Below are positions 1 through 64,000 of a stretch of DNA of 64,000 nt, one piece after another. The stretch is from Gemmatimonadota bacterium (GTDB lineage: Bacteria; Gemmatimonadota; Gemmatimonadetes; Gemmatimonadales; Gemmatimonadaceae). The stretch spans positions 1 through 64,000 of the forward strand of contig JAJPIS010000118.1 in the NCBI GenBank assembly GCA_021324635.1, given 5' to 3'. The notes beneath the pieces are model-generated. The model worked only from the letters and a program-made list of their open reading frames with translations, had not been told where the DNA came from and did not search any database. Position numbers and translations under genes: made by a program. How positions within the stretch are numbered: the stretch's first letter is position 1; each line of letters opens with the position of its first letter.

Positions 1-1560
1 CTGACGGCGACCGGGGTCGCGATCGGCACTCCCGCGTACATGAGCCCGGAGCAGTGCGCGGGCGATCGGGAGATCGACGGCCGGAGCGATCTCTACTCGC
101 TTGGCGTGGTCGGCTACCAGATGCTCACCGGGACGGTCCCGTTCACCGGGAGCGGCACGGGTGCGCTGCTCGTCAAGCACATCTCCGAGCGCCCGGTCCC
201 GGTCACCACGCGCGCCCCGGATGTGCCGCCATGGCTCGGCCAGGTGATCATGCGGTTGCTCGAGAAGCAGCCGGCCGACCGGTATCCCGATGCGGGCCTG
301 CTGCTCCGTGCGTTCGAGCAGGGCGACGTCGCCCCGCAGCCGCAGCCGTCCGCCGGGCAGTGGGCCCCGGGCCCCGAGGTCCGCCCACCGGAGATCGGGC
401 GGACGGTCGCCGGTGCGCCGCCGAGTCAGGGCGCCGCCGCCCTGGCGGCCGCACCCGGCGCCGGCGTCCCGTGGACGTTACCCTCGGAGCGCGACCTCGC
501 GCGGTGGTCGGCACCGGCGGTGGTGAAGTTCCGGCGCAAGCTGGTGAAGTGGGGCATCGCCGCCGCGATCTGCATCGTGATCTCGATCTTCAGCGCCGAT
601 ACCGATCTCCTCGGCCTCGCGCTCGCGATCTGCGGCTATCTCGCGTGGCGCTACGGCAAGCTCTGGAGCGACGGGGACGGCTACGATTGGCGCGATGTCC
701 TGAAGCAGCCACGCGACCGACTGTTCTTCGACGTCGCGGCGGAGTCGATCGACAGCGCGCGGGCGCTCTTCGACAAGGACAAGCGCGCGGCCGCGCGTGC
801 CCGCTTGCGCGGCAGTGCGGCGCAGGCGAGCCCGCCCTGGGCACCGATCCCGGCCGGTGCGGCGGCGCCGGGCATGGCGTCGCCATTCCGGCCCTCGACC
901 CAGCAGCCCTCCCCGGCGCCCGCGCCGTTCGCGCCGTTCGCGCCGCTGGCCCCGCCGGGCCCTGTCGGGCCGCCGCCTTTCGTGCCGAGTCCCGCCCCGC
1001 TGCCGTCGCGGGACGCGGTCGGTGGGCTGGTGCCGACCGAGGTGCTCAACAGCGTACACGGCCCGATCGTCCGGCGCGCCGTCGAGGACCGTGGCGCCGT
1101 GCGGCAGGAGGTCGGCCGGCTCGGCCCGGCCGATCGCGCGTTGCTCCCCGATGTGGTTTCCACCGTCGACGCCCTCGTCGAGCGCATCGCGTCACTCGCG
1201 ATCGCGCTCCATCGGCTCGACGGCGATCTCTCGCCGGACGCGCTGCCGGAGCTCGACAAGCGGATCGCCGGGGCCGAGGGCGAGTCGACGAGCACGCCGG
1301 ACCGCGAGCGGAAGCTCGGCCTGTTGCGCCGGCAACGCGCGACGCTCCAGGATCTCGCCGACCGCCGAGCCACGCTCTCCTCGCAACTCGAGAATGCCGG
1401 GCTCGTCCTCCGCAACATCCGCTACGATCTCGTCCGCCTGCGCTCGGCGGGCGTACAGTCGGCGATCGATGACGTGGCGAGCGCGACGCAGGAAGCGCGC
1501 GCGCTCTCGCGCGAGATCGCGCACGTGCTCAATGCCGCCGAGGAGCTGAAGACCGTCTGA
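1..1560 (+). CDS. Membrane serine/threonine protein kinase, C-terminal part (5' end outside window)
   Basis: The reading frame is open from base 1, so the start and the ATP-binding lobe lie upstream. The first visible codons give GTPAYMSPEQ, the end of the kinase activation segment (residues 9-18 of the visible part), followed by SDLYSLGVVGYQMLTG, the subdomain IX region with its conserved Asp. These are Hanks-type (PknB-like) kinase signatures. A Pro/Ala-rich linker follows, then a hydrophobic stretch near residues 180-215 that could form two membrane passes. A second Pro-rich linker leads to a charged helical, probably coiled-coil tail (about 395-515). The layout suggests a cytoplasmic kinase tethered to the inner membrane; its substrates cannot be read from sequence. 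It converges on the hydrolase gene across a REP-like repeat. Confidence 0.93.
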   Translation: MTATGVAIGTPAYMSPEQCAGDREIDGRSDLYSLGVVGYQMLTGTVPFTGSGTGALLVKHISERPVPVTTRAPDVPPWLGQVIMRLLEKQPADRYPDAGLLLRAFEQGDVAPQPQPSAGQWAPGPEVRPPEIGRTVAGAPPSQGAAALAAAPGAGVPWTLPSERDLARWSAPAVVKFRRKLVKWGIAAAICIVISIFSADTDLLGLALAICGYLAWRYGKLWSDGDGYDWRDVLKQPRDRLFFDVAAESIDSARALFDKDKRAAARARLRGSAAQASPPWAPIPAGAAAPGMASPFRPSTQQPSPAPAPFAPFAPLAPPGPVGPPPFVPSPAPLPSRDAVGGLVPTEVLNSVHGPIVRRAVEDRGAVRQEVGRLGPADRALLPDVVSTVDALVERIASLAIALHRLDGDLSPDALPELDKRIAGAEGESTSTPDRERKLGLLRRQRATLQDLADRRATLSSQLENAGLVLRNIRYDLVRLRSAGVQSAIDDVASATQEARALSREIAHVLNAAEELKTV

Positions 1561-1615
1561 CGGCCGCCGGCGCCGCCGCACGGAGGGTCGTGCCGCGACG
1601 TCGGGTGTCGTTCAT

Positions 1616-1713
1616 GCCGGCATCGGTGCGGGATGCGCATCGCGGGCGGCATGAATGCCGCCCGGCATCGGTGTGGGATGCGCATCGCGGGCGGCATGAA
1701 TGCCGCCCCTACG
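1616..1713. repeat. REP-like palindromic repeat, two tandem copies (locus 1)
   Basis: Two consecutive units of about 47 bp, each carrying GCGGGCGGCATGAATGCCGC, whose GGCGGCAT and ATGCCGCC arms form a near-perfect palindrome around a 2-nt centre. Each unit also has a GGCATCGGTG(C/T)GGGATGCGCATCGCG segment. The same family recurs near 32.6 kb and 52.1-52.4 kb. The repeat fills the space between the converging kinase and hydrolase genes. Its outer end, read on the minus strand, begins TAGGGGCGGC and supplies the TAG stop of the hydrolase gene. Confidence 0.8.
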
Positions 1714-2620
1714 CGCGGGGGCCGGGCGGCGGCGCGGGCGACGGGCTCGGGGTGTCGACGGGATCGGGACGCTCGAGCAACGCGCGGATCACCTCTCCGA
1801 CCTGCTCGGGCGATTCTTCCGGCGAATAGTGACCACCGGCGACGACATCGAGCGTCGCCCCGGGGAATTGTGCCTGGAGCCGACGGCCGAGGGCGACCGG
1901 GAGCAGGGGATCGTCGGCTCCCCAGACGATCGCCGTGGGCGGGACCGCCGCCATGGGGTCGGTCGTCCACACCGGCGCCATCGCGCGCGGCCGGGTGCCG
2001 AGGGCGCGCAGGTGCTGGAGGAGCATCCGCCGGCCATCGGCGCCGGCGTTGGGCGGTCCGATGAACGGACGGAGATAGTGCTGCGCCGAGTGCGTGAAAG
2101 TCGCCGGAGCACGATAGCCCCGGGCGAGATATCGGCGCAGGATCCGGAGGAGGATCGGCGGCGGAAGCAGCGCGAGAACGGGGAGCGCGAGCCGCGCGAG
2201 TGTCGCCGTCCGGTCCGGCCAGGAGTACGCGGTCACCGCGTCGACCAGGCAGAGCCTGGTGAGCCGCGACGGCTGCGTGGCCAGCACCTCGAGTAGGATC
2301 GCGGCCCCGCACCCCTGTCCGGCGGCACAGACGCGCTCGATCCCGAGCACATCGAGGAACGTGCCGAGCCGCGCGGCGTGCCCGGCGACAGTGATGTCCG
2401 CCGCAGCCCCGCGCTGCGCGGACGGATCGCTGCGCCCAAAGCCCAGCAGGTCGGGGACGATGACCCGGTGTCCGGCGGGGATGAGCGGGACGACTCGGGT
2501 CCACAGGTACGACGACGTCGGGAACCCATGCACGAGCAACACGGGCTCGCCGGCGCCCCGCGTCCCCGCCGCGTAGTAGTACAGCCGGGCATCGCCGACG
2601 TCGATGAATTCGCCCCTCAC
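1709..2620 (-). CDS. Alpha/beta hydrolase fold protein with degenerate nucleophile elbow
   Basis: A 303-aa protein from a GTG start; the frame is open further upstream, but that would run through the start of the divergent gene and a Gly-rich stretch with no homology signal. The hydrolase fold shows the oxyanion motif VHGFPTSSYLW (about 30-40), a conserved DLLGFGRSD strand, a candidate acid in VWGADDPLLP and the catalytic His in AGGHYSPEESPEQV near the C-terminus. It most resembles the haloalkane dehalogenase/epoxide hydrolase branch. The elbow, normally G-x-Nuc-x-G, reads GQGCG (101-105), so the nucleophile position holds Gly, next to a Cys. It may be a non-catalytic relative or use an unusual mechanism. 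Divergent from the next gene; its stop lies in a REP-like repeat. Confidence 0.8.
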   Translation of the reverse strand: MRGEFIDVGDARLYYYAAGTRGAGEPVLLVHGFPTSSYLWTRVVPLIPAGHRVIVPDLLGFGRSDPSAQRGAAADITVAGHAARLGTFLDVLGIERVCAAGQGCGAAILLEVLATQPSRLTRLCLVDAVTAYSWPDRTATLARLALPVLALLPPPILLRILRRYLARGYRAPATFTHSAQHYLRPFIGPPNAGADGRRMLLQHLRALGTRPRAMAPVWTTDPMAAVPPTAIVWGADDPLLPVALGRRLQAQFPGATLDVVAGGHYSPEESPEQVGEVIRALLERPDPVDTPSPSPAPPPGPRA

Positions 2621-2714
2621 GACCTCGCTCGCGCCCCGTCGCGTCGGGACATGTCGGGATGGCAGATGTGCCGGTGCTGCCGCACGATGGGCTCTAGCGG
2701 GCCCGCGGAAGAAT

Positions 2715-4163
2715 ATGCTAACGTTATGCGTGACCGCGCCCCCGCCCAGCCACCCCAACCCGCTCGCGCCGTCGGCCACGCTCTCACCGTCCTCGCCACT
2801 CTCGCCGCCGGTCTCGCCCGCCTCCCCCGCCTCCGCCACCTCCCCCGCCTCCCCCGCCGCCTCCTCCCACCCCTCCCCGACCCCCCACTCCACCGCACTG
2901 CCGGGAGTCCCGGCGGCCGGACCAGTGTCGCCCGTGCCTCCGACCCCGGGCACGGCCTCCCGCACGCCACATCCGGCGGTGGTGTCGGTCTCCGGTGGGA
3001 GCATGTCCTCGGCGGTCGCGCCGCCTCTGTCCTCCGCGGCGTCGCCCGCAGCCCCGCCGGCCCCGCCCCCCCCGCCCCCCCCACCGGCCAGTCCGGTGCG
3101 ATTCGCGCTGGAGTGGCTGCTGGCGCACGGGGCGCCGCCCGTGCAGTATCGCGCGATCGTCGACGTCGCGCGGCTGACCGCGCCGAAGGCGACGGCCCTT
3201 CCGCTCGCGTACATCCCCTCGCTTCAGCTCGCGGTCACCCAGCAGCCCGATGGGCGCTGGGGGCGGACGATGCTCGGCGTGCCGGGCCCGCGCGCGGAGG
3301 GGTTCGACGGCGTCGGGACGATCCCGGCGGTGCGGCGGCTGCTCGAGTACGGCTGGGACCGCGAATCTCCGCCGCTGGCGCGGGTGCGGCGCCTGCTCTT
3401 CCGGCTGCTCGCCGAGGACGACGACCAGGCGTACCTGTTCGAGTTCGCCCCTCCGAAGGGCAAGGCGGACGAGGACACCACCCGCCGTGGCCGGGGCATC
3501 CTGCGGGAGGCGGCGGCGAGTGCGCTGGCACAGGCCGGTTACGAGGACGACCCTCGGCTCCGCGGTGCGGCACGGCGCATCATCGACCGCATCAACGCGT
3601 ACCTGAAGTCGCCGCTCGCCCAGAAGCCGTGGGTCCGCGTCGCCAACCGGCAGGTGCTGGCCCCCGAGGCGGCGCCGCCCTCGATCCACGCGCTCACCAT
3701 GCTCGCCCACATGCCGTTCTTCCGGAGCGAGCATCACGAGCACGTCGAGCGGCTCTACACCTTCCTGACTCAGCCGCTACCGCGCCAGGAATCGGCGCAG
3801 CTCCTCGGTGGCACGATCCACGCGCAGCCGCACCTGGTCCTCGGTGATCTGCTCCCGCACCGCAACGCCGTCGAGGCCGACGTACCGGCGGCGCTCATGT
3901 GGCTCGAGCTGATGGCGCGACTGGGCTTTCTGCGCCGGAACGAGAACTGGTCGAAGCTGTTCGACCGCTTTGTCGATGACTGCGATCGTCACGGTGTCTG
4001 GCATCCGCACAAGGGGACCGCGATGCCGCGGTCGGCCAGTCCGTACGTCTGGCCCATGTTCCCCCTCGAGGAGACATCGGCCGGTGAGGAGCGCTGGACC
4101 GACGTCACGCTGCGCATCGGCATCATCGGCCGGTGCGCCGGCCGCCCGATCGAACTGGTCTGA
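2715..4163 (+). CDS. Conserved all-helical protein of unknown function, possibly alpha-toroid (prenyltransferase/squalene-cyclase-like)
   Basis: A 482-aa protein with the start placed at the first ATG after the divergent hydrolase; an ATG at 3001 would remove most of the low-complexity N-terminus and is a credible alternative. Residues to about 125 are Pro/Ser/Ala-rich with no recognisable domain. The remainder is helical, beginning near RFALEWLLAHGAPPVQYRAI and including PDGRWG, a motif type seen in prenyltransferase and terpene-cyclase alpha-toroid repeats; this assignment is only an inference. No signal peptide is clear. The downstream SelW-like gene has its ribosome-binding site directly on this gene's stop (TGAGGAA), so the two are probably co-transcribed and cotranslated. 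No catalytic function can be assigned. Confidence 0.72.
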   Translation: MLTLCVTAPPPSHPNPLAPSATLSPSSPLSPPVSPASPASATSPASPAASSHPSPTPHSTALPGVPAAGPVSPVPPTPGTASRTPHPAVVSVSGGSMSSAVAPPLSSAASPAAPPAPPPPPPPPASPVRFALEWLLAHGAPPVQYRAIVDVARLTAPKATALPLAYIPSLQLAVTQQPDGRWGRTMLGVPGPRAEGFDGVGTIPAVRRLLEYGWDRESPPLARVRRLLFRLLAEDDDQAYLFEFAPPKGKADEDTTRRGRGILREAAASALAQAGYEDDPRLRGAARRIIDRINAYLKSPLAQKPWVRVANRQVLAPEAAPPSIHALTMLAHMPFFRSEHHEHVERLYTFLTQPLPRQESAQLLGGTIHAQPHLVLGDLLPHRNAVEADVPAALMWLELMARLGFLRRNENWSKLFDRFVDDCDRHGVWHPHKGTAMPRSASPYVWPMFPLEETSAGEERWTDVTLRIGIIGRCAGRPIELV

Positions 4164-4175
4164 GGAACCGCCGTC

Positions 4176-4418
4176 ATGCAGATCGCGATCGAATACTGCG
4201 TCGTCTGAAACTACAAGCCGCGGGCTACCAGTCTGGCAGCCGAGATTCGCGCGCGCTTTCCGGACGCGACGGTACAGCTCATCCCCTCCAAGGGCGGACG
4301 CTTCGAGGTGATGCGCGACGGCGTCCCCATCTTCGAGAAATCCAAGGTCGGGCGTCACCCGTCCCCTGGAGAGGTCGTAGCCTCGTTGGAGGCGGGTCGC
4401 GGGAAGGACACCCAATGA
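4176..4418 (+). CDS. SelW/Rdx-family thioredoxin-like selenoprotein candidate (in-frame UGA = Sec11)
   Basis: An 80-residue frame starting MQIAIEYCVV, then TGA (4206-4208), then NYKPRATSLAAEI and on to TGA at 4416. Homologues of the SelT/SelW/SelH (Rdx) family begin with an IEYC-x-x-C/U-NY-x-PRA pattern. Here the UGA falls exactly on the second redox position of CxxU (C8, U11). The frame beyond it keeps family features to the end, including the GGRFEV and F-x-KSK-x-GRHPSPGEV blocks. A ribosome-binding site (AGGAA, 4163-4167) sits 8 bases before the ATG and overlaps the upstream stop. A hairpin of bacterial SECIS form lies 3' of the UGA. If decoded, it is a small cytoplasmic oxidoreductase with a Cys-Sec pair. 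Whether the cell has SelA, SelB and SelD cannot be seen here. A point mutation of a Cys codon (TGC/TGT to TGA) is the alternative. Confidence 0.82.
4221..4242 (+). promoter_or_regulatory. Candidate bacterial SECIS hairpin for UGA recoding
   Basis: The stem is CGG/CCG and CT/AG (one bulged G), an A.C mismatch, then CCA/TGG closing a 3-base loop GTC (4231-4233). The loop lies 22 bases 3' of the UGA at 4206-4208. Bacterial SECIS elements are known to lie inside the coding region just after the UGA, with a small apical loop carrying a G at its first or second position; this hairpin meets both conditions. The pairing was found by eye, without an energy calculation. Confidence 0.6.
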
Positions 4419-4510
4419 GCGCTTCCCTCCGGTCGAAGCCGCTAGATCGTTCCACCACAACGAGATAGCGGATCCGACCGGCCGGTGCGCGATATGCTTC
4501 TGCGGGCGAC

Positions 4511-5095
4511 ATGTCGACCTCGGTCGTGGCCCCGGCGATGATCGCAGCGCTGCTCCTGGCGGCGCCGCGGATGGCGCGCGCTCAGGCCACAGCCGTACGC
4601 GTTCCGCATCCGGGAAGCGCCGCGGGCGGCGCGACGGGCGGGGGGGCGCCGCTGACGGGTGGGCAGCGTGCCGAGCAGGGCATCCCGCCGCAGTACGTGC
4701 CACCGACCGGGATGTGCCGCGTGTGGGTCCGTGGGGTGCCGCCGGCGCAGCAGCCGGCCCCGACCGAGTGCGCCAAGGCCGTGCGTGTGCGCGCGCCCAA
4801 CTCGCGCGTCGTCTTCGGCAGCAGCAAACCCGCGACCGCCAGGCCTGTCCTGCCCCGGCCCCCGATCACCGGCAACGCGATCCTGTCGCCGGAGCATTCG
4901 TCCGTGTATGCGCCCGCGCATCCGGTGCCCGCGATCCCCGATCGGGTCCGCACCGCGCCCACGACCCCGATGCACCCGCCGCAGCCGATGGGCCCCGCTC
5001 GGGTGATTCCGCCCGCGCCGCAACCGCACGGCCGCGTCGCCGCGCCGCGCGTGCGGATGTCGGTCCCGAAGCCTCCTCCGCGCCACGGACGCTGA
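4511..5095 (+). CDS. Small secreted proline-rich protein of unknown function
   Basis: A 194-aa protein with an N-terminal signal peptide (hydrophobic VVAPAMIAALLLAAP then ARAQA, cleavage likely near residue 26). The mature part contains the block GIPPQYVPPTGMCRVW, with a second Cys in PTECAKA about 25 residues on. Similar PP-GMCRVW blocks occur in short secreted bacterial proteins of unknown function, and the two Cys could pair in the periplasm. The rest is Pro/Ala/Arg-rich without a recognisable fold. It lies between the SelW-like gene and the helicase on the same strand; no functional link is evident. Confidence 0.68.
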   Translation: MSTSVVAPAMIAALLLAAPRMARAQATAVRVPHPGSAAGGATGGGAPLTGGQRAEQGIPPQYVPPTGMCRVWVRGVPPAQQPAPTECAKAVRVRAPNSRVVFGSSKPATARPVLPRPPITGNAILSPEHSSVYAPAHPVPAIPDRVRTAPTTPMHPPQPMGPARVIPPAPQPHGRVAAPRVRMSVPKPPPRHGR

Positions 5096-5104
5096 GCCCG
5101 ACCG

Positions 5105-7336
5105 GTGATCCGTCGGGCCGTCACTGATCGGTATCTCCCGCCCGACCATGAGGCGTTCGTCGCGGCCGAGCCGCCGACGGGACGCGTGATCGTGATCGCG
5201 CCGACGCGGGCGGCCTGCGAGACGATCGAGCTGGCGATGGGGCTGCACCTCGACACGTTCCTGGAGCGGGCGCACGGGGCCGACCTGCGCGAGCTGGCGG
5301 GGCGTGGCCAGGGCTTCGGGATCGTTGCCGGGACCGGGACGGGGAAGACGCTCGCCATTCGGCCGATCGCCGAGGTGATCCTCCGCGGCGCGCCGCTCCG
5401 CGTGGGCGTCGTGAACCGCGAGCGTGAGGCGACACCGGAGACGCCGACCTGGAACGTCATCATCGTCACCACGGGCATCGCTCGCCGCTGGTTCCAGGAC
5501 GGCGACATCCTGCCGACTGACACGCTGGTCGTCGACGAGATTCACCAGACGTCGGCCGAGCTCGAGCTCTGCCTCGCGCTCGGGAAACGCAACCGCAATC
5601 GGTTCATCTGGCTCTCGGCGACGGTCGACCCTCGGTTCTACGCGCGCTATCTGGACTCGGCCACGGTCGTCGAGAGCACGGCCTTCGATCCCGACAAGGC
5701 GGCGACCGTTCGCGTCGTTCGCAAGGAGCCACTCGAGTTTCTCGACGACCGGTTCCTGCGCGACGTCCTCCGGCAGGCTCACGGCGTCGGCGTGTTCCTC
5801 CCGACGCGCGCGGCCGTCGAGGAAGCCGCGGCAGCGGTCGGGAGTCGCTTCCCGCGCATCACGGTCGCGTTCTACCACGGCGGGGAACCGATCCGCGTGA
5901 TCCGCCCGTTTCTCGACGGGAGCGCGTCCAAGCCGTACCTGCTCACCATGACGGCCGCCGGGCAGAGTGCCCTCAACGTCCACGGCCTCGACACGGTGGT
6001 CATCGACGACACGCGGTTCGCCAACGTCATCGAGCGCGGGCGCAATGTGCTCACCCGCCTCCACCTCGGCGCCAACGAGATCCTCCAGATGGCGGGCCGC
6101 GTCCACGGACGCGTCGCCGGCGGCCGGGTCTTCATCCTGTCGGACCGCGACATCGATTTCGCCACCCTCCGGCCGCAGGAGCCGGAGTTCCAGCTCGCCG
6201 GCGACTCGGAGCGCGTGGCGCTCACCTGCGCCAGCCTGGGCGTCCGCGCCGACGACCTCGATCTCCCCGTCCCGCTCGACCGCGCCGCCTACCGTCGAGC
6301 GGTGATGCTCCTCGAGGCGCGCGGCGTCATCGATGCGGCGACCGGCCGCCTCTCGGAATACGGGCGCGCCGTCGAAGCGCTTCCGGTCGATCGCCCATGG
6401 GCGGAGTTGATCGTCAACGCCGGCGAGGATCTGCTGCCCTACGTCGCCGTCATGAGCTCGATCGACTCGCTCCACCGCATGACGCGTGAGGAGCGCGACC
6501 TCGCCGGGCTCATCGTCCCGGGGAGCGACCATCTCACGGCGTACAACGTGTACGCCGAGGCGTTTGCGCGGTGCGGGTACGTGGGTGAGGTGTACGGGCT
6601 GGCGCGGCATCTCTTCGACGAGCGCATCGAGGAGTGGGCCGAGCGCCGCGGTGTGCTCATCAAGGCGCTGGAGGATGCCGCGCTCGCGACCGCGAGCGTC
6701 TACCGCAGCGTCGGCCTGCCGCTCCCGGCCGCACTCCCGCTGGCCGGCGAGCCGGTCCGCCGCCGGTTCGGGGAGCTGGTCGCCGAGTACATGCCGCTCG
6801 ATCTCGTCATCGACGAGGAGACGGCCGACGGCGAGGCGGCTCGCGTGTCGCGGTCGAGCGTCTGTGGCAGTTGGGGCGCGGTCGCCGGGACGCTGCGCTT
6901 CTTCGCCGACCGGTGGGGCATCCCACGGGCGGCGATCGAGGGGACGCAGATCCCGATGGATCTGATCCGCGCCCACGCGACCCGGAGCGACGGTGCCCTC
7001 GTCTACGATCCGCGACGCCGCCCCGTCCCGTTCGCCACCGAGTACCGGCTCATGTATCACGGATTCGAGCTGGAGCGCGAGCTCGAGCCGGTCGCGGTGG
7101 CTCCGCCCGCCGAGGAGGTGCTGACGCTGAAGCGCGAGTACGCCGAGCGCGTGCACGAGCGGCGATCCGAGCGCGCCGCACATGCGGATTCCCGCGCGCG
7201 GGGACGACACCACGGCCGCCGGCCGGGGGGCGCGGGGCACGGGGGCCGGAGCGGCGGCGGTCGACCGGGCGGCCGCCCAGCGGGTGGCGGCGGGCGCCAC
7301 GGCGGGCGCAGGGGCGGCGGACGGCGGAGCGGATAG
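5105..7336 (+). CDS. DEAH-type superfamily 2 helicase with RG-rich C-terminal tail
   Basis: A 743-aa protein from a GTG start 9 bases after the previous stop. Motifs in order: Walker A GTGTGKT (76-82), Walker B DEIH (144-147), SAT (171-173), a motif V-like TAAGQSALNVHGLDTVVID (283-301) and a motif VI-like QMAGRVHGR (328-336). A winged-helix/HA2-like part follows, with LEARGVIDAATGRLSEYGR matching the layout of HrpA/HrpB/DHX helicases, and SDHLTAYNVYAEAF resembles the SDHL motif of that family. The last 50 or so residues are almost entirely Gly, Arg and His repeats, as in RNA-binding RGG tails. It is shorter than HrpA (about 1300 aa) and motif VI has one residue more than QRxGRxGR. Likely an RNA-dependent NTPase, perhaps in ribosome assembly or RNA decay; the exact role is unknown. 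Confidence 0.85.
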   Translation: MIRRAVTDRYLPPDHEAFVAAEPPTGRVIVIAPTRAACETIELAMGLHLDTFLERAHGADLRELAGRGQGFGIVAGTGTGKTLAIRPIAEVILRGAPLRVGVVNREREATPETPTWNVIIVTTGIARRWFQDGDILPTDTLVVDEIHQTSAELELCLALGKRNRNRFIWLSATVDPRFYARYLDSATVVESTAFDPDKAATVRVVRKEPLEFLDDRFLRDVLRQAHGVGVFLPTRAAVEEAAAAVGSRFPRITVAFYHGGEPIRVIRPFLDGSASKPYLLTMTAAGQSALNVHGLDTVVIDDTRFANVIERGRNVLTRLHLGANEILQMAGRVHGRVAGGRVFILSDRDIDFATLRPQEPEFQLAGDSERVALTCASLGVRADDLDLPVPLDRAAYRRAVMLLEARGVIDAATGRLSEYGRAVEALPVDRPWAELIVNAGEDLLPYVAVMSSIDSLHRMTREERDLAGLIVPGSDHLTAYNVYAEAFARCGYVGEVYGLARHLFDERIEEWAERRGVLIKALEDAALATASVYRSVGLPLPAALPLAGEPVRRRFGELVAEYMPLDLVIDEETADGEAARVSRSSVCGSWGAVAGTLRFFADRWGIPRAAIEGTQIPMDLIRAHATRSDGALVYDPRRRPVPFATEYRLMYHGFELERELEPVAVAPPAEEVLTLKREYAERVHERRSERAAHADSRARGRHHGRRPGGAGHGGRSGGGRPGGRPAGGGGRHGGRRGGGRRSG

Positions 7337-7345
7337 CGACCCGAG

Positions 7346-7629
7346 GTGCAGGCCGCGCCCACCGCGCACGGCGACGCGGCGCTGGTCGCGTTGCGCGGGT
7401 CGTGGGACCGCAGCCGTGAGACCGGTTACAAGGTGGTGCTCGTCCGCTGAAATGGCGCCGGCGCCGGGAGCGGCCCCGCCGCGGGCGCACCCATGGATTT
7501 CGTGACCGGCTGGTCCGACGGATCCGATCACCGGGGTCGCCCGGTCGACGTCGTGGCCGACCGCGCGGGCAACCTGTTCATCAGCGACGATGAGGCGAAC
7601 GCGATCTACACGCTCACCTACGGCGGCCC
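7346..7629 (+). pseudogene. Remnant of a PQQ/sorbosone-type sugar dehydrogenase C-terminus
   Basis: After the helicase stop the same frame reads HGDAALVALRGSWDRSRETG, then YKVVLVR, an in-frame TGA (7448-7450) and then DFVTGWSDGSDHRGRPVDVV and LFISDDEANAIYTLTYGG. This matches the last 90 or so residues of the soluble glucose/sorbosone dehydrogenase beta-propeller family (RGSWNRS...GYKVV, DFVTGW...GRPVDV, SDD..GAIYR..Y). No upstream propeller blades remain, and the TGA replaces what is probably a Trp codon. The 3' end runs into the end of the converging pgl gene. It is best read as a deletion remnant. Confidence 0.72.
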
Positions 7630-8394
7630 GTCGGGCGCCGAGTCACGGTCGGCCGGAGGTGCCGCGGCCCGATCGAGCATCCAGAGCACGCGGTCGCGCG
7701 CGGTGACGCGCGCCACGGGGTAGCGCGCTCCCGCCGCACGGCCGGCCGTCATGATCTCACCCACGACCGCACGCTTGTCCGACCCGGCGCAGAGCACGAT
7801 CGTCGTCGTCGCCGCGTCGAGCGCCGGAAAGGTGAGCGTCACCCGGTCGTGGGTCGCCGCGCCGGGCGGCGCCTCGGCCGGGACGACCCACCGCCGCCGC
7901 TCCTCCAGGGTCGCGCTCCCGGGGAAGAGCGAGGCCGTGTGGCCGTCCGTTCCGACCCCCAGGAGCAACACGTCGAACGTCGCCGGCGGCTCGCCGGGGA
8001 ACGCCGACCGCAGCAGCGCGTCGTAGCGCGCCGCGGCGTCCGCCGGCGGCCGCTCGCCCTCTATCCGATGCACCTGCGCATCGAGCGCCGGGACCTGTCC
8101 CAGCAACGCCGCGCGGGCCATGCCGTAGTTGCTGTCGGGGTGGTCGGGCGGCACGCACCGCTCGTCCCCGAAGAAGATCACGGTCGACCTCCACGGCACG
8201 CGCTCGGCGAAATCGGTCGCCAGCATCCGGTACAGCGTGCGCGGCGTGCTCCCACCCGAGAGCGCGAGCGTGAACGGCCGTCCGGCCGCGACCGCGGTCT
8301 CCGCGGCGCGGGCGATCTCCTCGGCGGCGGCCCGGCTCAGCGTCTCGACGTCATCGTGAACCGTCACCCGCCACGGGGCGGGCCATGCGCTCAC
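7618..8394 (-). CDS. pgl: 6-phosphogluconolactonase
   Basis: A 258-aa protein from a GTG start whose codon overlaps the zwf stop (GTGA). It hydrolyses 6-phosphoglucono-delta-lactone to 6-phosphogluconate, step two of the oxidative pentose-phosphate pathway, in the cytoplasm. Family marks are ALSGGSTPRTLYRML (glucosamine-6-P isomerase/lactonase fold), FFGDERCVPPDHPDSNYGMAR with the conserved Asp-Glu-Arg, and LLLGVGTDGHTASLFPG. The length is normal for DevB/Pgl. It is the last gene of the rpiB-pgi-HAD-gnd-zwf-pgl unit, and translational coupling to zwf is likely. Its stop overlaps the dehydrogenase remnant on the other strand. Confidence 0.95.
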   Translation of the reverse strand: MSAWPAPWRVTVHDDVETLSRAAAEEIARAAETAVAAGRPFTLALSGGSTPRTLYRMLATDFAERVPWRSTVIFFGDERCVPPDHPDSNYGMARAALLGQVPALDAQVHRIEGERPPADAAARYDALLRSAFPGEPPATFDVLLLGVGTDGHTASLFPGSATLEERRRWVVPAEAPPGAATHDRVTLTFPALDAATTTIVLCAGSDKRAVVGEIMTAGRAAGARYPVARVTARDRVLWMLDRAAAPPADRDSAPDGPP

Positions 8395-9935
8395 GCGGCT
8401 GCGCCCGTCTCCGTCCCTGCCCCGGCGTGGGCGCGCGGGGCGGCCTCTCGGGGCTCCCGCTCCGGCACGACCGAGCCGGACTCCGCCGGCCCCCAGGACC
8501 CCGCCGGGTACGGATGCGGTGGGGCGTGCCGGTCGAGGAGCGGCGCGTAGACGCGCCACGAGGTCTCGACCTCGTCGGCGTGAACGAAGAGTGTCTGATC
8601 GCCGCGGAGGAGATCGAGCAGCAGGGTCTGATACGCCTCCGGCAGCGTCTTGAACTCCTCGTCGTAGTTGAAGTGCAGCGTGAGCCGCTGGAGGCGGAAC
8701 GGCTCGCCCGGCGCCTTGACGTCGAAGAAGAGGAGGAACCCCTCGTTGGGTTGGAGCGTGATGACGAGCGTGTTGGCCTGTGGAGTCGTGTCCGGGACCG
8801 AGCGGAACATCCAGACCGGCGCCTTCCGGAACCGGACCCGGATCTCCGTCAGCCGCCGCGCCATGCGCTTCCCGGTGCGCAGATAGAACGGCACACCCTG
8901 CCACCGCCAGTTGTCGAGGCAGAGGCGCAGCGCGACGAAGGTCTCCGTCATCGATGCCGGCGAGACGCCCGGCTCCTCGCGGTAGCCGGGGACCGCCTCT
9001 CCGTGGACGCGGCCGGCCGCGTACTGCCCGAAGACGGCATCCTCGAGTCGGACCGACGCGATCGAGCGCAGGGCCTTCACTTTCTCCTCGCGGATCGCGT
9101 CAGCCTGAAACGCCGTCGGCACTTCCATCGCGACGAGCGCCAGCAACTGCGTGAGATGGCTCTGCACCATGTCGCGCAACGCCCCGGCCTGCTCGTAGTA
9201 GCCGGCCCGCTGCTCGACCCCGAGCTCCTCGGCGACGGTGATCTCGACGCTCTCGATGTGGTCGCGATTCCAGAGCGACTCGAACATCGCGTTCGCGAAC
9301 CGGAAGACGAGGAGATTCTGGACCGTCTCTTTCCCCAGATAGTGGTCGATCCGGTACACCTGCGACTCGTCGAAGAACTGGTGCACGAGTCGATTGAGCT
9401 CCTGAGCCGACGCGAGGTCGCGGCCGAACGGCTTCTCGATCACGATCCGCGTCCACCCGGGGCTGCGATTGAGCCCGGCGGCGCCGAGCCCCGCGATCGT
9501 CGATGGGAACGCCTGCGGTGGGAGCGACAGGTAGAAGATGCGGTTCCCGGGGAGGCCGTGCTCGCGCTCGATCTCCTCGATCCGCGTCCGGAGGGCGGCG
9601 AACTCGCCCGGGTCGCCGGTCGCCATCGGCTGGTAGTACGCGGCGGTCGACGTCCACGCGTCGAGATCGCCGGCGGATCGGTCGTCGGGGGGGATCGCCT
9701 CCCGGACGATCGCCCGGAACGCAGCGTCGTCGGTGGCGCCATCCCGTGACACGCCCAGGATCACGCAGCCGCGGGCGTCGATCCCGTACGTGTGGAGCTG
9801 CCAGAGCGCCGGGATGATCTTGCGGCGGGCGAGGTCGCCGGTCGCGCCGAAGATCACGAAGAGGCACGGCTCGACCGGCTCCGGGTGCTCGGGATTCGCC
9901 TTGAGCGTCGTGGTCACGGTCGCAGTCGGCGTCAT
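8391..9935 (-). CDS. zwf: Glucose-6-phosphate 1-dehydrogenase
   Basis: A 514-aa cytoplasmic enzyme, the usual length for Zwf; oxidises glucose-6-phosphate to the lactone with reduction of NADP (or NAD). The Rossmann motif VIFGATGDLARRK lies near residue 27, the substrate/catalytic signature RIDHYLGKETVQN carries the catalytic His, and RIVIEKPFGRD and PFYLRTGKRM are present. The ATG follows a strong ribosome-binding site (GGGAGGGAAG) and overlaps the gnd stop as ATGA, which favours it over upstream in-frame starts. Downstream, its TGA overlaps the pgl GTG. Zwf, pgl and gnd together give the complete oxidative branch. Confidence 0.97.
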   Translation of the reverse strand: MTPTATVTTTLKANPEHPEPVEPCLFVIFGATGDLARRKIIPALWQLHTYGIDARGCVILGVSRDGATDDAAFRAIVREAIPPDDRSAGDLDAWTSTAAYYQPMATGDPGEFAALRTRIEEIEREHGLPGNRIFYLSLPPQAFPSTIAGLGAAGLNRSPGWTRIVIEKPFGRDLASAQELNRLVHQFFDESQVYRIDHYLGKETVQNLLVFRFANAMFESLWNRDHIESVEITVAEELGVEQRAGYYEQAGALRDMVQSHLTQLLALVAMEVPTAFQADAIREEKVKALRSIASVRLEDAVFGQYAAGRVHGEAVPGYREEPGVSPASMTETFVALRLCLDNWRWQGVPFYLRTGKRMARRLTEIRVRFRKAPVWMFRSVPDTTPQANTLVITLQPNEGFLLFFDVKAPGEPFRLQRLTLHFNYDEEFKTLPEAYQTLLLDLLRGDQTLFVHADEVETSWRVYAPLLDRHAPPHPYPAGSWGPAESGSVVPEREPREAAPRAHAGAGTETGAAA

Positions 9936-10921
9936 GACCGCTTCCCTCCCGCCGCCGCCGCTGGCGCCGCCGCGGCCGCCGACGATGCGCCCGGCGCCTG
10001 CGCCGCCGTCCCACTCGGCTCGGCCTTGACGGCATGGCCGCCGAACTGGTGGCGGAGGGCGGCCAGCATCTTGTCCGTGTACGAGTCCGAGTCGCGCGAC
10101 CGGATGCGCGCGATCAGCGAGTGCGTGATGATGGGCGCCGGCACATTGAGGTCGATCGCTTCGGCCACCGTCCACCGACCCTCCCCGGAGTCGGCGACAT
10201 AGGGCGCGATACCCGCGAGCGACGGATTCTCCTTCAGGGCGTTGGCGGCCAGGTCGAGCAGCCAGGACCGCACGACACTGCCGTACCGCCACACGTCGGC
10301 GATCCGCGCGAGATCGAGGCCGAACTCCGCCTTGCCCCGCATGATGGCGAACCCCTCGGCGTACGCCTGCATCATGCCGTACTCGATCCCGTTGTGCACC
10401 ATCTTCACGAAGTGCCCGGCGCCGCTCGGGCCCATGTACCCCCAGCCGTGGTCCGGTGCCGGTGCGAGCGTCTGGAAGATGGGCCGGAGCCGCTCGACGG
10501 TGGCCGCCTCGCCGCCGATCATCAGGCTGTAGCCGGCCTCGAGCCCCCAGATCCCGCCGCTCGTCCCCGCATCGACGAACCGAACGCCGCGGGGCGCCAG
10601 CTCCGCCGAGCGCCGCATCGCGTCCTTGTAGTTGCTGTTGCCGCCGTCGATGATGGTGTCACCGCTATCGAGGAGCCGGCCGAGCGTCTGCACCGTGCTC
10701 TCGGTCGCATCGCCGGCCGGCACCATCACCCACACCACCCGGGGCGGCGTCAATCGGCCGACCAGATCCTCGAGCGACGCGGCGCCGATCGCGCCGCCGC
10801 TCGCGGATGTGCCGACCGCCCGGGCATCGCGGTCGTACACGACCACCCGGTGGCCGCCGCGGAGCAGCCGCGTCGTCATGTTCGCGCCCATGCGACCCAA
10901 GCCCACCATGCCTAGCTCCAT
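9932..10921 (-). CDS. gnd: 6-phosphogluconate dehydrogenase, decarboxylating (short GntZ-type)
   Basis: A 329-aa protein. MELGMVGLGRMGANMTTRL is the dinucleotide-binding start; IIDGGNSNYKDAMRR and the GTSGGIWGLEAGYSLMIGG block carry the substrate-binding signature of 6-phosphogluconate dehydrogenases, with VKMVHNGIEYGMMQAYAEGF the catalytic Lys-Asn helix. It is the short class (about 300-330 aa), lacking the long C-terminal domain of the 470-aa E. coli enzyme. It converts 6-phosphogluconate to ribulose-5-phosphate and CO2. A strong ribosome-binding site (GGAGGAAG) lies 8 bases before the ATG, inside the end of the HAD gene. The stop overlaps the zwf start. Confidence 0.95.
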   Translation of the reverse strand: MELGMVGLGRMGANMTTRLLRGGHRVVVYDRDARAVGTSASGGAIGAASLEDLVGRLTPPRVVWVMVPAGDATESTVQTLGRLLDSGDTIIDGGNSNYKDAMRRSAELAPRGVRFVDAGTSGGIWGLEAGYSLMIGGEAATVERLRPIFQTLAPAPDHGWGYMGPSGAGHFVKMVHNGIEYGMMQAYAEGFAIMRGKAEFGLDLARIADVWRYGSVVRSWLLDLAANALKENPSLAGIAPYVADSGEGRWTVAEAIDLNVPAPIITHSLIARIRSRDSDSYTDKMLAALRHQFGGHAVKAEPSGTAAQAPGASSAAAAAPAAAAGGKRS

Positions 10922-11667
10922 GCTGTCGCTTCCTCCGGTCTGATGAGGAGCGCTCGCACTGCGCGCTCGAGTTGCGCCGGATCGTCGACGACCGTGACGC
11001 GCGGGTCGGCCGGCATGGCATCGACGGCCGTGCGAGTCAGCGGGTTCGTCGATGCCACGCAGATGACCCCGGCCGCCAGCGCCGCCTCGATCCCCGGGAC
11101 CGAATCCTCGATCGCCACGCATCGCTCCGCTGGCATGCCGAGGCGCGACATGGCCAGGAGATAGAGGTCGGGGGCCGGCTTCCCCCGCGCCACGTCGTCG
11201 ACCGTCACGATGGCATCAAACTCATCGCGGATCGCGAGCGTGTCGAGGACGAGGAACGCCTGGGCGGCATGCGACACGGTCGTCAGCGCGAGCGAATACC
11301 CATCGTGCGCGAGGTGCCGGAGCAGCGATGTGGCCGCGGGCAGCTCGTGGCTTCTGATGAGCTCGCGGTCCTGGAGCAGTTGCTCGTACAGCCGGAGCCG
11401 GATCGCCACGAAGGCGGCCCGCGGCGAGTCGGCGCCCAACTCCTGCATCCGCTGTCGGGCCGCATCGGCGAGGCCGAACCGGTCGAGCAACGTCTGCGCG
11501 ACCTCGTCCCGCGGTCGCCCGATGCACTGGTCGTACGCGTCGATGACGGCCTCTTCCGAGATCACACCCGGCCGCAGGGCCGCCGCCGCCCGGGCATACG
11601 ACTCGGCCTTCAGCGACTCCGTCTGGACGAGCGTCCCGTCGAGGTCGAAGAGCACGGCCGACCGCAT
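10912..11667 (-). CDS. HAD-superfamily phosphatase/phosphoglucomutase-like protein
   Basis: A 251-aa protein. Motif I FDLDGTLVQTES gives the nucleophile Asp and the acid/base Asp; motif II is LALTTVS (Thr instead of the commoner Ser at the first position); motif III is the Lys in RGKPAPDLYL; motif IV is AIEDSVPGIEAALAAG. The helical cap after motif I places it in subfamily I, with beta-phosphoglucomutase and phosphoglycolate phosphatase. In this operon it may act on a sugar phosphate, but the substrate cannot be deduced. A TTG nine bases upstream (11676) would give a 4-base overlap with pgi and is an alternative start; the ATG is preferred because MRSAVLFDLDGT is typical for the family. It overlaps gnd by 10 bases. 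Confidence 0.88.
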   Translation of the reverse strand: MRSAVLFDLDGTLVQTESLKAESYARAAAALRPGVISEEAVIDAYDQCIGRPRDEVAQTLLDRFGLADAARQRMQELGADSPRAAFVAIRLRLYEQLLQDRELIRSHELPAATSLLRHLAHDGYSLALTTVSHAAQAFLVLDTLAIRDEFDAIVTVDDVARGKPAPDLYLLAMSRLGMPAERCVAIEDSVPGIEAALAAGVICVASTNPLTRTAVDAMPADPRVTVVDDPAQLERAVRALLIRPEEATAWS

Positions 11668-11672
11668 CTGCC

Positions 11673-13373
11673 TCAAGGAACGAGGGCCGCGATTCGTGCG
11701 ATGTCCTGCGGCACGCGCGCGGGGTCGACCCGGAGCACGCGGCGGCCACGGTCGAGCAACGCCTTCCGGTCACCGAGCGCCTGGGCGAGCTTCAGCACGC
11801 CGAAGCTGATGCCCGACGCGTCCGCGTCCTCGCTCATCGGGATCGGGATGTCGCGCGCCGGCGGCGGCGGGGGCGTCACCAGTTGGAGGAAGACGCCGCG
11901 GCCGCCGTCGCCCTTGTGGAGCTGACCGGTGGAGTGCAGGTAGCGCGGCCCGTAACCCGCCGTCGTGGCGACCTGGAGGTGGTCGCGGATCGCGACCCGG
12001 AGCGCCTGCATCGCGTCGGTCGTCGCCGGGGTCGGCTGCACGAACGCCTGGATCGCGACATAGTCGCCCGGCCGGACACCCCGCAGAAACCCGCGCACGA
12101 TCCCGGCGGCGCCATCGGGGCCGGCGCCCGCCGAGCGCGCGCCCGCCTGCGGGCTCGCGTAGACGGTGAGCGCGTCGTCGTGCGCGGTCGACTCGAGCGC
12201 GGGCAGGGAGCCGGTCTTCTCGTACGCGCTCACCAGCTCGCGGGCGACGACCTTGGCCGACTCGACGTTCGGCTGGTCGAAGGGATTGATCCCGAGCCGC
12301 CAACCGGCGACGGCGGTCGCCATCTCCCAGGTGAAGAACTGTCCCCCGATGTCGTACGGGTCCGCGATATCCAGCCGGACGACCGGATGGCCGGCCTCGC
12401 GGAGCGCGCGGACGGCCGACTCGTGAGTCGTGTCGCCGGCCAGGCGGATGTCGATGAACAGCCGGTCGGCCCCGTAGACGGATGGCGGGCCGAGCGGCTC
12501 GTCGACGACCGGCAGGATCCCCTTGCCGTCCTTGCCCGTGCTCTCGGCGAGCAACTGCTCGACCCAGCTCCCGAAGGCGCGGACGCCCGGCGAGATGGCG
12601 AAGGTGGCCTTGTCGCGCCCGTGCGCCGCGGCCTCGCCGAGGATGACGCCCAGCCGCGCCGCGGTCGCCGGGTCCCGGCTCGCCGCCGTAGCGCGGGCCA
12701 GCAGTCGAGGGACGTCGGCGCCGGTGAGCGATGCCGGAACCAGCCCGAAGTGCGACAGCGCGGAGTAGCGGCCGCCGATGTTCGGGTCGTTGAGGAACGT
12801 GGCCCGGAAGAGGTGCCGTGCGGCGGTATCCGCGAGCGCGCTCCCCGGGTCGGTGATCGCGATGAAGTGCTGTCCCGCCTCGACCGCGCCGAGCGCGTGG
12901 ACGGCGCGCCGGAAGAAGTAGCGGAAGAAGGAAAACGTCTCCACCGTCCCGCCGCTCTTGGTCGAGACGATGAACAGCGTCCGGCCGGGATCCAGTCGGC
13001 TCGCCTGCGCACGAACGGCGTCGGGATCGGTGCTGTCGAGCACCGCGAGGTCGAGATACCCCGGCGCCACACCGAACGTCTCGCGAAAGACCTCCGGGGC
13101 GAGGCTGGAGCCGCCCATGCCGAGGAGGAGCGCATCGGTGTACCCGGCCATACGCACGTCGCCGACGACGCGGTGGATCTCGGGGAGCGCGTCACCCATG
13201 CGCGCGGCGATCGTGAGCCAGCCCAGACGGTTGCTGATCTCGGTGGGCGCGGGGCTCCAGACGGTGTAGTCGTCACGCGCGATGCGCGCGGCGATCTGCT
13301 CGCGCTCGAGGCGCGCGGTGGTCTCGGCGACCGGGCCGCTCAGGGCGCCGAGATCGGCGTGCAGGACGGTCAT
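11673..13373 (-). CDS. pgi: Glucose-6-phosphate isomerase
   Basis: A 566-aa protein interconverting glucose-6-P and fructose-6-P. Recognised by MGGSSLAPEVFRETFG, the phosphate-binding STKSGGTVETFSFFRYFF, GGRYSALSHFGLVPA, the LGINPFDQPNVESAK helix and the C-terminal YLHSTGQLHKGDGGRGVFLQ. The last block is typical of the Pgi half of bifunctional transaldolase-Pgi proteins, but there is no transaldolase domain here. The ATG overlaps the rpiB stop (ATGA). A segment near residues 400-425 is rich in Ala/Gly (RSAGAGPDGAAG), probably a surface loop. Its place in the operon lets the cell recycle fructose-6-P into the oxidative branch. Confidence 0.95.
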   Translation of the reverse strand: MTVLHADLGALSGPVAETTARLEREQIAARIARDDYTVWSPAPTEISNRLGWLTIAARMGDALPEIHRVVGDVRMAGYTDALLLGMGGSSLAPEVFRETFGVAPGYLDLAVLDSTDPDAVRAQASRLDPGRTLFIVSTKSGGTVETFSFFRYFFRRAVHALGAVEAGQHFIAITDPGSALADTAARHLFRATFLNDPNIGGRYSALSHFGLVPASLTGADVPRLLARATAASRDPATAARLGVILGEAAAHGRDKATFAISPGVRAFGSWVEQLLAESTGKDGKGILPVVDEPLGPPSVYGADRLFIDIRLAGDTTHESAVRALREAGHPVVRLDIADPYDIGGQFFTWEMATAVAGWRLGINPFDQPNVESAKVVARELVSAYEKTGSLPALESTAHDDALTVYASPQAGARSAGAGPDGAAGIVRGFLRGVRPGDYVAIQAFVQPTPATTDAMQALRVAIRDHLQVATTAGYGPRYLHSTGQLHKGDGGRGVFLQLVTPPPPPARDIPIPMSEDADASGISFGVLKLAQALGDRKALLDRGRRVLRVDPARVPQDIARIAALVP

Positions 13374-13846
13374 GATGTCGAGAGGTCAGGCTCGGCGCCG
13401 CAGTAGCGCTCCTCCATGCTGCGCACCTTGGCGAGGCGACGGGCGTGGCGCTCCTCGCCGGTATAGCGCGCCGCGACGAACGTGCGGGCGAGCTCCTTTG
13501 CCAACTCCGGGCCAACGACGCGCGCGCCCAGGACCAGGATGTTCATGTCGTCGTGCTCGACGCCCTGGTGGGCCGAATACGTGTCGTGGCACACGGCCGC
13601 CCGAACCCCCGGGATCTTGTTGGCGGCCACCGACGCCCCCACCCCGCTCCCGCACAGGAGCACGCCCCGGTCGGCCCGGCCGCCCACGACCGCCAGCCCC
13701 AGGCGCTCGGCGTAGTCGGGATAGTCCACCGGCTTGGTCGAGTCGGTGCCGAGGTCGTCGACCGCGTGCCCCTCGGCGCGGAGCGCGGCCGCTACCTCCG
13801 CCTTCCGCTCGACTCCCGCGTGGTCCGACGCGATGGCGATGCGCAT
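13370..13846 (-). CDS. rpiB: Ribose-5-phosphate isomerase B (LacA/RpiB family)
   Basis: A 158-aa protein starting MRIAIASDHAGVERKAEV, the RpiB N-terminal signature with the Asp-His pair that binds ribose-5-phosphate. GVLLCGSGVGASVAANKIPG holds the catalytic Cys and anion hole; RAAVCHDTYSAHQGVEHDD and NILVLGARVVG are also conserved. It interconverts ribulose-5-P and ribose-5-P. It is the first gene of the six-gene pentose-phosphate unit, and its stop overlaps the pgi start by 4 bases. The 129-bp upstream gap carries two 17-bp direct repeats that probably regulate the whole operon. Confidence 0.95.
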   Translation of the reverse strand: MRIAIASDHAGVERKAEVAAALRAEGHAVDDLGTDSTKPVDYPDYAERLGLAVVGGRADRGVLLCGSGVGASVAANKIPGVRAAVCHDTYSAHQGVEHDDMNILVLGARVVGPELAKELARTFVAARYTGEERHARRLAKVRSMEERYCGAEPDLSTS

Positions 13847-13894
13847 GAAGGAATCGTAAGCACGGGTGCGGCCGGCCTTCTGCCGGGGTAAGCT

Positions 13895-13931
13895 GTTACC
13901 GGACCGTGACATTCGTTACCCGCCCGTGACA
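13895..13931 (-). promoter_or_regulatory. Two 17-bp direct repeats upstream of rpiB: candidate operator
   Basis: On the plus strand the copies read GTTACCGGACCGTGACA (13895-13911) and GTTACCCGCCCGTGACA (13915-13931). They match at 15 of 17 positions and start exactly 20 bp apart, about two helical turns, so bound proteins would sit on the same DNA face. They lie 49-85 bp upstream of the rpiB ATG, in the only gap ahead of the pentose-phosphate operon. A promoter box could not be assigned with confidence. Confidence 0.55.
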
Positions 13932-13975
13932 CGCAACCTCGGGGCCACCGGACGGCCCCCGACCCTGGGGCGTGG

Positions 13976-16900
13976 CTACGCCGCGATGTCCTCGTGCGGG
14001 ACTTCGTGGAACATCACGTAGAGGACGGGCAGCAGCAGAAGGGTCAACATGGTCGCCGTCACCAGCCCGCCGACGATCACGGAGGCGAACGGGCGGGTCG
14101 TCTCGGCCCCGATCCCGTGCGAGAGCGCGGCGGGCAGCAGCCCGAGCATGGCCATGAGCGCCGTCATGACGACGGGGCGGAGCCGGTCGAGCGTGCCTAC
14201 CCGGACGGCGGCCAGCACCGACAACCCGGCCTCCCGCTGCCGGTTGAACTCCGTCAACAGAATGACGCCGTTCTGGACCGAGATGCCGAACAGAGCGATG
14301 AAGCCGACGGCGGCCGACACGCTGAGATTGATGCCGCGGACGTACAGGATGATGATCCCGCCGATCAGCGCGAACGGCAGCATGGCGAGGATCAGGGAGG
14401 CGTACTTCACCGAGCCGAAGGCGCTGAACAGCAGAACGAAGATCAGGACGATGCTCGCCGGGACGATCACCGCGAGCCGCGCCGTCGCCCGCCGTTGGTT
14501 CTCGAACTGCCCGCCCCAGAGGATGTGGTACCCCGGCGGGAGCGTCACCGCGTCGGCGACGCGGCGCTGCGCTTCGGCGACGAAGCTGCCTTCGTCCCGT
14601 CCGCGCACCGAGCACTTGATCGCGATCCGTCGCTCGTTGGCCTCGCGCGAGATGCGAGAGGCCCCTTCGGCCGTCACCATGCGGGCGACCGTGCCCAGCG
14701 GCACCGTGTGGCCGTCGGGAGTGCTCACCGGGAGCCGCTCGAGGGCGTTGGGGTTGTCGCGGTCGGGGGGCGGATACCGGAGCCGGACGTCGAACACCTG
14801 GTCGCCGTCGAGGTACTGCGTGACCGTCTTGCCGCCGATCGATGTCTCGATCGCGTTGTCGACGTCGGCCACGGCCAGATTGTAGCGGCCGATCGCCGCC
14901 CGATCGATCTCGAAGCGCACCTGCGGCTGCCCGAACTGCTGCTCGACGCCCAGATCGGCGACGCCGCGCACGGTCGCCATCACGCGCTCGACCGCGTCGG
15001 CCTTGTCCTGGAGGACGTGAAGGTCGGGGCCGAAGATCTTGACCACCAGCTCTCCTTTGACCCCGGAGAGCGCCTCCTCGACGTTGTCCTTGATGTACTG
15101 CGAGAAGTTGAGGTCGACCCCGGGGATGGCGCCGAGCCGCGCGTTCATGCGCCGGACCAGCTCGTCCTTGTCGTGAATATCGCCCCACTCCCCCCGCGGC
15201 TTGAGCTCGGCGTAGACCTCCAGGTTGTTCGACAGCTTGGGGTCGGTGCCGTCGTCCGGCCGGCCGAGCTGCGAGACGACCTCGGTGACCTGCGGGTAGC
15301 TGAGCAGCGTCCTCCGGACCTGCCGCTCGATCACCTTCGCCTGCTCGAGCGAGATCCCGACGGGCATCGTCACCGTCAGCCAGATATTCCCCTCGTCGAG
15401 CGACGGGAGAAACTCGGTGCCCAGCCGTGAGCCGATCCCGAGGGACACCACGAGGGCGCCGAGCGCCACCCCGATCGAGAGGCGTGGCCGGAGGAGCACC
15501 CAGTCGAGCAGCGGTGCGAAGCCGCGCTGGAGCCAGCGCGCGGCGCGCGGCTCCGTGCCCGCCCGCTCGGGCCTGATCCAGAAGCTCGACAGCACCGGCA
15601 CCAGCGTCAGCGAGAGGAGCAGCGACCCGAGGAGGGCAAAGGTCAGGGTGAACGCCATCGGCGAGAAGATCCGCTTCTCCACCCGCTGGAAGGTGAAGAT
15701 GGGGAGGAAGGCGATGATCACGATCGCCTTGGCGAACATGATCGGCCGTCCCATCCCTTCGGCGATGGTCGCGATCCGGTGGCGCACTTCGATCGAGGCG
15801 CGCTCGCGGAACTGCCGCGGACCCGGCGTCTCGGGGATGGGAAGGGGTCCGGCGAGGGCCCCGCCGGCGGCCGCCAGCCCGGCGTTGATCGCGGCGAGGC
15901 CGGCGGCGCGGTCGGCCAGCTCCTCGGCGCTCGGCGGCGGGTCGAGGGCCAGCCGGACGAGAAACGCCTCCACCATGACGACCGCCGCGTCCACGATGAT
16001 GCCGAAGTCGACGGCCCCGAGCGAGATGAGGTTCGCCGAGACGTGACGCACGTCCATCAGGATGAACGCGAACAGCAGCGACAGCGGGATGACCAGGCCG
16101 ACGATGATCGCGCTCCGCCAGTCGCCGAGGAAGATGACGAGGATCAACAGCACCAGCGTCGCGCCCGTGACGAGGTTCTCCTCGACCGTGTGAACGGTAT
16201 GGTTCACGAGGTTGGCGCGGTCGTAGAACGGCACCAGTTGCACGTCGCGCGGGAGCACGGTCGCGTTGAGGGCCGCCGTCTTGGCCCGCACCGGCTCGAG
16301 CACTTTGAGCGCGTTCTCGCCCGTGCGCATGAGGACGATGCCCTCGACCACATCGTCGGCCGTGTCCTTGGCGACGATGCCCTCGCGCGGCGCGCCGCCG
16401 ATCGAGACGGCGCCGATGTCGTGCACGCGCACGGGAACACCGCCGCGGCTGGCCACCGCGACGTTCTCGATGTCCGCGAGCGAGCCGAAGAGCCCCACAC
16501 CGCGGACGACCTGCTTCTCGAACCCGTGGGCCAGGTACCCACCGCCCGCGTTCGCGTTGGCGGCGGCGACTGCCTGCTCGACCTGGCCCAGCGTCAGCCC
16601 GAACGCCTGCATCTTCACGGGGTCGACGTCGATCTGGTACTGCTTGATCTGCCCCCCGAAGGACACGACGTCGGCGACGCCCGGCACGGTCCGATACGCC
16701 GGCACGATCACCCAGTCGTTCAGTGTCTTGAGGTCCGTCAGCGGCCGGGCGCTCCGGATCGTGTACCGGTAGATCTCCCCGGTCGAGTTGGAGAGGGATG
16801 CGAGCCCGGGCGTCACGCCGGCCGGCACGGTCACCGATTGCAGCCGCTCGAGCGCCTGCTGCCGCGCGAAATAGTCGGCCGTCCCATCCTCGAAGGTCAT

Positions 16901-17182
16901 CGTCACCGTCGACAGCCCGAACATCGAGATCGAGCGCAGGTTGGTGACGTTGGGGGTCCCGTTCATCTCGCGCTCGATCGGCAGCGTGACCAGCTTCTCC
17001 ACTTCCTCGGCCGCATGACCCGGCCAGAGGGAGATGATCTGGACGTGCACGTCCTCGACGTCCGGGAAGGCCTCGACGGGGAGATTGTCGAAGGCGCGCA
17101 GGCCCATGACGACGACGAGGAGCGTGGCGCCGACGACGAGGAGCCGCTGCCGGAGCGCGAATCGGACGAGGCGTCGAAGCAT
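13976..17182 (-). CDS. CusA/CzcA-family heavy-metal RND efflux pump
   Basis: A 1068-aa inner-membrane proton antiporter subunit. The N-terminus has the first membrane helix followed by NLPVEAFPDVEDVHVQI, and EEVEKLVTLPIEREMNG is the standard heavy-metal RND opening. The TM4 signature reads DFGIIVDAAVVMVEAF, close to the D-F-G-x-x-x-D-G-A-x-x-x-x-E motif of the HME class with Ala for the second Gly. About twelve helices and two large periplasmic loops are visible. An unusual Ala/Pro-rich stretch (AAINAGLAAAGGALAGPLPI) lies after TM4. It would export a cation such as Cu, Ag, Zn, Co or Cd; the substrate cannot be fixed from sequence. The adaptor ends 13 bases upstream on the same strand. Confidence 0.93.
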   Translation of the reverse strand: MLRRLVRFALRQRLLVVGATLLVVVMGLRAFDNLPVEAFPDVEDVHVQIISLWPGHAAEEVEKLVTLPIEREMNGTPNVTNLRSISMFGLSTVTMTFEDGTADYFARQQALERLQSVTVPAGVTPGLASLSNSTGEIYRYTIRSARPLTDLKTLNDWVIVPAYRTVPGVADVVSFGGQIKQYQIDVDPVKMQAFGLTLGQVEQAVAAANANAGGGYLAHGFEKQVVRGVGLFGSLADIENVAVASRGGVPVRVHDIGAVSIGGAPREGIVAKDTADDVVEGIVLMRTGENALKVLEPVRAKTAALNATVLPRDVQLVPFYDRANLVNHTVHTVEENLVTGATLVLLILVIFLGDWRSAIIVGLVIPLSLLFAFILMDVRHVSANLISLGAVDFGIIVDAAVVMVEAFLVRLALDPPPSAEELADRAAGLAAINAGLAAAGGALAGPLPIPETPGPRQFRERASIEVRHRIATIAEGMGRPIMFAKAIVIIAFLPIFTFQRVEKRIFSPMAFTLTFALLGSLLLSLTLVPVLSSFWIRPERAGTEPRAARWLQRGFAPLLDWVLLRPRLSIGVALGALVVSLGIGSRLGTEFLPSLDEGNIWLTVTMPVGISLEQAKVIERQVRRTLLSYPQVTEVVSQLGRPDDGTDPKLSNNLEVYAELKPRGEWGDIHDKDELVRRMNARLGAIPGVDLNFSQYIKDNVEEALSGVKGELVVKIFGPDLHVLQDKADAVERVMATVRGVADLGVEQQFGQPQVRFEIDRAAIGRYNLAVADVDNAIETSIGGKTVTQYLDGDQVFDVRLRYPPPDRDNPNALERLPVSTPDGHTVPLGTVARMVTAEGASRISREANERRIAIKCSVRGRDEGSFVAEAQRRVADAVTLPPGYHILWGGQFENQRRATARLAVIVPASIVLIFVLLFSAFGSVKYASLILAMLPFALIGGIIILYVRGINLSVSAAVGFIALFGISVQNGVILLTEFNRQREAGLSVLAAVRVGTLDRLRPVVMTALMAMLGLLPAALSHGIGAETTRPFASVIVGGLVTATMLTLLLLPVLYVMFHEVPHEDIAA

Positions 17183-17195
17183 CAGCCGGCCCCGC

Positions 17196-18392
17196 TCAAC
17201 GGCCCAGCGTCGACTCGCCCGCGAGCAGGATGCTGCCGCGCGTCACGACGAGGTCTCCGGGCCGAACGCCGTCGGTGATCGAGGCCAGATAGCCGTCGTC
17301 GTCGGCGACCGTCACGGGCCGCCGGACGAACCGACCGGGCGCGAGCTGCACGAAGACGACACGCTCCGCGCCCTGGGTCACCAGCGCCTGGCTCGGGACC
17401 ACCGGCACGTGCCCCGAATCCGGCGCCAGGAGCCGCCCCTCGCCGAATGTCGCCGGCTTGAGGAGATGCGCCGGGTTGGGGAGGGTGGCGCGCACGCGCA
17501 CGGTCCGCGTCGTCGAATCGAGCGCCCCGCCGACGTACGAGACGCGGGCGATGAACCGGCGGTCGGGGGCCGCGTCGGTCGTGTAGATGAGGTGCTCGCC
17601 CCGCCGGAGGTGCGCGAGGTCCTGCTGGTAGGCGCTCGCGACGAGCCACAGGGTATCGAGGGACGAGATGGTGAACAGCGCCGCCCCCGGGTCGCTCGTC
17701 ACTTCCGCGCCGACGTTGGCCGAGCGGTCGATGACCTCGCCGCTCAACGGAGCCCGCAGGACGAAGTCGCCCGAGCTGTCGGCCGCTCCCGATCCGGCGC
17801 CGGTGGCCGACGGCCCGGCGAGCTGGGCGACTCGCTGCCGCGCCCGCACCTGCTCCGCCTGGGCCTGCGCCGCATCGCTCCGCGCCTGCTCGAGGTCCCG
17901 CTCGGCGATCACGTGGTGCGCGAAGAGATCGTCGGCGCGGCGGAGGGCCGCGGTCGCGAGGTTGACGGCGGCATCGGCCTTGGCCAGGTCGGCGGCCGCC
18001 TGGGCGAGATCGCTCGAGATGATGTGGGCCAGTGGTTGCCCGCGCGTCACGTGGTCGCCGGGCGCGGCGTCGATCGTCCGGATCCGACCCGCCACCGGCG
18101 ACGCGACCCGCACGGTGTGGTCCTCGTCCATGACCAGTTCCGCCGGCAGGGTGGCGACCACGCGCTCGGTCCGCGTCCGGACGGTGTCGACCGACACGTA
18201 GGCGAGCTGCGCGGGCTCGAGCCGAACCTCGTCGGCGGCCGTCGGTGAGCGGGAGGGGGACAGGGCAGCAGGCGGGGTGGGGGTCGCGTCCGCCTGCTTG
18301 TGACAGGCGGCCGCGCCCGGCGAGGCGAGCAGCAGCGCGAGCGCCGAGCGCACCACGCGGTGGATGCTGGACGAGCGGGGCACCATGTGCAT
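17196..18392 (-). CDS. RND efflux periplasmic adaptor lipoprotein (CusB/CzcB-like)
   Basis: A 398-aa membrane fusion protein. A basic N-terminus (MHMVPRSSSIHRVVRSA) and hydrophobic stretch end in GAAAC, a lipobox with the Cys near residue 30, so it is probably lipid-anchored in the periplasm. The lipoyl/barrel-sandwich halves surround a helical hairpin rich in Ala/Arg/Gln (about 125-190); VRVASPVAGRIRTI and VLRAPLSGEVIDR are the paired lipoyl motifs. A beta-barrel and C-terminal membrane-proximal domain follow. It links the CusA-like pump to the TolC-like channel encoded on either side. Confidence 0.92.
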   Translation of the reverse strand: MHMVPRSSSIHRVVRSALALLLASPGAAACHKQADATPTPPAALSPSRSPTAADEVRLEPAQLAYVSVDTVRTRTERVVATLPAELVMDEDHTVRVASPVAGRIRTIDAAPGDHVTRGQPLAHIISSDLAQAAADLAKADAAVNLATAALRRADDLFAHHVIAERDLEQARSDAAQAQAEQVRARQRVAQLAGPSATGAGSGAADSSGDFVLRAPLSGEVIDRSANVGAEVTSDPGAALFTISSLDTLWLVASAYQQDLAHLRRGEHLIYTTDAAPDRRFIARVSYVGGALDSTTRTVRVRATLPNPAHLLKPATFGEGRLLAPDSGHVPVVPSQALVTQGAERVVFVQLAPGRFVRRPVTVADDDGYLASITDGVRPGDLVVTRGSILLAGESTLGR

Positions 18393-18398
18393 GCGCGA

Positions 18399-19757
18399 TC
18401 AATCCGGGACGAGGTCGCGGCCCACCGCCTCGTCGATCGTGTAGACGCTGACCCAGAAGTCGTGGACCGTCGTATAGTACTCCACCAGGATGTCGCCGTT
18501 CGTCCGGATCGCGTCGAGCAGATCGAGAAGCGAGATCGCACCCCGCTGGTACGCGTACTGTGCCGTCGCCACCGCCTGCTGGGCCTTGGCCAGCAGGCCA
18601 CCCTGATACCGCGACGCCAGCGTTTCGGCCGAGCGATATCCGTCGATCGCCGTCACGACATCGCTCTCGACCTGCTTGCGGGCCCGGTCCTCGGTGATTT
18701 CGGCGACGTCGAGCCCCGCCTGAGCCTTCTCGCGCTCGCCGCCGAACCAGTCGAAGAGCGGCACCGGCGCGCTGAGGAAGAACGCGAAGTGCGATGCGCC
18801 GGCGAATGGCGGGGTGGACGGGTACAGTTGGTCCGGCTGATAGGTCACGCCGACGTTCGGGGTCGGGAAGAGGAGCGACCGCGCGAAGGACCGGATCGAG
18901 CGGCTCTGCCCCGTCCGCTCCCGCGCGCTCCGGAGATCCGGGCGCGACGCGGCGGCGATCGCGAGCAGGGAGTCCATCGGCAGCGCGACCGGCCGGTACT
19001 CGAGCGTCCCGCTGACCCGGAAGGCGGTGTCCGGATGGCGGACGCCCATCAGGAGCTGGAGCGCGAGTCGGGCCGCGCGGGCGGTCGCCTGCGCCTTGGC
19101 GAGCGCCGCGTCTCCGCGCGCCAACTCCAGTTGACTGGTGACGAGGTTCCGGTCCGGGAGATCCCCCGCGCGGACGCGAGCCGAGTCGGCCGTGAGGATC
19201 TGGGCGAGCACCGTCCGCTGCCGACCGGCAACGTCGACCAGCGCCTCGTCGAGCAGCTCGTCGTAGAACGCCTGGCGGACCGCGAACGTGGTGATGCGCA
19301 CCTGGTCGGCAAAGTCATCGGCGGTCGCGACCTGCCCCTGCCGGGCCGCTCGGACGCGGAAGACCCGCTGCGGGGTGATGTCGAGATCGAGCGTCGCGGA
19401 ATACTGGAACGGGATCCCGGGCACGACCGAGGTGACGGGGTTGGGGAAGGCGCGCGCCACGCGTACCTCGCCGTGCGCGGAATCCACGTGTGCCCGCGCC
19501 ACCCGGATGTCCGGGTTCTCGCGGAGCGCGATGGCGAGCACCTCGTGGAGCGTCGGCGCGGGAGGGGGAGGGGCAGCGGCACCCCGACCGACGGACCCCT
19601 GCGCGCGCCCGACAGTCGCCAGCGTGGCGAGGGCAGTGACGGCGGCCAGGCGGGCCAGGGCGGCCGGGGCGGCCGGGGCGGCCACGGGACCCCTGCCGGC
19701 GGCGCGCGTCCCCGGGGTGCGCGTGCCCGGCCTGCGCGCGTCCCCGGTCCCGGTCAC
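18399..19757 (-). CDS. TolC-family outer-membrane channel of the metal efflux system
   Basis: A 452-aa protein from a GTG start overlapping the stop of the PBP4 gene (GTGA). A Pro/Arg/Gly-rich leader of about 30 residues precedes a signal-like stretch (LAAVTALATLATVGRAQG). The mature protein begins with LHEVLAIALRENPDIRVARA, the usual opening of an OEP repeat, and continues with two long alpha-hairpin repeats; QYAYQRGAISLLDLLDA is the typical end of the second. It forms the trimeric exit duct of the RND system, with the adaptor starting 6 bases downstream. Confidence 0.9.
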   Translation of the reverse strand: MTGTGDARRPGTRTPGTRAAGRGPVAAPAAPAALARLAAVTALATLATVGRAQGSVGRGAAAPPPPAPTLHEVLAIALRENPDIRVARAHVDSAHGEVRVARAFPNPVTSVVPGIPFQYSATLDLDITPQRVFRVRAARQGQVATADDFADQVRITTFAVRQAFYDELLDEALVDVAGRQRTVLAQILTADSARVRAGDLPDRNLVTSQLELARGDAALAKAQATARAARLALQLLMGVRHPDTAFRVSGTLEYRPVALPMDSLLAIAAASRPDLRSARERTGQSRSIRSFARSLLFPTPNVGVTYQPDQLYPSTPPFAGASHFAFFLSAPVPLFDWFGGEREKAQAGLDVAEITEDRARKQVESDVVTAIDGYRSAETLASRYQGGLLAKAQQAVATAQYAYQRGAISLLDLLDAIRTNGDILVEYYTTVHDFWVSVYTIDEAVGRDLVPD

Positions 19758-21298
19758 TCCCGCACGAACGAGGCGAGCGTGGCGCCCATGCCGTCGATCG
19801 TGGTCTTGGCGTTCCACCGGTCGGAGCCGTTGTAGATGAAGCTGAAGGCCAGCACCTCGCCGTCGATCGCCGTCACGTAGCCGCCGAGCGAGATCACGTC
19901 GTCGGTCGTGCCGGTCTTCGCGTGGAGGTTGCCCTGTGCCGGCGTCCGGCGCATCCGCCGGCGGAGCAGCTCCGACTCGCCGGCGACCGGGAGCGACGCA
20001 TGAAACGCGGGGCCCCAGGAGGCGCGGTCGGCGTACGACAGCAGATCGACCATCGCGCGGGGGGTCACGCGGTCCAGCGTCGAGAGCCCGCTCCCGTCGG
20101 TGACGCTCACCGCGTTCGCGGGCGCGCCGACCTTGTCGGTCAGGAATCGGCGAAGCAGGGCGGCGCCGAGGTCCACCGAGCCGACTGCCGAGCGGTCGGG
20201 GCCGCGCACCGCGTCGCGGAACAGCAGCTCCGCGTAGTGATTGATGCTCTCGCGGTTCATCGCCGCGACGATGCGGGCGAGCGGTGGGGAGGGGAGCGAT
20301 GTCACCTTGATCGCCGTGGCCGGCGTCGGGCCGAGTCGGATCCGGCCGTCCACCCGCACGCCGGCCGCCGCCAGCGCGTCGCGGAAGGCGCCGACGGTGA
20401 AGAGCGCCGGGTCCTCGATCACGAGCTCGTACAGCCGAGTGCCGCATCGCGAGCCGATCCAGCCGCTGGCGACGATCGAGCCGTCGCCGCGTGCCCGGAC
20501 GATGATCCGCGACCCCGCGCTCCCGGCGACCGTGCGCACCTGGTTGCGCACCGGCAGGGCGCTGGACGACGGCTCGAGCGCGACCGACGCGGCCTTCCCG
20601 TTCGCCCCCGGCGAGACGGCGACCCAGACGAGATTGTCGTTCAGCGACAGCGCCGAGACGCGGGCGGCATAGCTCGCCCCGAGATAGCGGTGTAGCCACC
20701 CGACGGGAATGGCCTGCCCGGCAAAGGCCGTCGCATCGCCCACGAGGTCCCCGTGCACGCGCCGGACGCCGGTCGCCGCGACGGCACGCGCCAGCGCCTG
20801 CATCGGCGCGTCCGGCTCACCGCGCAGGAAGCGGTTCGAGAGCGACGGGTCGCCGTCACCGCGCAGCACCAGGTTCCCCTCGATGCCGCCGGCGGAGTCG
20901 ATCGGGCCATCCCGCAGGACATCGGTCGCGAACTCGTAGTCGGGGCCGAGGCGATCGAACGCCAGCGCCGAGGTGAAGAGCTTCATCGTCGACGCGGGGC
21001 GCAGCGACTGGTCGGGGTTGATCTCGAACAGCGTATCGCCGCGGGTCAGCGAGACGACCATGATCCCCCAGCGGCCGCTCCGGACGCGGCTGTGCAGCAT
21101 CGACGCGAGATCGGCGTCCAGCGCCTCCACGCTTCGCGGGGCGTCGTAGCGCAGGGGGAGGAGCGACGTGGCATGGCGGCGCTGCCGCCGCCCGTGGCGC
21201 GACTGCGCGGTGAGGGGCGTGGCGCCGGCGGCCAGGAGCAGACATGTGGCGCAGGCCACCGGGAACCGGTGGATGAGCCAGTGAGGTCGGGATCTCAT
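19754..21298 (-). CDS. dacB: D-alanyl-D-alanine carboxypeptidase/endopeptidase (PBP4, S13 family)
   Basis: A 514-aa periplasmic penicillin-binding protein. The signal peptide is RFPVACATCLLLAAGATPLTAQ, and the start at 21298 was chosen to place it at the N-terminus; an upstream in-frame ATG at 21328 adds 10 residues. The active-site triad is complete: S-x-x-K in RPASTMKLFTSAL, S-x-N in ESINHYAELLF and K-T-G in LHAKTGTTDDV. Also typical are DGDPSLSNRF and VSVTDGSGLS. It cleaves peptide cross-links in peptidoglycan during growth or recycling. Its stop overlaps the TolC start, an uncommon pairing with a metal pump. Confidence 0.93.
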   Translation of the reverse strand: MRSRPHWLIHRFPVACATCLLLAAGATPLTAQSRHGRRQRRHATSLLPLRYDAPRSVEALDADLASMLHSRVRSGRWGIMVVSLTRGDTLFEINPDQSLRPASTMKLFTSALAFDRLGPDYEFATDVLRDGPIDSAGGIEGNLVLRGDGDPSLSNRFLRGEPDAPMQALARAVAATGVRRVHGDLVGDATAFAGQAIPVGWLHRYLGASYAARVSALSLNDNLVWVAVSPGANGKAASVALEPSSSALPVRNQVRTVAGSAGSRIIVRARGDGSIVASGWIGSRCGTRLYELVIEDPALFTVGAFRDALAAAGVRVDGRIRLGPTPATAIKVTSLPSPPLARIVAAMNRESINHYAELLFRDAVRGPDRSAVGSVDLGAALLRRFLTDKVGAPANAVSVTDGSGLSTLDRVTPRAMVDLLSYADRASWGPAFHASLPVAGESELLRRRMRRTPAQGNLHAKTGTTDDVISLGGYVTAIDGEVLAFSFIYNGSDRWNAKTTIDGMGATLASFVRE

Positions 21299-21365
21299 GA
21301 GCGCAGCAGAAGAGCGACGAGCGGACAAGCCTAGCAGCCGCGACGGCGCGCGGGCAAGGCACGAG

Positions 21366-22781
21366 CTACACCTTTACGAAGATTTCTCGACGGTACAACA
21401 GTGTCAGGACGCCCAGCCAGACGAGGACGAAACTGATCGCGAACCCCAACGAGGCGAGCCGCGGCTCGAGCCAGGACGCGTAGGCCGTGCGATAGATGGC
21501 CGTCTCGAGGGGCACCGGCCCGGCGGCGGTCGGCACGGTGATTACCGAGTAGATGAGGCGCGCCATCGCGTCGGACCCAACGAAGGCGACGATCGGGTTG
21601 ACGCCGAAGATGACGAACGGCTGCGCCCACCGCCGCGCCCGGGCCGCCACCCGCCCGGCGGCGTGCCGCGAGTCGGCTCCGAGGCCGTCGATCAGCCAGA
21701 GGCAGACGCCCAGGGTGAGGGCCGCCAGACCCCCTGACAGGAGCACGTAGGAGCTGGTCCAGAGGGTCTTGTTGATGGGGAACACCCATCCCCAGGCACA
21801 GCCAGCGGCCGCCACCACTCCGCCCACGGCCATGAGCCCGCTTAGCCGCTCGGCGATCGGCCGGTCGGCCCCGATCCACCGACCGGCGATCACACCCAGC
21901 ATCGTCGTGGCGACCGCGGGCACCGTGGACAGCACCCCTTCCGGGTCCCACGTCTTCGACAGCGCCCAGATGTGGTTCCCGAGACCCCACCCGCTCCAAT
22001 CCAGCACCAGCCGGTCGACCCAGGCCGCGAGCGTCCCTTGCGGCACGGTCTCGGTCGCCCAACCGGGCAGCCCCGAGTCGGGGACGGGAACGATCGTGAG
22101 GAGGGCCCAGTAGCCGAGCAGGATCCCAGCCGTGACGACTACCTGCGCACGCAGGCCGGTCCGGAGGGTCAGCAGCGCGGCGACGATGTAGACCAGCCCG
22201 ATCCGTTGGAGGATCCCCGGCCCCCGGACGCGCAGCAGGCGATCGACGATGCGCTCGACGGCGCCCGGGTCGGCGTGACCGGGGATCGGCCCCCAACTGA
22301 AGAAGGGGAACCAGCTCAGCAGCAGCCCCAGCAGGATGATCACGCCGCCGCGCCGAACGATCTGCCGCACCAGCGCCGAGTCGTCGGCGCCCCGCGCTCG
22401 GCGCGCCGTCAACGACAGGTGCGTCGTGATGCCGACGATGAACAGGAAGAACGGGAAGATGAGGTCGGTCGGTGTCCACCCGTTCCAGGCCGCGTGCTCG
22501 AGCGGCGGGAAGATGTGTCCCCAACTGCCGGGATCGTTGACGAGCAGCATCCCGGCGACGGTCATCCCGCGGAAGACGTCGAGCGCGACGAGCCGCCGCG
22601 TCGTGCCCGCGGCTCCGGCCGGCCCATGCCGGGCAGCGCCCCCGGGGTCAGCACCGCCCGTCGCGCCCCCGCCCCCCCCGGCGCCCCCGGCGCCCCCGAA
22701 CCCGTGGCCGGCCCCGTCGGCCGGGGCCGGCCGGCCGGGCGCCTCCAACGCCGGCGGCGGCGCAGACGCGCCGGCGATCAC
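21366..22781 (-). CDS. HGSNAT/DUF5009-family membrane acyltransferase
   Basis: A 471-aa protein from a GTG start overlapping the ctaG stop. Residues 1-60 are a Gly/Ala/Pro-rich cytoplasmic tail without homology signal. RRLVALDVFRGMTVAGMLLVNDPG and LEHAAWNGWTPTDLIFPFFL then mark the family of heparan-alpha-glucosaminide N-acetyltransferase, whose conserved His is in the second block. About ten membrane helices follow. Family members transfer acetyl groups across the membrane to sugar amines; the bacterial substrate is unknown. Its position at the end of the oxidase operon is probably co-transcription, not shared function. Confidence 0.86.
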   Translation of the reverse strand: MIAGASAPPPALEAPGRPAPADGAGHGFGGAGGAGGGGGATGGADPGGAARHGPAGAAGTTRRLVALDVFRGMTVAGMLLVNDPGSWGHIFPPLEHAAWNGWTPTDLIFPFFLFIVGITTHLSLTARRARGADDSALVRQIVRRGGVIILLGLLLSWFPFFSWGPIPGHADPGAVERIVDRLLRVRGPGILQRIGLVYIVAALLTLRTGLRAQVVVTAGILLGYWALLTIVPVPDSGLPGWATETVPQGTLAAWVDRLVLDWSGWGLGNHIWALSKTWDPEGVLSTVPAVATTMLGVIAGRWIGADRPIAERLSGLMAVGGVVAAAGCAWGWVFPINKTLWTSSYVLLSGGLAALTLGVCLWLIDGLGADSRHAAGRVAARARRWAQPFVIFGVNPIVAFVGSDAMARLIYSVITVPTAAGPVPLETAIYRTAYASWLEPRLASLGFAISFVLVWLGVLTLLYRREIFVKV

Positions 22782-23593
22782 GCCCGCACCTGCGCAGCCT
22801 CCCTCGTGTCCTCGCCGCGTGCCGCCCACTTGAAGAAGACGATCGTCATGACCCCATAGAGAAAGAGGCCACCGGGGATCCACATGATGAGCCCACCGAT
22901 CATCTGGTCCTCGAGCGGCAGGAGCCCCCAGATACGCGGCGCCGCCTCGTACGCCGGGTAGAGGATGTGATCGGCCATCGCGATATAGATCGCGACGATG
23001 GACATCGGGAGGCTCATGAGGAAGCAGTACAGCATCTGACCCGGGTAGGGCAGGCGGGGCAACTCCGGCATGGGGCTCAGCAACGGCCACCACATGAGCA
23101 CCCCGGTCGCCAGGAACAGCAGATGCTCGGCGATGTGCACGGGGTGGTGCGCCATGGCCAGGTTGTAGAGCGGGGGCAGGTGCCAGGCGGCGATGGCCAC
23201 GTTGAAGATCACGAAGCAGACCCCCGGGCGCGTCAGCCACCGCGCAACCGCACCGATCGCCGGCACGCGGAGCGCCGGGCGGAGCATCCAGCCGGGTGTC
23301 CCGATCACCAGGAGCGGTGCGACGGCGAAGACCAGCACGAGATGCTGGACCATGTGCGCGCTGAACAGGTAGTCGTCGCTCAGGTCATGGAGCGGCCCGT
23401 TGAGCGCCAGGAACATCGTCGCCAGCCCGGCGGCGAAGCTCGTGCGCTGCATCGGGGTCGGCCGGCGTCCCGTCGCCGGCCGCTCGGCCCGTGCCCGCCA
23501 GGCGTAGAGCGCCGCGAGCCCGGCGACGCCGATCACCGTGCTCGGGTGCACGCTGAAGGCGGCCATCCCCGCCGGGGCCAACGGGTGGAGCAT
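22778..23593 (-). CDS. ctaG: Cytochrome c oxidase assembly protein, caa3-type CtaG
   Basis: A 271-aa polytopic membrane protein with about seven helices. Conserved blocks include FLALNGPLHDLSDDYLFSAHMVQHLVL, AIAAWHLPPLYN and HIAEHLLFLATGVLMWWPLL; the repeated membrane His residues are typical of the Caa3_CtaG family (different from Cox11-type CtaG). It assists copper insertion into the oxidase. It follows the subunit IV gene by 5 bases and overlaps the next gene's GTG start. Confidence 0.92.
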   Translation of the reverse strand: MLHPLAPAGMAAFSVHPSTVIGVAGLAALYAWRARAERPATGRRPTPMQRTSFAAGLATMFLALNGPLHDLSDDYLFSAHMVQHLVLVFAVAPLLVIGTPGWMLRPALRVPAIGAVARWLTRPGVCFVIFNVAIAAWHLPPLYNLAMAHHPVHIAEHLLFLATGVLMWWPLLSPMPELPRLPYPGQMLYCFLMSLPMSIVAIYIAMADHILYPAYEAAPRIWGLLPLEDQMIGGLIMWIPGGLFLYGVMTIVFFKWAARGEDTREAAQVRA

Positions 23594-23598
23594 GACGC

Positions 23599-23976
23599 CT
23601 AGGACAGCAATCCGAGCCTGACGGCCACCTTGCCGAAGAGGAACAGCAGGGCCACGATCGTGAACATGGCGACGATCAGCGGGCCGGTGAACAGGGCCCG
23701 GAACAGCTTGTGGTCGTACTTGAGGTGCATGTAGAACAGGACCACGATCCCGAACTTGAGCGCCGAGAGGGCGAGCAGGACGGGGACGAACCAGACGGAC
23801 GCCACGAAGGACGGGACATAATAGCACCACACCTCGGCGACCGTGATCACGGTGAGGATCGTCGCCACCTTCCAGTACGTCGACCACGTCGGGTGCTCGT
23901 GGACCGCTCCCTCGAGGTGGCCCTGGGCCGCCAGCGCCGCAGCGGTCTGCCCGTGATGGGACTCCGGAGATGTCAT
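23599..23976 (-). CDS. ctaF: Cytochrome c oxidase subunit IV (caa3 type)
   Basis: A 125-aa protein with three membrane helices and a His-containing soluble N-terminus. TYWKVATILTVITVAEVWCYY, the central helix and FGIVVLFYMHLKYDHKLF are characteristic of the prokaryotic COX4 (CyoD/CtaF-like) family; the MHLKYD block between helices two and three is the best marker. It stabilises the copper site and assembly. Position between subunit III and ctaG is the usual caa3 order. Confidence 0.9.
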   Translation of the reverse strand: MTSPESHHGQTAAALAAQGHLEGAVHEHPTWSTYWKVATILTVITVAEVWCYYVPSFVASVWFVPVLLALSALKFGIVVLFYMHLKYDHKLFRALFTGPLIVAMFTIVALLFLFGKVAVRLGLLS

Positions 23977-23986
23977 CGGCGGCTCC

Positions 23987-24673
23987 CTACCTGATCAGAT
24001 AAACGAGGGTGAAGATCGCGATCCAGACGACGTCCACGAAGTGCCAGTACAGCGCCATGATGTCGACGTTGAGGGCATCCTTGGGTCCGAGCCCCCGCTT
24101 GAAGTCGACCGCCAGCATCGTGCAGAGCCAGAGCACGCCCGCCGTCACGTGTGCGCCGTGAAAGCCGGTCAGCGTGAAGAACGAGGAGCCGAACAGGTTC
24201 GTGCGGATGCTCACGCCCTCGTGCACGAACGACGTGAACTCGAACGCCTGGAAGCCGAGGAAGGTCGTCCCGAGCAGGGCCGTCATGAAGAGCCAGAGCT
24301 TGGACGAGCCGAGGATCTTCTCGCCCATGGTGACCTTGGGCTTGTCCCTGTTCTCGACCGCTGCTAGGGCGAGGACCATCGCGAGCGACGACATGAGGAG
24401 CACGAAGGTCGACGCCGACGTCACCGGGATGTTGAGGATCGCCCGGAAATGATGGCCCGTCGACGGGTCGGTCCAGGCCTCGTGCGGGAACGGCCCGACG
24501 ACGCTCCGCCCCTTGTAGATCAGATAGGTCGAGATGAGCGAGGCGAAGAGCATGCACTCCGAGCCGATGAACGCCCAGATCCCGATCTTCCGGTGCGGGA
24601 GCCCCGTGGTCGTATAGGTGTGCTCGACGCCGGCAGCGGGAACGATGACGTCGGGCATGGCGAAGGAATCCAT
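23987..24673 (-). CDS. ctaE: Cytochrome c oxidase subunit III
   Basis: A 228-aa protein with five predicted membrane helices, the short bacterial caa3 form. GLPHRKIGIWAFIGSECMLFASL is the opening helix; FLGFQAFEFTSFVHEG and FFTLTGFHGAHVTAGVLWL, then ALYWHFVDVVWIAIFTLVYL, are the family's conserved helices. It packs against subunit I and protects proton uptake during turnover. It starts 13 bases after the subunit I stop. Confidence 0.95.
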   Translation of the reverse strand: MDSFAMPDVIVPAAGVEHTYTTTGLPHRKIGIWAFIGSECMLFASLISTYLIYKGRSVVGPFPHEAWTDPSTGHHFRAILNIPVTSASTFVLLMSSLAMVLALAAVENRDKPKVTMGEKILGSSKLWLFMTALLGTTFLGFQAFEFTSFVHEGVSIRTNLFGSSFFTLTGFHGAHVTAGVLWLCTMLAVDFKRGLGPKDALNVDIMALYWHFVDVVWIAIFTLVYLIR

Positions 24674-24686
24674 GGAAGGCGCGTCC

Positions 24687-26717
24687 CTAGTGGGCGTGGG
24701 CGTGGTGGGGGGCGGCTCCGTGCGCGCCGGCGTGCTCGTGCTCCGGCTCGAGCGGGGAGGTCAGCCACCAGTACAATCCGCCGACGAGGGTCGCCGCCCC
24801 GAGGGCGAGCACGGCCCATCCCGGGATCTTGTTCTCCATCCGGGTCAACAGCAGCCCGCCGAACATCACGATGATGCCGAGGGCGGTGAAGAACGGCTTG
24901 GTCGTCGTGTACGGGATCGGGATCCCCAGCTCCTCGGCGCTCGGCACTCGCGCCGGCGGCGCGTGGAGGCCCGCGCCCGCCGCCGCCGCCGGCCGGCGGT
25001 CGGCGGGGACGCTCATCTGTCCCGCGCTCACGCCACCGACCTGCGCCGTGACCATCTCATCCCCACGCAGCGTGTGCGGAACGGCCGCCGTCAGCTCGGG
25101 CGCGGTGAGATCCCACACCGGGTACCGCGAGGTCACGCGCGGGATCTCGGCGAAGTTGTACACCGGCGGCGGCGAGGGGATCGACCACTCGAGCGTCCCG
25201 GCGCCCCAGGGATTGTTCCCGGCGAGGCGGCCGCGCTTCCGGTTCACGAGCATGTTGTAAACGAGGATCAGCGTGGCGAAGCCGACGATGAACGCGCCGA
25301 TGCTGGACAGGAGGTTGAACGTATCCCACCCCTGGTTGGCATCGTACGTGTAGATCCGCCGGGGCATGCCGAGCAACCCCGAGAAGTGCATCGGGAAGAA
25401 CGCGAGGTTCGATCCGATCAGGTTGAGCCAGAAGTGCCACTTGCCGAGCCCCTCGTCGAGCAGGTGGCCCGTGAGCTTCGGGTAGTAGTAGTAGATCCCG
25501 GCGAACAGCCCCATGAGCGAGCCGCCGAAGAGCACGTAGTGGAAGTGGGCGACGACGAAGTACGTGTCCGTCTGCTGGAGGTCGGCCGGCGGCGAGGAGT
25601 GCATGACACCCGAGATGCCGCCGATGGTGAACATCGCGACCAGCCCGATCGCGAACATCGACGCCGTCGTGAAGCGGACCGAGCCACCCCACATGGTGAA
25701 GATCCAGTTGAAGATCTTCACCCCCGTCGGGATCGCGATCAGCATCGTCGTCACCCCGAAGACCGTGTCCGCGATCGGACCCATGCCGACGGCGAACATG
25801 TGGTGCGCCCAGACGCCGAACCCGAGAAAGCCGATCAGGATCCCCGAGTACACCATCACCGGGTACCCGAAGAGCGGCTTCTGACTGAACGTCGGGAGCA
25901 CCTCGGAGACGAGCCCGAAGGCCGGGAGGACGAGGATGTAGACCTCGGGATGGCCGAAGATCCAGAACAGGTGCTGCCAGAGCAGCGGGTCGGCCCCGGC
26001 CGCGATCTCGTAGAAGTTCGTCCCGAAGAAGCGGTCGAAGAGCAGGAAGACGAGCGCGATCGTGATCACCGGGAACGCCAACACGATCAGGAACTGCACC
26101 ACGAACGCCATCCAGGTGAACATCGGCATGCGCATCAGGTTCATCCCCGGCGCGCGCATGTTGATGATCGTGGTGATGAAGTTGAATCCGGCCGCGAGCG
26201 ACGAGATCCCGAGGATCTGGAGCCCGGCGACCCAGAAATCGATGTTGAGCCCCGGGGAGTACGTCGTCGTCGTGAGCGGCGCGTAGCCGAACCAGCCGCC
26301 GTTGGGCCCGGCGTTGAAGATGATCGGGACCGAGATGAACAGGCCGCCGAGCAGGTAGACCCAGTAGCTGAAGGCGTTGAGGCGCGGGAACGCGACGTCG
26401 CGGGCCCCGATCTGGAGCGGGACCAGCAGGTTGAAGAACGCCGCCGAGAGCGGCATGACGACGAGGAAGATCATCGTCGTGCCGTGCATCGTGAACAGCT
26501 GGTTGTATTGCTCGGCGGACAGGAAGTGCTGGTTGGGCGCCCGCAGCTGCCAGCGCATGAGCATCGCCTCGCCGCCACCCCAGAGCAGGAAGCCGGTGGC
26601 GGTGAAGAGGTACAGGTAGCCGATGCGCTTGTGGTCGGTCGTCCCGAGCCAGCTCAGGAATCCGCCGTCGGATCGCTCGATCGGCGCGGCGAACGCCGGC
26701 GCGGCGAGTGTGGCCAT
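24687..26717 (-). CDS. ctaD: Cytochrome c oxidase subunit I (A-type, caa3)
   Basis: A 676-aa haem-copper oxidase catalytic subunit. IFGHPEVYILVLPAFG supplies a CuB His and the cross-linked Tyr of A-family enzymes; VWAHHMFAVGM gives the adjacent CuB His pair; VVAHFHYVLFGGS carries the haem a3 and haem a His ligands; MHGTTMIFL holds the other haem a His. After the twelve core helices a long linker leads to two extra helices (from about residue 600) and a His-rich tail ending HEHAGAHGAAPHHAHAH. It reduces O2 to water and pumps protons in the inner membrane. Confidence 0.97.
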   Translation of the reverse strand: MATLAAPAFAAPIERSDGGFLSWLGTTDHKRIGYLYLFTATGFLLWGGGEAMLMRWQLRAPNQHFLSAEQYNQLFTMHGTTMIFLVVMPLSAAFFNLLVPLQIGARDVAFPRLNAFSYWVYLLGGLFISVPIIFNAGPNGGWFGYAPLTTTTYSPGLNIDFWVAGLQILGISSLAAGFNFITTIINMRAPGMNLMRMPMFTWMAFVVQFLIVLAFPVITIALVFLLFDRFFGTNFYEIAAGADPLLWQHLFWIFGHPEVYILVLPAFGLVSEVLPTFSQKPLFGYPVMVYSGILIGFLGFGVWAHHMFAVGMGPIADTVFGVTTMLIAIPTGVKIFNWIFTMWGGSVRFTTASMFAIGLVAMFTIGGISGVMHSSPPADLQQTDTYFVVAHFHYVLFGGSLMGLFAGIYYYYPKLTGHLLDEGLGKWHFWLNLIGSNLAFFPMHFSGLLGMPRRIYTYDANQGWDTFNLLSSIGAFIVGFATLILVYNMLVNRKRGRLAGNNPWGAGTLEWSIPSPPPVYNFAEIPRVTSRYPVWDLTAPELTAAVPHTLRGDEMVTAQVGGVSAGQMSVPADRRPAAAAGAGLHAPPARVPSAEELGIPIPYTTTKPFFTALGIIVMFGGLLLTRMENKIPGWAVLALGAATLVGGLYWWLTSPLEPEHEHAGAHGAAPHHAHAH

Positions 26718-26730
26718 GCTCGTGAGGCTC

Positions 26731-28137
26731 CTACTTCAGGGCTTGCAGATACGCGACGATGTCCGCGATCTGCTGGTCCGTCAGGCCGCCGGTTGCGGCC
26801 GTCACCGTGGCGCCGGTCTGCGGATCGACCTGCCCCATGCCGAGCGTCGGCATGGTCACGCCGGGCTTCATGAGCCGTGCGTTCTTGATCCAGAGCCGCA
26901 GATGGTCGGTGTCGTTCTTGTAGAGCGACCCGGCGATGGTATAGCGCGAGCCGACGTGCGTGAGGTTGGGCCCGATCACGCCCGCCGCCATCGGGTTGCC
27001 CTTGATCGTATGGCACCCGATGCAGAGGCCCCCGGAGAAGATCTTCTGGCCCCGCGCCGGGTCTCCGACCAGCCCCGGCGTGAACTTGAGCTGTGCCGGC
27101 GTCGGGACGGCCGGGATCACGTACGACGGCAGCCGGTCACGCGGGAAGACCGCGCCCGTGTCAGCCACGGCCGCCGCCACCTGCATCGCCTCCGGTCCAC
27201 CCGGCGATCCACCCGGCGATTCGCCCGGCGCCGGCGCCGTGCCCTTCCCGGGCTGGGCGCCGCGGACGTTCGCGACCGCGCGGACGAGCGCCGGCCCCGC
27301 GGCCGGCGCCGGACCGAAGCTCGTCCGGGCGGGCGGGGCCGCAGGGGCCGCAGGGGCCGCGGCAGCCGACGCGTTGAAGAACGCCGGGGCCGCCTGGTGG
27401 CGCGCCCAGCGCTCGAACTCGGCCGGCGAGACCACGAAGGCGCGGAAGCGCATGTTGGCGTGGCTCGCACCACAGTACTCGTTACACGTGCCGTTCCACG
27501 CCGTCTCGGCCACACTGTCGGCCGGTGTCCACCAGAGATAGTTGACGTGGTTCGAGATCAGGTCGCGCTTGCCGCCGAGCTCCGGCACCCAGAAGCTGTG
27601 GAGCACATCGGCCGTCCGGAGCGCGAAGTTCACCTTCCGCCCGGTGGGCATGTAGAGCTCGGAGGCCGTCGTCACGCCGTACTGCGGGTAGCGGAACTCC
27701 CACCACCACTGGTGCCCGTACACCTCCACCTGGAGGGCGTTGGGCTCGGCGCGCGCCTGGGTCCGGAAGATCGTCCGCACGGTCGGGACCGCGATGATCG
27801 TCAGCACGACGGCCGGGATCACCGTCCAGAGGATCTCGAGCGTGGTGTTGCCGTGGACGTGCTTGGGCCGCGGGGCACCCGGACGGTGGCGGAAGCGCAC
27901 GATCGTGATGACCAGCAGCGTCTCGACGAAGATGAAGACCGCCGTGCCCAGGTACAGCAGGAGGTTCCAGAGATCGTCGATGTCCCGGCCGAACTCGGTG
28001 TGCGGGGCGAAGGTGGTATTGGGATACGTGCGCGGATCGCCGACACCGCACGCGGCCAGACCAAGCGCGACAGCGACGCCGGCGGCGCCCATGAGCGCGG
28101 CCGCGGCACGCCGGCGCGGACGGGAGACGAAGGGCAT
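26731..28137 (-). CDS. ctaC: Cytochrome c oxidase subunit II with fused cytochrome c domain (caa3)
   Basis: A 468-aa protein. A lipoprotein signal ending LGLAACG anchors it, and two membrane helices follow (about 50-115). The CuA centre is complete: His in HSFWVPEL, then CNEYCGASHANM with the two Cys, Glu, His and Met. A 100-residue Ala/Pro/Gly linker joins a C-terminal class I cytochrome c with CIGCH haem attachment and the likely axial Met in TMPTLGMG. The fusion defines a caa3-type oxidase that carries its own electron donor. It is the first gene of the operon; the start was chosen at the ATG directly before the signal peptide. Confidence 0.96.
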   Translation of the reverse strand: MPFVSRPRRRAAAALMGAAGVAVALGLAACGVGDPRTYPNTTFAPHTEFGRDIDDLWNLLLYLGTAVFIFVETLLVITIVRFRHRPGAPRPKHVHGNTTLEILWTVIPAVVLTIIAVPTVRTIFRTQARAEPNALQVEVYGHQWWWEFRYPQYGVTTASELYMPTGRKVNFALRTADVLHSFWVPELGGKRDLISNHVNYLWWTPADSVAETAWNGTCNEYCGASHANMRFRAFVVSPAEFERWARHQAAPAFFNASAAAAPAAPAAPPARTSFGPAPAAGPALVRAVANVRGAQPGKGTAPAPGESPGGSPGGPEAMQVAAAVADTGAVFPRDRLPSYVIPAVPTPAQLKFTPGLVGDPARGQKIFSGGLCIGCHTIKGNPMAAGVIGPNLTHVGSRYTIAGSLYKNDTDHLRLWIKNARLMKPGVTMPTLGMGQVDPQTGATVTAATGGLTDQQIADIVAYLQALK

Positions 28138-28235
28138 GAGGCTCGTTGAGGTATCCGAGTGGGACAAGCTTGGCGAATCTACCAACCGGCTCGGGCAGAG
28201 TGAAGGGGAACACCCGGTTCGCGCGCCGACCGCGC

Positions 28236-28634
28236 TCACGACGACGTGCCCCGCGCTGCCGGTCCCTCGTGCGCGTCGTCGATCGTGTGCAGCTCGTGCG
28301 TCTTCGCGACCGCGAGCTCGAGCTGGACGCGGAGCTGCACCACGCCTTCGCGCAGGATGCGGACCCGCGTATGGTCGTTCCCACCGCCGCGGGTGGCCGC
28401 GAGCAGAAAGGACGCGACCTGGTCCGAGATCATGCCGAACTGGCCCTTGAGCAACCCGACCATCGGCTGCGTCGCGCGCCGGATCTGCGGCACGAAGGTC
28501 GACGCCGGCTGCTGGCCCTTCACCGCCACCGCGCACTGCTCCACCACGCCGTGCACCCGCTGGAGTTGGGTCAATGCGCTCTCCAGCGTCGCGAGCTTCG
28601 CATTGCCCGCACCATCGAGCTTGGGACCGGCCAT
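28236..28634 (-). CDS. Small helical protein of unknown function
   Basis: A 132-aa protein, MAGPKLDGAGNAKLATLESAL onward, with amphipathic helices and no Cys cluster, signal peptide or membrane segment. LQRVHGVVEQCAVAVKGQQP and GMISDQVASFLLAATRGGG are its most structured parts, suggesting a helical bundle, perhaps a regulatory or scaffold protein. I do not recognise the family. It is accepted as a gene because it fills the gap between the oxidase operon and the next gene and has a plausible helical sequence. It may be the leader of the oxidase operon, 98 bases upstream of ctaC. Confidence 0.65.
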   Translation of the reverse strand: MAGPKLDGAGNAKLATLESALTQLQRVHGVVEQCAVAVKGQQPASTFVPQIRRATQPMVGLLKGQFGMISDQVASFLLAATRGGGNDHTRVRILREGVVQLRVQLELAVAKTHELHTIDDAHEGPAARGTSS

Positions 28635-28711
28635 GAGAACACGGGCTCCTTGTCTGCTGTCCGGTCCGCGCCGCGGCCGCGGCTCGGCCCGATCCGGCTC
28701 CGCCGCAGAGT

Positions 28712-29923
28712 CTACTTCACGCGCTCGAGGCGCGCATTGGGGCGCAGCTCGCTCCCGACGCGAAGCCGCAGCGGCCGGTCGAGCTGGACGACGGCGGCCG
28801 TGAAGCCCGTCCGTCCGGTGAGCAGCGAGGCGCCGATGCCGTACGCGTCCACCGGGACGCCCTCCTCCGCGAACTGCCGGATCCGCTCGAGCGTGACGCC
28901 GCTCGAGGCGAGCAGCTTCACGTCCCCGAAGCCCTCGGCGTCCAGGGCGTTGCGGACGTTCCAGACGAGCTGGGCGTTCACGCCCGTGGGCGGGAACGTC
29001 CCCATGATCGGGAGGATCGAGGCGTCGACGAGGTTCTCCGACGTGGCGAGCTGGACGGCCCAGAGCCGCCCCTCGAGCGCCCGGGCGAGATCGAGCGCGG
29101 TCCGGACGGAGTCGTTGTCGTAGTCGACCGGCACCACCAGCTGGACGTCGGCGTCCGTGCCGGCCGCCGTACCGGTCGTCGTCCCGGCCGCCGCACCCCC
29201 TGTGCCGCCAGCCGTCCCGGCGGCGCTCCCCGCCCCCGTGACCGCCGCGGCAGCCGGGCTCGCACCCACATGGTCCGCGACGGCGCGCGCCGCCGCGCGC
29301 GTGTCGCCGCCGTGGGCGCCGATGAGCGCGTGGGACACGAGCGCGAGCGGCGGGACGAGCGGCGACGAGGCCTTGCCGGTCCCGGCGCTCAGCGTGAGCA
29401 CGGTCGGGTCGGCGGACAGCACGAGCGCGCCGCCGATCTGCGCCGCCAGCGCGTCCCCGGCCTCGAGCAGCCAGTGATCGTGCCGGGCGGGGAAGGCGAT
29501 GACGAGCTTCGGCCGCGCGGCCTCGACGAAGGCCCGGGCGTTGGTGCTGACGCGCGTGCGCCGCGCCAGGGTCCCGAGGATGAGCGGCTCGAGCGCCGCG
29601 AAGGCATCGTAGGGCCCTTCGATGGTCATCACGGTCTCGCCCGGGTCCGCGCGATCGCCGTCGGAGAGCGCATGCACGACGAGCGCGCTCCAGTCACCGA
29701 CCGACAGCTTGAGGAGCGCGATCACTTCGTCCGTGCCACCGATGATGCACTGGCGCTCGGCGCTGATCTGCACGGCGACGCGTGGGGCGGGGCCGCCGCC
29801 GGCGGCGAGCAGGATCTCGCGCAAGCGCGCCACCTCGCGCTCGCTCGCGACGCCGCGCCGCAGCCGATCGACCGGCAGGTTGAAGAGCGCCGGATCGAGG
29901 CGCTTCCGTCGTCGTGGCGGCAT
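28712..29923 (-). CDS. Nicotinate phosphoribosyltransferase-like protein
   Basis: A 403-aa protein of the NAPRTase/quinolinate phosphoribosyltransferase fold. RRTRVSTNARAFVEAARPKLVIAF and ARHDHWLLEAGDALAAQIGG correspond to the substrate-binding region, and LLASSGVTLERIRQFAEEG with VPVDAYGIGASLL is the phosphate-binding end of the barrel. The usual role is to join nicotinate and PRPP in NAD salvage. Between about residues 210 and 255 lies a Thr/Ala/Gly stretch (TAGGTGGAAAGTTTGTAAGT) with no counterpart in the family, probably a flexible loop. It is divergent from leuS with only 31 bases between the start codons. Confidence 0.8.
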   Translation of the reverse strand: MPPRRRKRLDPALFNLPVDRLRRGVASEREVARLREILLAAGGGPAPRVAVQISAERQCIIGGTDEVIALLKLSVGDWSALVVHALSDGDRADPGETVMTIEGPYDAFAALEPLILGTLARRTRVSTNARAFVEAARPKLVIAFPARHDHWLLEAGDALAAQIGGALVLSADPTVLTLSAGTGKASSPLVPPLALVSHALIGAHGGDTRAAARAVADHVGASPAAAAVTGAGSAAGTAGGTGGAAAGTTTGTAAGTDADVQLVVPVDYDNDSVRTALDLARALEGRLWAVQLATSENLVDASILPIMGTFPPTGVNAQLVWNVRNALDAEGFGDVKLLASSGVTLERIRQFAEEGVPVDAYGIGASLLTGRTGFTAAVVQLDRPLRLRVGSELRPNARLERVK

Positions 29924-29954
29924 GGGGAGAGAAACTACTCGTTATCTTGGGGGC

Positions 29955-32618
29955 ATGTCTGCACCGGCGCGCCCACCGGTCCCCGACCCCGCGGCTCACC
30001 CATCCGTCCCGGCGCCGGCACCCCCCGCGTCCGCCACCTCCCCCACCTCCCCCACCTCCGCGTCGCCGGACGTGTACGACCCGGCGGTGGTCGAGCAGCG
30101 GTGGCAGGCGCGGTGGGAGGCGCGCGGGACCAACGTCACCGACCTCGAAGGCGGGCCGCACCCGTACTACGCGCTCATGATGTTCCCGTACCCCTCCGCC
30201 GAGGGATTGCACGTCGGGAACCTGTTCGCCTTCACCGGAAGCGATGTTTTCGCCCGGTACCAGCGGATGCGCGGAGAGACGGTCTTCGAGCCGCTCGGCT
30301 ACGATGCCTTCGGCATCCACTCCGAGAACTACGCGCTCAAGGTCGGCGTGCACCCGATGGAGCTCATCCCGCGCAACATCGCCAACTTCGGCCGTCAACT
30401 GCGCCGCGCGGGGCTGATGGCCGACTGGACGCGGACGGTCGACACGACCGACCCCGCGTACTATCGGTGGACGCAGTGGATCTTCCTCCAGCTCTACGAG
30501 CGGGGGCTCGCCTACCGCAAGAAAGCGGCGGTGAACTGGTGCCCGTTCGACAAGACGGTGCTCGCCAACGAGCAGGTCATCGGCGGGGAGTGCGAGCGCT
30601 GCGGCACCCGGGTCGAGCAGCGGTTCCTCGAGCAGTGGTTCTTCGCCATCTCCCGCTACGCGCCGCGCCTGCTCGCGAACCTCGACTGGCTGGACTGGTC
30701 CGAGACGACGAAGGCGCAGCAGCAGCACTGGATCGGCCGCTCCGAGGGGGTCGAGATCACGTTCCCGCCGGGGGTCGACGGCATCGTGCGGGGCAGCGCC
30801 TCCAGCAGCGCCTCCGGCAGCGCCTCCACCAGCGCCCCCACCAGCGCCTCCGCGGGCCGCGACGCGTCGATCACCGTCTTCACGACCCGGCCCGATACGA
30901 TCTTCGGCGCCACGTATCTCGTGCTCGCGCCCGAGCACCCGCTCGTCGACGCGCTCACGACCGACGCGCAGCGCGCGGCGGTCGATGCCTATCGCCGGCA
31001 GACGGCGGAGCAGGATCTCGTGAGTCGCCGCGTCGGGACGCGGACCAAGACGGGGGTCTTCACCGGCTCCTTCGCCAGCAACCCGGCGACGCGTGAGCGC
31101 ATCCCCGTCTGGATCGCCGACTACGTGCTCATGGACTACGGGACCGGCGCCGTGATGGCGGTCCCGGGTCACGACGAGCGGGATTTCGAGTTCGCGCGGC
31201 AGTTCGGGCTGCCGATCGTGCGGGTGGTGGCCGAGGCGGGTGGGGGTGGGGGCGGGGGTGGGGGTGGGGGCGGGGCCGGGGCCGAGCGTGGCGCGGGCGG
31301 CGCGGATGCGCCGCTCGCCGCGGCGTACACGGGCCCCGGGCGGCTCGTGCGATCGGGGCCGTTCGACGGGCTCGATACGGACGAGGGGCAGCGCCGCATT
31401 GTCGACTGGCTCGTCGAGCACGACTGTGCCCGCCGGGTCGAGAACTTCCGGCTCCACGATTGGTGCATCTCGCGCCAGCGCTACTGGGGCCCGCCGATCC
31501 CGATCATCTACTGCGATGCGTGCGGCACGGTCCCGGTGCCGGAGCGGGACCTGCCGGTCGAGCTGCCGTACATTGCCGACTTCACGCCGGACGACTCCGG
31601 TGTGTCGCCGCTCGCGCGCCACGAGGAGTGGTACCGCGTGCGCTGCCCCCGGTGCGGCGGCGCGGGCCGGCGGGAGACGGACGTCTCCGACACGTTCCTG
31701 GACAGCGCCTGGTACTTTCTGCGCTACCCGAGTGTCCATCACGCCGACGTGCCCTTCGATCGGGCGCTCACGCGGCGCTGGCTGCCGGTCGACTCCTACA
31801 TCGGCGGCAACGAGCACGCGGTGCTGCACCTGCTCTACGCCCGGTTCATCACGATGGTGCTCCACGACGCGGGCGCACTCCCCTTCGAGGAGCCGTTCAC
31901 GCGCTTTCGCGCCCACGGGCACATCGTGCGCAACGGCGCGAAGATGTCGAAGAGCCGGGGCAACATCGTGAGTCCGGACGCCTACATGTCGACGTGGGGC
32001 GCCGACGCGTTCCGGACGTATCTCATGTTCCTCGGTCCGTTCGAGCAGGGCGGCGACTTCCGCGACACGGCGATCTCCGGCACGAGGCGGTTCCTCGACC
32101 GCCTCTGGGCGTCGGTCATGGGCGCCGTTCGGGACGGCACCCCCGAACCGGCTGTGATCCGCGCCCTGCACCGAACGATGCGCAAGGTGACGGACGACAT
32201 CCCGCGGCTCTCGTTCAACACGGCGATCGCGGCCATGATGGCGTACATGAACACGCTCCGCGCCGCGGAGCGCGTGCCGCACCGCGCCGAGGTCGAGCCG
32301 CTGGTGCAGTTGGTCGCGCCATTTGCTCCGCACATCGCCGAGGAGCTCTGGGAGCGGCTGGGGCACACTCGGAGCATCTTCGACACCGCGTGGCCGGCCT
32401 ACGACCCCGTGCTCGCCACGGCCGAGACGGTGACGGTCGCAATCCAGGTCAACGGGAAGTTGCGCGGGACGCTCCAGGTCGAGACCGATGCCGACGAGGA
32501 GACCATCCTGGCCGCCGCCGCGGCCGACCCCGGCGTCGCCAAGCACCTCGTGGGCGAGGTGCGCAAAGTGATCTACGTCCCCGCGCGCCTCCTGAACGTC
32601 GTCACCGCCGCCGGGTAG
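29955..32618 (+). CDS. leuS: Leucine-tRNA ligase (LeuRS) with simple-sequence insertions
   Basis: An 887-aa class I synthetase that charges tRNA-Leu. The HIGH-type motif is PYPSAEGLHVGNL and the KMSKS loop is AKMSKSRGNIVSPD. Two Zn-type Cys clusters occur, CERCGTR and CDACGTV, with RCPRCGG further on. The editing domain has TTRPDTIFGATYLVLAPEHP and GHDERDFEFARQFGLP, with the Asp for mischarged-tRNA hydrolysis. A 37-residue Pro/Ser/Thr leader precedes the core. A Ser/Ala insert (282-306) and a run of about 12 Gly (from about residue 428, nt 31238-31281) interrupt loops of the editing domain. The TAG stop is the first three bases of a REP-like repeat. Confidence 0.95.
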   Translation: MSAPARPPVPDPAAHPSVPAPAPPASATSPTSPTSASPDVYDPAVVEQRWQARWEARGTNVTDLEGGPHPYYALMMFPYPSAEGLHVGNLFAFTGSDVFARYQRMRGETVFEPLGYDAFGIHSENYALKVGVHPMELIPRNIANFGRQLRRAGLMADWTRTVDTTDPAYYRWTQWIFLQLYERGLAYRKKAAVNWCPFDKTVLANEQVIGGECERCGTRVEQRFLEQWFFAISRYAPRLLANLDWLDWSETTKAQQQHWIGRSEGVEITFPPGVDGIVRGSASSSASGSASTSAPTSASAGRDASITVFTTRPDTIFGATYLVLAPEHPLVDALTTDAQRAAVDAYRRQTAEQDLVSRRVGTRTKTGVFTGSFASNPATRERIPVWIADYVLMDYGTGAVMAVPGHDERDFEFARQFGLPIVRVVAEAGGGGGGGGGGGGAGAERGAGGADAPLAAAYTGPGRLVRSGPFDGLDTDEGQRRIVDWLVEHDCARRVENFRLHDWCISRQRYWGPPIPIIYCDACGTVPVPERDLPVELPYIADFTPDDSGVSPLARHEEWYRVRCPRCGGAGRRETDVSDTFLDSAWYFLRYPSVHHADVPFDRALTRRWLPVDSYIGGNEHAVLHLLYARFITMVLHDAGALPFEEPFTRFRAHGHIVRNGAKMSKSRGNIVSPDAYMSTWGADAFRTYLMFLGPFEQGGDFRDTAISGTRRFLDRLWASVMGAVRDGTPEPAVIRALHRTMRKVTDDIPRLSFNTAIAAMMAYMNTLRAAERVPHRAEVEPLVQLVAPFAPHIAEELWERLGHTRSIFDTAWPAYDPVLATAETVTVAIQVNGKLRGTLQVETDADEETILAAAAADPGVAKHLVGEVRKVIYVPARLLNVVTAAG
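31238..31281 (+). repeat. G-tract microsatellite inside leuS
   Basis: Seven runs of four or five G separated by single T or C bases, then a final run after CC. On the plus (mRNA) strand this is a classical G-quadruplex-forming pattern. It encodes the poly-Gly loop of the LeuRS editing domain. Confidence 0.75.
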
Positions 32619-32665
32619 GGGCGGCGTTCATGCCGCCCGGTGCTCGCATCCCGCACCGATGCCGG
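32616..32665 (+). repeat. REP-like palindromic repeat (locus 2), starting at the leuS stop
   Basis: TAGGGGCGGCGTTCATGCCG and the following CATCCCGCACCGATGCC match the family at 1.6 kb and 52 kb, here in a single copy with one base change in the left arm. Its first three bases are the leuS stop codon. Confidence 0.75.
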
Positions 32666-32671
32666 GCCCGG

Positions 32672-32707
32672 CATTTGGTGCGACCCGCGTCCCGCGGCCA
32701 CCAAATG
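32672..32707. repeat. Inverted repeat with 9-bp perfect arms
   Basis: CATTTGGTG (32672-32680) and CACCAAATG (32699-32707) enclose an 18-base GC-rich centre. It lies directly between the REP-like unit after leuS and a longer 18-bp palindrome, so three palindromes stand in series here. Confidence 0.6.
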
Positions 32708-32723
32708 AGCGGGTTTGTTTGAT

Positions 32724-32762
32724 GGTGCCAGGGGCAATCGCGAAGCGATTGCCCCTGGCACC
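32724..32762. repeat. Perfect 18-bp inverted repeat (REP/RAYT-type hairpin)
   Basis: GGTGCCAGGGGCAATCGC (32724-32741), loop GAA, and its exact complement (32745-32762). Hairpins with a GGTGCC...GGCACC edge resemble extragenic palindromes mobilised by REP-associated transposases. It may also end or protect the leuS transcript, though no T-run follows. No transposase gene is in the window. Confidence 0.75.
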
Positions 32763-32960
32763 GGAACAGCAACGGCCGGCGCAGGGTGGACGGGCCGTCG
32801 CCGCAGGCGGGCGTGCGATGGCCCCTGGCACCGGAACAGCAACGGCGGGCGCAGGGTGAGGGGCCGTCGCCGCAGGCGGGCGTGCGATGGCCCGTCGCAC
32901 CGGGACCACCAACGACGGGGCGGGATGGTGGGCCCGTCGTGGCGGTGCGGGCGCGCGGGC
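32751..32960. repeat. Tandem repeat of about 70 bp, three copies
   Basis: GCCCCTGGCACCGGAACAGC begins at 32751 and again at 32821, each followed by GGGCCGTCGCCGCAGGCGGG and a GCGATGGCCC tail. The third copy (from about 32890) is diverged. The first unit shares its edge with the 18-bp palindrome. The rest of the non-coding stretch up to 33137 is GC-rich with no gene that I can support. Confidence 0.7.
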
Positions 32961-33137
32961 GCGCGTGTGGGGGCGTGGATGCCCGCGGCACCGGGAAACG
33001 ACGGGCGGGATGGTGGCGCCCCGGCCGCGTGTGGTGTGCGGATGCGTGCCGTGGATGCGTGGATGCCGGCCGCACGGGGACGACCGCTGGGGGCGACGGA
33101 GGCATCGCGGTGCCCCCACGTTCGTCGTCGTTCCAAT

Positions 33138-33172
33138 GACCGAGGCCACGCGCGTCGCGCGTGGCCTCGGTC
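33138..33172 (-). terminator. Strong hairpin downstream of csbD-like gene, candidate terminator
   Basis: GACCGAGGCCACGCGC (33138-33153) pairs perfectly over 16 bp with 33157-33172 around a GTC loop. It lies 38 bp past the CsbD-like stop. There is no T-tract on either side, so it is either a non-canonical terminator or an RNA 3'-end stabiliser. Confidence 0.5.
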
Positions 33173-33210
33173 CTCATCCCAACGTTCCTAGGCCGTGTGC
33201 CGCCGGACGA

Positions 33211-33429
33211 TCACGGCCGATCCGGCTCCTCCTGGTCGGGCGTGTCGGCCGCCTGCTCCGCCCGCCCCATGTGCTTCTGGACCTTGCCCTCGAGTTTCTG
33301 CGCCTTTCCCTTGATCTGCTCCGAGGTGTCCCCGGTGAGATCGGCCGCGGCGTCCCGGACCTTCCCCGAAACCTCCTTCGCCCCGCCGACGACCTCGTTC
33401 TTGATGCCCTTGCCAGTCAGGTCGCTCAT
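33211..33429 (-). CDS. CsbD-family stress-response protein
   Basis: A 72-aa hydrophilic protein starting MSDLTGKGIKNEVVGGAKEV, with KVRDAAADLTGD and QIKGKAQKLEGKVQK, the repeated G-K-x-K/D-E helical pattern of CsbD proteins. The ATG is preceded by AAGGAGGAAACAG, a near-ideal ribosome-binding site, which rules out the longer frame. CsbD-like proteins are small, abundant general-stress proteins of unclear biochemical role. Monocistronic, divergent from the DUF3857 gene. Confidence 0.9.
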   Translation of the reverse strand: MSDLTGKGIKNEVVGGAKEVSGKVRDAAADLTGDTSEQIKGKAQKLEGKVQKHMGRAEQAADTPDQEEPDRP

Positions 33430-33585
33430 CTGTTTCCTCCTTGGTGGCCCCTGAGGGAGCAAGCCATATGCCCCGCCCGGGCTGGCGCGCGATGCACCGC
33501 CGGCGGCGCCCCGCCCGCGGGCGCACCTGATACGGGGCGGCCTTACCTGTCCGCGTCGTCTCGCATTGACTCATCCCGACCGGAA

Positions 33586-33599
33586 GTGAGATTTCTCAC
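33586..33599. promoter_or_regulatory. Short inverted repeat in divergent promoter region
   Basis: GTGAGA and TCTCAC flank a TT centre, 36 bp upstream of the DUF3857 ATG, in the 205-bp gap shared with the CsbD-like gene. It could be a dimeric repressor or activator site for either gene. Confidence 0.35.
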
Positions 33600-33634
33600 G
33601 AAACCCCGGCGAGCTGTCCATCCCCCCTGCACGC

Positions 33635-35635
33635 ATGCGTTTTCCGGCGTCCGCTGCCGCGATAGGGCTCGCCCTGGCCGTCACGGTCCCGTGTGCCCCA
33701 CGGGTCGCGACCGCGCAGGCGCCCCGGATCACCCCGCACGGGGATCCGTCCGTGCGCAACGACAGCATCTACGCGCTGGCCGTGCGGCCGCAGGACTATC
33801 CGGACCAGCCCTTCGTCTACCTGCTCGAGGACGGGGTCGTGCGCTTCGAGGAGGACGGCCGGGCGCAGCGGACCTACCGGGAGGTCGTCCAGATCCTCAG
33901 CCAACAGGCCGCCGCGCAGTGGGGGGAGAAGACGTTCTCCTACACGACCGGGCGGCAGCGCCTGACGATCAACTGGATCCGTGTGCTTCGCCCGGACGGC
34001 TCGGTCGTCAGCGACAAGCCGAGTCACGTGCAGGAGTCGATCGCGCCCGTCGCCCAGGAGGCGCCGATCTACTCCGACACGCGGGTCCGGCAGGTGACGC
34101 TGGGCGGCGTCGCCCCCAACACGATCGTCGACTACAGCTATACGATCGAGGATACCAAGCCGATCGTCCCGGGCGATTTCTACCAGACGTGGTACGTGGG
34201 CAACGGCCGCGTCACCCGACGCTCCCGCTTCATCCTCGATGTCCCGGCGTCGCTCACGCCCCGCATCCAGGAGCGCAACATCCACTTTGCGCGGCGCGTC
34301 ACCGAGTCACGCCACCGCCGCGTCTACGTCTGGGCGACGGCCGATGTGCCGCGCCCGGCCGCCGAGCCGTTCACGCCGGACACGAATACGCTCTACCCCC
34401 AGATCTCGATCGCGGCGCCGATCACCTGGGAGGGGATCGCGAGCTGGTACGCGGGCCTCTCTCGCGGGCGGTATCGGCTCACGCCGGCGCTCGTCCAGCA
34501 ACTCTCGACCGTGACGCAGGGGACACGCACGCTCGAGGACTCGCTGCGCGCCGTCTATCGCTGGGTGGCGCAGGATTTCCGCTATGTGTCGCTCTCGCTC
34601 GGGATCGGCGGCTATCTGCCGCGGATGCCGATGTCCGTCTGGGAGACGCGATACGGCGACTGCAAGGACAAGGCGACCCTCTTCATCGCGCTCGCCCGTC
34701 GAATGGGTCTCGCGGCCTATCCGGTGTTGCTGAGCGCCACGGGCGGCATCAACCGATCGCTGCCGTCGGCCTATCAGTTGGACCACATGATCGCCGCGGT
34801 CGCCCGCCCCGGGGTGCTCGAGGGGTCGCCCAACCGGTTCCTCTACCTCGACCTGACGTCCGAGCTCACGCCGTTCGGCTCCCTCCCGCCGAGCGAGCAG
34901 GGCGAGTTCGCGCTCGTGGTCTACCCCGACGGCCGCGGTGAGGAGGTCACGCTCCCGTCGGATCCGGTCACCGTCAACCGCGCGACGATCGACATCAGCG
35001 GTGAGCTCACGGCCCAAGGGACCTTCAGCGGGCGCTATGTCGAGGAGGCGACCGGCACACGGCAGTACACGCTGCGGAGCGCGTTCGCATCCTCGGTCGG
35101 TACGGCCGATCGCGACCGCCTCGCCCGCTCGCTCGCCAACATGCTCTTCGAGGGTGCGACCGGCGACAGCCTGGTCTACGTCAACGGCCGGGACCTCGCG
35201 GCGCAGCCGATGGTCGCGCTCGCGATCAAGGACGCGCGGCCGGTGTCGAACGCGGGAGGCGGGACGGAAATCCTGACGCTCCCGCTCCGCAACTACGCCC
35301 GGCCCGACATCCTCGCCGATCTCGAGTCACGGGGCTACCGCCGCTCGCCGATCGATGTCGAGGCGGTGGTCGGTCCGTACGAGGAGGTCTCCGAGTTCCA
35401 CCTGACCCTCCCGGAGGGGTGGCGCGCCCGTCTCCCGCCCGACATCGACGCGACGAGCGTCTTCGGCCGGTACCACGCGCGCTACGCGCAGTCGGGGCGC
35501 GAGCTGACGGTGGAGCGCAGGATCGCCGGGTCGACCGGCGTCCAGCCGCCGGAGCGGATCACCGACCTCATCGCGTGGCTCAAGGCGATCTCCCGCGACG
35601 ACGTGCGCTACATCGCCCTCGAGCCCGGCCCCTAG
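33635..35635 (+). CDS. DUF3857 and transglutaminase-like domain protein, periplasmic
   Basis: A 666-aa protein with a signal peptide ending ATAQA (residue about 28). The first half is a beta-rich DUF3857 domain (VQILSQQAAAQWGEKTFSYT, then TLGGVAPNTIVDYSYTIED). The transglutaminase-like core has its Cys in YGDCKDKATLFIALARRMG, the His in YQLDHMIAAV and the Asp in FLYLDLTSE, a complete Cys-His-Asp triad. A second beta-sandwich follows. Such proteins are exported and probably act as cysteine proteases or transamidases on cell-surface proteins; the target is unknown. Monocistronic. Confidence 0.87.
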   Translation: MRFPASAAAIGLALAVTVPCAPRVATAQAPRITPHGDPSVRNDSIYALAVRPQDYPDQPFVYLLEDGVVRFEEDGRAQRTYREVVQILSQQAAAQWGEKTFSYTTGRQRLTINWIRVLRPDGSVVSDKPSHVQESIAPVAQEAPIYSDTRVRQVTLGGVAPNTIVDYSYTIEDTKPIVPGDFYQTWYVGNGRVTRRSRFILDVPASLTPRIQERNIHFARRVTESRHRRVYVWATADVPRPAAEPFTPDTNTLYPQISIAAPITWEGIASWYAGLSRGRYRLTPALVQQLSTVTQGTRTLEDSLRAVYRWVAQDFRYVSLSLGIGGYLPRMPMSVWETRYGDCKDKATLFIALARRMGLAAYPVLLSATGGINRSLPSAYQLDHMIAAVARPGVLEGSPNRFLYLDLTSELTPFGSLPPSEQGEFALVVYPDGRGEEVTLPSDPVTVNRATIDISGELTAQGTFSGRYVEEATGTRQYTLRSAFASSVGTADRDRLARSLANMLFEGATGDSLVYVNGRDLAAQPMVALAIKDARPVSNAGGGTEILTLPLRNYARPDILADLESRGYRRSPIDVEAVVGPYEEVSEFHLTLPEGWRARLPPDIDATSVFGRYHARYAQSGRELTVERRIAGSTGVQPPERITDLIAWLKAISRDDVRYIALEPGP

Positions 35636-35692
35636 CGCAGCCGTCCCCGAGCATCGGCGCGGCCGGTGCCGGAGGGCAATAGCTTTCCCGCC

Positions 35693-36856
35693 ATGGCGAC
35701 GACCATCGGCGGCGGCCCTGGGCGGGGTGGAGACCAGGGCACCTCTCGGCCCGACGTCCACACCTTCCAGCACCACTGGCAGGACGAGGCGGACGCCGCG
35801 TTCCTCTACCGCGTGTTGGCGGGTGCCGAATCGGACGAGAAGAAGCGGTCCGTGTATCGGGAGCTCGCCGACGTCGAGGACCGCCACGTCGCGATCTGGG
35901 CGCGCGTGCTCGCCGAGCATGGTCATGCGCCGCGCACCTTCCGCCCGTCGGCCCGGGCGCGCGTGCTCGCCTGGCTCGGCCGGCGGTTCGGACCCGGGTT
36001 CCTGCTCCCCATGCTACTGGCCGAGGAAGGGCGGGAGGTCAAAGGGTACCTCGACCTGCATCGGGCGAGCGGCCGGGACGCGCCGGGGAAGGGCGAGGCG
36101 CTGCTGCTGGCCCGCGAGAGCGCCGAGCATGCGACGACCCTGGCGGGCATCTCGGGCAGCACCGGCGAGCCCTGGCACCGGACGTCTTCGGGTGGCTTTC
36201 TCCGCAATGTCGTCTACGGGTTCAACGACGGTCTGACCGCCAACTTCGGTCTCGTCGCCGGCGTGATCGGCGCGTCCGCCGCCGCCCAGCACCGGGCGGT
36301 CGTGGTCGCCGGAGTGGCCGGCCTCATCGCCGATGCCCTCTCGATGGGGTCGAGCGGCTATCTCGCGGCCAAGAGCGAGCAGGAGGTGTACGCGCACGAG
36401 ATCGCGATGGAGCGCGACGAGATCGCGCTCATGCCCGAGGTCGAGCGGGACGAGCTGGCGCTGATCTACGAGGCCAAGGGAATGGAGCGGGAGAGCGCCC
36501 AGCGGCTCGCGACCCAGGTCATGGCGGACCCGCAGCGCATGCTCGCCGAGCAGGTCCAGGAGGAGCTGAAGATCGGCGAGCCGGGGATGTCGCCGCTCCG
36601 CGAGGGGTGGATCACCGGTCTGGCGACCGGGCTCGGTGCGATCATCCCCGTGTTCCCGTTCTTCTTCTGGCACGGGACGACGGCGATCGTCCTGGCGTTC
36701 ATCCTGGCCATGGCGTCGCACTTCTTCGTCGGCTCGGCCCGCTCGATCTTCACCGGCCGCGGCGTCGTCCGCTCCGGCCTCGACATGTTCGTCGTCGGCC
36801 TGGGGATCGCCGTCGTCGGCTACTTCGTCGGCAACTGGGTGGGCCACCTGCTGTAG
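35693..36856 (+). CDS. Ferritin-like/VIT1-family iron exporter (MbfA-like)
   Basis: A 387-aa protein. The N-terminal 150 residues form a ferritin-like four-helix domain with candidate di-iron ligands in QDEADAAFLY, VEDRH, EEGREVKGY and ESAEH. The C-terminal half is a CCC1/VIT1 membrane transporter with GFNDGLTANFGLVAGVIGA, DALSMGSSGYLA and the Glu-rich EVYAHEIAMERDEI cytoplasmic segment, then further helices. This fusion is known as MbfA or Er-VIT1 and exports iron to protect against iron/peroxide stress. A GTG at 35666 would add nine residues; the ATG is preferred as the longer form adds no domain. Converges on the Spy-like gene. Confidence 0.88.
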   Translation: MATTIGGGPGRGGDQGTSRPDVHTFQHHWQDEADAAFLYRVLAGAESDEKKRSVYRELADVEDRHVAIWARVLAEHGHAPRTFRPSARARVLAWLGRRFGPGFLLPMLLAEEGREVKGYLDLHRASGRDAPGKGEALLLARESAEHATTLAGISGSTGEPWHRTSSGGFLRNVVYGFNDGLTANFGLVAGVIGASAAAQHRAVVVAGVAGLIADALSMGSSGYLAAKSEQEVYAHEIAMERDEIALMPEVERDELALIYEAKGMERESAQRLATQVMADPQRMLAEQVQEELKIGEPGMSPLREGWITGLATGLGAIIPVFPFFFWHGTTAIVLAFILAMASHFFVGSARSIFTGRGVVRSGLDMFVVGLGIAVVGYFVGNWVGHLL

Positions 36857-36875
36857 TGCGGGCCGGGCTCGGGTC

Positions 36876-37268
36876 CTACTTCCCCTCGGCTTCCCGCGCC
36901 TTCTGGGCCTTCATCTCGGTGTACATCCGATCGAACGTCGCCTGCTGCGACGTGTTCAGCCGATCCTTGATCCGCCGCGTCGCGTCATCACTGATCAAGT
37001 CGAGCTGCGGCTTCATCGGCAACACCAGCGCCGCGATCGCGCGGTGCTTGGCCGCCAGGATCGTGTCCACCGCGGCGCGCTGCGCGTCCGACAGCCCGAG
37101 CTCATCGCCGAACCGGCGCCGCATCGCCTGCTCGTCCCCCCACCGCGGGCAGACGCGGTCACGCGTCACGAGCCGGTCGGCCGTGAACCCGAACGCGCCG
37201 CCGACGAGCACCGCCCCGAGCAGGAAGGCGAGCGCCGCGCGCTTGGTGGCCTCAATGTGATAGGACAT
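36876..37268 (-). CDS. Spy/CpxP-like periplasmic protein
   Basis: A 130-aa protein with one N-terminal membrane segment or uncleaved signal (ALAFLLGAVLVGGAFGFTA). The rest is helical: LGLSDAQRAAVDTILAAKHR and then LNTSQQATFDRMYTEMKAQ, the paired L-T/S-x-x-Q pattern of Spy/CpxP/ZraP proteins. Family members are envelope-stress chaperones or metal sensors. It is the third gene of the ECF sigma cassette and overlaps the anti-sigma gene by 17 bases, so it may be a sensor or an effector for that system. Confidence 0.8.
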   Translation of the reverse strand: MSYHIEATKRAALAFLLGAVLVGGAFGFTADRLVTRDRVCPRWGDEQAMRRRFGDELGLSDAQRAAVDTILAAKHRAIAALVLPMKPQLDLISDDATRRIKDRLNTSQQATFDRMYTEMKAQKAREAEGK

Positions 37269-37716
37269 ACCGTGCCGTCGCCTCCCGCTCGGAGACGTTG
37301 ATGAAGCGCGTGTCGGCCAGCACCGGGACCGCCGACGGCTCGTCGAGCACCGTCTCGTACGCGACCCGGGCCTCGGTGGTGCGACTCGCCCACGCCGCCA
37401 TCCCGGCCGCGAGCACTGCTGCACACGCCACCGCCAGCCCCGCCCGCGCCCACGCCCGGAACGCCGCCGGCCAGCCGCCGATCGCCACCGCGTGGTCCCT
37501 GACGCGGCCGCCCGTCTCGACGCCCACCCGGCGCGCGACCGTCCACGCCCCGCCCGCCGTCCGCGCCGCCATCGGCATCACGCGCGCCATGATCCGGGAC
37601 TCGAGCCGGTCCCAATACGCCGGATCCTCGGGCGCGGCGTACAGCTCGCGCAGCAGCGCCCGCACGCGCGCGGCGGTGCCCGTCAGCGAACGGTCCGTGG
37701 GCCGGAGGCGGATCAT
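37252..37716 (-). CDS. Putative membrane anti-sigma factor
   Basis: A 154-aa protein with a cytoplasmic N-terminal helix region (YAAPEDPAYWDRLESRIMARV) and one membrane segment, AGLAVACAAVLAAGMAAWAS. It has no zinc-binding H-x3-C-x2-C motif. The identification rests on location directly after an ECF sigma gene (25 bases), single-pass topology and overlap with a Spy-like gene. The periplasmic part is short (about 40 residues). Confidence 0.65.
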   Translation of the reverse strand: MIRLRPTDRSLTGTAARVRALLRELYAAPEDPAYWDRLESRIMARVMPMAARTAGGAWTVARRVGVETGGRVRDHAVAIGGWPAAFRAWARAGLAVACAAVLAAGMAAWASRTTEARVAYETVLDEPSAVPVLADTRFINVSEREATARYVLSH

Positions 37717-37741
37717 CGGCGCAGCGCTCCGGTCGCCACCG

Positions 37742-38449
37742 TCACCGCACCTCGCGCAGCACACGGAGCGCGCTGCGCAGGGCCAGCCGGGCGTGAAACA
37801 GATCCGACCGGGCCGTCCCCTCGGGGATGCCGAGGATCCGCCCGATCTCTCCGTGCCGAAAGCCCTGCACGTCGTGCAGCACGATCACCGCCCGCTGGCG
37901 CTCGGAGAGCGTCGCCAGCCCGGCGTGCAGCCGGGCGCGCAAGTCGGCCGCCTCGGCGGGATCGGCCGACGCCTCACCGCCTCCGATCAGGTTGTCGGGC
38001 AGCGTTTCGGCGTCCCGCACGCGCCGTCGCCGCGTCAGGTCGAGGGCGGCGTTGGCGATGATCCGATGCAGCCAGGCCGCGAACGGCTGCCCGGCGATGA
38101 ACCGGTGCATCGCGCGGTAGGCGTGGAGGAACCCGTCCTGAACCGCGTCCTCCGCGTCCTCGTGCGTCGCCACGATCGCCCGCGCGACCGCGTAGGCGCG
38201 CCGCTGGTGCGCGCGGACCAGCGTCGCGAAGGCGTCCGCGTCCCCGCGCTGCGCCGCCCCGACCAGCCGCGCTTCGTCCGCCAGGGCGAGGGCGCGATCC
38301 ACCACCGGTCCCGCCGCCGATCCGGTCACTGCTCCCGCCAGCGATCCGGTCGAGCCACTCGCCTCGGCCACGCCGTCCGCCTCCGGCGGGCGGGTCCGCG
38401 CCACCCGGGCGGCGGCAGCGGTGCGAATGACGGCGAGTGCGGGAGTCAT
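37742..38449 (-). CDS. ECF-type RNA polymerase sigma factor
   Basis: A 235-aa protein. Region 2 is AFATLVRAHQRRAYAVARAIV through DAEDAVQDGFLHAYRAMHRF, with FAAWLHRIIANAALDLTRRR completing it. Region 4 is LATLSERQRAVIVLHDVQGF with EIGRILGIPEGTARSDLFHA, the DNA-binding helix-turn-helix. Residues 1-55 form a low-complexity leader. The ATG is preceded by CAGGAGAGACC. It would direct polymerase to stress promoters, probably including its own. The following genes form the anti-sigma/Spy-like part of the cassette. Confidence 0.92.
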   Translation of the reverse strand: MTPALAVIRTAAAARVARTRPPEADGVAEASGSTGSLAGAVTGSAAGPVVDRALALADEARLVGAAQRGDADAFATLVRAHQRRAYAVARAIVATHEDAEDAVQDGFLHAYRAMHRFIAGQPFAAWLHRIIANAALDLTRRRRVRDAETLPDNLIGGGEASADPAEAADLRARLHAGLATLSERQRAVIVLHDVQGFRHGEIGRILGIPEGTARSDLFHARLALRSALRVLREVR

Positions 38450-38549
38450 GTGTTCAGGTCTCTCCTGGGCGGTACGCGCCGGTATCGGCAAACGTTGGCC
38501 GGCGCCGCCACCCCCGCCGCCCCCCGAAATATGTACCGCGGCGCGCGAC

Positions 38550-38585
38550 CGCTGGGCGATCGCTGGGCGGTCGCTGGGCGACCGG
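38550..38585. repeat. 11-bp tandem repeat, three copies
   Basis: CGCTGGGCG occurs three times with 2-base spacers (AT, GT) between the emrA-like stop and the sigma gene start. Its function is unknown. The surrounding 147-bp gap probably holds the sigma-factor promoter. Confidence 0.5.
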
Positions 38586-38596
38586 GGCGAGCGGGG

Positions 38597-39811
38597 CTAC
38601 CGGGGCGCCTGCGTGGGGACGGGACCGAGCGGGCCCTGAAGGTCCACGCTCGGCTCGACCGACATCCCGGGGCGGAGCGGGCGCCCGGGCCCGCAGCCCC
38701 GGGTGACGTAGATCCGAACGGGGACCCGCTGCACCACCTTGGTGAAGTTGCCGGTCGCGTTGTCCGGCGGCAGGAGCGCGAACTCCGCCCCGGTCGCCGC
38801 GGCCAGGCTCCACACCCGCCCCTCGGCCGTGCAGTTCGGATACGCGTCGACGCTGAACTCTACCGGCTGGCCCACCCGCACGTCGTTGAGCTGCGTCTCC
38901 TTGAAGTTCGCGGTCACCCAGACCCCGGTGTCAGCCACGATCGTGAACAGCGTCTGTCCTGGCTGCACGTACTGGCCCAGCTCGACCTGCTTCCGCGATA
39001 GCACGCCGGACACCGGCGCCGTGACGCGCGTGTAGGAGAGGTTGAGCGCCGCCTGCTGGGCCGACGCCTGGGCCGCCGCGAGCCGAGCGGCCGCGAGCCG
39101 CACGCCCGCCTGCGCGTTCATGACGTTCGCGCCGGCCGCCGCCGCCTGGCGCTGCGCGGCGATGAGCGTCGCGTGGGCCGCATCGGCCGCCGCCTGTGCC
39201 GCGTCCAGTTGCTGGCGCGAGACGACCTGCTGGTCGGCGAGGGTCTTGATCCGCTGGAGGTCGGACGCGGCCTTGTCGTAGTTGGCCTGGGCGGCGACGA
39301 TCTGTGCGTCGGTGGCCGCGCTCTGCCCCTCGGCGGTCTGGACCTGGGCCGTCGCCTGGCCGGTGTAGCCGCGCCGCCCGACGGCCACCTGCGCGGCCGC
39401 GAGGTCGGCGTTCGCCTGCGCCAGCTTGGCGCGGTACTCGGCGTCGTCGATCACGACCGTCGTGTCGCCCTCGGGCACGTGCATGTTCTCATCGCCGTGG
39501 ATCTGCGTCACGTACCCCGACACACGCGAGAGCACGGGGACGAGGTGCCCCTCGACGTAGGCGTCGTCGGTGGTCACGTGCGACCGGCTGAAGATCCAGG
39601 TCCGCACCCCCCACGTGATCGCGATCGCGGCGACGATGACCGCGACCGCGATCATGACGATCCGTCGGCGCGGGCGCGCGGGCGCGCCCGCCGCGTTCGC
39701 CGCCGCGTCGGGACCGTGCTCGGCGCGCGCAGCCGGCGGAGCGCCGGGCGGCGAGGATGCCGGCGGGGACGAGGGCGGGGGCTGTTGCTCGGGGCGGGTC
39801 GTGGTAGCCAT
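38597..39811 (-). CDS. EmrA/HlyD-family efflux adaptor
   Basis: A 404-aa membrane fusion protein. A Pro/Ala-rich cytoplasmic leader precedes one membrane helix (IVMIAVAVIVAAIAITWGV, residues about 51-69). Then TTDDAYVEGHLVPVLSRVSGYV is the classical EmrA lipoyl half, and APVSGVLSRKQVELGQYVQPG the second half, separated by a long Ala/Gln-rich coiled coil. EmrA-type adaptors work with an MFS (EmrB) or ABC pump and TolC to expel drugs. No such pump is in this window. Confidence 0.92.
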   Translation of the reverse strand: MATTTRPEQQPPPSSPPASSPPGAPPAARAEHGPDAAANAAGAPARPRRRIVMIAVAVIVAAIAITWGVRTWIFSRSHVTTDDAYVEGHLVPVLSRVSGYVTQIHGDENMHVPEGDTTVVIDDAEYRAKLAQANADLAAAQVAVGRRGYTGQATAQVQTAEGQSAATDAQIVAAQANYDKAASDLQRIKTLADQQVVSRQQLDAAQAAADAAHATLIAAQRQAAAAGANVMNAQAGVRLAAARLAAAQASAQQAALNLSYTRVTAPVSGVLSRKQVELGQYVQPGQTLFTIVADTGVWVTANFKETQLNDVRVGQPVEFSVDAYPNCTAEGRVWSLAAATGAEFALLPPDNATGNFTKVVQRVPVRIYVTRGCGPGRPLRPGMSVEPSVDLQGPLGPVPTQAPR

Positions 39812-39921
39812 GGGTCAGGAGCGGAAGGAGTGAAACAGGAATCGCGAGCCGGCGGCTTTAGTGCCCGGAGGCGGTGCCTGGGGTCCCCGCCGCGTCCGGC
39901 GGGCTCGGATCGGTCCCGCCG

Positions 39922-41415
39922 TCATGGCAATTCGGTGACCGTGCCGGTCGCCCGTGCCAGTGCCACGCGGGCGCGCTGGTAGCCGGCGAGCGCATCGACC
40001 TGGAGCGTACGCGCGTTGTTGAGGTCGAGCGACGCCGTGATCACGTCGGCGTTCCCGGCCACTCCGGCGCGGAAGCGCTGCCTCGCCTCGTCGAGCTCCT
40101 GCTGCGTCAGTTGGAGCTGCGTGTTGGCCGCGTCGAGCTGCTGCCGGGCGGAGGCGAGGGCGAGGAACGCCTGCCGGACCTGGATCGCCGCCTGTTGCCG
40201 AAGATCGCGCCGGCGGATCTCGATCTCGCGGGCGAGCGCCTCCTGCTCCTCGATCTGCGTCTCCCGACGCAGCCCATCGAAGACCGGCACCTCGACGCCG
40301 ATACCCCAGAGATAGACGTTGAGGAGTCGATTCCATCTCCCGCCCTGGACGCCCGTGTTGCCGAAGGCGGCGACCGACGGGAGTCGCTCGGCCCGGATCG
40401 CCCCCACCTGCTGCTGCGCCGCCTGGAGTTGCTCGTCGGCGGCACGGAGATCGGGACGCAGTCGCAGCGCGCGATCGATCGCCTGGCGCTCGGACGGCAG
40501 CGTGTCGGCGATCGGCATCGTGTTGAGCGAGTCGCTGAGCACGAGCTGCGATTCGAGCGGCAGGCCCAGCGCGCGGAGCAGATCGAGCTCCGAGCGATCG
40601 CGGTCACTGCGTGCGGCGATCAGTTGGGCGCGCGTGGTGGCGAGTTGCGACTGGGCACGCGTCACATCGAGCGTGATCCCGACGCCGGCCGCGAGCTGCT
40701 GGCGGGCGATCGTGAGCAAGTCGGCCGCGAGCGCCGAGTCGGCCAGCCGGGCCGCGAGCACGGCGTTCGCCTGCTGCGCCGCGAGGTATGCCGACGCCGC
40801 GGCGCTGGCGGCGTCCTGTGCCGAGCTCGAGGCGACCGTATACGACGCGCGCTCGGCCGTCTTCGATTGCCGATAGCGCTGGATCGCGCCGAAGCTGAAG
40901 AGTGTGTCGGCCGCGAATCCCCGGAGGTCGATCGCCTTGATCGGGGGAAAGTCGATCCCGGCCGGTGGGAGGAAGGCGCTGAAGTTGAAGGGCGAGCCGG
41001 GCGGGGCGGGGGGAAAGCGGAGGAGCGCGGCGCTGTTCTGAACCACCTCCGTCTCCTGTCCGCGCCCGTACACCGTCGGCAGGAACCCGCCGAGGGTGCG
41101 GCGTGTGCGCGCCGCCTGCTGCTGGGCTTGGGCGCGGGCGATGAGCGCGGTCGCGCTCTGCCGAGCGGCCAGGCGTGCCGCGCCGCCGAGGGAGAGGACG
41201 TGCGTCGTCGTGTCCGACGCCTGGGCGCCGGCCGGCGCGGGCAACGTGGCGAGTGCCAGCGCCAGGCCCACGGCGAGCCCCAGCGCGAGCGCCCTCACGA
41301 GTCCCAGCGCGCGCCGGATGGCGGAGCCCATGGGGAGGATCGCAGTGCGCGGTCGGCACGGGCCGCGCGCACGGACGGAAGCGTCGCTGACGGAGGCGGG
41401 GCGATCGACGGTCAT
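39922..41415 (-). CDS. TolC-family outer-membrane efflux protein
   Basis: A 497-aa protein whose ATG overlaps the TetR stop (ATGA). The signal peptide ([20 protein letters not shown], cleaved near AGAQA) sits unusually far in, after a 40-residue basic leader; the ATG at 41331 would give a conventional signal. Two OEP repeats follow: [21 protein letters not shown] and [20 protein letters not shown], with paired long coiled helices. It forms the exit duct for the EmrA-like adaptor encoded 110 bases downstream. Confidence 0.88.
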
Positions 41416-42089
41416 TGGCAGCGTGCTCGGTGGCGGACGCGGCGCGCGCTCCGGTCCGGCGCAACCGCTCTGAAGAAGAAGTCCATGATCTGGTCGAATT
41501 GCTCCGCATCGCTGGTGGCGGCGAGCATCGGCGCGACGGCGCTCGAGCAGGCCCAGACCGTGTGGGCTGCAAACATCGACCCGATCATGCGGCCGGCGAC
41601 CGCCGGATCGATGTCACGGAACTCGCCCGATTCCACTCCCCGTCGCATCAGGCGATGCAGCAGTTGCTGCTTCCGCAGGATGACTTCCTGCCAGTAGAAC
41701 TCGGCGAGCTCGGGGAAGCGGTGGAGCTCGCCAATGACGAGCCGGAGCACCACCTGGTAGGCGGGCGTCCGCGCGACGTTCCACCAGTCGCGCATGTACT
41801 CGCGCACCTGCTCGGCCGCCGTGCCGCGTTTGCCCTCGTAATCGCGCTCGGTCCGCTCGAGATGGGCGACCACCGTCTGGCGGATCATCTCCTTGAACAG
41901 CGCTTCCTTGTTGGGGAAGTAGAGATAGATCGTGCCCTTGGACACGCCGGCCCGCTTCGCGATGTCGTCCAGTCGCGCGCCCGCCAGTCCCTTCTCCCCG
42001 AACACCTCGAACGCCGCGACCAGGATCTGCTGTGGCCGCTCCTCGGGCAGACGGCGCCACTTGGGGCAATGGCTCTCGACCGACACCAT
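41412..42089 (-). CDS. TetR/AcrR-family transcriptional repressor
   Basis: A 225-aa protein. The helix-turn-helix is [20 protein letters not shown], continuing [20 protein letters not shown] and KEALFKEMI, which is nearly consensus for the family. The C-terminal helices form the ligand and dimer domain, with several aromatic residues. A perfect 14-bp palindrome lies 12 bp upstream of the ATG and is probably its own operator. The downstream TolC and EmrA genes are the likely regulated targets. Confidence 0.93.
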
Positions 42090-42100
42090 GCCCGTAAATT

Positions 42101-42114
42101 ACTGACCGGTCAGT
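42101..42114. promoter_or_regulatory. TetR-type operator palindrome
   Basis: ACTGACCGGTCAGT is a perfect 14-bp palindrome, and TGACCGGTCA-type cores are common operators of AcrR/TetR repressors. It sits just upstream of the tetR-like gene, where bound repressor would block the tetR-tolC-emrA transcript. Confidence 0.72.
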
Positions 42115-42204
42115 TAGTTCGCAAGCGCCCCGTTCGCTCGACGGCGCGCATCGCGGCCGGGCCGCGACCCCGGTCTTCGGCGAGCTTCTCGGGGCGTGTG
42201 CTCC

Positions 42205-42378
42205 CTACGACGACGCCGGCGCCGCCGGCGCCTCGGCCGCTTCGATGTGCCGGAAATGGGCGTCGGTCGCCTTGACGATCGAGAACAGGATCGCGAACAA
42301 CACGATCGCCGCGACGATGAGCCCCGTGAACGCGGCCGGCGTGTCCGGCCCGTTCGGCGGCGTGGAATGGTCCGTCAT
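42205..42378 (-). CDS. 57-aa single-pass membrane microprotein
   Basis: [17 protein letters not shown] leads into one membrane helix, [20 protein letters not shown], and a short tail rich in Ala and Pro. The ATG overlaps the cyclophilin stop (ATGA), the standard coupling pattern in this window and the main argument that it is real. Predicted topology is N-in or N-out with no catalytic residues. It may be a small regulator or subunit; I do not recognise a family. Confidence 0.65.
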
Positions 42379-42836
42379 GCGACGCGTACCTCGGTCATCG
42401 TATCGTTGGGCTTGATCTGCTTCATCACATCGAGGCCCTGCGTGATCTTGCCGAACACGGTGTGCACTCCGTTCAGGTGCCGCGTGTTGGCCTCGCTCAG
42501 CACCATGAAGAATTGACTGCCGCCGGTGTCCTTCCCCGCGTGCGCCATGGAGAGCGCGCCGACCTCGTGCATGCGCGGGTTGCCCTTGGTCTCGCACTTG
42601 ATGTGGTACCCGGGGCCGCCCGTCCCGATGCGCCGGTCGCCCGGCGGGAGATCGCGGGACAGCGGATCGCCACCCTGGACGACGAAGTCCGGGATCACGC
42701 GGTGGAACTTGACGCCGTCGTAGAAGCCGGAGTTCGCCAGCTTCTCGAAATTCGCGACTGTGGCCGGCGCGTCCTTCTCGTAGAGCTCCGCGACGATCGT
42801 TCCGCGGTTGGTCTGAAAGGTGGCGTGTTTGGTCAT
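42375..42836 (-). CDS. Peptidyl-prolyl cis-trans isomerase, cyclophilin type
   Basis: A 153-aa cytoplasmic cyclophilin (no signal peptide). Key residues are [14 protein letters not shown] with the catalytic Arg, [17 protein letters not shown] with the conserved Gln and Phe, and [20 protein letters not shown]. The length matches bacterial PpiB. It accelerates proline isomerisation during folding. Followed by an overlapping membrane microprotein gene, an arrangement I do not recall as common. Confidence 0.95.
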
Positions 42837-42961
42837 CGGTGCGTGAAGACTAGTAAGCCGCCGGCCATCGTGCTACACCCGGGGATCGTCGCCCGGTCGC
42901 ACCGGCCGCGCCCGTCGCGCGCGCCCCGCTGTCGTCTTTACGCTGGCGTCCTACGCTGGCG

Positions 42962-43726
42962 TCAGACCCGGAATGCCGACGGGCAGATGTCGGCGAGCAC
43001 GCAGCGTTCGCAAGCGGGGGCGCGCGCGGCGCACACGCGGCGGCCGTGGAAGATCAGGAGATGGGAGATGAGTGTCCAATCCTCGCGCGGGATGAGCGTC
43101 ATCAGTGTCTGCTCGACCTTCACCGGGTCGGTGTCGGCCGTGAACCCCAGCCGGATCGCGAGTCGCCCCACGTGCGTGTCGACGACCACGCCCTCCGTGT
43201 GGCCGAAGGCGTTCCCCAGGACGACATTCGCCGTCTTGCGGCCAACGCCCGGCAGATGGACGAGGTCGTCCATGCGCTCCGGGACGGCGCCGCCATGCCG
43301 CTCGACGAGCGCCCGCGCCATCCCGATCAGGCTCTTCGCCTTGGACCGGAAGAACCCCGTGCTCCGGATGATCTGCTCCAGCTCGGCCGGATCGGCCTCC
43401 GCCAGTCGCTCGGCGTCGGGGTAGCGCGCGAACAGCGCCGGCGTCACCATGTTCACGCGGACGTCCGTCGTCTGCGCGCTGAGGATCGTCGCTACCAACA
43501 GCTGAAAGGGGCCACGAAAGTCGAGCTCGGTCCGCGCGTCCGGATACTCGCCACGCAGGCGCTCGAGCACCGTGAGCGCCTGCTGCCGGCGCTTCGCGCC
43601 CCTGAGCACCGCCGGCCGCCGCCGGGTCGCCGCCGGTGACACGCCACGTTTGCGGCGGCGGTGCGGTGTCGGGGCGCGCCGGCGGCCGTCGTGGGGCTCA
43701 GCGGCACCACCGTCGGACGCCGTCAC
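42962..43726 (-). CDS. nth: Endonuclease III (DNA glycosylase/AP lyase)
   Basis: A 254-aa protein from a GTG that overlaps the upstream stop by one base (TAGTG). The first 40 residues are basic and low complexity; a shorter GTG start near [10 protein letters not shown] is possible. The core is clear: [17 protein letters not shown], the helix-hairpin-helix [18 protein letters not shown] with catalytic Lys, [13 protein letters not shown] with catalytic Asp, and a C-terminal 4Fe-4S motif C-x6-C-x2-C-x5-C ([17 protein letters not shown]). It removes oxidised pyrimidines in base excision repair. Confidence 0.94.
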
Positions 43727-44223
43727 TACCCGTCGCTCTCCGGGTGCGCCGTCGCGATGCCGGCGTGATGACGGAGCGTTCCGATGAGCTCGTAGAGTTG
43801 CCGCTCCGTCAGCTCGATCTCCTGGGCGGCGCCGTCGGCGTCGAGCAGGCCGGCCCGCATCGAGATCGCGACCTGGTTCATGTACTTCACCTTGGCGAGG
43901 ATGTCCTCGGTGGCGCGGCGCAGGCGGTGGTACCGTCGCTTCTCGGCCAACGCGCGATGGTACCGGCGGACCAGGTCTTCCGGCCGAAGGCGAGTCGCCA
44001 TCGCGAGCACCTCCGAGATCGTGCGGCCGGGGAGCGGACCACGATCGGGGAAGCCCGCGTCGTCCCACGCCTCGTCGGCAAACCAGAGCCGGCCAACGTA
44101 CTCGATGCCGTCGTGTGCCGTCCGGAGCGACACGCTGAACCGCCGGCCGTCGACCTCGACCGTGCCGATCGACATCGGCTCCGGTTCCTGGGGCTCGCGG
44201 CGAGCGCGGGAAGGGGTCGTCAT
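43726..44223 (-). CDS. Conserved protein of unknown function
   Basis: A 165-aa protein with a beta-strand N-terminus ([18 protein letters not shown]) and a helical C-terminus ([32 protein letters not shown], then [16 protein letters not shown]). No signal or membrane segment and no known domain. It lies between the hydrolase and nth, 10 bases after the former and touching the latter, so it is probably co-transcribed with DNA repair by chance. The start at 44223 is uncertain; a second ATG (MSIGTVEV) lies within. Confidence 0.72.
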
Positions 44224-44233
44224 GGCAGAGACA

Positions 44234-45190
44234 TCATGCGTGGTCGGCCGACCCGGCGCGAGTACCGGGCGCACTCTGGGACGACGCCTCGGGCGCCAGG
44301 GGGAGGAGCGGCATCAGGAACCGTTCGATGGCGGCGAAGAGCGGCTCCGGCCGCTCGATGAAGGGCACATGCCCGGCCCCCTCGAGGACGACGAGCTCGG
44401 CGCCCAGTGCGTCGGCGGCGGCCCGCGACGAGGCCAGCGGGATGGGATCCTCGCGCCCGTGGACGACGAGCGCCGGGATCCCGAGCCGGGCCCGAGCGCG
44501 GGCGAGCGCCGGGAGCAGGTCGTAGGCATCGAGGCTCTCCCACACCGAGCGCTGGACGCGCTCCACGACCCGGAAGGGCGTGAGCTGGTGCGCCATCTCG
44601 GGGTCGGCGAAATAGCCGGCGACGCTCAGCTCGAATGCGCGCTGGCGGTAGGCCGCAGGGTCTCGCTCGCGCAGCCCGGACGCGGCGAGGTCGGCGCGGG
44701 CGCGCCGGATCGGCTCGCGCTCACCGCGCCGGAGGAACGCGGCCTCGAACGCCGCCCGATACTCGCGCGTCACGGCGGCCGGATCGATCAGGACGAGCCG
44801 GCCCGGCGGCCGGAGCGATGGGTCGGCGACCGCCTCCGCGACGTAGAGCATCGCCAGGAGCCCGCCCCACGAGTACCCGACGATCGTCGGCTGCGCGGGC
44901 GCCAGCTCCCGGACGACGGCCGCCAGGTCGTCGACCTGCGTGCGCCAGGTCACACGCTCGCGCGCGTCGCTCCGCGATTGGCCGCCACCCCGCTGATCGT
45001 AGAAGAGCAGATCGTAGCGCTCGCCCAGCCGGAGCATCTGCGGCAGCAGATAGCGATGGTCGGCGCCCGGCCCGCCGTGCAGCACCAGCAGTCGCGGGGT
45101 TCCGACCACTCCGTATGCGGCCCAGTACAGCGGGACGGCCGTCGTCTGCGTGTAGCCGGTCTCGCGCGGCGCAGGGATCGGGGGAGCCAC
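44234..45190 (-). CDS. Alpha/beta hydrolase, proline-iminopeptidase-like
   Basis: A 318-aa cytoplasmic hydrolase. LLVLHGGPGADHRYLLPQM holds the HGGPG oxyanion motif, LLFYDQRGGGQS the family strand, and VGYSWGGLLAMLY the Ser nucleophile; the Asp is in VVHGREDPIPL and the His in GAGHVPFIERPEP. HGGPG plus DQRGxGxS is the signature of the S33 proline iminopeptidase group, which also contains other hydrolases. The substrate is not determined. The triad is complete, in contrast to the hydrolase near 2 kb. Confidence 0.9.
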   Translation of the reverse strand: MAPPIPAPRETGYTQTTAVPLYWAAYGVVGTPRLLVLHGGPGADHRYLLPQMLRLGERYDLLFYDQRGGGQSRSDARERVTWRTQVDDLAAVVRELAPAQPTIVGYSWGGLLAMLYVAEAVADPSLRPPGRLVLIDPAAVTREYRAAFEAAFLRRGEREPIRRARADLAASGLRERDPAAYRQRAFELSVAGYFADPEMAHQLTPFRVVERVQRSVWESLDAYDLLPALARARARLGIPALVVHGREDPIPLASSRAAADALGAELVVLEGAGHVPFIERPEPLFAAIERFLMPLLPLAPEASSQSAPGTRAGSADHA

Positions 45191-45203
45191 GCGGGAAAGG
45201 TAA

Positions 45204-48044
45204 CTATCTCCCGACCCACCAATCCATCTTGATCACGAAGATGTTGTCCGCCGGGGAGCGGAAGAGGAGCCCGCGATCGCGCCCCAGGGCGAACGTGGCG
45301 GCATCGCCCACCAGCGCATCGTCGGAACGTCGCTGCTGCCAGACGAAGTAGAGCGTCGATCCGGACCGGTATTCCCACCGGAGAACGGCGTTCCCGCGCA
45401 GCGAGCGGGTGTTGAAGTCGGGGTTCGCGATCGCGAATGCCCCGGGCGTCGCCCCGGCGCCTCCGCAGACCGGAGCGGTGCTCCCCGGCGGACCCGACGG
45501 ATCGATGCAGTAGCTCCCGTCCGGCTGCCGGCGGATGCTTCCCACATCACGCCCGTAGATGCTCGTGTGCAGTTGCCGCGGATGGTCGAACTGCTTGAAC
45601 GCGGTGTAGTGTCCGCTCGCGAAGAAGGGCTGCGCGTACACGTCGAGCGCGAGCGTCGGAGTGAACGCCACCGAGAGACGCGTGTCGAGCGACAGGGACG
45701 TCTCACGCAGGGATGCGAAGACGTATCGCGTGTCACCGAAGAACGGCGTGGGCTGCCCGGCGACGGCCGTGTCGTACTGCTGACCCGTGCGCAGGACATC
45801 GAGGGTCGGCCCGAAGCTCAGCGAGACGTTGGCCGCCGGCTTGATCAGCGCCGTGATCTGCGGGGTGATCTCCTGCCCGGGCTGATCGATGCCGATGTTG
45901 CCCTCGACCGTGCCGTTCAACACGAACCACTTGCGCGGGTCGGTGCTCACGGTGAGCGCCGCGTCCTGATACCCGCGGCGCTTCACCACCGGCCCTCCCC
46001 GCGTCAGTTGATCGTCCATCACGGTCGGGTGATAGATGTAGAAGCCCTTGACACCCCAGTAGTTCAGGAAGGTGACGTTGAGGAACGCCTGCCCCTGGAG
46101 GTCGGTGCGATCCCCATCGTAGTTGTGCTGGGTCTGGCCGCCGAGGATCGCGAAGATGCTGCGATACCATGAGCCGGGGATCGTCCACTGCCGGGCGACG
46201 TTGGCGCTGTTCCAGATGTAGCCCGCCCGGCGGAGGAAGGCGAGGTCGTTGACCTCGAAGCCCGGGCTACGATAGTTGGTGGCGGTCTCCCAGAGCCAGT
46301 CGCCGTTGTCCTTGCCCAGGCGCAGGTAGCCGCCGTAGCCGCGCAGCGACGTCGCCGTCGAGTCGTACCGGGTGTCGAACAGTCCGCCCCCGACGGCACG
46401 CCGGTCCGGCCGCTGGAAGTAGTGCGCGCTCGACCGCTCGGTGAGCAGGATCGACTGCGGCGTTCCGCCCACGTCCGACAGGGCGAAGTTCCCCATCAGC
46501 GAGTAGTGCCGGTTGGCCCAGGTGGTGAAGAAGTCCCCGCCCAACGCTTCGGCGTGGCGGTGGAGGCTGTCAGCGAGGATGGGGTTGTCCAGGTTCCGCA
46601 CGGTCGAGGTGAGCATCCCGCCGACGACGGTTGCCCCGTCACGAAAATCGCGTTTGACACGCGCCACGAGATAGTTGGACAGGGGCTCCATCGGCACCGT
46701 CCGGCGGGCGCTGTCGAGTCCCATGGTGTACGTCCCGTTCTCCTGGTTGGTGACGGCGTCGAGCAGCCCCACGGTGTAGTCGCGCGCGCGCCCGGTCACC
46801 TTGGCTGCCCCGATGATGTTGGTGTTCGTCGGGACATCGGCGTACGCCGCAATGTCGCTGTAGTAGGTGCCGAGCTGTGGGGCGCGGCCGACGCGGCGCG
46901 AGTAGAACAGGCCGAGCGCCTCGATGTTGCTACAGAACATGCAGTTGAACCCACCGAAGTCGAACGCGGCCGCCCCCGACACGAAGAACGGGCGCTTCTC
47001 GGGGTAGAAGGTCTCGAACGCGCTCAGGTTGACGACGGCCGGGTCGACCTCCACTTCGCCGAAGTCGGGATTGATGGTCGCATCGAGGGTCAGGTTCGAG
47101 CCGACCAGGTAGCGCACGTCGCCGCCGCCCCGCAGGGCGTTCCGGTGGATGTGATTGAGCGGGTCGCCGGCGTTTCCGGCGTTGCCTTCCGTCTGCCCCG
47201 AGAGGTAGGGCAGTAGCTCGAGCTCCCGTGGCGGTCGGAGCAGCACCAGCCCGTCGAGGTGCCCGTACGTGGCCGGGCCGGTGTCCTCATCCCGCCGGGC
47301 GAACGCCCACTCGTCGCGCTCGTTCAGCCGGTCGATCGTGCGCACGATCTGGAGTCCCCACGTTTGCGGGGCGTCCCGGGCCACGAACCGGAGTTGGGAG
47401 AGCGGGATCCGGATCTCGGCCGTCCACCCGGCGGAGTCGATGCGCGTCGCCTCCGTCCAGATCGGGTCCCAGGAGGCATCGAGGTTACTGCCGCCCGCTC
47501 CGAGCGCGTCGCCGAACACGCCCGCCGGATTGACCTCGAAGAGCGCCCGGGTGCGGTGGTCGTGGTAGGGATCGAGGATGATCGTGAGCTTGTCGGACGT
47601 CAGTTGTGACGCCTGGCCGTTGTCGAGATCGAGCTGCTGGTCGCGCCGCGCGACCCGGGACCGGACGCCGCGCGCGCCGAGTGTGTCGTACATGCGCGCG
47701 CCGATGTAGATCGCGTCCGCGTCGTACAGCACGCGGACCTCCGTCCGCTGGGTCGCTGGGGCGCCCTCGACGGGCTGGGTTTGCCGGAAGGTCGTGATCG
47801 GCGTGGCCGCGCTCCACGCCGCCTCGTCGAGCCGGCCGTCGATGGTGATCGGGCCCGTGCGTCGGGCCGCGTGCGCGACGGGGGGCGGCACCACGTGACC
47901 CGAGACGGCGACAGCCGCCCCCGATCCGGGCGCCGCCTGCCCCCGAGCCGTCCCACTCGTCGCCAGTACCAGAGCGGCCGCGAGCTGCCAGGCGGCGGCC
48001 CGGACCGGCGGCAACGATCGTGATCGGTGGGACTCGGTCGACAC
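45204..48044 (-). CDS. DUF5916 protein: family-9 carbohydrate-binding-like module plus outer-membrane barrel
   Basis: A 946-aa exported protein with a signal peptide ending ARGQA. PITIDGRLDEAAWSAATPIT is the classical CBM9-like opening, and VRVLYDADAIYIGARMYDT is its second block. Residues from about 270 form a beta-rich DUF5916 region, including TINPDFGEVEVDPAVVNLSA and FETFYPEKRPFFVSGAAAF, ending in aromatic strands typical of an outer-membrane barrel. A Cys pair occurs in GGFNCMFCSN. Such proteins are abundant in environmental bacteria and of unknown role. The start at 48044 fits the signal peptide. 312 bases separate it from the next gene. Confidence 0.88.
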   Translation of the reverse strand: MSTESHRSRSLPPVRAAAWQLAAALVLATSGTARGQAAPGSGAAVAVSGHVVPPPVAHAARRTGPITIDGRLDEAAWSAATPITTFRQTQPVEGAPATQRTEVRVLYDADAIYIGARMYDTLGARGVRSRVARRDQQLDLDNGQASQLTSDKLTIILDPYHDHRTRALFEVNPAGVFGDALGAGGSNLDASWDPIWTEATRIDSAGWTAEIRIPLSQLRFVARDAPQTWGLQIVRTIDRLNERDEWAFARRDEDTGPATYGHLDGLVLLRPPRELELLPYLSGQTEGNAGNAGDPLNHIHRNALRGGGDVRYLVGSNLTLDATINPDFGEVEVDPAVVNLSAFETFYPEKRPFFVSGAAAFDFGGFNCMFCSNIEALGLFYSRRVGRAPQLGTYYSDIAAYADVPTNTNIIGAAKVTGRARDYTVGLLDAVTNQENGTYTMGLDSARRTVPMEPLSNYLVARVKRDFRDGATVVGGMLTSTVRNLDNPILADSLHRHAEALGGDFFTTWANRHYSLMGNFALSDVGGTPQSILLTERSSAHYFQRPDRRAVGGGLFDTRYDSTATSLRGYGGYLRLGKDNGDWLWETATNYRSPGFEVNDLAFLRRAGYIWNSANVARQWTIPGSWYRSIFAILGGQTQHNYDGDRTDLQGQAFLNVTFLNYWGVKGFYIYHPTVMDDQLTRGGPVVKRRGYQDAALTVSTDPRKWFVLNGTVEGNIGIDQPGQEITPQITALIKPAANVSLSFGPTLDVLRTGQQYDTAVAGQPTPFFGDTRYVFASLRETSLSLDTRLSVAFTPTLALDVYAQPFFASGHYTAFKQFDHPRQLHTSIYGRDVGSIRRQPDGSYCIDPSGPPGSTAPVCGGAGATPGAFAIANPDFNTRSLRGNAVLRWEYRSGSTLYFVWQQRRSDDALVGDAATFALGRDRGLLFRSPADNIFVIKMDWWVGR

Positions 48045-48356
48045 GGCGATGCGAGGGACGATGGTGGGGTGCAGGCGCGCGCACGGCGGCGTGCGCGGCG
48101 GCGTGCACGCGTGAGGAGTGGGACGTCCGGGTGACGATCCGACGTGGCGAACTGACGGGGAGCGCCCGCCGAGGGCCAGCCGGAGCGGGACCGTCCGTTG
48201 GATAGCCGCCGCCCGGGGAAGGTTTGCACCGGCTCGGCTGGATCGTCCTCAAGAACGATGGTTCACTCACGCTCGCTCGGCGGGAGCCTCCGGGCTCGCG
48301 CCGCGCAGCGTTTCCCGGTCGGCGGCCGGTAGGCCGCCCAGGTCGTCCAGCCTCCC
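48045..48356. other. Divergent intergenic region, no gene recognised
   Basis: 312 bases of GC-rich sequence between divergent start codons. It contains no supported open frame, tRNA or strong hairpin; short G/C-rich direct repeats (GCGGCGTGC) occur near 48085-48105. It presumably holds promoters for both flanking genes. Confidence 0.5.
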
Positions 48357-49814
48357 GTGGATTACGCTCTCGCGTTCGCCCGCCACTTCTCCCGCCTGGT
48401 CTGGTTGCTCATGGACCAGCCGGACGCCCTCGACGAGCAGAAGGCGGCGCTTCGTGCGCTCGTCACGCTGTCGGAGCAGGGCCCGGTGGCGATGAAAGTC
48501 GTGGATGGCCAGCTCGCCGTGAACGGCGAGGTGCTGCCGCCGGCGCTCACCGGTGTGCAGGCACTGCGGACGCTGTTCGTCGGCCATGCGGTGGCCGAGA
48601 TGCTGGTCGACATCGGCGCGCAGCCGGCGGACCTGGTCGGGACGGCCCGCGTCCTGGCGACGGTCGCGGTCACCGGCGACGACGGGCGCGAGGTCGACAG
48701 CAAGCTGCGGGCGATCGCGCCGCGGTCGGTCCGGGTGGTCTTCCGCCGCACGACGGCGGAGGTCGACCCGCACATGGTGCAGGCGTTCACGGCCGTCGAC
48801 CAGCCGCACAGCACCGCCGATCAGGCGTTCGTCGAGCTCGAGGCCGCGACCTCGTTGAGTGCGGCGTCACGCCTACTGGATCAGATCATCGTCTCCGTCG
48901 AGGAGCACACGCGCGCCAACGACGGGCCGGCGGCGGCCGACGCGCTCGCCAAGGTCGTCGCCGCCGAGGCCGCGCAGACCGACCCCGAGCTCAAGCGGGC
49001 GTTCGCTGCGGCCGTGCGCCGGCTCTCCAAGCCGACGGCCCTCCGCGCCGTGGCCGCCGTCCTGCCGCGCCGCCGCGACCGGATCGACGACTACCTGGCC
49101 GTCCTCGCGCGCACCGGCGACGCCGGCGCCGAAGCGCTGATCGAGCAGCTCACGGCCGCCCAGGCGCTCTCCGAGCGCCGCATCTTCTTCGACGCGCTCG
49201 TGCGTCTCAAGGCCGGGACGGCGACGCTCATCCACATGCTCGGCGATCCGCGGTGGTACGTCGCCCGCAACGCCGCCGACCTGCTCGGTGAGCTCCGCGC
49301 CGTCGAGGCGGACGGGCGGCTCGCCCAGCTCCTCACGCACGAGGACGAGCGGGTCCGCCGCGCCGCCGCCCACGCCCTCGGCAAGCTCGCCACGCCGGCG
49401 GCGCTCGCCGCGCTCCGCAAAGCGCTCGTGGACCCGCTGCCGGACGTTCGTGCGCTCGCCGCCGGCGGGCTCGCGATCCGCCGGGGCGCGCCCTCGGCCG
49501 GCACACTGCTCCGGGCGCTGGAGGACGAGGCCGACGGTGAGGTGCAGCTCGCGATCCTGCGGGCGCTCGGCCGCGTGGGGACCGCCGAGGCGGTGCTCCG
49601 ACTGGCGAAAGCGGCAGAGCAGAGCCCCAATCCCTTCAAGCGGAAGACGTCGACCTACCGCATCGCGGCCATCCAGGGCCTCGGCGAGGCTCGCACGCCA
49701 GCCGCCCTGGCCGCCCTCCAGAGCTTCGCCGGCGATCGCGATCGCGAGGTTCGCGAGGCGGTCGCCCGCGCCCTCGCCGCCGCCGCCAAGCCCGAGCCGA
49801 CGACTCTCGCGTAA
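48357..49814 (+). CDS. HEAT-repeat protein of unknown function
   Basis: A 485-aa protein from a GTG start; no ATG exists between the in-frame stop at 48330 and here. The first half has an alpha-helical region (LAFARHFSRLVWLLMDQPDALDE). From about residue 240, helical repeats appear, including WYVARNAADLLGELRAVEAD, VRRAAAHALGKLATPAALAAL and LPDVRALAAGGLAIRRGAPS, which match HEAT/PBS-lyase-type repeats. Such repeats form a curved scaffold for binding a partner. No signal peptide. Convergent with the M42 gene. Confidence 0.82.
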   Translation: MDYALAFARHFSRLVWLLMDQPDALDEQKAALRALVTLSEQGPVAMKVVDGQLAVNGEVLPPALTGVQALRTLFVGHAVAEMLVDIGAQPADLVGTARVLATVAVTGDDGREVDSKLRAIAPRSVRVVFRRTTAEVDPHMVQAFTAVDQPHSTADQAFVELEAATSLSAASRLLDQIIVSVEEHTRANDGPAAADALAKVVAAEAAQTDPELKRAFAAAVRRLSKPTALRAVAAVLPRRRDRIDDYLAVLARTGDAGAEALIEQLTAAQALSERRIFFDALVRLKAGTATLIHMLGDPRWYVARNAADLLGELRAVEADGRLAQLLTHEDERVRRAAAHALGKLATPAALAALRKALVDPLPDVRALAAGGLAIRRGAPSAGTLLRALEDEADGEVQLAILRALGRVGTAEAVLRLAKAAEQSPNPFKRKTSTYRIAAIQGLGEARTPAALAALQSFAGDRDREVREAVARALAAAAKPEPTTLA

Positions 49815-49838
49815 CACCGGGGCGCGGCCGCCGGCGCC

Positions 49839-50906
49839 CTACCGCGCGGTAAAATCCGTCTGCGCCGTGATGGCCCGACACGCCGCGGCGAGCAGCTCGG
49901 CGGTCCTGTCCAGATCCTCGAGACTCACCATCTCGTTCGGCGAGTGCATGTAGCGGTTCGGCACCGACACGAGCGCCGTCGCCACCCCCTCGCGGGCGAT
50001 GTGGATCGCATCGGCATCGGTGCTCGTGTCCCGACCCGCCGCATGCATGCTGTACGGGATCCCGGCACGCGCGGCCGCATCGCGCAGGACGTCGAGCAGC
50101 ACCGGCGAGATGATCGACCCGCGCGTGAGCACCGGTCCGCCGCCCAGCTTGTGCTCGCCGAGCTCCTTCTTCTCCACGCCCGGATGGTCGGTCGCGAACG
50201 TCACATCGACCACGATCGCCGCCCGTGGCTCCACGCCGAACGCGCTCACCAGCGCACCGCCGCCGTGGTACGCGATCTCCTCCTGCGTCGTCGCCACGGC
50301 CGCGACCCGCGCTTCCCCCGGGGACTCGGCGTAGCGGCGAAGGGCCTCGAGCACCACGAAGGCCCCGATCCGGTTGTCGATCGAGCGCGAGACCAACCGC
50401 TGGTTGGGTAGATCGACGCTCCGCGAATCGACGACCGCCGGATCGCCCACGGTGACCCGCGTCTCGGCTTCGGCGCGCGTGCCGGCGCCGATGTCGATCC
50501 AGAGGTCGGTGAGCTTCGATGCCCGCTCGCGATCCTCCGACTTGAGGAGATGGATCGGCTTCTTGCCGATCACGCCGACCACGTCACCGCCGCGGGCCAG
50601 GATCCGGACCCGCTGCCCGACGAGCACCTGGGCGTCCCACCCGCCGATCGCGCCGAAGTACAGGTAGCCGTCATCGTCGATGTACGTGACGATGAGGCCG
50701 ATCTCGTCGATGTGCCCGGCCAGCATCACCGTCGGTGCGCCCCCCGGGTTGACGGTGGCGATGCTGTTACCGGCGACATCGCCGCGCACCGTGGCGAAGG
50801 TACGCGCCCGCTCGCGCCAGACGCGCGCGGGGGCGGCCTCGAACCCGGACGGCCCAGGCGTGTCCAGCAGCGTTTTCAGGAACGCGACCGCATCGGGGGC
50901 GAGCAT
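49839..50906 (-). CDS. M42-family aminopeptidase/endoglucanase-like metallopeptidase
   Basis: A 355-aa cytoplasmic zinc peptidase. VMLAGHIDEIGLIVTYID holds the first His-x-Asp, VAAVATTQEEIAYHGGG the catalytic Glu and a metal Glu, DVTFATDHPG an Asp, and NRYMHSPNEMVSLEDL the last His. This set is characteristic of tetrahedral M42 (TET) aminopeptidases. Length is typical. It probably trims peptides from proteasome-like or protease degradation. Confidence 0.93.
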   Translation of the reverse strand: MLAPDAVAFLKTLLDTPGPSGFEAAPARVWRERARTFATVRGDVAGNSIATVNPGGAPTVMLAGHIDEIGLIVTYIDDDGYLYFGAIGGWDAQVLVGQRVRILARGGDVVGVIGKKPIHLLKSEDRERASKLTDLWIDIGAGTRAEAETRVTVGDPAVVDSRSVDLPNQRLVSRSIDNRIGAFVVLEALRRYAESPGEARVAAVATTQEEIAYHGGGALVSAFGVEPRAAIVVDVTFATDHPGVEKKELGEHKLGGGPVLTRGSIISPVLLDVLRDAAARAGIPYSMHAAGRDTSTDADAIHIAREGVATALVSVPNRYMHSPNEMVSLEDLDRTAELLAAACRAITAQTDFTAR

Positions 50907-50919
50907 CCGGCAAACCTAA

Positions 50920-52050
50920 TCAGTCGTGGCCGGTGCGATCGACCTCCCCCGACACCGTCGCCGCGGGCACGGCCGCTGACGGCACGGCGGCTCGAGGCAT
51001 GGTCGGCGCCGGCATGGCCGCTGACGGCGCCGCCGCTGACGGCATGGTCGGCGCCGGCATGGCCGCTGACGGCACCGCCGCTGACGGCGTGGTCGCCGCC
51101 GGCGGCGTCGGGACCGGTACCGCCTCGGTGCGCGCCGGCGTCGGGAAGAGCATCGGGTGCAGCAGGGCCGCGATCACCTCCACGCCCCGTACGAGACGCG
51201 GGCCCGGACGGCTGGTGAGGGCGTTCGCGTCGAGCGCCCACACGGCCCGCGCCCGTGCCCATCGCCATTCCGGTCGCGCCAGCAGCCGGTCGGCCGTGTC
51301 GGCCGCGCGCGCCGCGTCGTACCCGCAGGGTGCAACGATCAGCACCTCGGGATCGGCCGCCTCGACGGCCGACGCCGCCACGGCCACGGAATGCGCCCCC
51401 GCGGTCGCCAGCACTTCGCGGCCGCCGGCGCGGCGCACCATCTCGGGCACCCAATGTCCGGCGGTGTAGAGTGGCTCGGGCCACTCGAGGACCGCGACGC
51501 GTGGTCGGGGCGCGGCGGCCGCGCGCAGGCGCTCGTGCACGGCGAGGAGCCGCGCGCGCAGGGAGGCGGACAGCGCCGCCCCCCGCTCCGGGATGCCGAG
51601 CGCGTCGGCCACGCGCACGATGTCCTCCAGGACGCCGTCGAGCGTGGTCGCCGCCAGGCTCAGCGTCGCCGCCGGCGGGGAGAGATCCGCCGCGAGCGCC
51701 CGCACGTCTCCTTCCCGCACCGCGCACACGTCGCAGAGCGCCTGCGTCAGCAGCAGATCGGGGCGGAGCGCGCGAATCCCGTCGGCGTCGAGCGTGAACA
51801 GCGGCAGTCCGTCGGTCGCGCAGGCGTGCACGGCGGCATCGACCACGGCCGCCGGCCCGTCCGGGATCCGCGACGAGGTCACGCGCCGCCGTCCGGTCGC
51901 ACCGGCGGTCGCACCGGCCGCCTCATGCGCCGGGTCGTCGCATTCGTGCGTGATGCCGACGAGGTTCGCGGCGGCGCCGAGCGCGGCGACGATGTCGGTG
52001 GCGGCGGGGAGAAGGGAGATGACGCGCACGGGGTCGGTCACGGGCCGCAT
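50920..52050 (-). CDS. Cobalamin-binding BtuF-like protein, no signal peptide, with repetitive tail
   Basis: A 376-aa protein. VRVISLLPAATDIVAALGAA and LVGITHECDDPAHEAAG are the opening of the BtuF/cobalamin-binding (Peripla_BP_2) subgroup that lacks a signal peptide; FTLDADGIRALRPDLLLTQALCDVCAV and RVAVLEWPEPLYTAGHWVPEMV also fit. Usual lengths are near 300. Residues from about 310 are a Pro/Ala/Thr/Met repeat (PSAAMPAPTMPSAAAPSAAM and similar) with no fold. It may be a cytosolic cobalamin handler rather than the periplasmic partner of BtuCD; no BtuCD genes are near. Confidence 0.85.
   Translation of the reverse strand: MRPVTDPVRVISLLPAATDIVAALGAAANLVGITHECDDPAHEAAGATAGATGRRRVTSSRIPDGPAAVVDAAVHACATDGLPLFTLDADGIRALRPDLLLTQALCDVCAVREGDVRALAADLSPPAATLSLAATTLDGVLEDIVRVADALGIPERGAALSASLRARLLAVHERLRAAAAPRPRVAVLEWPEPLYTAGHWVPEMVRRAGGREVLATAGAHSVAVAASAVEAADPEVLIVAPCGYDAARAADTADRLLARPEWRWARARAVWALDANALTSRPGPRLVRGVEVIAALLHPMLFPTPARTEAVPVPTPPAATTPSAAVPSAAMPAPTMPSAAAPSAAMPAPTMPRAAVPSAAVPAATVSGEVDRTGHD
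50998..51090 (-). repeat. 15-bp tandem repeat in the BtuF-like gene tail
   Basis: Plus-strand units CATGGTCGGCGCCGG, CATGGCCGCTGACGG and CGCCGCCGCTGACGG recur as a 45-bp higher-order unit, at 50998 and again at 51043. It encodes the low-complexity C-terminus of the BtuF-like protein. Confidence 0.75.
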
Positions 52051-52068
52051 CGCGGGTCGATCACGGCG

Positions 52069-52432
52069 TAGGGGCGGCATTCATGCCGCCCGCGACCCGC
52101 ATCCCGCACCAATGCCGGGGCGGCCGCGTCCCGCGGCCACCCGTAGGGGCGGCATTCATGCCGCCCGCTGATCGCATCCCACACGGATCCCTGGGCGGTT
52201 CGGAAATGCCGCCCCGGGTGTGGCATTCCGCGTCCGCGCCGGGCGCCATGTATCGCCGCACGCCAACGGCGGCCGCCCGAAATGCCGGGCCAGACATCCG
52301 TGTGGGATGCGGGTCGCGGGCGGCGTGAATGCCGCCCTGGCATCCGTGTGGGATGCGGGTCGCGGGCGGCATGAATGCCGCCCCGGCATCCGTGTGGGAT
52401 GCGGGTCGCGGGCGGCATGAATGCCGCCCCTA
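52069..52432. repeat. REP-like repeat cluster, at least five units (locus 3)
   Basis: Left side: two units reading TAGGGGCGGCATTCATGCCG (52069 and 52144). Right side: three tandem units of about 46 bp in the opposite orientation, each GGCATCCGTGTGGGATGCGG then TCGCGGGCGGC(A/G)TGAATGCCGCC, the last ending CCCCTA (52427-52432). The ends are therefore inverted copies of one another, TAGGGG...CCCCTA. The middle holds diverged units (around 52190-52290). It occupies the divergent gap between the BtuF-like and FadL-like genes and contains no supported gene. The small open frames here are repeat artefacts. Confidence 0.85.
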
Positions 52433-52545
52433 CGGCCCGCGTGTGGGATTGCGTGTCCACGCGATGACGGGTCAGCGGCTATTTACAGGGGGGACGCCTG
52501 CGGGTACGCTTGAGGCCATCTCAAATGTATACCGGAGGCGTCTTC

Positions 52546-53994
52546 ATGATCGACGGGCGTCTGTCGTCCGGCTGGACGTGGCCGGCGGTGGTCGGGGCTC
52601 TGGCGCTCGGTCTCGTGCCGGCCATGAGCGCCGGACAAGGATTCGGACTCAACGATGTCGGGAGCTGCGCGGTCGGACGCGCGTACGCCGCCACCGGGGC
52701 CCCGTGCCAGGACGCGTCGGTCATCTACTGGAACCCAGGGGCCGCGCCCTCGCTGCGGGGCTTCTCGTTCTACGGCGGGGCCGCACCGATCGGCGTCGCC
52801 GGCGGCTTCACGGCCGACACGACCGGCCACCGCTACGCGTCGAACGCGCCGGTCGCGGTCCCGCCGCATGTGTTCGTGAACTACGCGGGACAGCTCGGCG
52901 GCCGCGCGGCCTCGGCCGGGATCGGACTCTACGTGCCGTACGGGCTGACGTCACAATGGCCGGCGAGCTTCCCCGGCCGCTTCGAGGCGCAGAAGGCATC
53001 GCTCCAGACGTTCTACATCCAGCCCAACGTCGCGATCGAGGTCGTGCGCCATGTGCTCACGCTCGGCGGCGGACCGGTGATCGGGCACTCGACCGTGGAG
53101 CTCGACCAGGCGCTCGACCTGGCGGCCGCACCCGTTGCCGCGCCGGGCGTCCCGCCCGGCACCACGTTCGGACTGCTCGGCGTCGCGCCCGGGACGCAGT
53201 TCGGGCTGGCCACGATCACGGGCGGCGCGACCGCCGTCGGCTGGACCGTCGGCGCGATGCTGCACGCCACGTCCGATGTTCAGATCGGCGCGCGCTTCCT
53301 CTCGGCGATGACGTTCCACTACGATGCCGGCACGGCGACGTTCAAGGAGACGCCGACGGGTCTCGTCCTCGCCACCGGCAATCCCGTCGGGCTGCCGCCG
53401 GGTACGCCGGTCGATGCACTGCTCGCCCCACAGTTCGCCGCCGGAGGACCGCTCGGCCGCCAGGGGGCGCGGACGCGCATCGTGCATCCGCTTCAGGCCG
53501 AAGGCGGGATCGGGTACACCGGGCTCCCCGGCACGACGGTCGATCTCGACGTGGCCTACACGGGGTGGCAGTCGTTCGAGACGCTGCCGCTGGTGTTCAC
53601 GGGCCCGGCCGCGCTGGCGGGGCTCAACCGAACCCTGCTCGAGAACTACGGCGACTCGTGGTCGGTCCGGCTCGGCGCCGAGCACCTCTTCGGCGACTCG
53701 GCTCGCGGAATCACCGGGCGCGCCGGGTTCAGCTACGCGACCACGCCCGCGCCGCCGGTGACGGTCACTCCCCTGCTCCCCGACATGAACCGGTTCAACG
53801 GCGCCGTCGGGGTCGGCTTCCCGCTCACGCGCGCCGTCGGGCTGGACGCGGCCTACCTCCACGTCTTCACCCGCGGGCGCCGGGGCCGAATCACCGAGCG
53901 CACGAGCCCCGCCCAGACGGCCGCCGAGCTCAATTCCGGGTTCTACGATCTCGCGGCCAATGTCTTCAGCGCGAGCCTCCGACTCCATCTCTAG
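52546..53994 (+). CDS. FadL/OmpP1-family outer-membrane transporter
   Basis: A 482-aa exported protein; the start follows ACCGGAGG with an 8-base gap. The signal peptide ends near MSAGQGFGLN. Family marks are GFGLNDVGSCAVGRAYAATG and ASVIYWNPGAAPSLRG, the NPA-type motif of FadL, followed by many beta-strands. It probably admits hydrophobic molecules (fatty acids, aromatics) through the outer membrane. 10 bases separate it from the SGNH lipoprotein gene, which could hydrolyse or bind the same substrates. Confidence 0.88.
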   Translation: MIDGRLSSGWTWPAVVGALALGLVPAMSAGQGFGLNDVGSCAVGRAYAATGAPCQDASVIYWNPGAAPSLRGFSFYGGAAPIGVAGGFTADTTGHRYASNAPVAVPPHVFVNYAGQLGGRAASAGIGLYVPYGLTSQWPASFPGRFEAQKASLQTFYIQPNVAIEVVRHVLTLGGGPVIGHSTVELDQALDLAAAPVAAPGVPPGTTFGLLGVAPGTQFGLATITGGATAVGWTVGAMLHATSDVQIGARFLSAMTFHYDAGTATFKETPTGLVLATGNPVGLPPGTPVDALLAPQFAAGGPLGRQGARTRIVHPLQAEGGIGYTGLPGTTVDLDVAYTGWQSFETLPLVFTGPAALAGLNRTLLENYGDSWSVRLGAEHLFGDSARGITGRAGFSYATTPAPPVTVTPLLPDMNRFNGAVGVGFPLTRAVGLDAAYLHVFTRGRRGRITERTSPAQTAAELNSGFYDLAANVFSASLRLHL

Positions 53995-54004
53995 GGAGCT
54001 GCCC

Positions 54005-55219
54005 ATGCGTCTTCCGCGGATCGCGCGCCGGCCGCTGGCCGCGAGCACCCTCCTCGTCATCGCATTCGCGTCCGCATGCGAGCAGAAGGAGCTCGTGAAC
54101 GGCCCGCGACTCACCGGGAAGGACACCCTGTTCGCCAGCTACGTCGCCCTCGGCAACAGCATTACGGCCGGCTTTCAGTCGGGCGGGATCCTCGACACCA
54201 CTCAGGCCGAGAGCTACGCGGCACTGTTCGCCCATCAGGTCGGGACCCGCTACGCCTTCCCGGGGTTCCGGCCGCCGGGCTGCCCGCCGCCGATCGTGAA
54301 CTTCCAGACGGGCGCGCGTCTCGGCGGGGGCACGCCCAGTACCTGCGCGCTGCGTGACCCGTCGAGCGTCACGATGGCCCTCAACAACGTCGCCGTCCCG
54401 GGCGCCGCCGTCATCGACCCGACGTCGCCCCTGAGCCCGAATGGCAACCCGCTGACCACGCTCATCCTCGGCGGGAAGACGCAGGTCCAGCGCGCCCTCG
54501 ATGCGCAGCCGACGTTCGTGAGCATCTGGATCGGGAACAACGACGTCCTCGGTCCCGCGCTCTCGGGCTTCGCCTTCGGCACGCCGACGCCGGTGGACTC
54601 GTTCGGCCTGAGGTACGACGCGATGATGGCGCAGTTGACGTCGGCGCGCAAAGGCCTCACCGGGATCCTGTTCGGAGTCGTGAACGTCACCCAGGTACCG
54701 GCACTCTTCCCGGTCGACAGCCTGATCGCGGATCCGACCTTCAAGGCCGAGTTCAACGCCGCGGTCACCGGCAACCCGGCGACCGACGTGCCCGTCTCCG
54801 GCGATTGCAACGGCGCGCATGCACTCGTGTCGCTCGAGATCATCGCCGCCCTCCAGAGCACGACCCCTGGGCATCCGACGAGCGTGGACTGCGCCACGCA
54901 GGCGCCCTTCACGCTCGACACCGTCAAGCAGGCGATCGTCAGCCAGACGGTGGCGGCGTACAACCAGCACATCAGCACGGCCGCCACGTCGGCGGGCTTC
55001 GCGTTCATCGACGTCAATCCGCTGCTGGCACAGCTCAGGGCGAGAGGGCTGATCGCCGCCCGCCCGGACTTCACGAGCGCGACGGCACCCTTCGGCCCTG
55101 TCTTCACGCTCGACGGTTTCCACCCGTCGGCCCTCGCACAGCAGCTCATCGTCAACGCGATGATCGCGGCGGTCAACACGAAGTACGGCACCGCCATCGA
55201 CACCGTCGCCCATCCCTGA
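54005..55219 (+). CDS. SGNH/GDSL-family hydrolase, lipoprotein
   Basis: A 404-aa protein with a lipobox ending FASAC (Cys25). The catalytic blocks are YVALGNSITAGFQSGG (block I, Ser in GNS), FVSIWIGNNDVLGPA (block III, GNND) and FTLDGFHPSALAQQ (block V, Asp and His), so the triad looks complete. It would be a membrane-anchored esterase or lipase. The ribosome-binding site AGGGAGC lies before the ATG. Translation follows the FadL-like gene closely, suggesting shared use. Confidence 0.9.
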   Translation: MRLPRIARRPLAASTLLVIAFASACEQKELVNGPRLTGKDTLFASYVALGNSITAGFQSGGILDTTQAESYAALFAHQVGTRYAFPGFRPPGCPPPIVNFQTGARLGGGTPSTCALRDPSSVTMALNNVAVPGAAVIDPTSPLSPNGNPLTTLILGGKTQVQRALDAQPTFVSIWIGNNDVLGPALSGFAFGTPTPVDSFGLRYDAMMAQLTSARKGLTGILFGVVNVTQVPALFPVDSLIADPTFKAEFNAAVTGNPATDVPVSGDCNGAHALVSLEIIAALQSTTPGHPTSVDCATQAPFTLDTVKQAIVSQTVAAYNQHISTAATSAGFAFIDVNPLLAQLRARGLIAARPDFTSATAPFGPVFTLDGFHPSALAQQLIVNAMIAAVNTKYGTAIDTVAHP

Positions 55220-55247
55220 GGGGCGACCCCTCGCCCGGTCGCCCTCC
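55218..55247. terminator. Hairpin between converging genes, candidate terminator
   Basis: GAGGGGCGACC (55218-55228) pairs with GGTCGCCCTC (55238-55247) with one bulged G. The stem overlaps the SGNH stop codon. There is no T-run, but the position between converging genes suggests two-way transcript ending. Confidence 0.45.
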
Positions 55248-55261
55248 CCTGGGACGCGCAC

Positions 55262-56314
55262 TTACCGGGGCTCGGCGAGCGGCCGGTGACGGCGCCGCAC
55301 GCCCCACCACAGGGCGAGACCGACGGCCGCGATCGGCACGATGAGCCCCGAGGCGGCGATCGCGGCCGCCATGAGGCCGACGAAGTTCGCCCAGGCATCG
55401 CGAAGCGCGGCGACGATCGGGTTGGCGCCGGGCCGGTTGATGATTGGCACCGGCTCGTACACGGTGATCGTGAGCGTGCTCATCGCGGCGTGCGCGCGCA
55501 GGTAGCGCAGGCGCCCCTCGTACCGCTCCATCTCCTCCCGGACCCGGGCCAGCTCGCGCTCGACATCGAGCACGTCCCTGAGCTTCCCCGCGCGCGTGTC
55601 GAGAATGCGCAGCAGCCGATCCTGCAACCGGCGGTCGTTGTCGATGCGGGCACCGATGTCGACGTACTCCTCGCCGACGTCCTCCGCCTCGACGTTCACC
55701 GACTCCACCGCGCCCAGGGCGGGCAGACCGGCGAGCAGCCGGTCGAAGCTGGGCGACGGCGCCTTGACCTCGAGCGATGCGGTGCGCGCCTGGTCATGCC
55801 CCCCCTGAATGACGCTGTTCGCCACATACCCGCCCACCGCGGCGGCGAGCGCCCGGACCCGACCGGTCGCGCTGTCGAGCGACGGCACCCGGATCGCCGC
55901 CGTGCCCGTCCGGACGATCATCGCGTTGACGCTCCCTCCCAGGGACTCGTCGGCGGGCACGTCGGTGGACGCACCGCCGGCCCGTGCCGCCACCTCGTCG
56001 GCGAACGCGCCGGTGATCGCCGAGGTGACCGCCGCTTTGGCCTGAAGCATCGGGGCGGGCGCCAGCGGCGGCGCGCCCCGGCGGTTCGTCGGCGCGAGCG
56101 CGGGCACGTCGCGTCCCTCGCCCGTGTCCAAGCCCATGTGCCGAACGCCAGGATCGACGCGTCGATATCGCGTGACGAGTGACGTCGGCGAGCGCAGTCC
56201 GTGCAGCATGAGAGGCTGGCGTCCGAAGAGGACGAGGAGCAGGATCACCGCTGCCGTGACCACCACCATCCCTACCGCCGCGCGCTGCGCGGTTCCATAA
56301 ATTCGTGCAGACAT
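55262..56314 (-). CDS. DUF4349-family membrane protein
   Basis: A 350-aa protein with an N-terminal membrane helix (VGMVVVTAAVILLLVLF) and a C-terminal one (FVGLMAAAIAASGLIVPIAA). The periplasmic domain contains AAAVGGYVANSVIQGGHD, TASLEVKAPSPSFDRLLAGL, SVNVEAEDVGEEYVDIGARI and LDVERELARVREEMERYEGR, the last two diagnostic of DUF4349 (coiled coil before the final helix). The function of this family is unknown. Starts 82 bases from the divergent M61 gene. Confidence 0.9.
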   Translation of the reverse strand: MSARIYGTAQRAAVGMVVVTAAVILLLVLFGRQPLMLHGLRSPTSLVTRYRRVDPGVRHMGLDTGEGRDVPALAPTNRRGAPPLAPAPMLQAKAAVTSAITGAFADEVAARAGGASTDVPADESLGGSVNAMIVRTGTAAIRVPSLDSATGRVRALAAAVGGYVANSVIQGGHDQARTASLEVKAPSPSFDRLLAGLPALGAVESVNVEAEDVGEEYVDIGARIDNDRRLQDRLLRILDTRAGKLRDVLDVERELARVREEMERYEGRLRYLRAHAAMSTLTITVYEPVPIINRPGANPIVAALRDAWANFVGLMAAAIAASGLIVPIAAVGLALWWGVRRRHRPLAEPR

Positions 56315-56396
56315 TCGCGCTCGCCTGTGGAAGACACCTGGGAGACGTCGTCCCGCCGGGTTCTTGCACATCCCCTCCCTCGCAGTCCTGAGCCCG

Positions 56397-58289
56397 ATGC
56401 CGGACCCTCGCCCTGAAGCTCACTCCCGCGGCGCAACGCACCCGGCCGACCGGCATGGAGCGGCGCCGCTCCGCGCGATGCTTGTCGCGCTGGTCCTGAC
56501 CCCGTTGGGCGCACCCCGGGCCGGCGCGCAGATCGCCGCCGCGATCTCCGCACCCGTCACCGACCTACGCTACGAGGTGACCGTCGACTCGGCGGCGGTC
56601 GCGTCACGCCACATCCCCGTGGCGGTGACCCTGACGGTCGCCGGGCCCGGACCGGTCGTCCTGTCGCTTCCCGCGTGGACGCCGGGCGCCTACGAGATGG
56701 TCTGGTTCTCCCGATGGGTGTCGGCGTTCGCGCCGACGGCCGCGGACGGTCGCCCGCTGACGTGGGACAAGATGGACTACGAGACCTGGCGGATCGAGCC
56801 CGCGGGGGCCAGATCGATCCGTGTCACCTTCACGTACGAGGCCGACACGCTGGACAACGCGATGGCGTGGACGAGACCGGACTTCGCGCTGTTCAACGGC
56901 ACGAATCTCTTCCTGTACCCGGAAGGGCGGGGGCTCAACTTCCCGGCGACGGTCACGATCCATACGACCCCGGGCTGGCGGGTCGCGACCGGAATGACGC
57001 CGGGCCCCGCACCGGATGGCTACATGGCGCCGACGTACCACGACCTGGTCGACATGCCCTTCTTCGTCGGCCGATTCGATCTCGACAGCGAGCAGGTCGC
57101 GACGCACTGGGTCCGCTACGCGAGCTATCCGGCCGGCATCGTCGCCGGCGAGCGGCGGGCGACCGTGCTGCGATGGCTCGCCCAGGTCATCCCGCCCGAG
57201 GCGGCGGTCTTCGGCGAGATCCCGTGGACGACGTACACCGTCATGCAGGTCACCGACTCCTCGCTCGGAGGCTCCGCGAGCGGACTCGAGCACCAGGACT
57301 CGCACGTCGACGTCGTCGGCGTTCCCGTGCTCGACTACCCGTTCATGCCGGGCCTCTACGCGCACGAGATCTTCCACTCGTGGAACGTCAAGCGCATGCG
57401 CCCGGCCGAGATGGTGCCGTACCGCTACGACGTGCCGCAGCCGACGCCATGGCTGTGGGTGAGCGAAGGGATCACGGACTACTACGCGGACCTCGCCGAA
57501 GTGCGGGGGGGCGTGATTGCCGACACCGGGTTCTATCAGCACGTCGCCGATAAGATCGGCGAGGTGGACGCGGCCCCGCCCGTGGCACTCACGGACGCAT
57601 CCCTGTCGACCTGGGTCCACCCGACGGACGGCACCGGGTACCTCTACTACCCGAAGGGCTCACTGGCCGGCCTGCTGCTCGACATCATCATCCGCGACGC
57701 CAGCGACAACCGCCAATCGCTCGACAGCGTCATGCGCGCGGTGTACGACGGGACCTACAAGCGGCAGCGCGGATTTACCGGCGTCGATTGGTGGGGCGCG
57801 GTCGGTCGCGCGGCCGGCGGGCGCTCGTTCGGGGACTTCATCCACCGCTACATCGATGGACGCGAGCGCTACCCGTACGACTCGATCCTTCCGCTCGCCG
57901 GGCTCCGCCTCGCGACCGACAGCGTGCGCGCACCACGACTGGGCATCGCGACCGAGCTGGACTCGGGCCACGTGCGTGTGGTGCGCGTCGAGCCCGGCTC
58001 CTCGGCGGAGTCCGCGGGCGTGCAGAGCGGGGACGTGCTGGTCTCGGTCGGCGACCTCCCGGTGCTCGCGGCCGACTTCGGCACCCAGTTCCGCGCCCGG
58101 TACGGGGCGGCCGGGACTGCCCAGCCGGCGATGATCCCGTTCATCGTCATGCGGGGCGGGCAGCGGCTCACCCTCCGAGGCCCTCTGCAATTCCGGGTGC
58201 GTGTCGAGACGCGCGTCGTCGCCGACCCGGCGGCCTCACCCAAGGCGATCCGCGTGCGCAACGGGATCCTGCGCGGCACGGCGGGATAG
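56397..58289 (+). CDS. M61 (glycyl aminopeptidase-like) metallopeptidase with PDZ domain
   Basis: A 630-aa exported peptidase. A basic leader is followed by a signal-like helix, RAMLVALVLTPLG, cleaved near AGAQ. LYAHEIFHSWNVKRMRP supplies the zinc HExxH (about 323-327) and WVSEGITDYYADL the third ligand Glu. RVEPGSSAESAGVQSGDVLV is a C-terminal PDZ domain. An upstream TTG (56364) is possible; the ATG at 56397 is used. It starts directly divergent from the DUF4349 gene and is followed, with no gap, by the RDD-SpoIIM gene. Confidence 0.9.
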   Translation: MPDPRPEAHSRGATHPADRHGAAPLRAMLVALVLTPLGAPRAGAQIAAAISAPVTDLRYEVTVDSAAVASRHIPVAVTLTVAGPGPVVLSLPAWTPGAYEMVWFSRWVSAFAPTAADGRPLTWDKMDYETWRIEPAGARSIRVTFTYEADTLDNAMAWTRPDFALFNGTNLFLYPEGRGLNFPATVTIHTTPGWRVATGMTPGPAPDGYMAPTYHDLVDMPFFVGRFDLDSEQVATHWVRYASYPAGIVAGERRATVLRWLAQVIPPEAAVFGEIPWTTYTVMQVTDSSLGGSASGLEHQDSHVDVVGVPVLDYPFMPGLYAHEIFHSWNVKRMRPAEMVPYRYDVPQPTPWLWVSEGITDYYADLAEVRGGVIADTGFYQHVADKIGEVDAAPPVALTDASLSTWVHPTDGTGYLYYPKGSLAGLLLDIIIRDASDNRQSLDSVMRAVYDGTYKRQRGFTGVDWWGAVGRAAGGRSFGDFIHRYIDGRERYPYDSILPLAGLRLATDSVRAPRLGIATELDSGHVRVVRVEPGSSAESAGVQSGDVLVSVGDLPVLAADFGTQFRARYGAAGTAQPAMIPFIVMRGGQRLTLRGPLQFRVRVETRVVADPAASPKAIRVRNGILRGTAG

Positions 58290-60152
58290 GTGGCCGCCGG
58301 CTCGGCACTCGAGCAAGAGGTTGATGTCGAGACCCCCGAGCAGGTGGTGGTCTCGTACACGATCGCCGGCATCGGGACGCGGGTCGCCGCGGCGCTGATC
58401 GACTACGCGATCTGCGCCCTCGGCGCGATCGGCATCGGGTTGGCCGCCCGGCCCTTTCTCGCGCGACGGACCTGGACGTCGGCCTGGATCGTGGCCGGGC
58501 TCATCCTCCTCCAGTTCGTGGTGCTCTGGGGCTACTACGTCCTGTGGGAGGCGCTCTGGGATGGCCAGACGCCAGGGAAGCGACGGCTCGGGCTCCGTGT
58601 CGTCCGCGACGGTGGCTACTCGATCACGTTCGCGGCGTCGGCGGTCCGCAATCTCCTTCGGGTGATCGACCTCCAGCCGCTCCCGACCTACGGGGTCGGT
58701 ATCCTGAGCATCGTGCTCTCCCGTGCAGGCAAGCGGGTCGGCGATATCGCCGCCGGCACGATGGTCGTGAGTGAGCGTGCCGTGGCGGTCGCCGTGGACG
58801 CGCCACCCGGCGCGGTGACCGGCGCGGCGTCCGGCCTGGTCACCGGCTCGGCGGCCGCCCCGCCGACTGCCGGGCAGCCGCTCGCCGGGCCGGCCGGGCC
58901 ACCGCCGGCGACCGCCCTCACCGACGATGAGTTCCACCTTCTCGATCGATTCATCGCCCGGCGCTCGGCGCTCGCATCCGATCGGCGCGCCGCATTCGCG
59001 GCCCAACTCGCCGCGCGGTTCCGGGAGCGGGTGCCGGCACTCACGGGCAGCGATGCGGCGGTGCTCGTCCAACTGCACGCCCAGGAGCAGGCCGCCCGGG
59101 CCCGCGGGGTGGCCGGACGGAGCGACACCGGCGCGGCCCGCGAGCAGCACGCGATCGTGGCGCGTGGCGCGCCGCGCTGGCGGGAGTTCGCCGCCCTCCT
59201 CGCCCAGGCGCAGCGCCGCGGACTCGCGGGGCTGGGCGAGCGCGAGGTGAGCGACTTCGTCTCGCGCTACCGCGAGCTCGCGGGTGACCTGGCGCGGCTC
59301 CAGACGGCCGCCCGCGGACGCCAGGTGGATGCGCTCTTCACGCTGAGCAGACTGGTGGCGGCGGGGCACAATCTGCTCTACCGCGACCGCCGCGTGGGAT
59401 GGCACACGGTCTGGGAGTACATGACCATCGAGGTCCCGCGCGAGATCCGCCGGTCGGCGCTCCCGATCGCGCTCGCCGCGTCGTTGCTCTTCGGGCCCGC
59501 GGCGATCGGCTACGTGGCCGTGGTCACGCACCCCGCGCTCGCGCCGCAGCTCGTCGGGACGGCCATGGTCGACCGCGCCGAGCAGGGGGTGGAGTGGGCA
59601 CGGCGGGGTGAGGGATACATTCCCGATTTCAAGGAGCGCCGCCCGCTCGTCGCGAGCTTCGTCGCGCGCAACAACATCCAGGTCTCGATCATCGCCTTCG
59701 CCGGCGGCCTGCTGGTCGGACTCGGGACGATGGCGGCGCTCGTCTTCAACGGGATCGAGTTCGGGGCCGTCCTCGGGCTGTACCGGAGCAAGGGGATCCT
59801 GTCCCTCATCCTGGCGTTCGTGGCGCCCCACGGCGTGCTCGAGATGAGCGCGATCACGATCGCCGGCGCCGGTGGGCTGCTGTTGGCCTCGGCGATCGTC
59901 CTTCCCGGCGCCACCACCCGGCGCGAGGCGCTCATCGCGCGAGGCCGGCGCGCGATCACCCTGCTGGCCGGCACGGCCCTCCTGCTCCTCGTCGCCGGCG
60001 CGCTGGAGGGCCTCGTCTCCCCGATCCCGTGGTGGACGCTCGGACAGAAGTTGGCCGTGTCGGCGCTGACCGCCGTACTCCTGGCGCTCTACGTCAACAT
60101 GGATCGCGGCCGCACGATCGGCCGCGATGTCGGCGCCCCCCACGCGGCGTGA
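58290..60152 (+). CDS. RDD-family and SpoIIM-like (DUF95) membrane fusion protein
   Basis: A 620-aa protein from a GTG adjoining the M61 stop (TAGGTG). The N-terminal half is an RDD domain: YTIAGIGTRVAAALIDYAIC with its Arg and Asp, then LWDGQTPGKRRLGLRVVRDG. A Pro/Ala-rich linker follows, then a helical region and, from about residue 385, a SpoIIM-like part with NNIQVSIIAFAGGLLVGLGT and FVAPHGVLEMSAITIAGAGG, the conserved H-G-x-x-E motif. About ten membrane helices in total. The RDD and SpoIIM genes are often separate neighbours, and here they are one polypeptide. Confidence 0.88.
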   Translation: MAAGSALEQEVDVETPEQVVVSYTIAGIGTRVAAALIDYAICALGAIGIGLAARPFLARRTWTSAWIVAGLILLQFVVLWGYYVLWEALWDGQTPGKRRLGLRVVRDGGYSITFAASAVRNLLRVIDLQPLPTYGVGILSIVLSRAGKRVGDIAAGTMVVSERAVAVAVDAPPGAVTGAASGLVTGSAAAPPTAGQPLAGPAGPPPATALTDDEFHLLDRFIARRSALASDRRAAFAAQLAARFRERVPALTGSDAAVLVQLHAQEQAARARGVAGRSDTGAAREQHAIVARGAPRWREFAALLAQAQRRGLAGLGEREVSDFVSRYRELAGDLARLQTAARGRQVDALFTLSRLVAAGHNLLYRDRRVGWHTVWEYMTIEVPREIRRSALPIALAASLLFGPAAIGYVAVVTHPALAPQLVGTAMVDRAEQGVEWARRGEGYIPDFKERRPLVASFVARNNIQVSIIAFAGGLLVGLGTMAALVFNGIEFGAVLGLYRSKGILSLILAFVAPHGVLEMSAITIAGAGGLLLASAIVLPGATTRREALIARGRRAITLLAGTALLLLVAGALEGLVSPIPWWTLGQKLAVSALTAVLLALYVNMDRGRTIGRDVGAPHAA

Positions 60153-60162
60153 GTGACCCCGC

Positions 60163-60948
60163 TCATCGGGTGGCGGCCGCCGCGGCCGCGCGCAGGCTAT
60201 CGGGCCCGAGCGCGCGGCGCAGGGCCTCCATGAAGCGCGACCCGGGGTCCGTCTTGGGGGTCAGGTAGGTCGAGTCGCGCTCCGCCCAGAGGCCGGTGCG
60301 GCGAAAGCGGCCGTACTCACAGTGGCCGATGAGATAGCGGATCCCGGGGTGTGCACGCACGAGGTCACGAACCAGCCAGCGGTCGGCGAGGAGCTGGGCA
60401 TGGGTCAGCGCGCCCGAGCGCCCGCCGCCGACGTTCTCGATCCCGATCGCCACCAGGTTGAGGCCGATCACATGCCGGGCCATGAGGGTGTCCGGCACCA
60501 GCCGATAGATCGTGCCGTCACGGTCCACGAGGTAGTGCGAGGAGACGTTGAGGGCGCCGCCGACCGCGATGTCGGACCGCGACGATGGGAGCGAGTCCGG
60601 CACGAAGAGCCGGAGCGCGGAGTCGAGCGTCGGCGTCTCCGTCGCGTGAATCACGATCATCCGCGGGATGATCCGGATCGACGTGGCCGACGGATCGTAG
60701 TGCACTCGGATATACTCGAGCGTCAGCTCGCGCCGCCGCGGCCCGAAGGGGAGGAGTCGCTCCACGATCCGCGGGGTCGTGTGTGCGACCCGGTCCGGCC
60801 GGAGCGGCGGCCTCGGCCACACTCGCGGGGCAGGTCCGGCGGGCACGACGCTCCAGAACGCGATCAGGGTCGCGCACGCCGACCTGGTGCTGGGGCGGAC
60901 GCCGCGGGTCGCGTCTGACGCATGGCGCGGGACAGCGACCAGCCGCAT
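60163..60948 (-). CDS. N-acetylmuramoyl-L-alanine amidase (Amidase_2)
   Basis: A 261-aa probably exported enzyme. IPRMIVIHATETPTLDSALR carries the first zinc His (IHAT), NVSSHYLVDRDGTIYRLVPD the SSHY substrate motif, AIGIENVGGG the catalytic Glu region and IRYLIGHCEYGRFRR the second His. The last ligand is likely the Asp in TPKTDPGSRF (D-P-G), a typical PGRP/AmpD motif. It cuts the lactyl amide bond between MurNAc and L-Ala in peptidoglycan. The N-terminus (ACATLIAFWSVVP) could be a signal peptide after a basic leader. Divergent from the next gene with a 34-base gap. Confidence 0.9.
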   Translation of the reverse strand: MRLVAVPRHASDATRGVRPSTRSACATLIAFWSVVPAGPAPRVWPRPPLRPDRVAHTTPRIVERLLPFGPRRRELTLEYIRVHYDPSATSIRIIPRMIVIHATETPTLDSALRLFVPDSLPSSRSDIAVGGALNVSSHYLVDRDGTIYRLVPDTLMARHVIGLNLVAIGIENVGGGRSGALTHAQLLADRWLVRDLVRAHPGIRYLIGHCEYGRFRRTGLWAERDSTYLTPKTDPGSRFMEALRRALGPDSLRAAAAAATR

Positions 60949-60982
60949 GATTCACTAGTACTCCCGGGGATCGGACTCCGCC

Positions 60983-63910
60983 ATGTCGCTCGCACTCAGG
61001 ATGATCGTCCTCGCGCTCGTCGTCGCCGGGACGAACGCAGGGAGCGCCACGACGGCGGCGGGACAGGGGGAGGTCGCGCCGGCCGTCAGCGGCGATTCCT
61101 CCGGTGTGCTCACCGGGACGCTGAGGGACCGGGACGGCGACCGTCCGGTGCCCTACGGGACAGTGGTTCTCACGGAGTCCGGCCGCGCCGCGTTCGCCGA
61201 CGCGGCCGGCGGCTTCCGTCTCACCCGGCTCACGCCCGGGCCGCACCGGGTCCGGGCACGCCAGATCGGCTTCGCGCCGGTCGACACCACGATCCTGATC
61301 GACCCGGCGCCGGCGATCACCACGGTCGAGTTTCGGCTCCGGCGGGTCGCCATCCCGCTCGGCCGGATCGCGGTCGTCGGGCATCGGTCCGACCGGTGCA
61401 CCGCGACCGGCGTCCCCTCGGCGGACATCGACCCGCGCCTGGCGGCGGTGTTCGCGCAGTTGCGCGAGAATGTCGACCGGCTGGTGCTTCTGCTGGACCA
61501 GTATCCCTTCCGCTTCAGCCGCGAGGAGCGGCGCGTGCTGCACCGCGAGCCGGGCCCCGACGTCGCCGAGCGGGTGGACACCGTCGAGTACGAGAGCCGG
61601 TCCCGCCGTCCGTATCATGTCGGTGGCATCGTCTACGAGGACGTGGACGCCGCCGGCACGCCGACGCGGTACATGTACCTCCCGACGTTTCGAGACTTTG
61701 CCGACCCGGCGTTCCTGGCCGCGCACTGCTTCACCGACGCCGGGATAGAGCATCTCCCGGGTGACACGTCCGAGGTCATCCGGATCGACTTCCTCCCCGC
61801 GAGCGCGATCCACCAGCCGGATGTCGAGGGCTCCATCTACCTCGACGCGCATCGATACATCGTGCGGCGGGCCATCTTCCGCCTCACACGGCCGGAGCGA
61901 GTCCAGCCGCCCGTCGTCAGCCTGACGGTCACTACGACGTTCCGCGAGCTGGCGCCGCTCGTGCCGGTGTTCGATTCGGTCACGGCGGTCCAGCCGCGGC
62001 CGATGGCGCACGTCACCTCGGCGTCGGTGGACTCGCGGGGCGGACAACTCACGATCGGCCCGGCCAAGGCCTCGGGAGTCACCGAGACGGCGATCGAGAC
62101 CGACCGGTTACTCGGCCACACCTTCGAGCGCGGCGCGCCCGGGGACCAGCCCGGTGGGGCTCAGCGCCCGGCGCCGCCGGCCATCACCGCACTTCCGGGG
62201 TCGGCGGACGTCGCCGCCGTCGGACCGCACCTCGCCGGCCGCGTGGTCGGACCGGACGGCGCTCCGCTCCCGGGCGTCACGGTGGAACTCCTGGGCACGG
62301 CCGACTCGGTCACGACGACGGACTCCGGCACCTTCGTGCTCCGGGACCCGCCGCCCGGCCCGGGGATGCTCCTCGTCCGGCGCTTCGGCTTTCGCCCGGA
62401 GCGCCGCGCGGTCACGGTCTCGCGCTCCCGCTTCGTGCCGATCGAGATCGCGCTCCGCTCGGCCACCCACGTGCTCGCCCCGGTGACGACCACGGCGCGC
62501 GAGCGCGCCGCCTATCGCGAGGTCGGATTGGATCGACGCATGCGAGAGGGGATCGGGCAGTTCGTCACCTACGACCAGATCGTCCGGCGCCAGGCGAAGC
62601 GGGTCACCCAACTGCTGGAGACCCTGCGGGGCCTCCACCTCTTCAGCTACACGTATCCCGATCCGGCCGTGCGGGTCTCGGGGCTCCGCGGCAAGAACGA
62701 GTGCGTCGGTTTCATGGTCGACGGTATGATGCAGCTCGCGCTGACGGCGCACGACCTCGACGAGCTGGTTCCCGTCCAGAACGTCGGCGCGATCGAGTTC
62801 TACCGCGCTTCCGAGCTCCCGGCCGGGTGGCATGCGGCGGCGCCCGCCGGTGACAGCCTCCCCAAGGAGAACGAGTACCTCGCGGGACCGACGACGGCGC
62901 GCGGGCCGACGGTGGGCCCGTCCGCGATCATGTCACAGACGTGCGATGTGATCGCGATCTGGACCCGAACCCGGCTGGGGCTCGCGACCGATGGCCCGCC
63001 GCGTGATGCGCCCGAGGCCAGAGCGGCCGTGCGGGCGAGCGTGGCCTTCCCCGGCGACTCGGCGTGTGAGCCGCGGCCGGCGGACGACAGCACCACGCTC
63101 GTCGTGTACGGGCTGCTCCAGGACGGCGCGTCACCGGAGCTCGTCGGCGCGCCGGCCGCCGCCCTGGATCGCTATCGGGACAGCATTCTCGCCGCCGTCC
63201 GCCGGTACTTCGCGCTCCCGAGCGATCTGACGCTACACGTGCTCGGGTATCCCTTCCCGTCGCCGGACACGATGGCGACCGGGAGCGACCCGCGCGCGCA
63301 CCGGCGGGGAGCGGACGTCGCTCCCGCGCTCAGTGGCGTGGCCGTCTTCACGCTCGACTCCACGGGCCGCATGGCGGGACTGCGCGTGGCCGTGACGTCG
63401 CTCTCCGGCGCCGCCGACACGAGCGTGCTGGCGGCGGTCCAGCGCGCGGCGGATGCGCACGCCTTCCCACCCTTTCCGGGCGGTGGGCACGGCGTGCCGC
63501 CGGTCCGGTTCGACCTGGCGATCACCACGACCGAGCCGCTGCCCGGGGATCGCGCGGTCCCACTCGCGAGCATCGATGTGCCGATCTGGCCGCTGCGGCG
63601 ACCCGCCGCCATCGCGCCAGGTCCGCAGCCGGACATTCGTCCACCGGCTCCGGCCGGTCCTGCCGTCGGCAGCGCCGAGGACAGCGCGACGCTCGAGCTG
63701 GTGGTCAATGAGCACGGCCAGGTGATTCCGACGACCGTCCGCGGCCGCGCCGACCCGGGTGCGGCGGCCGGGCCGGATCATCACACCTTCCTGACGCGGT
63801 TGATTCAGACGCTCCCGCAGTTCCGCTTCGACCCGGCGCTCATCGGCGCCTGCCCCGTGCCATCACTCGTCACGCAGGGGTTCGGATACCATCGCGTCGC
63901 AGGGAGCTGA
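60983..63910 (+). CDS. Carboxypeptidase-regulatory/TonB-plug-like exported protein
   Basis: A 975-aa protein with a signal peptide ending near TTAAGQG. GTLRDRDGDRPVPYGTVVLT (about 45-65) and GRVVGPDGAPLPGVTVELLG (about 415-435) start two carboxypeptidase-D-regulatory-like domains. Between them lies a novel region of about 250 residues with RTGVP and Cys pairs. After the second domain, QLLETLRGLHLFSYTYPDP and CVGFMVDGMM resemble a TonB-receptor plug, but no 22-strand barrel follows. The C-terminal 350 residues are Pro/Ala-rich with a possible TonB-C-like end (ELVVNEHGQVIPTTVRG). It may be a TonB-linked surface or signalling protein. Confidence 0.82.
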   Translation: MSLALRMIVLALVVAGTNAGSATTAAGQGEVAPAVSGDSSGVLTGTLRDRDGDRPVPYGTVVLTESGRAAFADAAGGFRLTRLTPGPHRVRARQIGFAPVDTTILIDPAPAITTVEFRLRRVAIPLGRIAVVGHRSDRCTATGVPSADIDPRLAAVFAQLRENVDRLVLLLDQYPFRFSREERRVLHREPGPDVAERVDTVEYESRSRRPYHVGGIVYEDVDAAGTPTRYMYLPTFRDFADPAFLAAHCFTDAGIEHLPGDTSEVIRIDFLPASAIHQPDVEGSIYLDAHRYIVRRAIFRLTRPERVQPPVVSLTVTTTFRELAPLVPVFDSVTAVQPRPMAHVTSASVDSRGGQLTIGPAKASGVTETAIETDRLLGHTFERGAPGDQPGGAQRPAPPAITALPGSADVAAVGPHLAGRVVGPDGAPLPGVTVELLGTADSVTTTDSGTFVLRDPPPGPGMLLVRRFGFRPERRAVTVSRSRFVPIEIALRSATHVLAPVTTTARERAAYREVGLDRRMREGIGQFVTYDQIVRRQAKRVTQLLETLRGLHLFSYTYPDPAVRVSGLRGKNECVGFMVDGMMQLALTAHDLDELVPVQNVGAIEFYRASELPAGWHAAAPAGDSLPKENEYLAGPTTARGPTVGPSAIMSQTCDVIAIWTRTRLGLATDGPPRDAPEARAAVRASVAFPGDSACEPRPADDSTTLVVYGLLQDGASPELVGAPAAALDRYRDSILAAVRRYFALPSDLTLHVLGYPFPSPDTMATGSDPRAHRRGADVAPALSGVAVFTLDSTGRMAGLRVAVTSLSGAADTSVLAAVQRAADAHAFPPFPGGGHGVPPVRFDLAITTTEPLPGDRAVPLASIDVPIWPLRRPAAIAPGPQPDIRPPAPAGPAVGSAEDSATLELVVNEHGQVIPTTVRGRADPGAAAGPDHHTFLTRLIQTLPQFRFDPALIGACPVPSLVTQGFGYHRVAGS

Positions 63911-64000
63911 CGCTCGCCGCAATCTCGGGCGGCGGCTCGGGCACCCCGGCAGCGACCCCGGCGGATGCGGCGACCGGCTCGGGGCCCGACTCCAGACGTC

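Follow-up and report, generated by a model that had tools for sequence, protein, structure and literature searches.

The question raised by this locus is whether a UGA at the eleventh codon of a short frame marks a broken gene or is read as selenocysteine (Sec). The frame lies in bases 1 to 64000 of contig C19 (the whole stretch of DNA analyzed, here called the window), from the draft genome (4.09 Mb in 127 contigs) of an uncultured soil-type bacterium. A sequence-only reading of the window had favored Sec over a nonsense mutation, and the Sec machinery of the genome, the conserved UGA, purifying selection after it and the constraint on a SECIS hairpin all bore that preference out. We hold with very high confidence that positions 4176 to 4418 are a functional selW gene whose UGA is read as Sec by way of the SECIS, giving an 80-amino-acid (aa) redox protein with a Cys8-x-x-Sec11 motif. 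The features on which this conclusion is built are as follows.

2604 to 4163, plus strand: upstream gene of unknown family (no Pfam match).
4162 to 4166, plus strand: ribosome-binding site GAGGA, seen in the sequence, sharing bases with the upstream gene's stop codon.
4176 to 4418, plus strand: selW coding sequence, Rdx/SelW family, 80 aa (translation, Pfam, NCBIfam and predicted fold).
4206 to 4208, plus strand: UGA read as Sec, residue 11 of C8-V-V-U11 (TGA in 81/81 aligned Sec relatives; full Sec machinery).
4221 to 4242, plus strand: bacterial SECIS hairpin within selW, with stem CGGGCUACCA/UGGCAGCCG and loop GUC (loop G in 81/81, paired changes, excess over codon shuffles).
4230 to 4232, plus strand: codon 19 (AGU, Ser), which holds the invariant SECIS loop G (only AGT, GGT or AGG in 87/87 Sec genes).
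4416 to 4418, plus strand: selW terminator TGA (translation).

Translation of 4176 to 4418, with U for UGA, gave MQIAIEYCVVUNYKPRATSLAAEIRARFPDATVQLIPSKGGRFEVMRDGVPIFEKSKVGRHPSPGEVVASLEAGRGKDTQ, and UGA occurred in the frame in just two places, codon 11 and the final stop. The single internal UGA thus sits at the second redox position (C8/U11), as had been claimed, and the family blocks NYKPRA, GGRFEV and KSKVGRHPSPGEV are present. The ribosome-binding site also stood where it had been placed: GAGGA is separated from the ATG by 9 nucleotides (nt) and overlaps the upstream stop, TGA at 4161 to 4163. A Pfam search with the upstream open reading frame (ORF) returned no match. In G060 and G172 the C-terminal end of this gene immediately precedes selW, and in G273 and at locus L056 the gene is likewise found upstream of it; the two genes are probably cotranscribed in this lineage. 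As a side observation, the conserved neighborhood in these four cases makes the upstream ORF a possible functional partner of SelW. Elsewhere in the window, the minus strand carries a sugar-phosphate metabolism cluster (7618 to 13373) with Pfam matches to 6-phosphogluconolactonase and glucose-6-phosphate dehydrogenase and with ORFs that, by eye, resemble 6-phosphogluconate dehydrogenase, a HAD-type phosphatase and glucose-6-phosphate isomerase.

Curated profiles placed the product in the Rdx (SelT/SelW/SelH) family, with scores above the cutoffs for Pfam PF10262 (Rdx; E = 3e-19, 69.4 bits against 22.6), TIGR02174 (60.9 against 34.2 bits) and NCBIfam NF041051 (93.6 against 88 bits). Given the Pfam and NCBIfam scores and the presence of the same UGA codon in nearly all relatives, the match is not a chance one. 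An AlphaFold2 model built from 45 sequences, with U modeled as C, had a mean pLDDT of 90.5 and consisted of strands at residues 2 to 8, 32 to 38, 43 to 47 and 50 to 54 and helices at 14 to 27 and 64 to 78. Its best structural match was the Agrobacterium SelW-related protein 2fa8 (TM 0.86, root mean square deviation 0.9 Å), and it also matched other SelW-related bacterial structures, human MIEN1 and mouse SelW (2npb). The model places the C-x-x-C/U motif where strand 1 of a thioredoxin-like fold ends. C8, position 11 (Sec or Cys), A17 and G41 were invariant.

The Sec machinery, which the sequence-only reading had singled out for checking, is complete: the genome holds selA (548.8 bits, contig C17), selB (319 bits, with its neighbors in frame and a SelB winged-helix domain, contig C66), selD (373.9 bits, contig C81) and selC. 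The last, a tRNA-Sec with anticodon tca, scored 73.3 bits by covariance model at C81:64389-64481, was also called by ARAGORN and starts some 160 nt beyond the selD match. The selD frame contains one in-frame UGA, at the active-site position (RCAGUASKMGPGDL). As an observation in its own right, selD of the window genome (G000 C81:63297-64226; UGA at 5328 to 5330 of locus L018) is thus itself a selenoprotein gene, and SelD of the congeners G060 and G172 has no internal stop, so that a Sec/Cys difference exists inside one genus. Formate dehydrogenase alpha was considered as a further selenoprotein and rejected, the best match having no internal stop.

Conservation was assessed in a class-level sample of 394 genomes, with Gemmatimonadaceae as the nearest named relatives; the closest named relatives of the window SelW (64 to 73% identity) were Gemmatimonadaceae and Gemmatimonas metagenome-assembled genomes (MAGs). 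A relative of SelW was found in 180 of the 394 genomes. Among the matches listed, all had TGA except that of G201. The weaker matches, with six left unread (G009, G025, G097, G119, G129 and G207), had TGA on rereading except those of G029 and G329 and a marginal match in G269. In total, about 170 genomes, as independent assemblies, carried the same selW TGA. C-x-x-U stood at the same place in the translations of 81 Sec genes, which include MAGs labeled Krumholzibacteriota, Planctomycetota, Anaerolineales, Acidobacteria, Eisenbacteria, Myxococcota and Deltaproteobacteria. We then compared the 60 codons downstream of the UGA between the window gene and six relatives: five pairs gave dN values of 0.21 to 0.25 and dS values of 1.1 to 1.7 (dS was saturated in the sixth), for a dN/dS ratio of about 0.15 to 0.2, and no stop was found within these codons in any of the six. 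Decay of the frame after the UGA in the closest relatives, named beforehand as evidence that would count against Sec, was absent, and purifying selection was found instead. Two selW genes in the sample kept the UGA and showed a defect later in the gene, a frameshift in G057 (L091) and an apparent internal deletion in G024 (L105); either misassembly or early decay may explain these.

The claim of a SECIS-type hairpin held, with corrections. The hairpin with its GUC loop exists and its loop G (4231) is 22 nt past the UGA, but the stem starts only 12 nt past it. The window copy has 7 of 8 stem pairs, with one A-C mismatch and one bulged G, and a folding energy of -8.7 kcal/mol for 4221 to 4244. 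Checked by hand, it fits the bSECIS model quoted in PMC13188914, with an energy no better than that of shuffled sequences: folded alone against dinucleotide shuffles, it gave a nonsignificant z value of 0.76. An Rfam search at a permissive threshold returned chance matches only and no SECIS. Because the isolated fold does not beat shuffles, the support for the hairpin comes from comparison across species and not from energy. The loop G was invariant in 81/81 aligned Sec relatives. Counting from the UGA, stem pair 21-33 appeared as C-G, G-C, U-A and U-G across relatives, and pair 22-32 appeared as G-C, U-A and G-U, with A-C mismatches in many. When codons 5 to 12 after the UGA were resampled synonymously from the codon usage of the window, the mean number of stem pairs was 5.1 of 8, compared to 7.3 observed, and the mean energy was -7.6 kcal/mol, compared to -12.1 kcal/mol observed. 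Cross-species codon and pairing evidence thus upholds the SECIS; the folding energy of the window copy does not.

A strong trace of this constraint was seen at codon 19. In 87 Sec genes this codon was AGT (53 genes), GGT (20) or AGG (14) and never any other, a count that is not corrected for phylogeny. Elsewhere in the same genes AGT made up 21 of 295 Ser codons, AGG 25 of 357 Arg codons and GGT 67 of 478 Gly codons; against the 72% GC background of the window these codons are mostly rare. Because the peptide ATSLAAEI had served to find some of the relatives, the residue at this position is biased, but the choice among Ser codons is not. Cys forms had GCG or TGG (Ala or Trp) at codon 19. We think it likely that the SECIS in selW dictates residue 19, which can be Ser (AGU), Gly (GGU) or Arg (AGG) and nothing else, since its codon has to provide the loop contacted by SelB, that this holds in several phyla and is lifted on loss of Sec, and that the resulting codon and amino acid footprint can recognize Sec genes without recourse to folding energy.

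SelW and the Sec machinery also occurred together. A selA match was present in 290 of the 394 genomes (over the family cutoff in 283), comprising 171 of the 180 genomes with SelW and 119 of the 214 without (Fisher P = 9e-21, uncorrected for relatedness). Nine SelW genomes had no selA match; seven of them, all multicontig assemblies, had a clear tRNA-Sec (71 to 80 bits), and for that reason their selA probably lies in an assembly gap. Clear Cys forms of SelW numbered three. Those of G201 and G029, both with a TGC (Cys) codon, belonged to precisely the two SelW genomes with no selA match and no tRNA-Sec over the family cutoff. The third, a divergent form in G329, occurred with selA present, and so Cys also occurs alongside the machinery. 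The in-frame UGA aligns with the redox-position Cys of G201, G029, G329 and the solved homologues. G201 is a single-contig genome in which no selD over the cutoff was found; its selW, which carries TGC, and the UGA-bearing selW of its congener G255 stand at collinear loci. With GCG as codon 19, the G201 gene no longer has the SECIS loop; seven other members of the genus have UGA together with an AGT or GGT loop codon. G201 shows an in-place change from Sec to Cys, with loss of selA, selD and tRNA-Sec. The collinear loci are L084 and L125 in G201 (Cys SelW) and L080 and L126 in G255 (Sec SelW). Two further genomes of this genus, G138 and G154, were seen to have neither SelW nor selA.

Could the UGA nevertheless be a true premature stop, with the rest of the frame a pseudogene remnant? 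This genome does use UGA as an ordinary stop, at the ends of both selW and the upstream gene, and the isolated hairpin fold is not significant. Nonetheless, nearly all of the 180 genomes, and members of several other phyla, have UGA at this very codon, the SECIS is conserved and the Sec machinery is present; we rejected this reading because relatives show purifying selection on the codons after the UGA, and regard it as extremely improbable. A sequencing or assembly error might instead hide the TGC or TGT of an ordinary Cys protein. Because about 170 independent assemblies, of many species, carry the same TGA, an error in the window assembly is implausible, and the SECIS loop codon accompanies TGA but is not kept by the Cys forms. 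This explanation was also rejected, and we give it almost no credence.

A selenium-free reading, in which a suppressor or reassigned tRNA inserts Cys or some other amino acid at the UGA, would fit the finding that some relatives (G201, G029 and G329) have a functional Cys there. In this genome, however, UGA serves as an ordinary terminator, both selA and selD are intact, the tRNA with the UCA anticodon is tRNA-Sec by both the covariance model (73 bits) and ARAGORN, and the SelB-type SECIS is conserved; the idea was rejected on these grounds as having hardly any chance of being right. A Sec gene with a mainly regulatory and not catalytic role, as a switch that responds to selenium by giving either a 10-aa stop product or the full-length protein, would suit the very early position of the UGA and the general selenium dependence of UGA recoding (PMC4513850). 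We consider it very unlikely, since the four invariant positions and an intact fold speak against it, as does the replacement of Sec by Cys on loss of the machinery in G201, which points to catalysis.

On the preferred reading, a functional Sec-containing SelW, a ribosome starting at the ATG at 4176 would reach the UGA at codon 11, where the SECIS at 4221 to 4242, with its conserved loop G, would recruit SelB-GTP carrying Sec-tRNA-Sec(UCA). Sec would be inserted in place of termination to give an 80-aa protein with a thioredoxin-like fold and the Cys8-x-x-Sec11 motif at the end of strand 1. By analogy with the family, a Cys8-Sec11 selenenyl sulfide would form and then be reduced by a cellular thiol system. 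The gene, UGA, machinery, conservation, SECIS constraint and fold were computed here; Sec insertion in this organism would follow from established knowledge of SelB-dependent decoding, and a function as a small selenol/thiol oxidoreductase would follow from the family.

Mouse selenoprotein W (2npb) shares the thioredoxin-like fold of the window SelW and carries a CxxU motif. Eukaryotic SECIS elements lie in the 3' untranslated region; unlike these, that of the window selW is in the coding sequence. The Cys-form SelW-related structures 2fa8, 2obk, 2p0g, 2ojl and 3dex share the fold (TM 0.81 to 0.87) and the C-x-x-C/U site but have Cys where the window SelW has Sec. At the residue that lies under the SECIS loop in Sec forms, and is Ser, Gly or Arg in them, Agrobacterium 2fa8 carries Trp. 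SelW-like selenoproteins of bacteria have been on record since 2005 or earlier (PMC1088965, a Sargasso Sea survey) and were covered by a survey of bacterial Sec (PMC1794560). The window gene shares with them the place of CxxU, a SECIS just after the UGA and a Sec form that outnumbers the Cys form in Sec-using organisms. In contrast with the surveyed proteins, genes of this type occur throughout a class-level sample whose nearest named relatives are Gemmatimonadaceae; Gemmatimonadota/Gemmatimonadetes are not mentioned in PMC1794560 or in two later reviews, and a search of the open-access literature, with subscription papers outside its scope, found no paper on SelW in this group. Omission of SelW from annotation has been noted in Epsilonproteobacteria (PMC4607533). 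Campylobacter jejuni SelW (CJnc60), whose family NF041051 has a cutoff that the window SelW passes, is likewise about 80 aa long, has a UGA-encoded Sec and was missed by annotation. It has been proven by Ribo-seq and proteomics/mass spectrometry to be translated past the UGA (PMC11955535), whereas such translation of the window selW is a computational prediction.

The selW gene described here belongs to a bacterial selenoprotein family that was known before, of which it is a sound and widely conserved case, and the concept of bacterial selenoproteins is unchanged by it. Its most interesting by-products are the codon 19 footprint, a strong signature of SECIS constraint, and the in-place switch, a clean natural experiment in which, within a single genus, Sec gives way to Cys and both the SECIS and the machinery are lost. 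The selA matches indicate that Sec use is common in the group, and the gene exposes a blind spot in annotation: standard gene callers would drop or truncate a redox selenoprotein of about 45% of the class genomes sampled.
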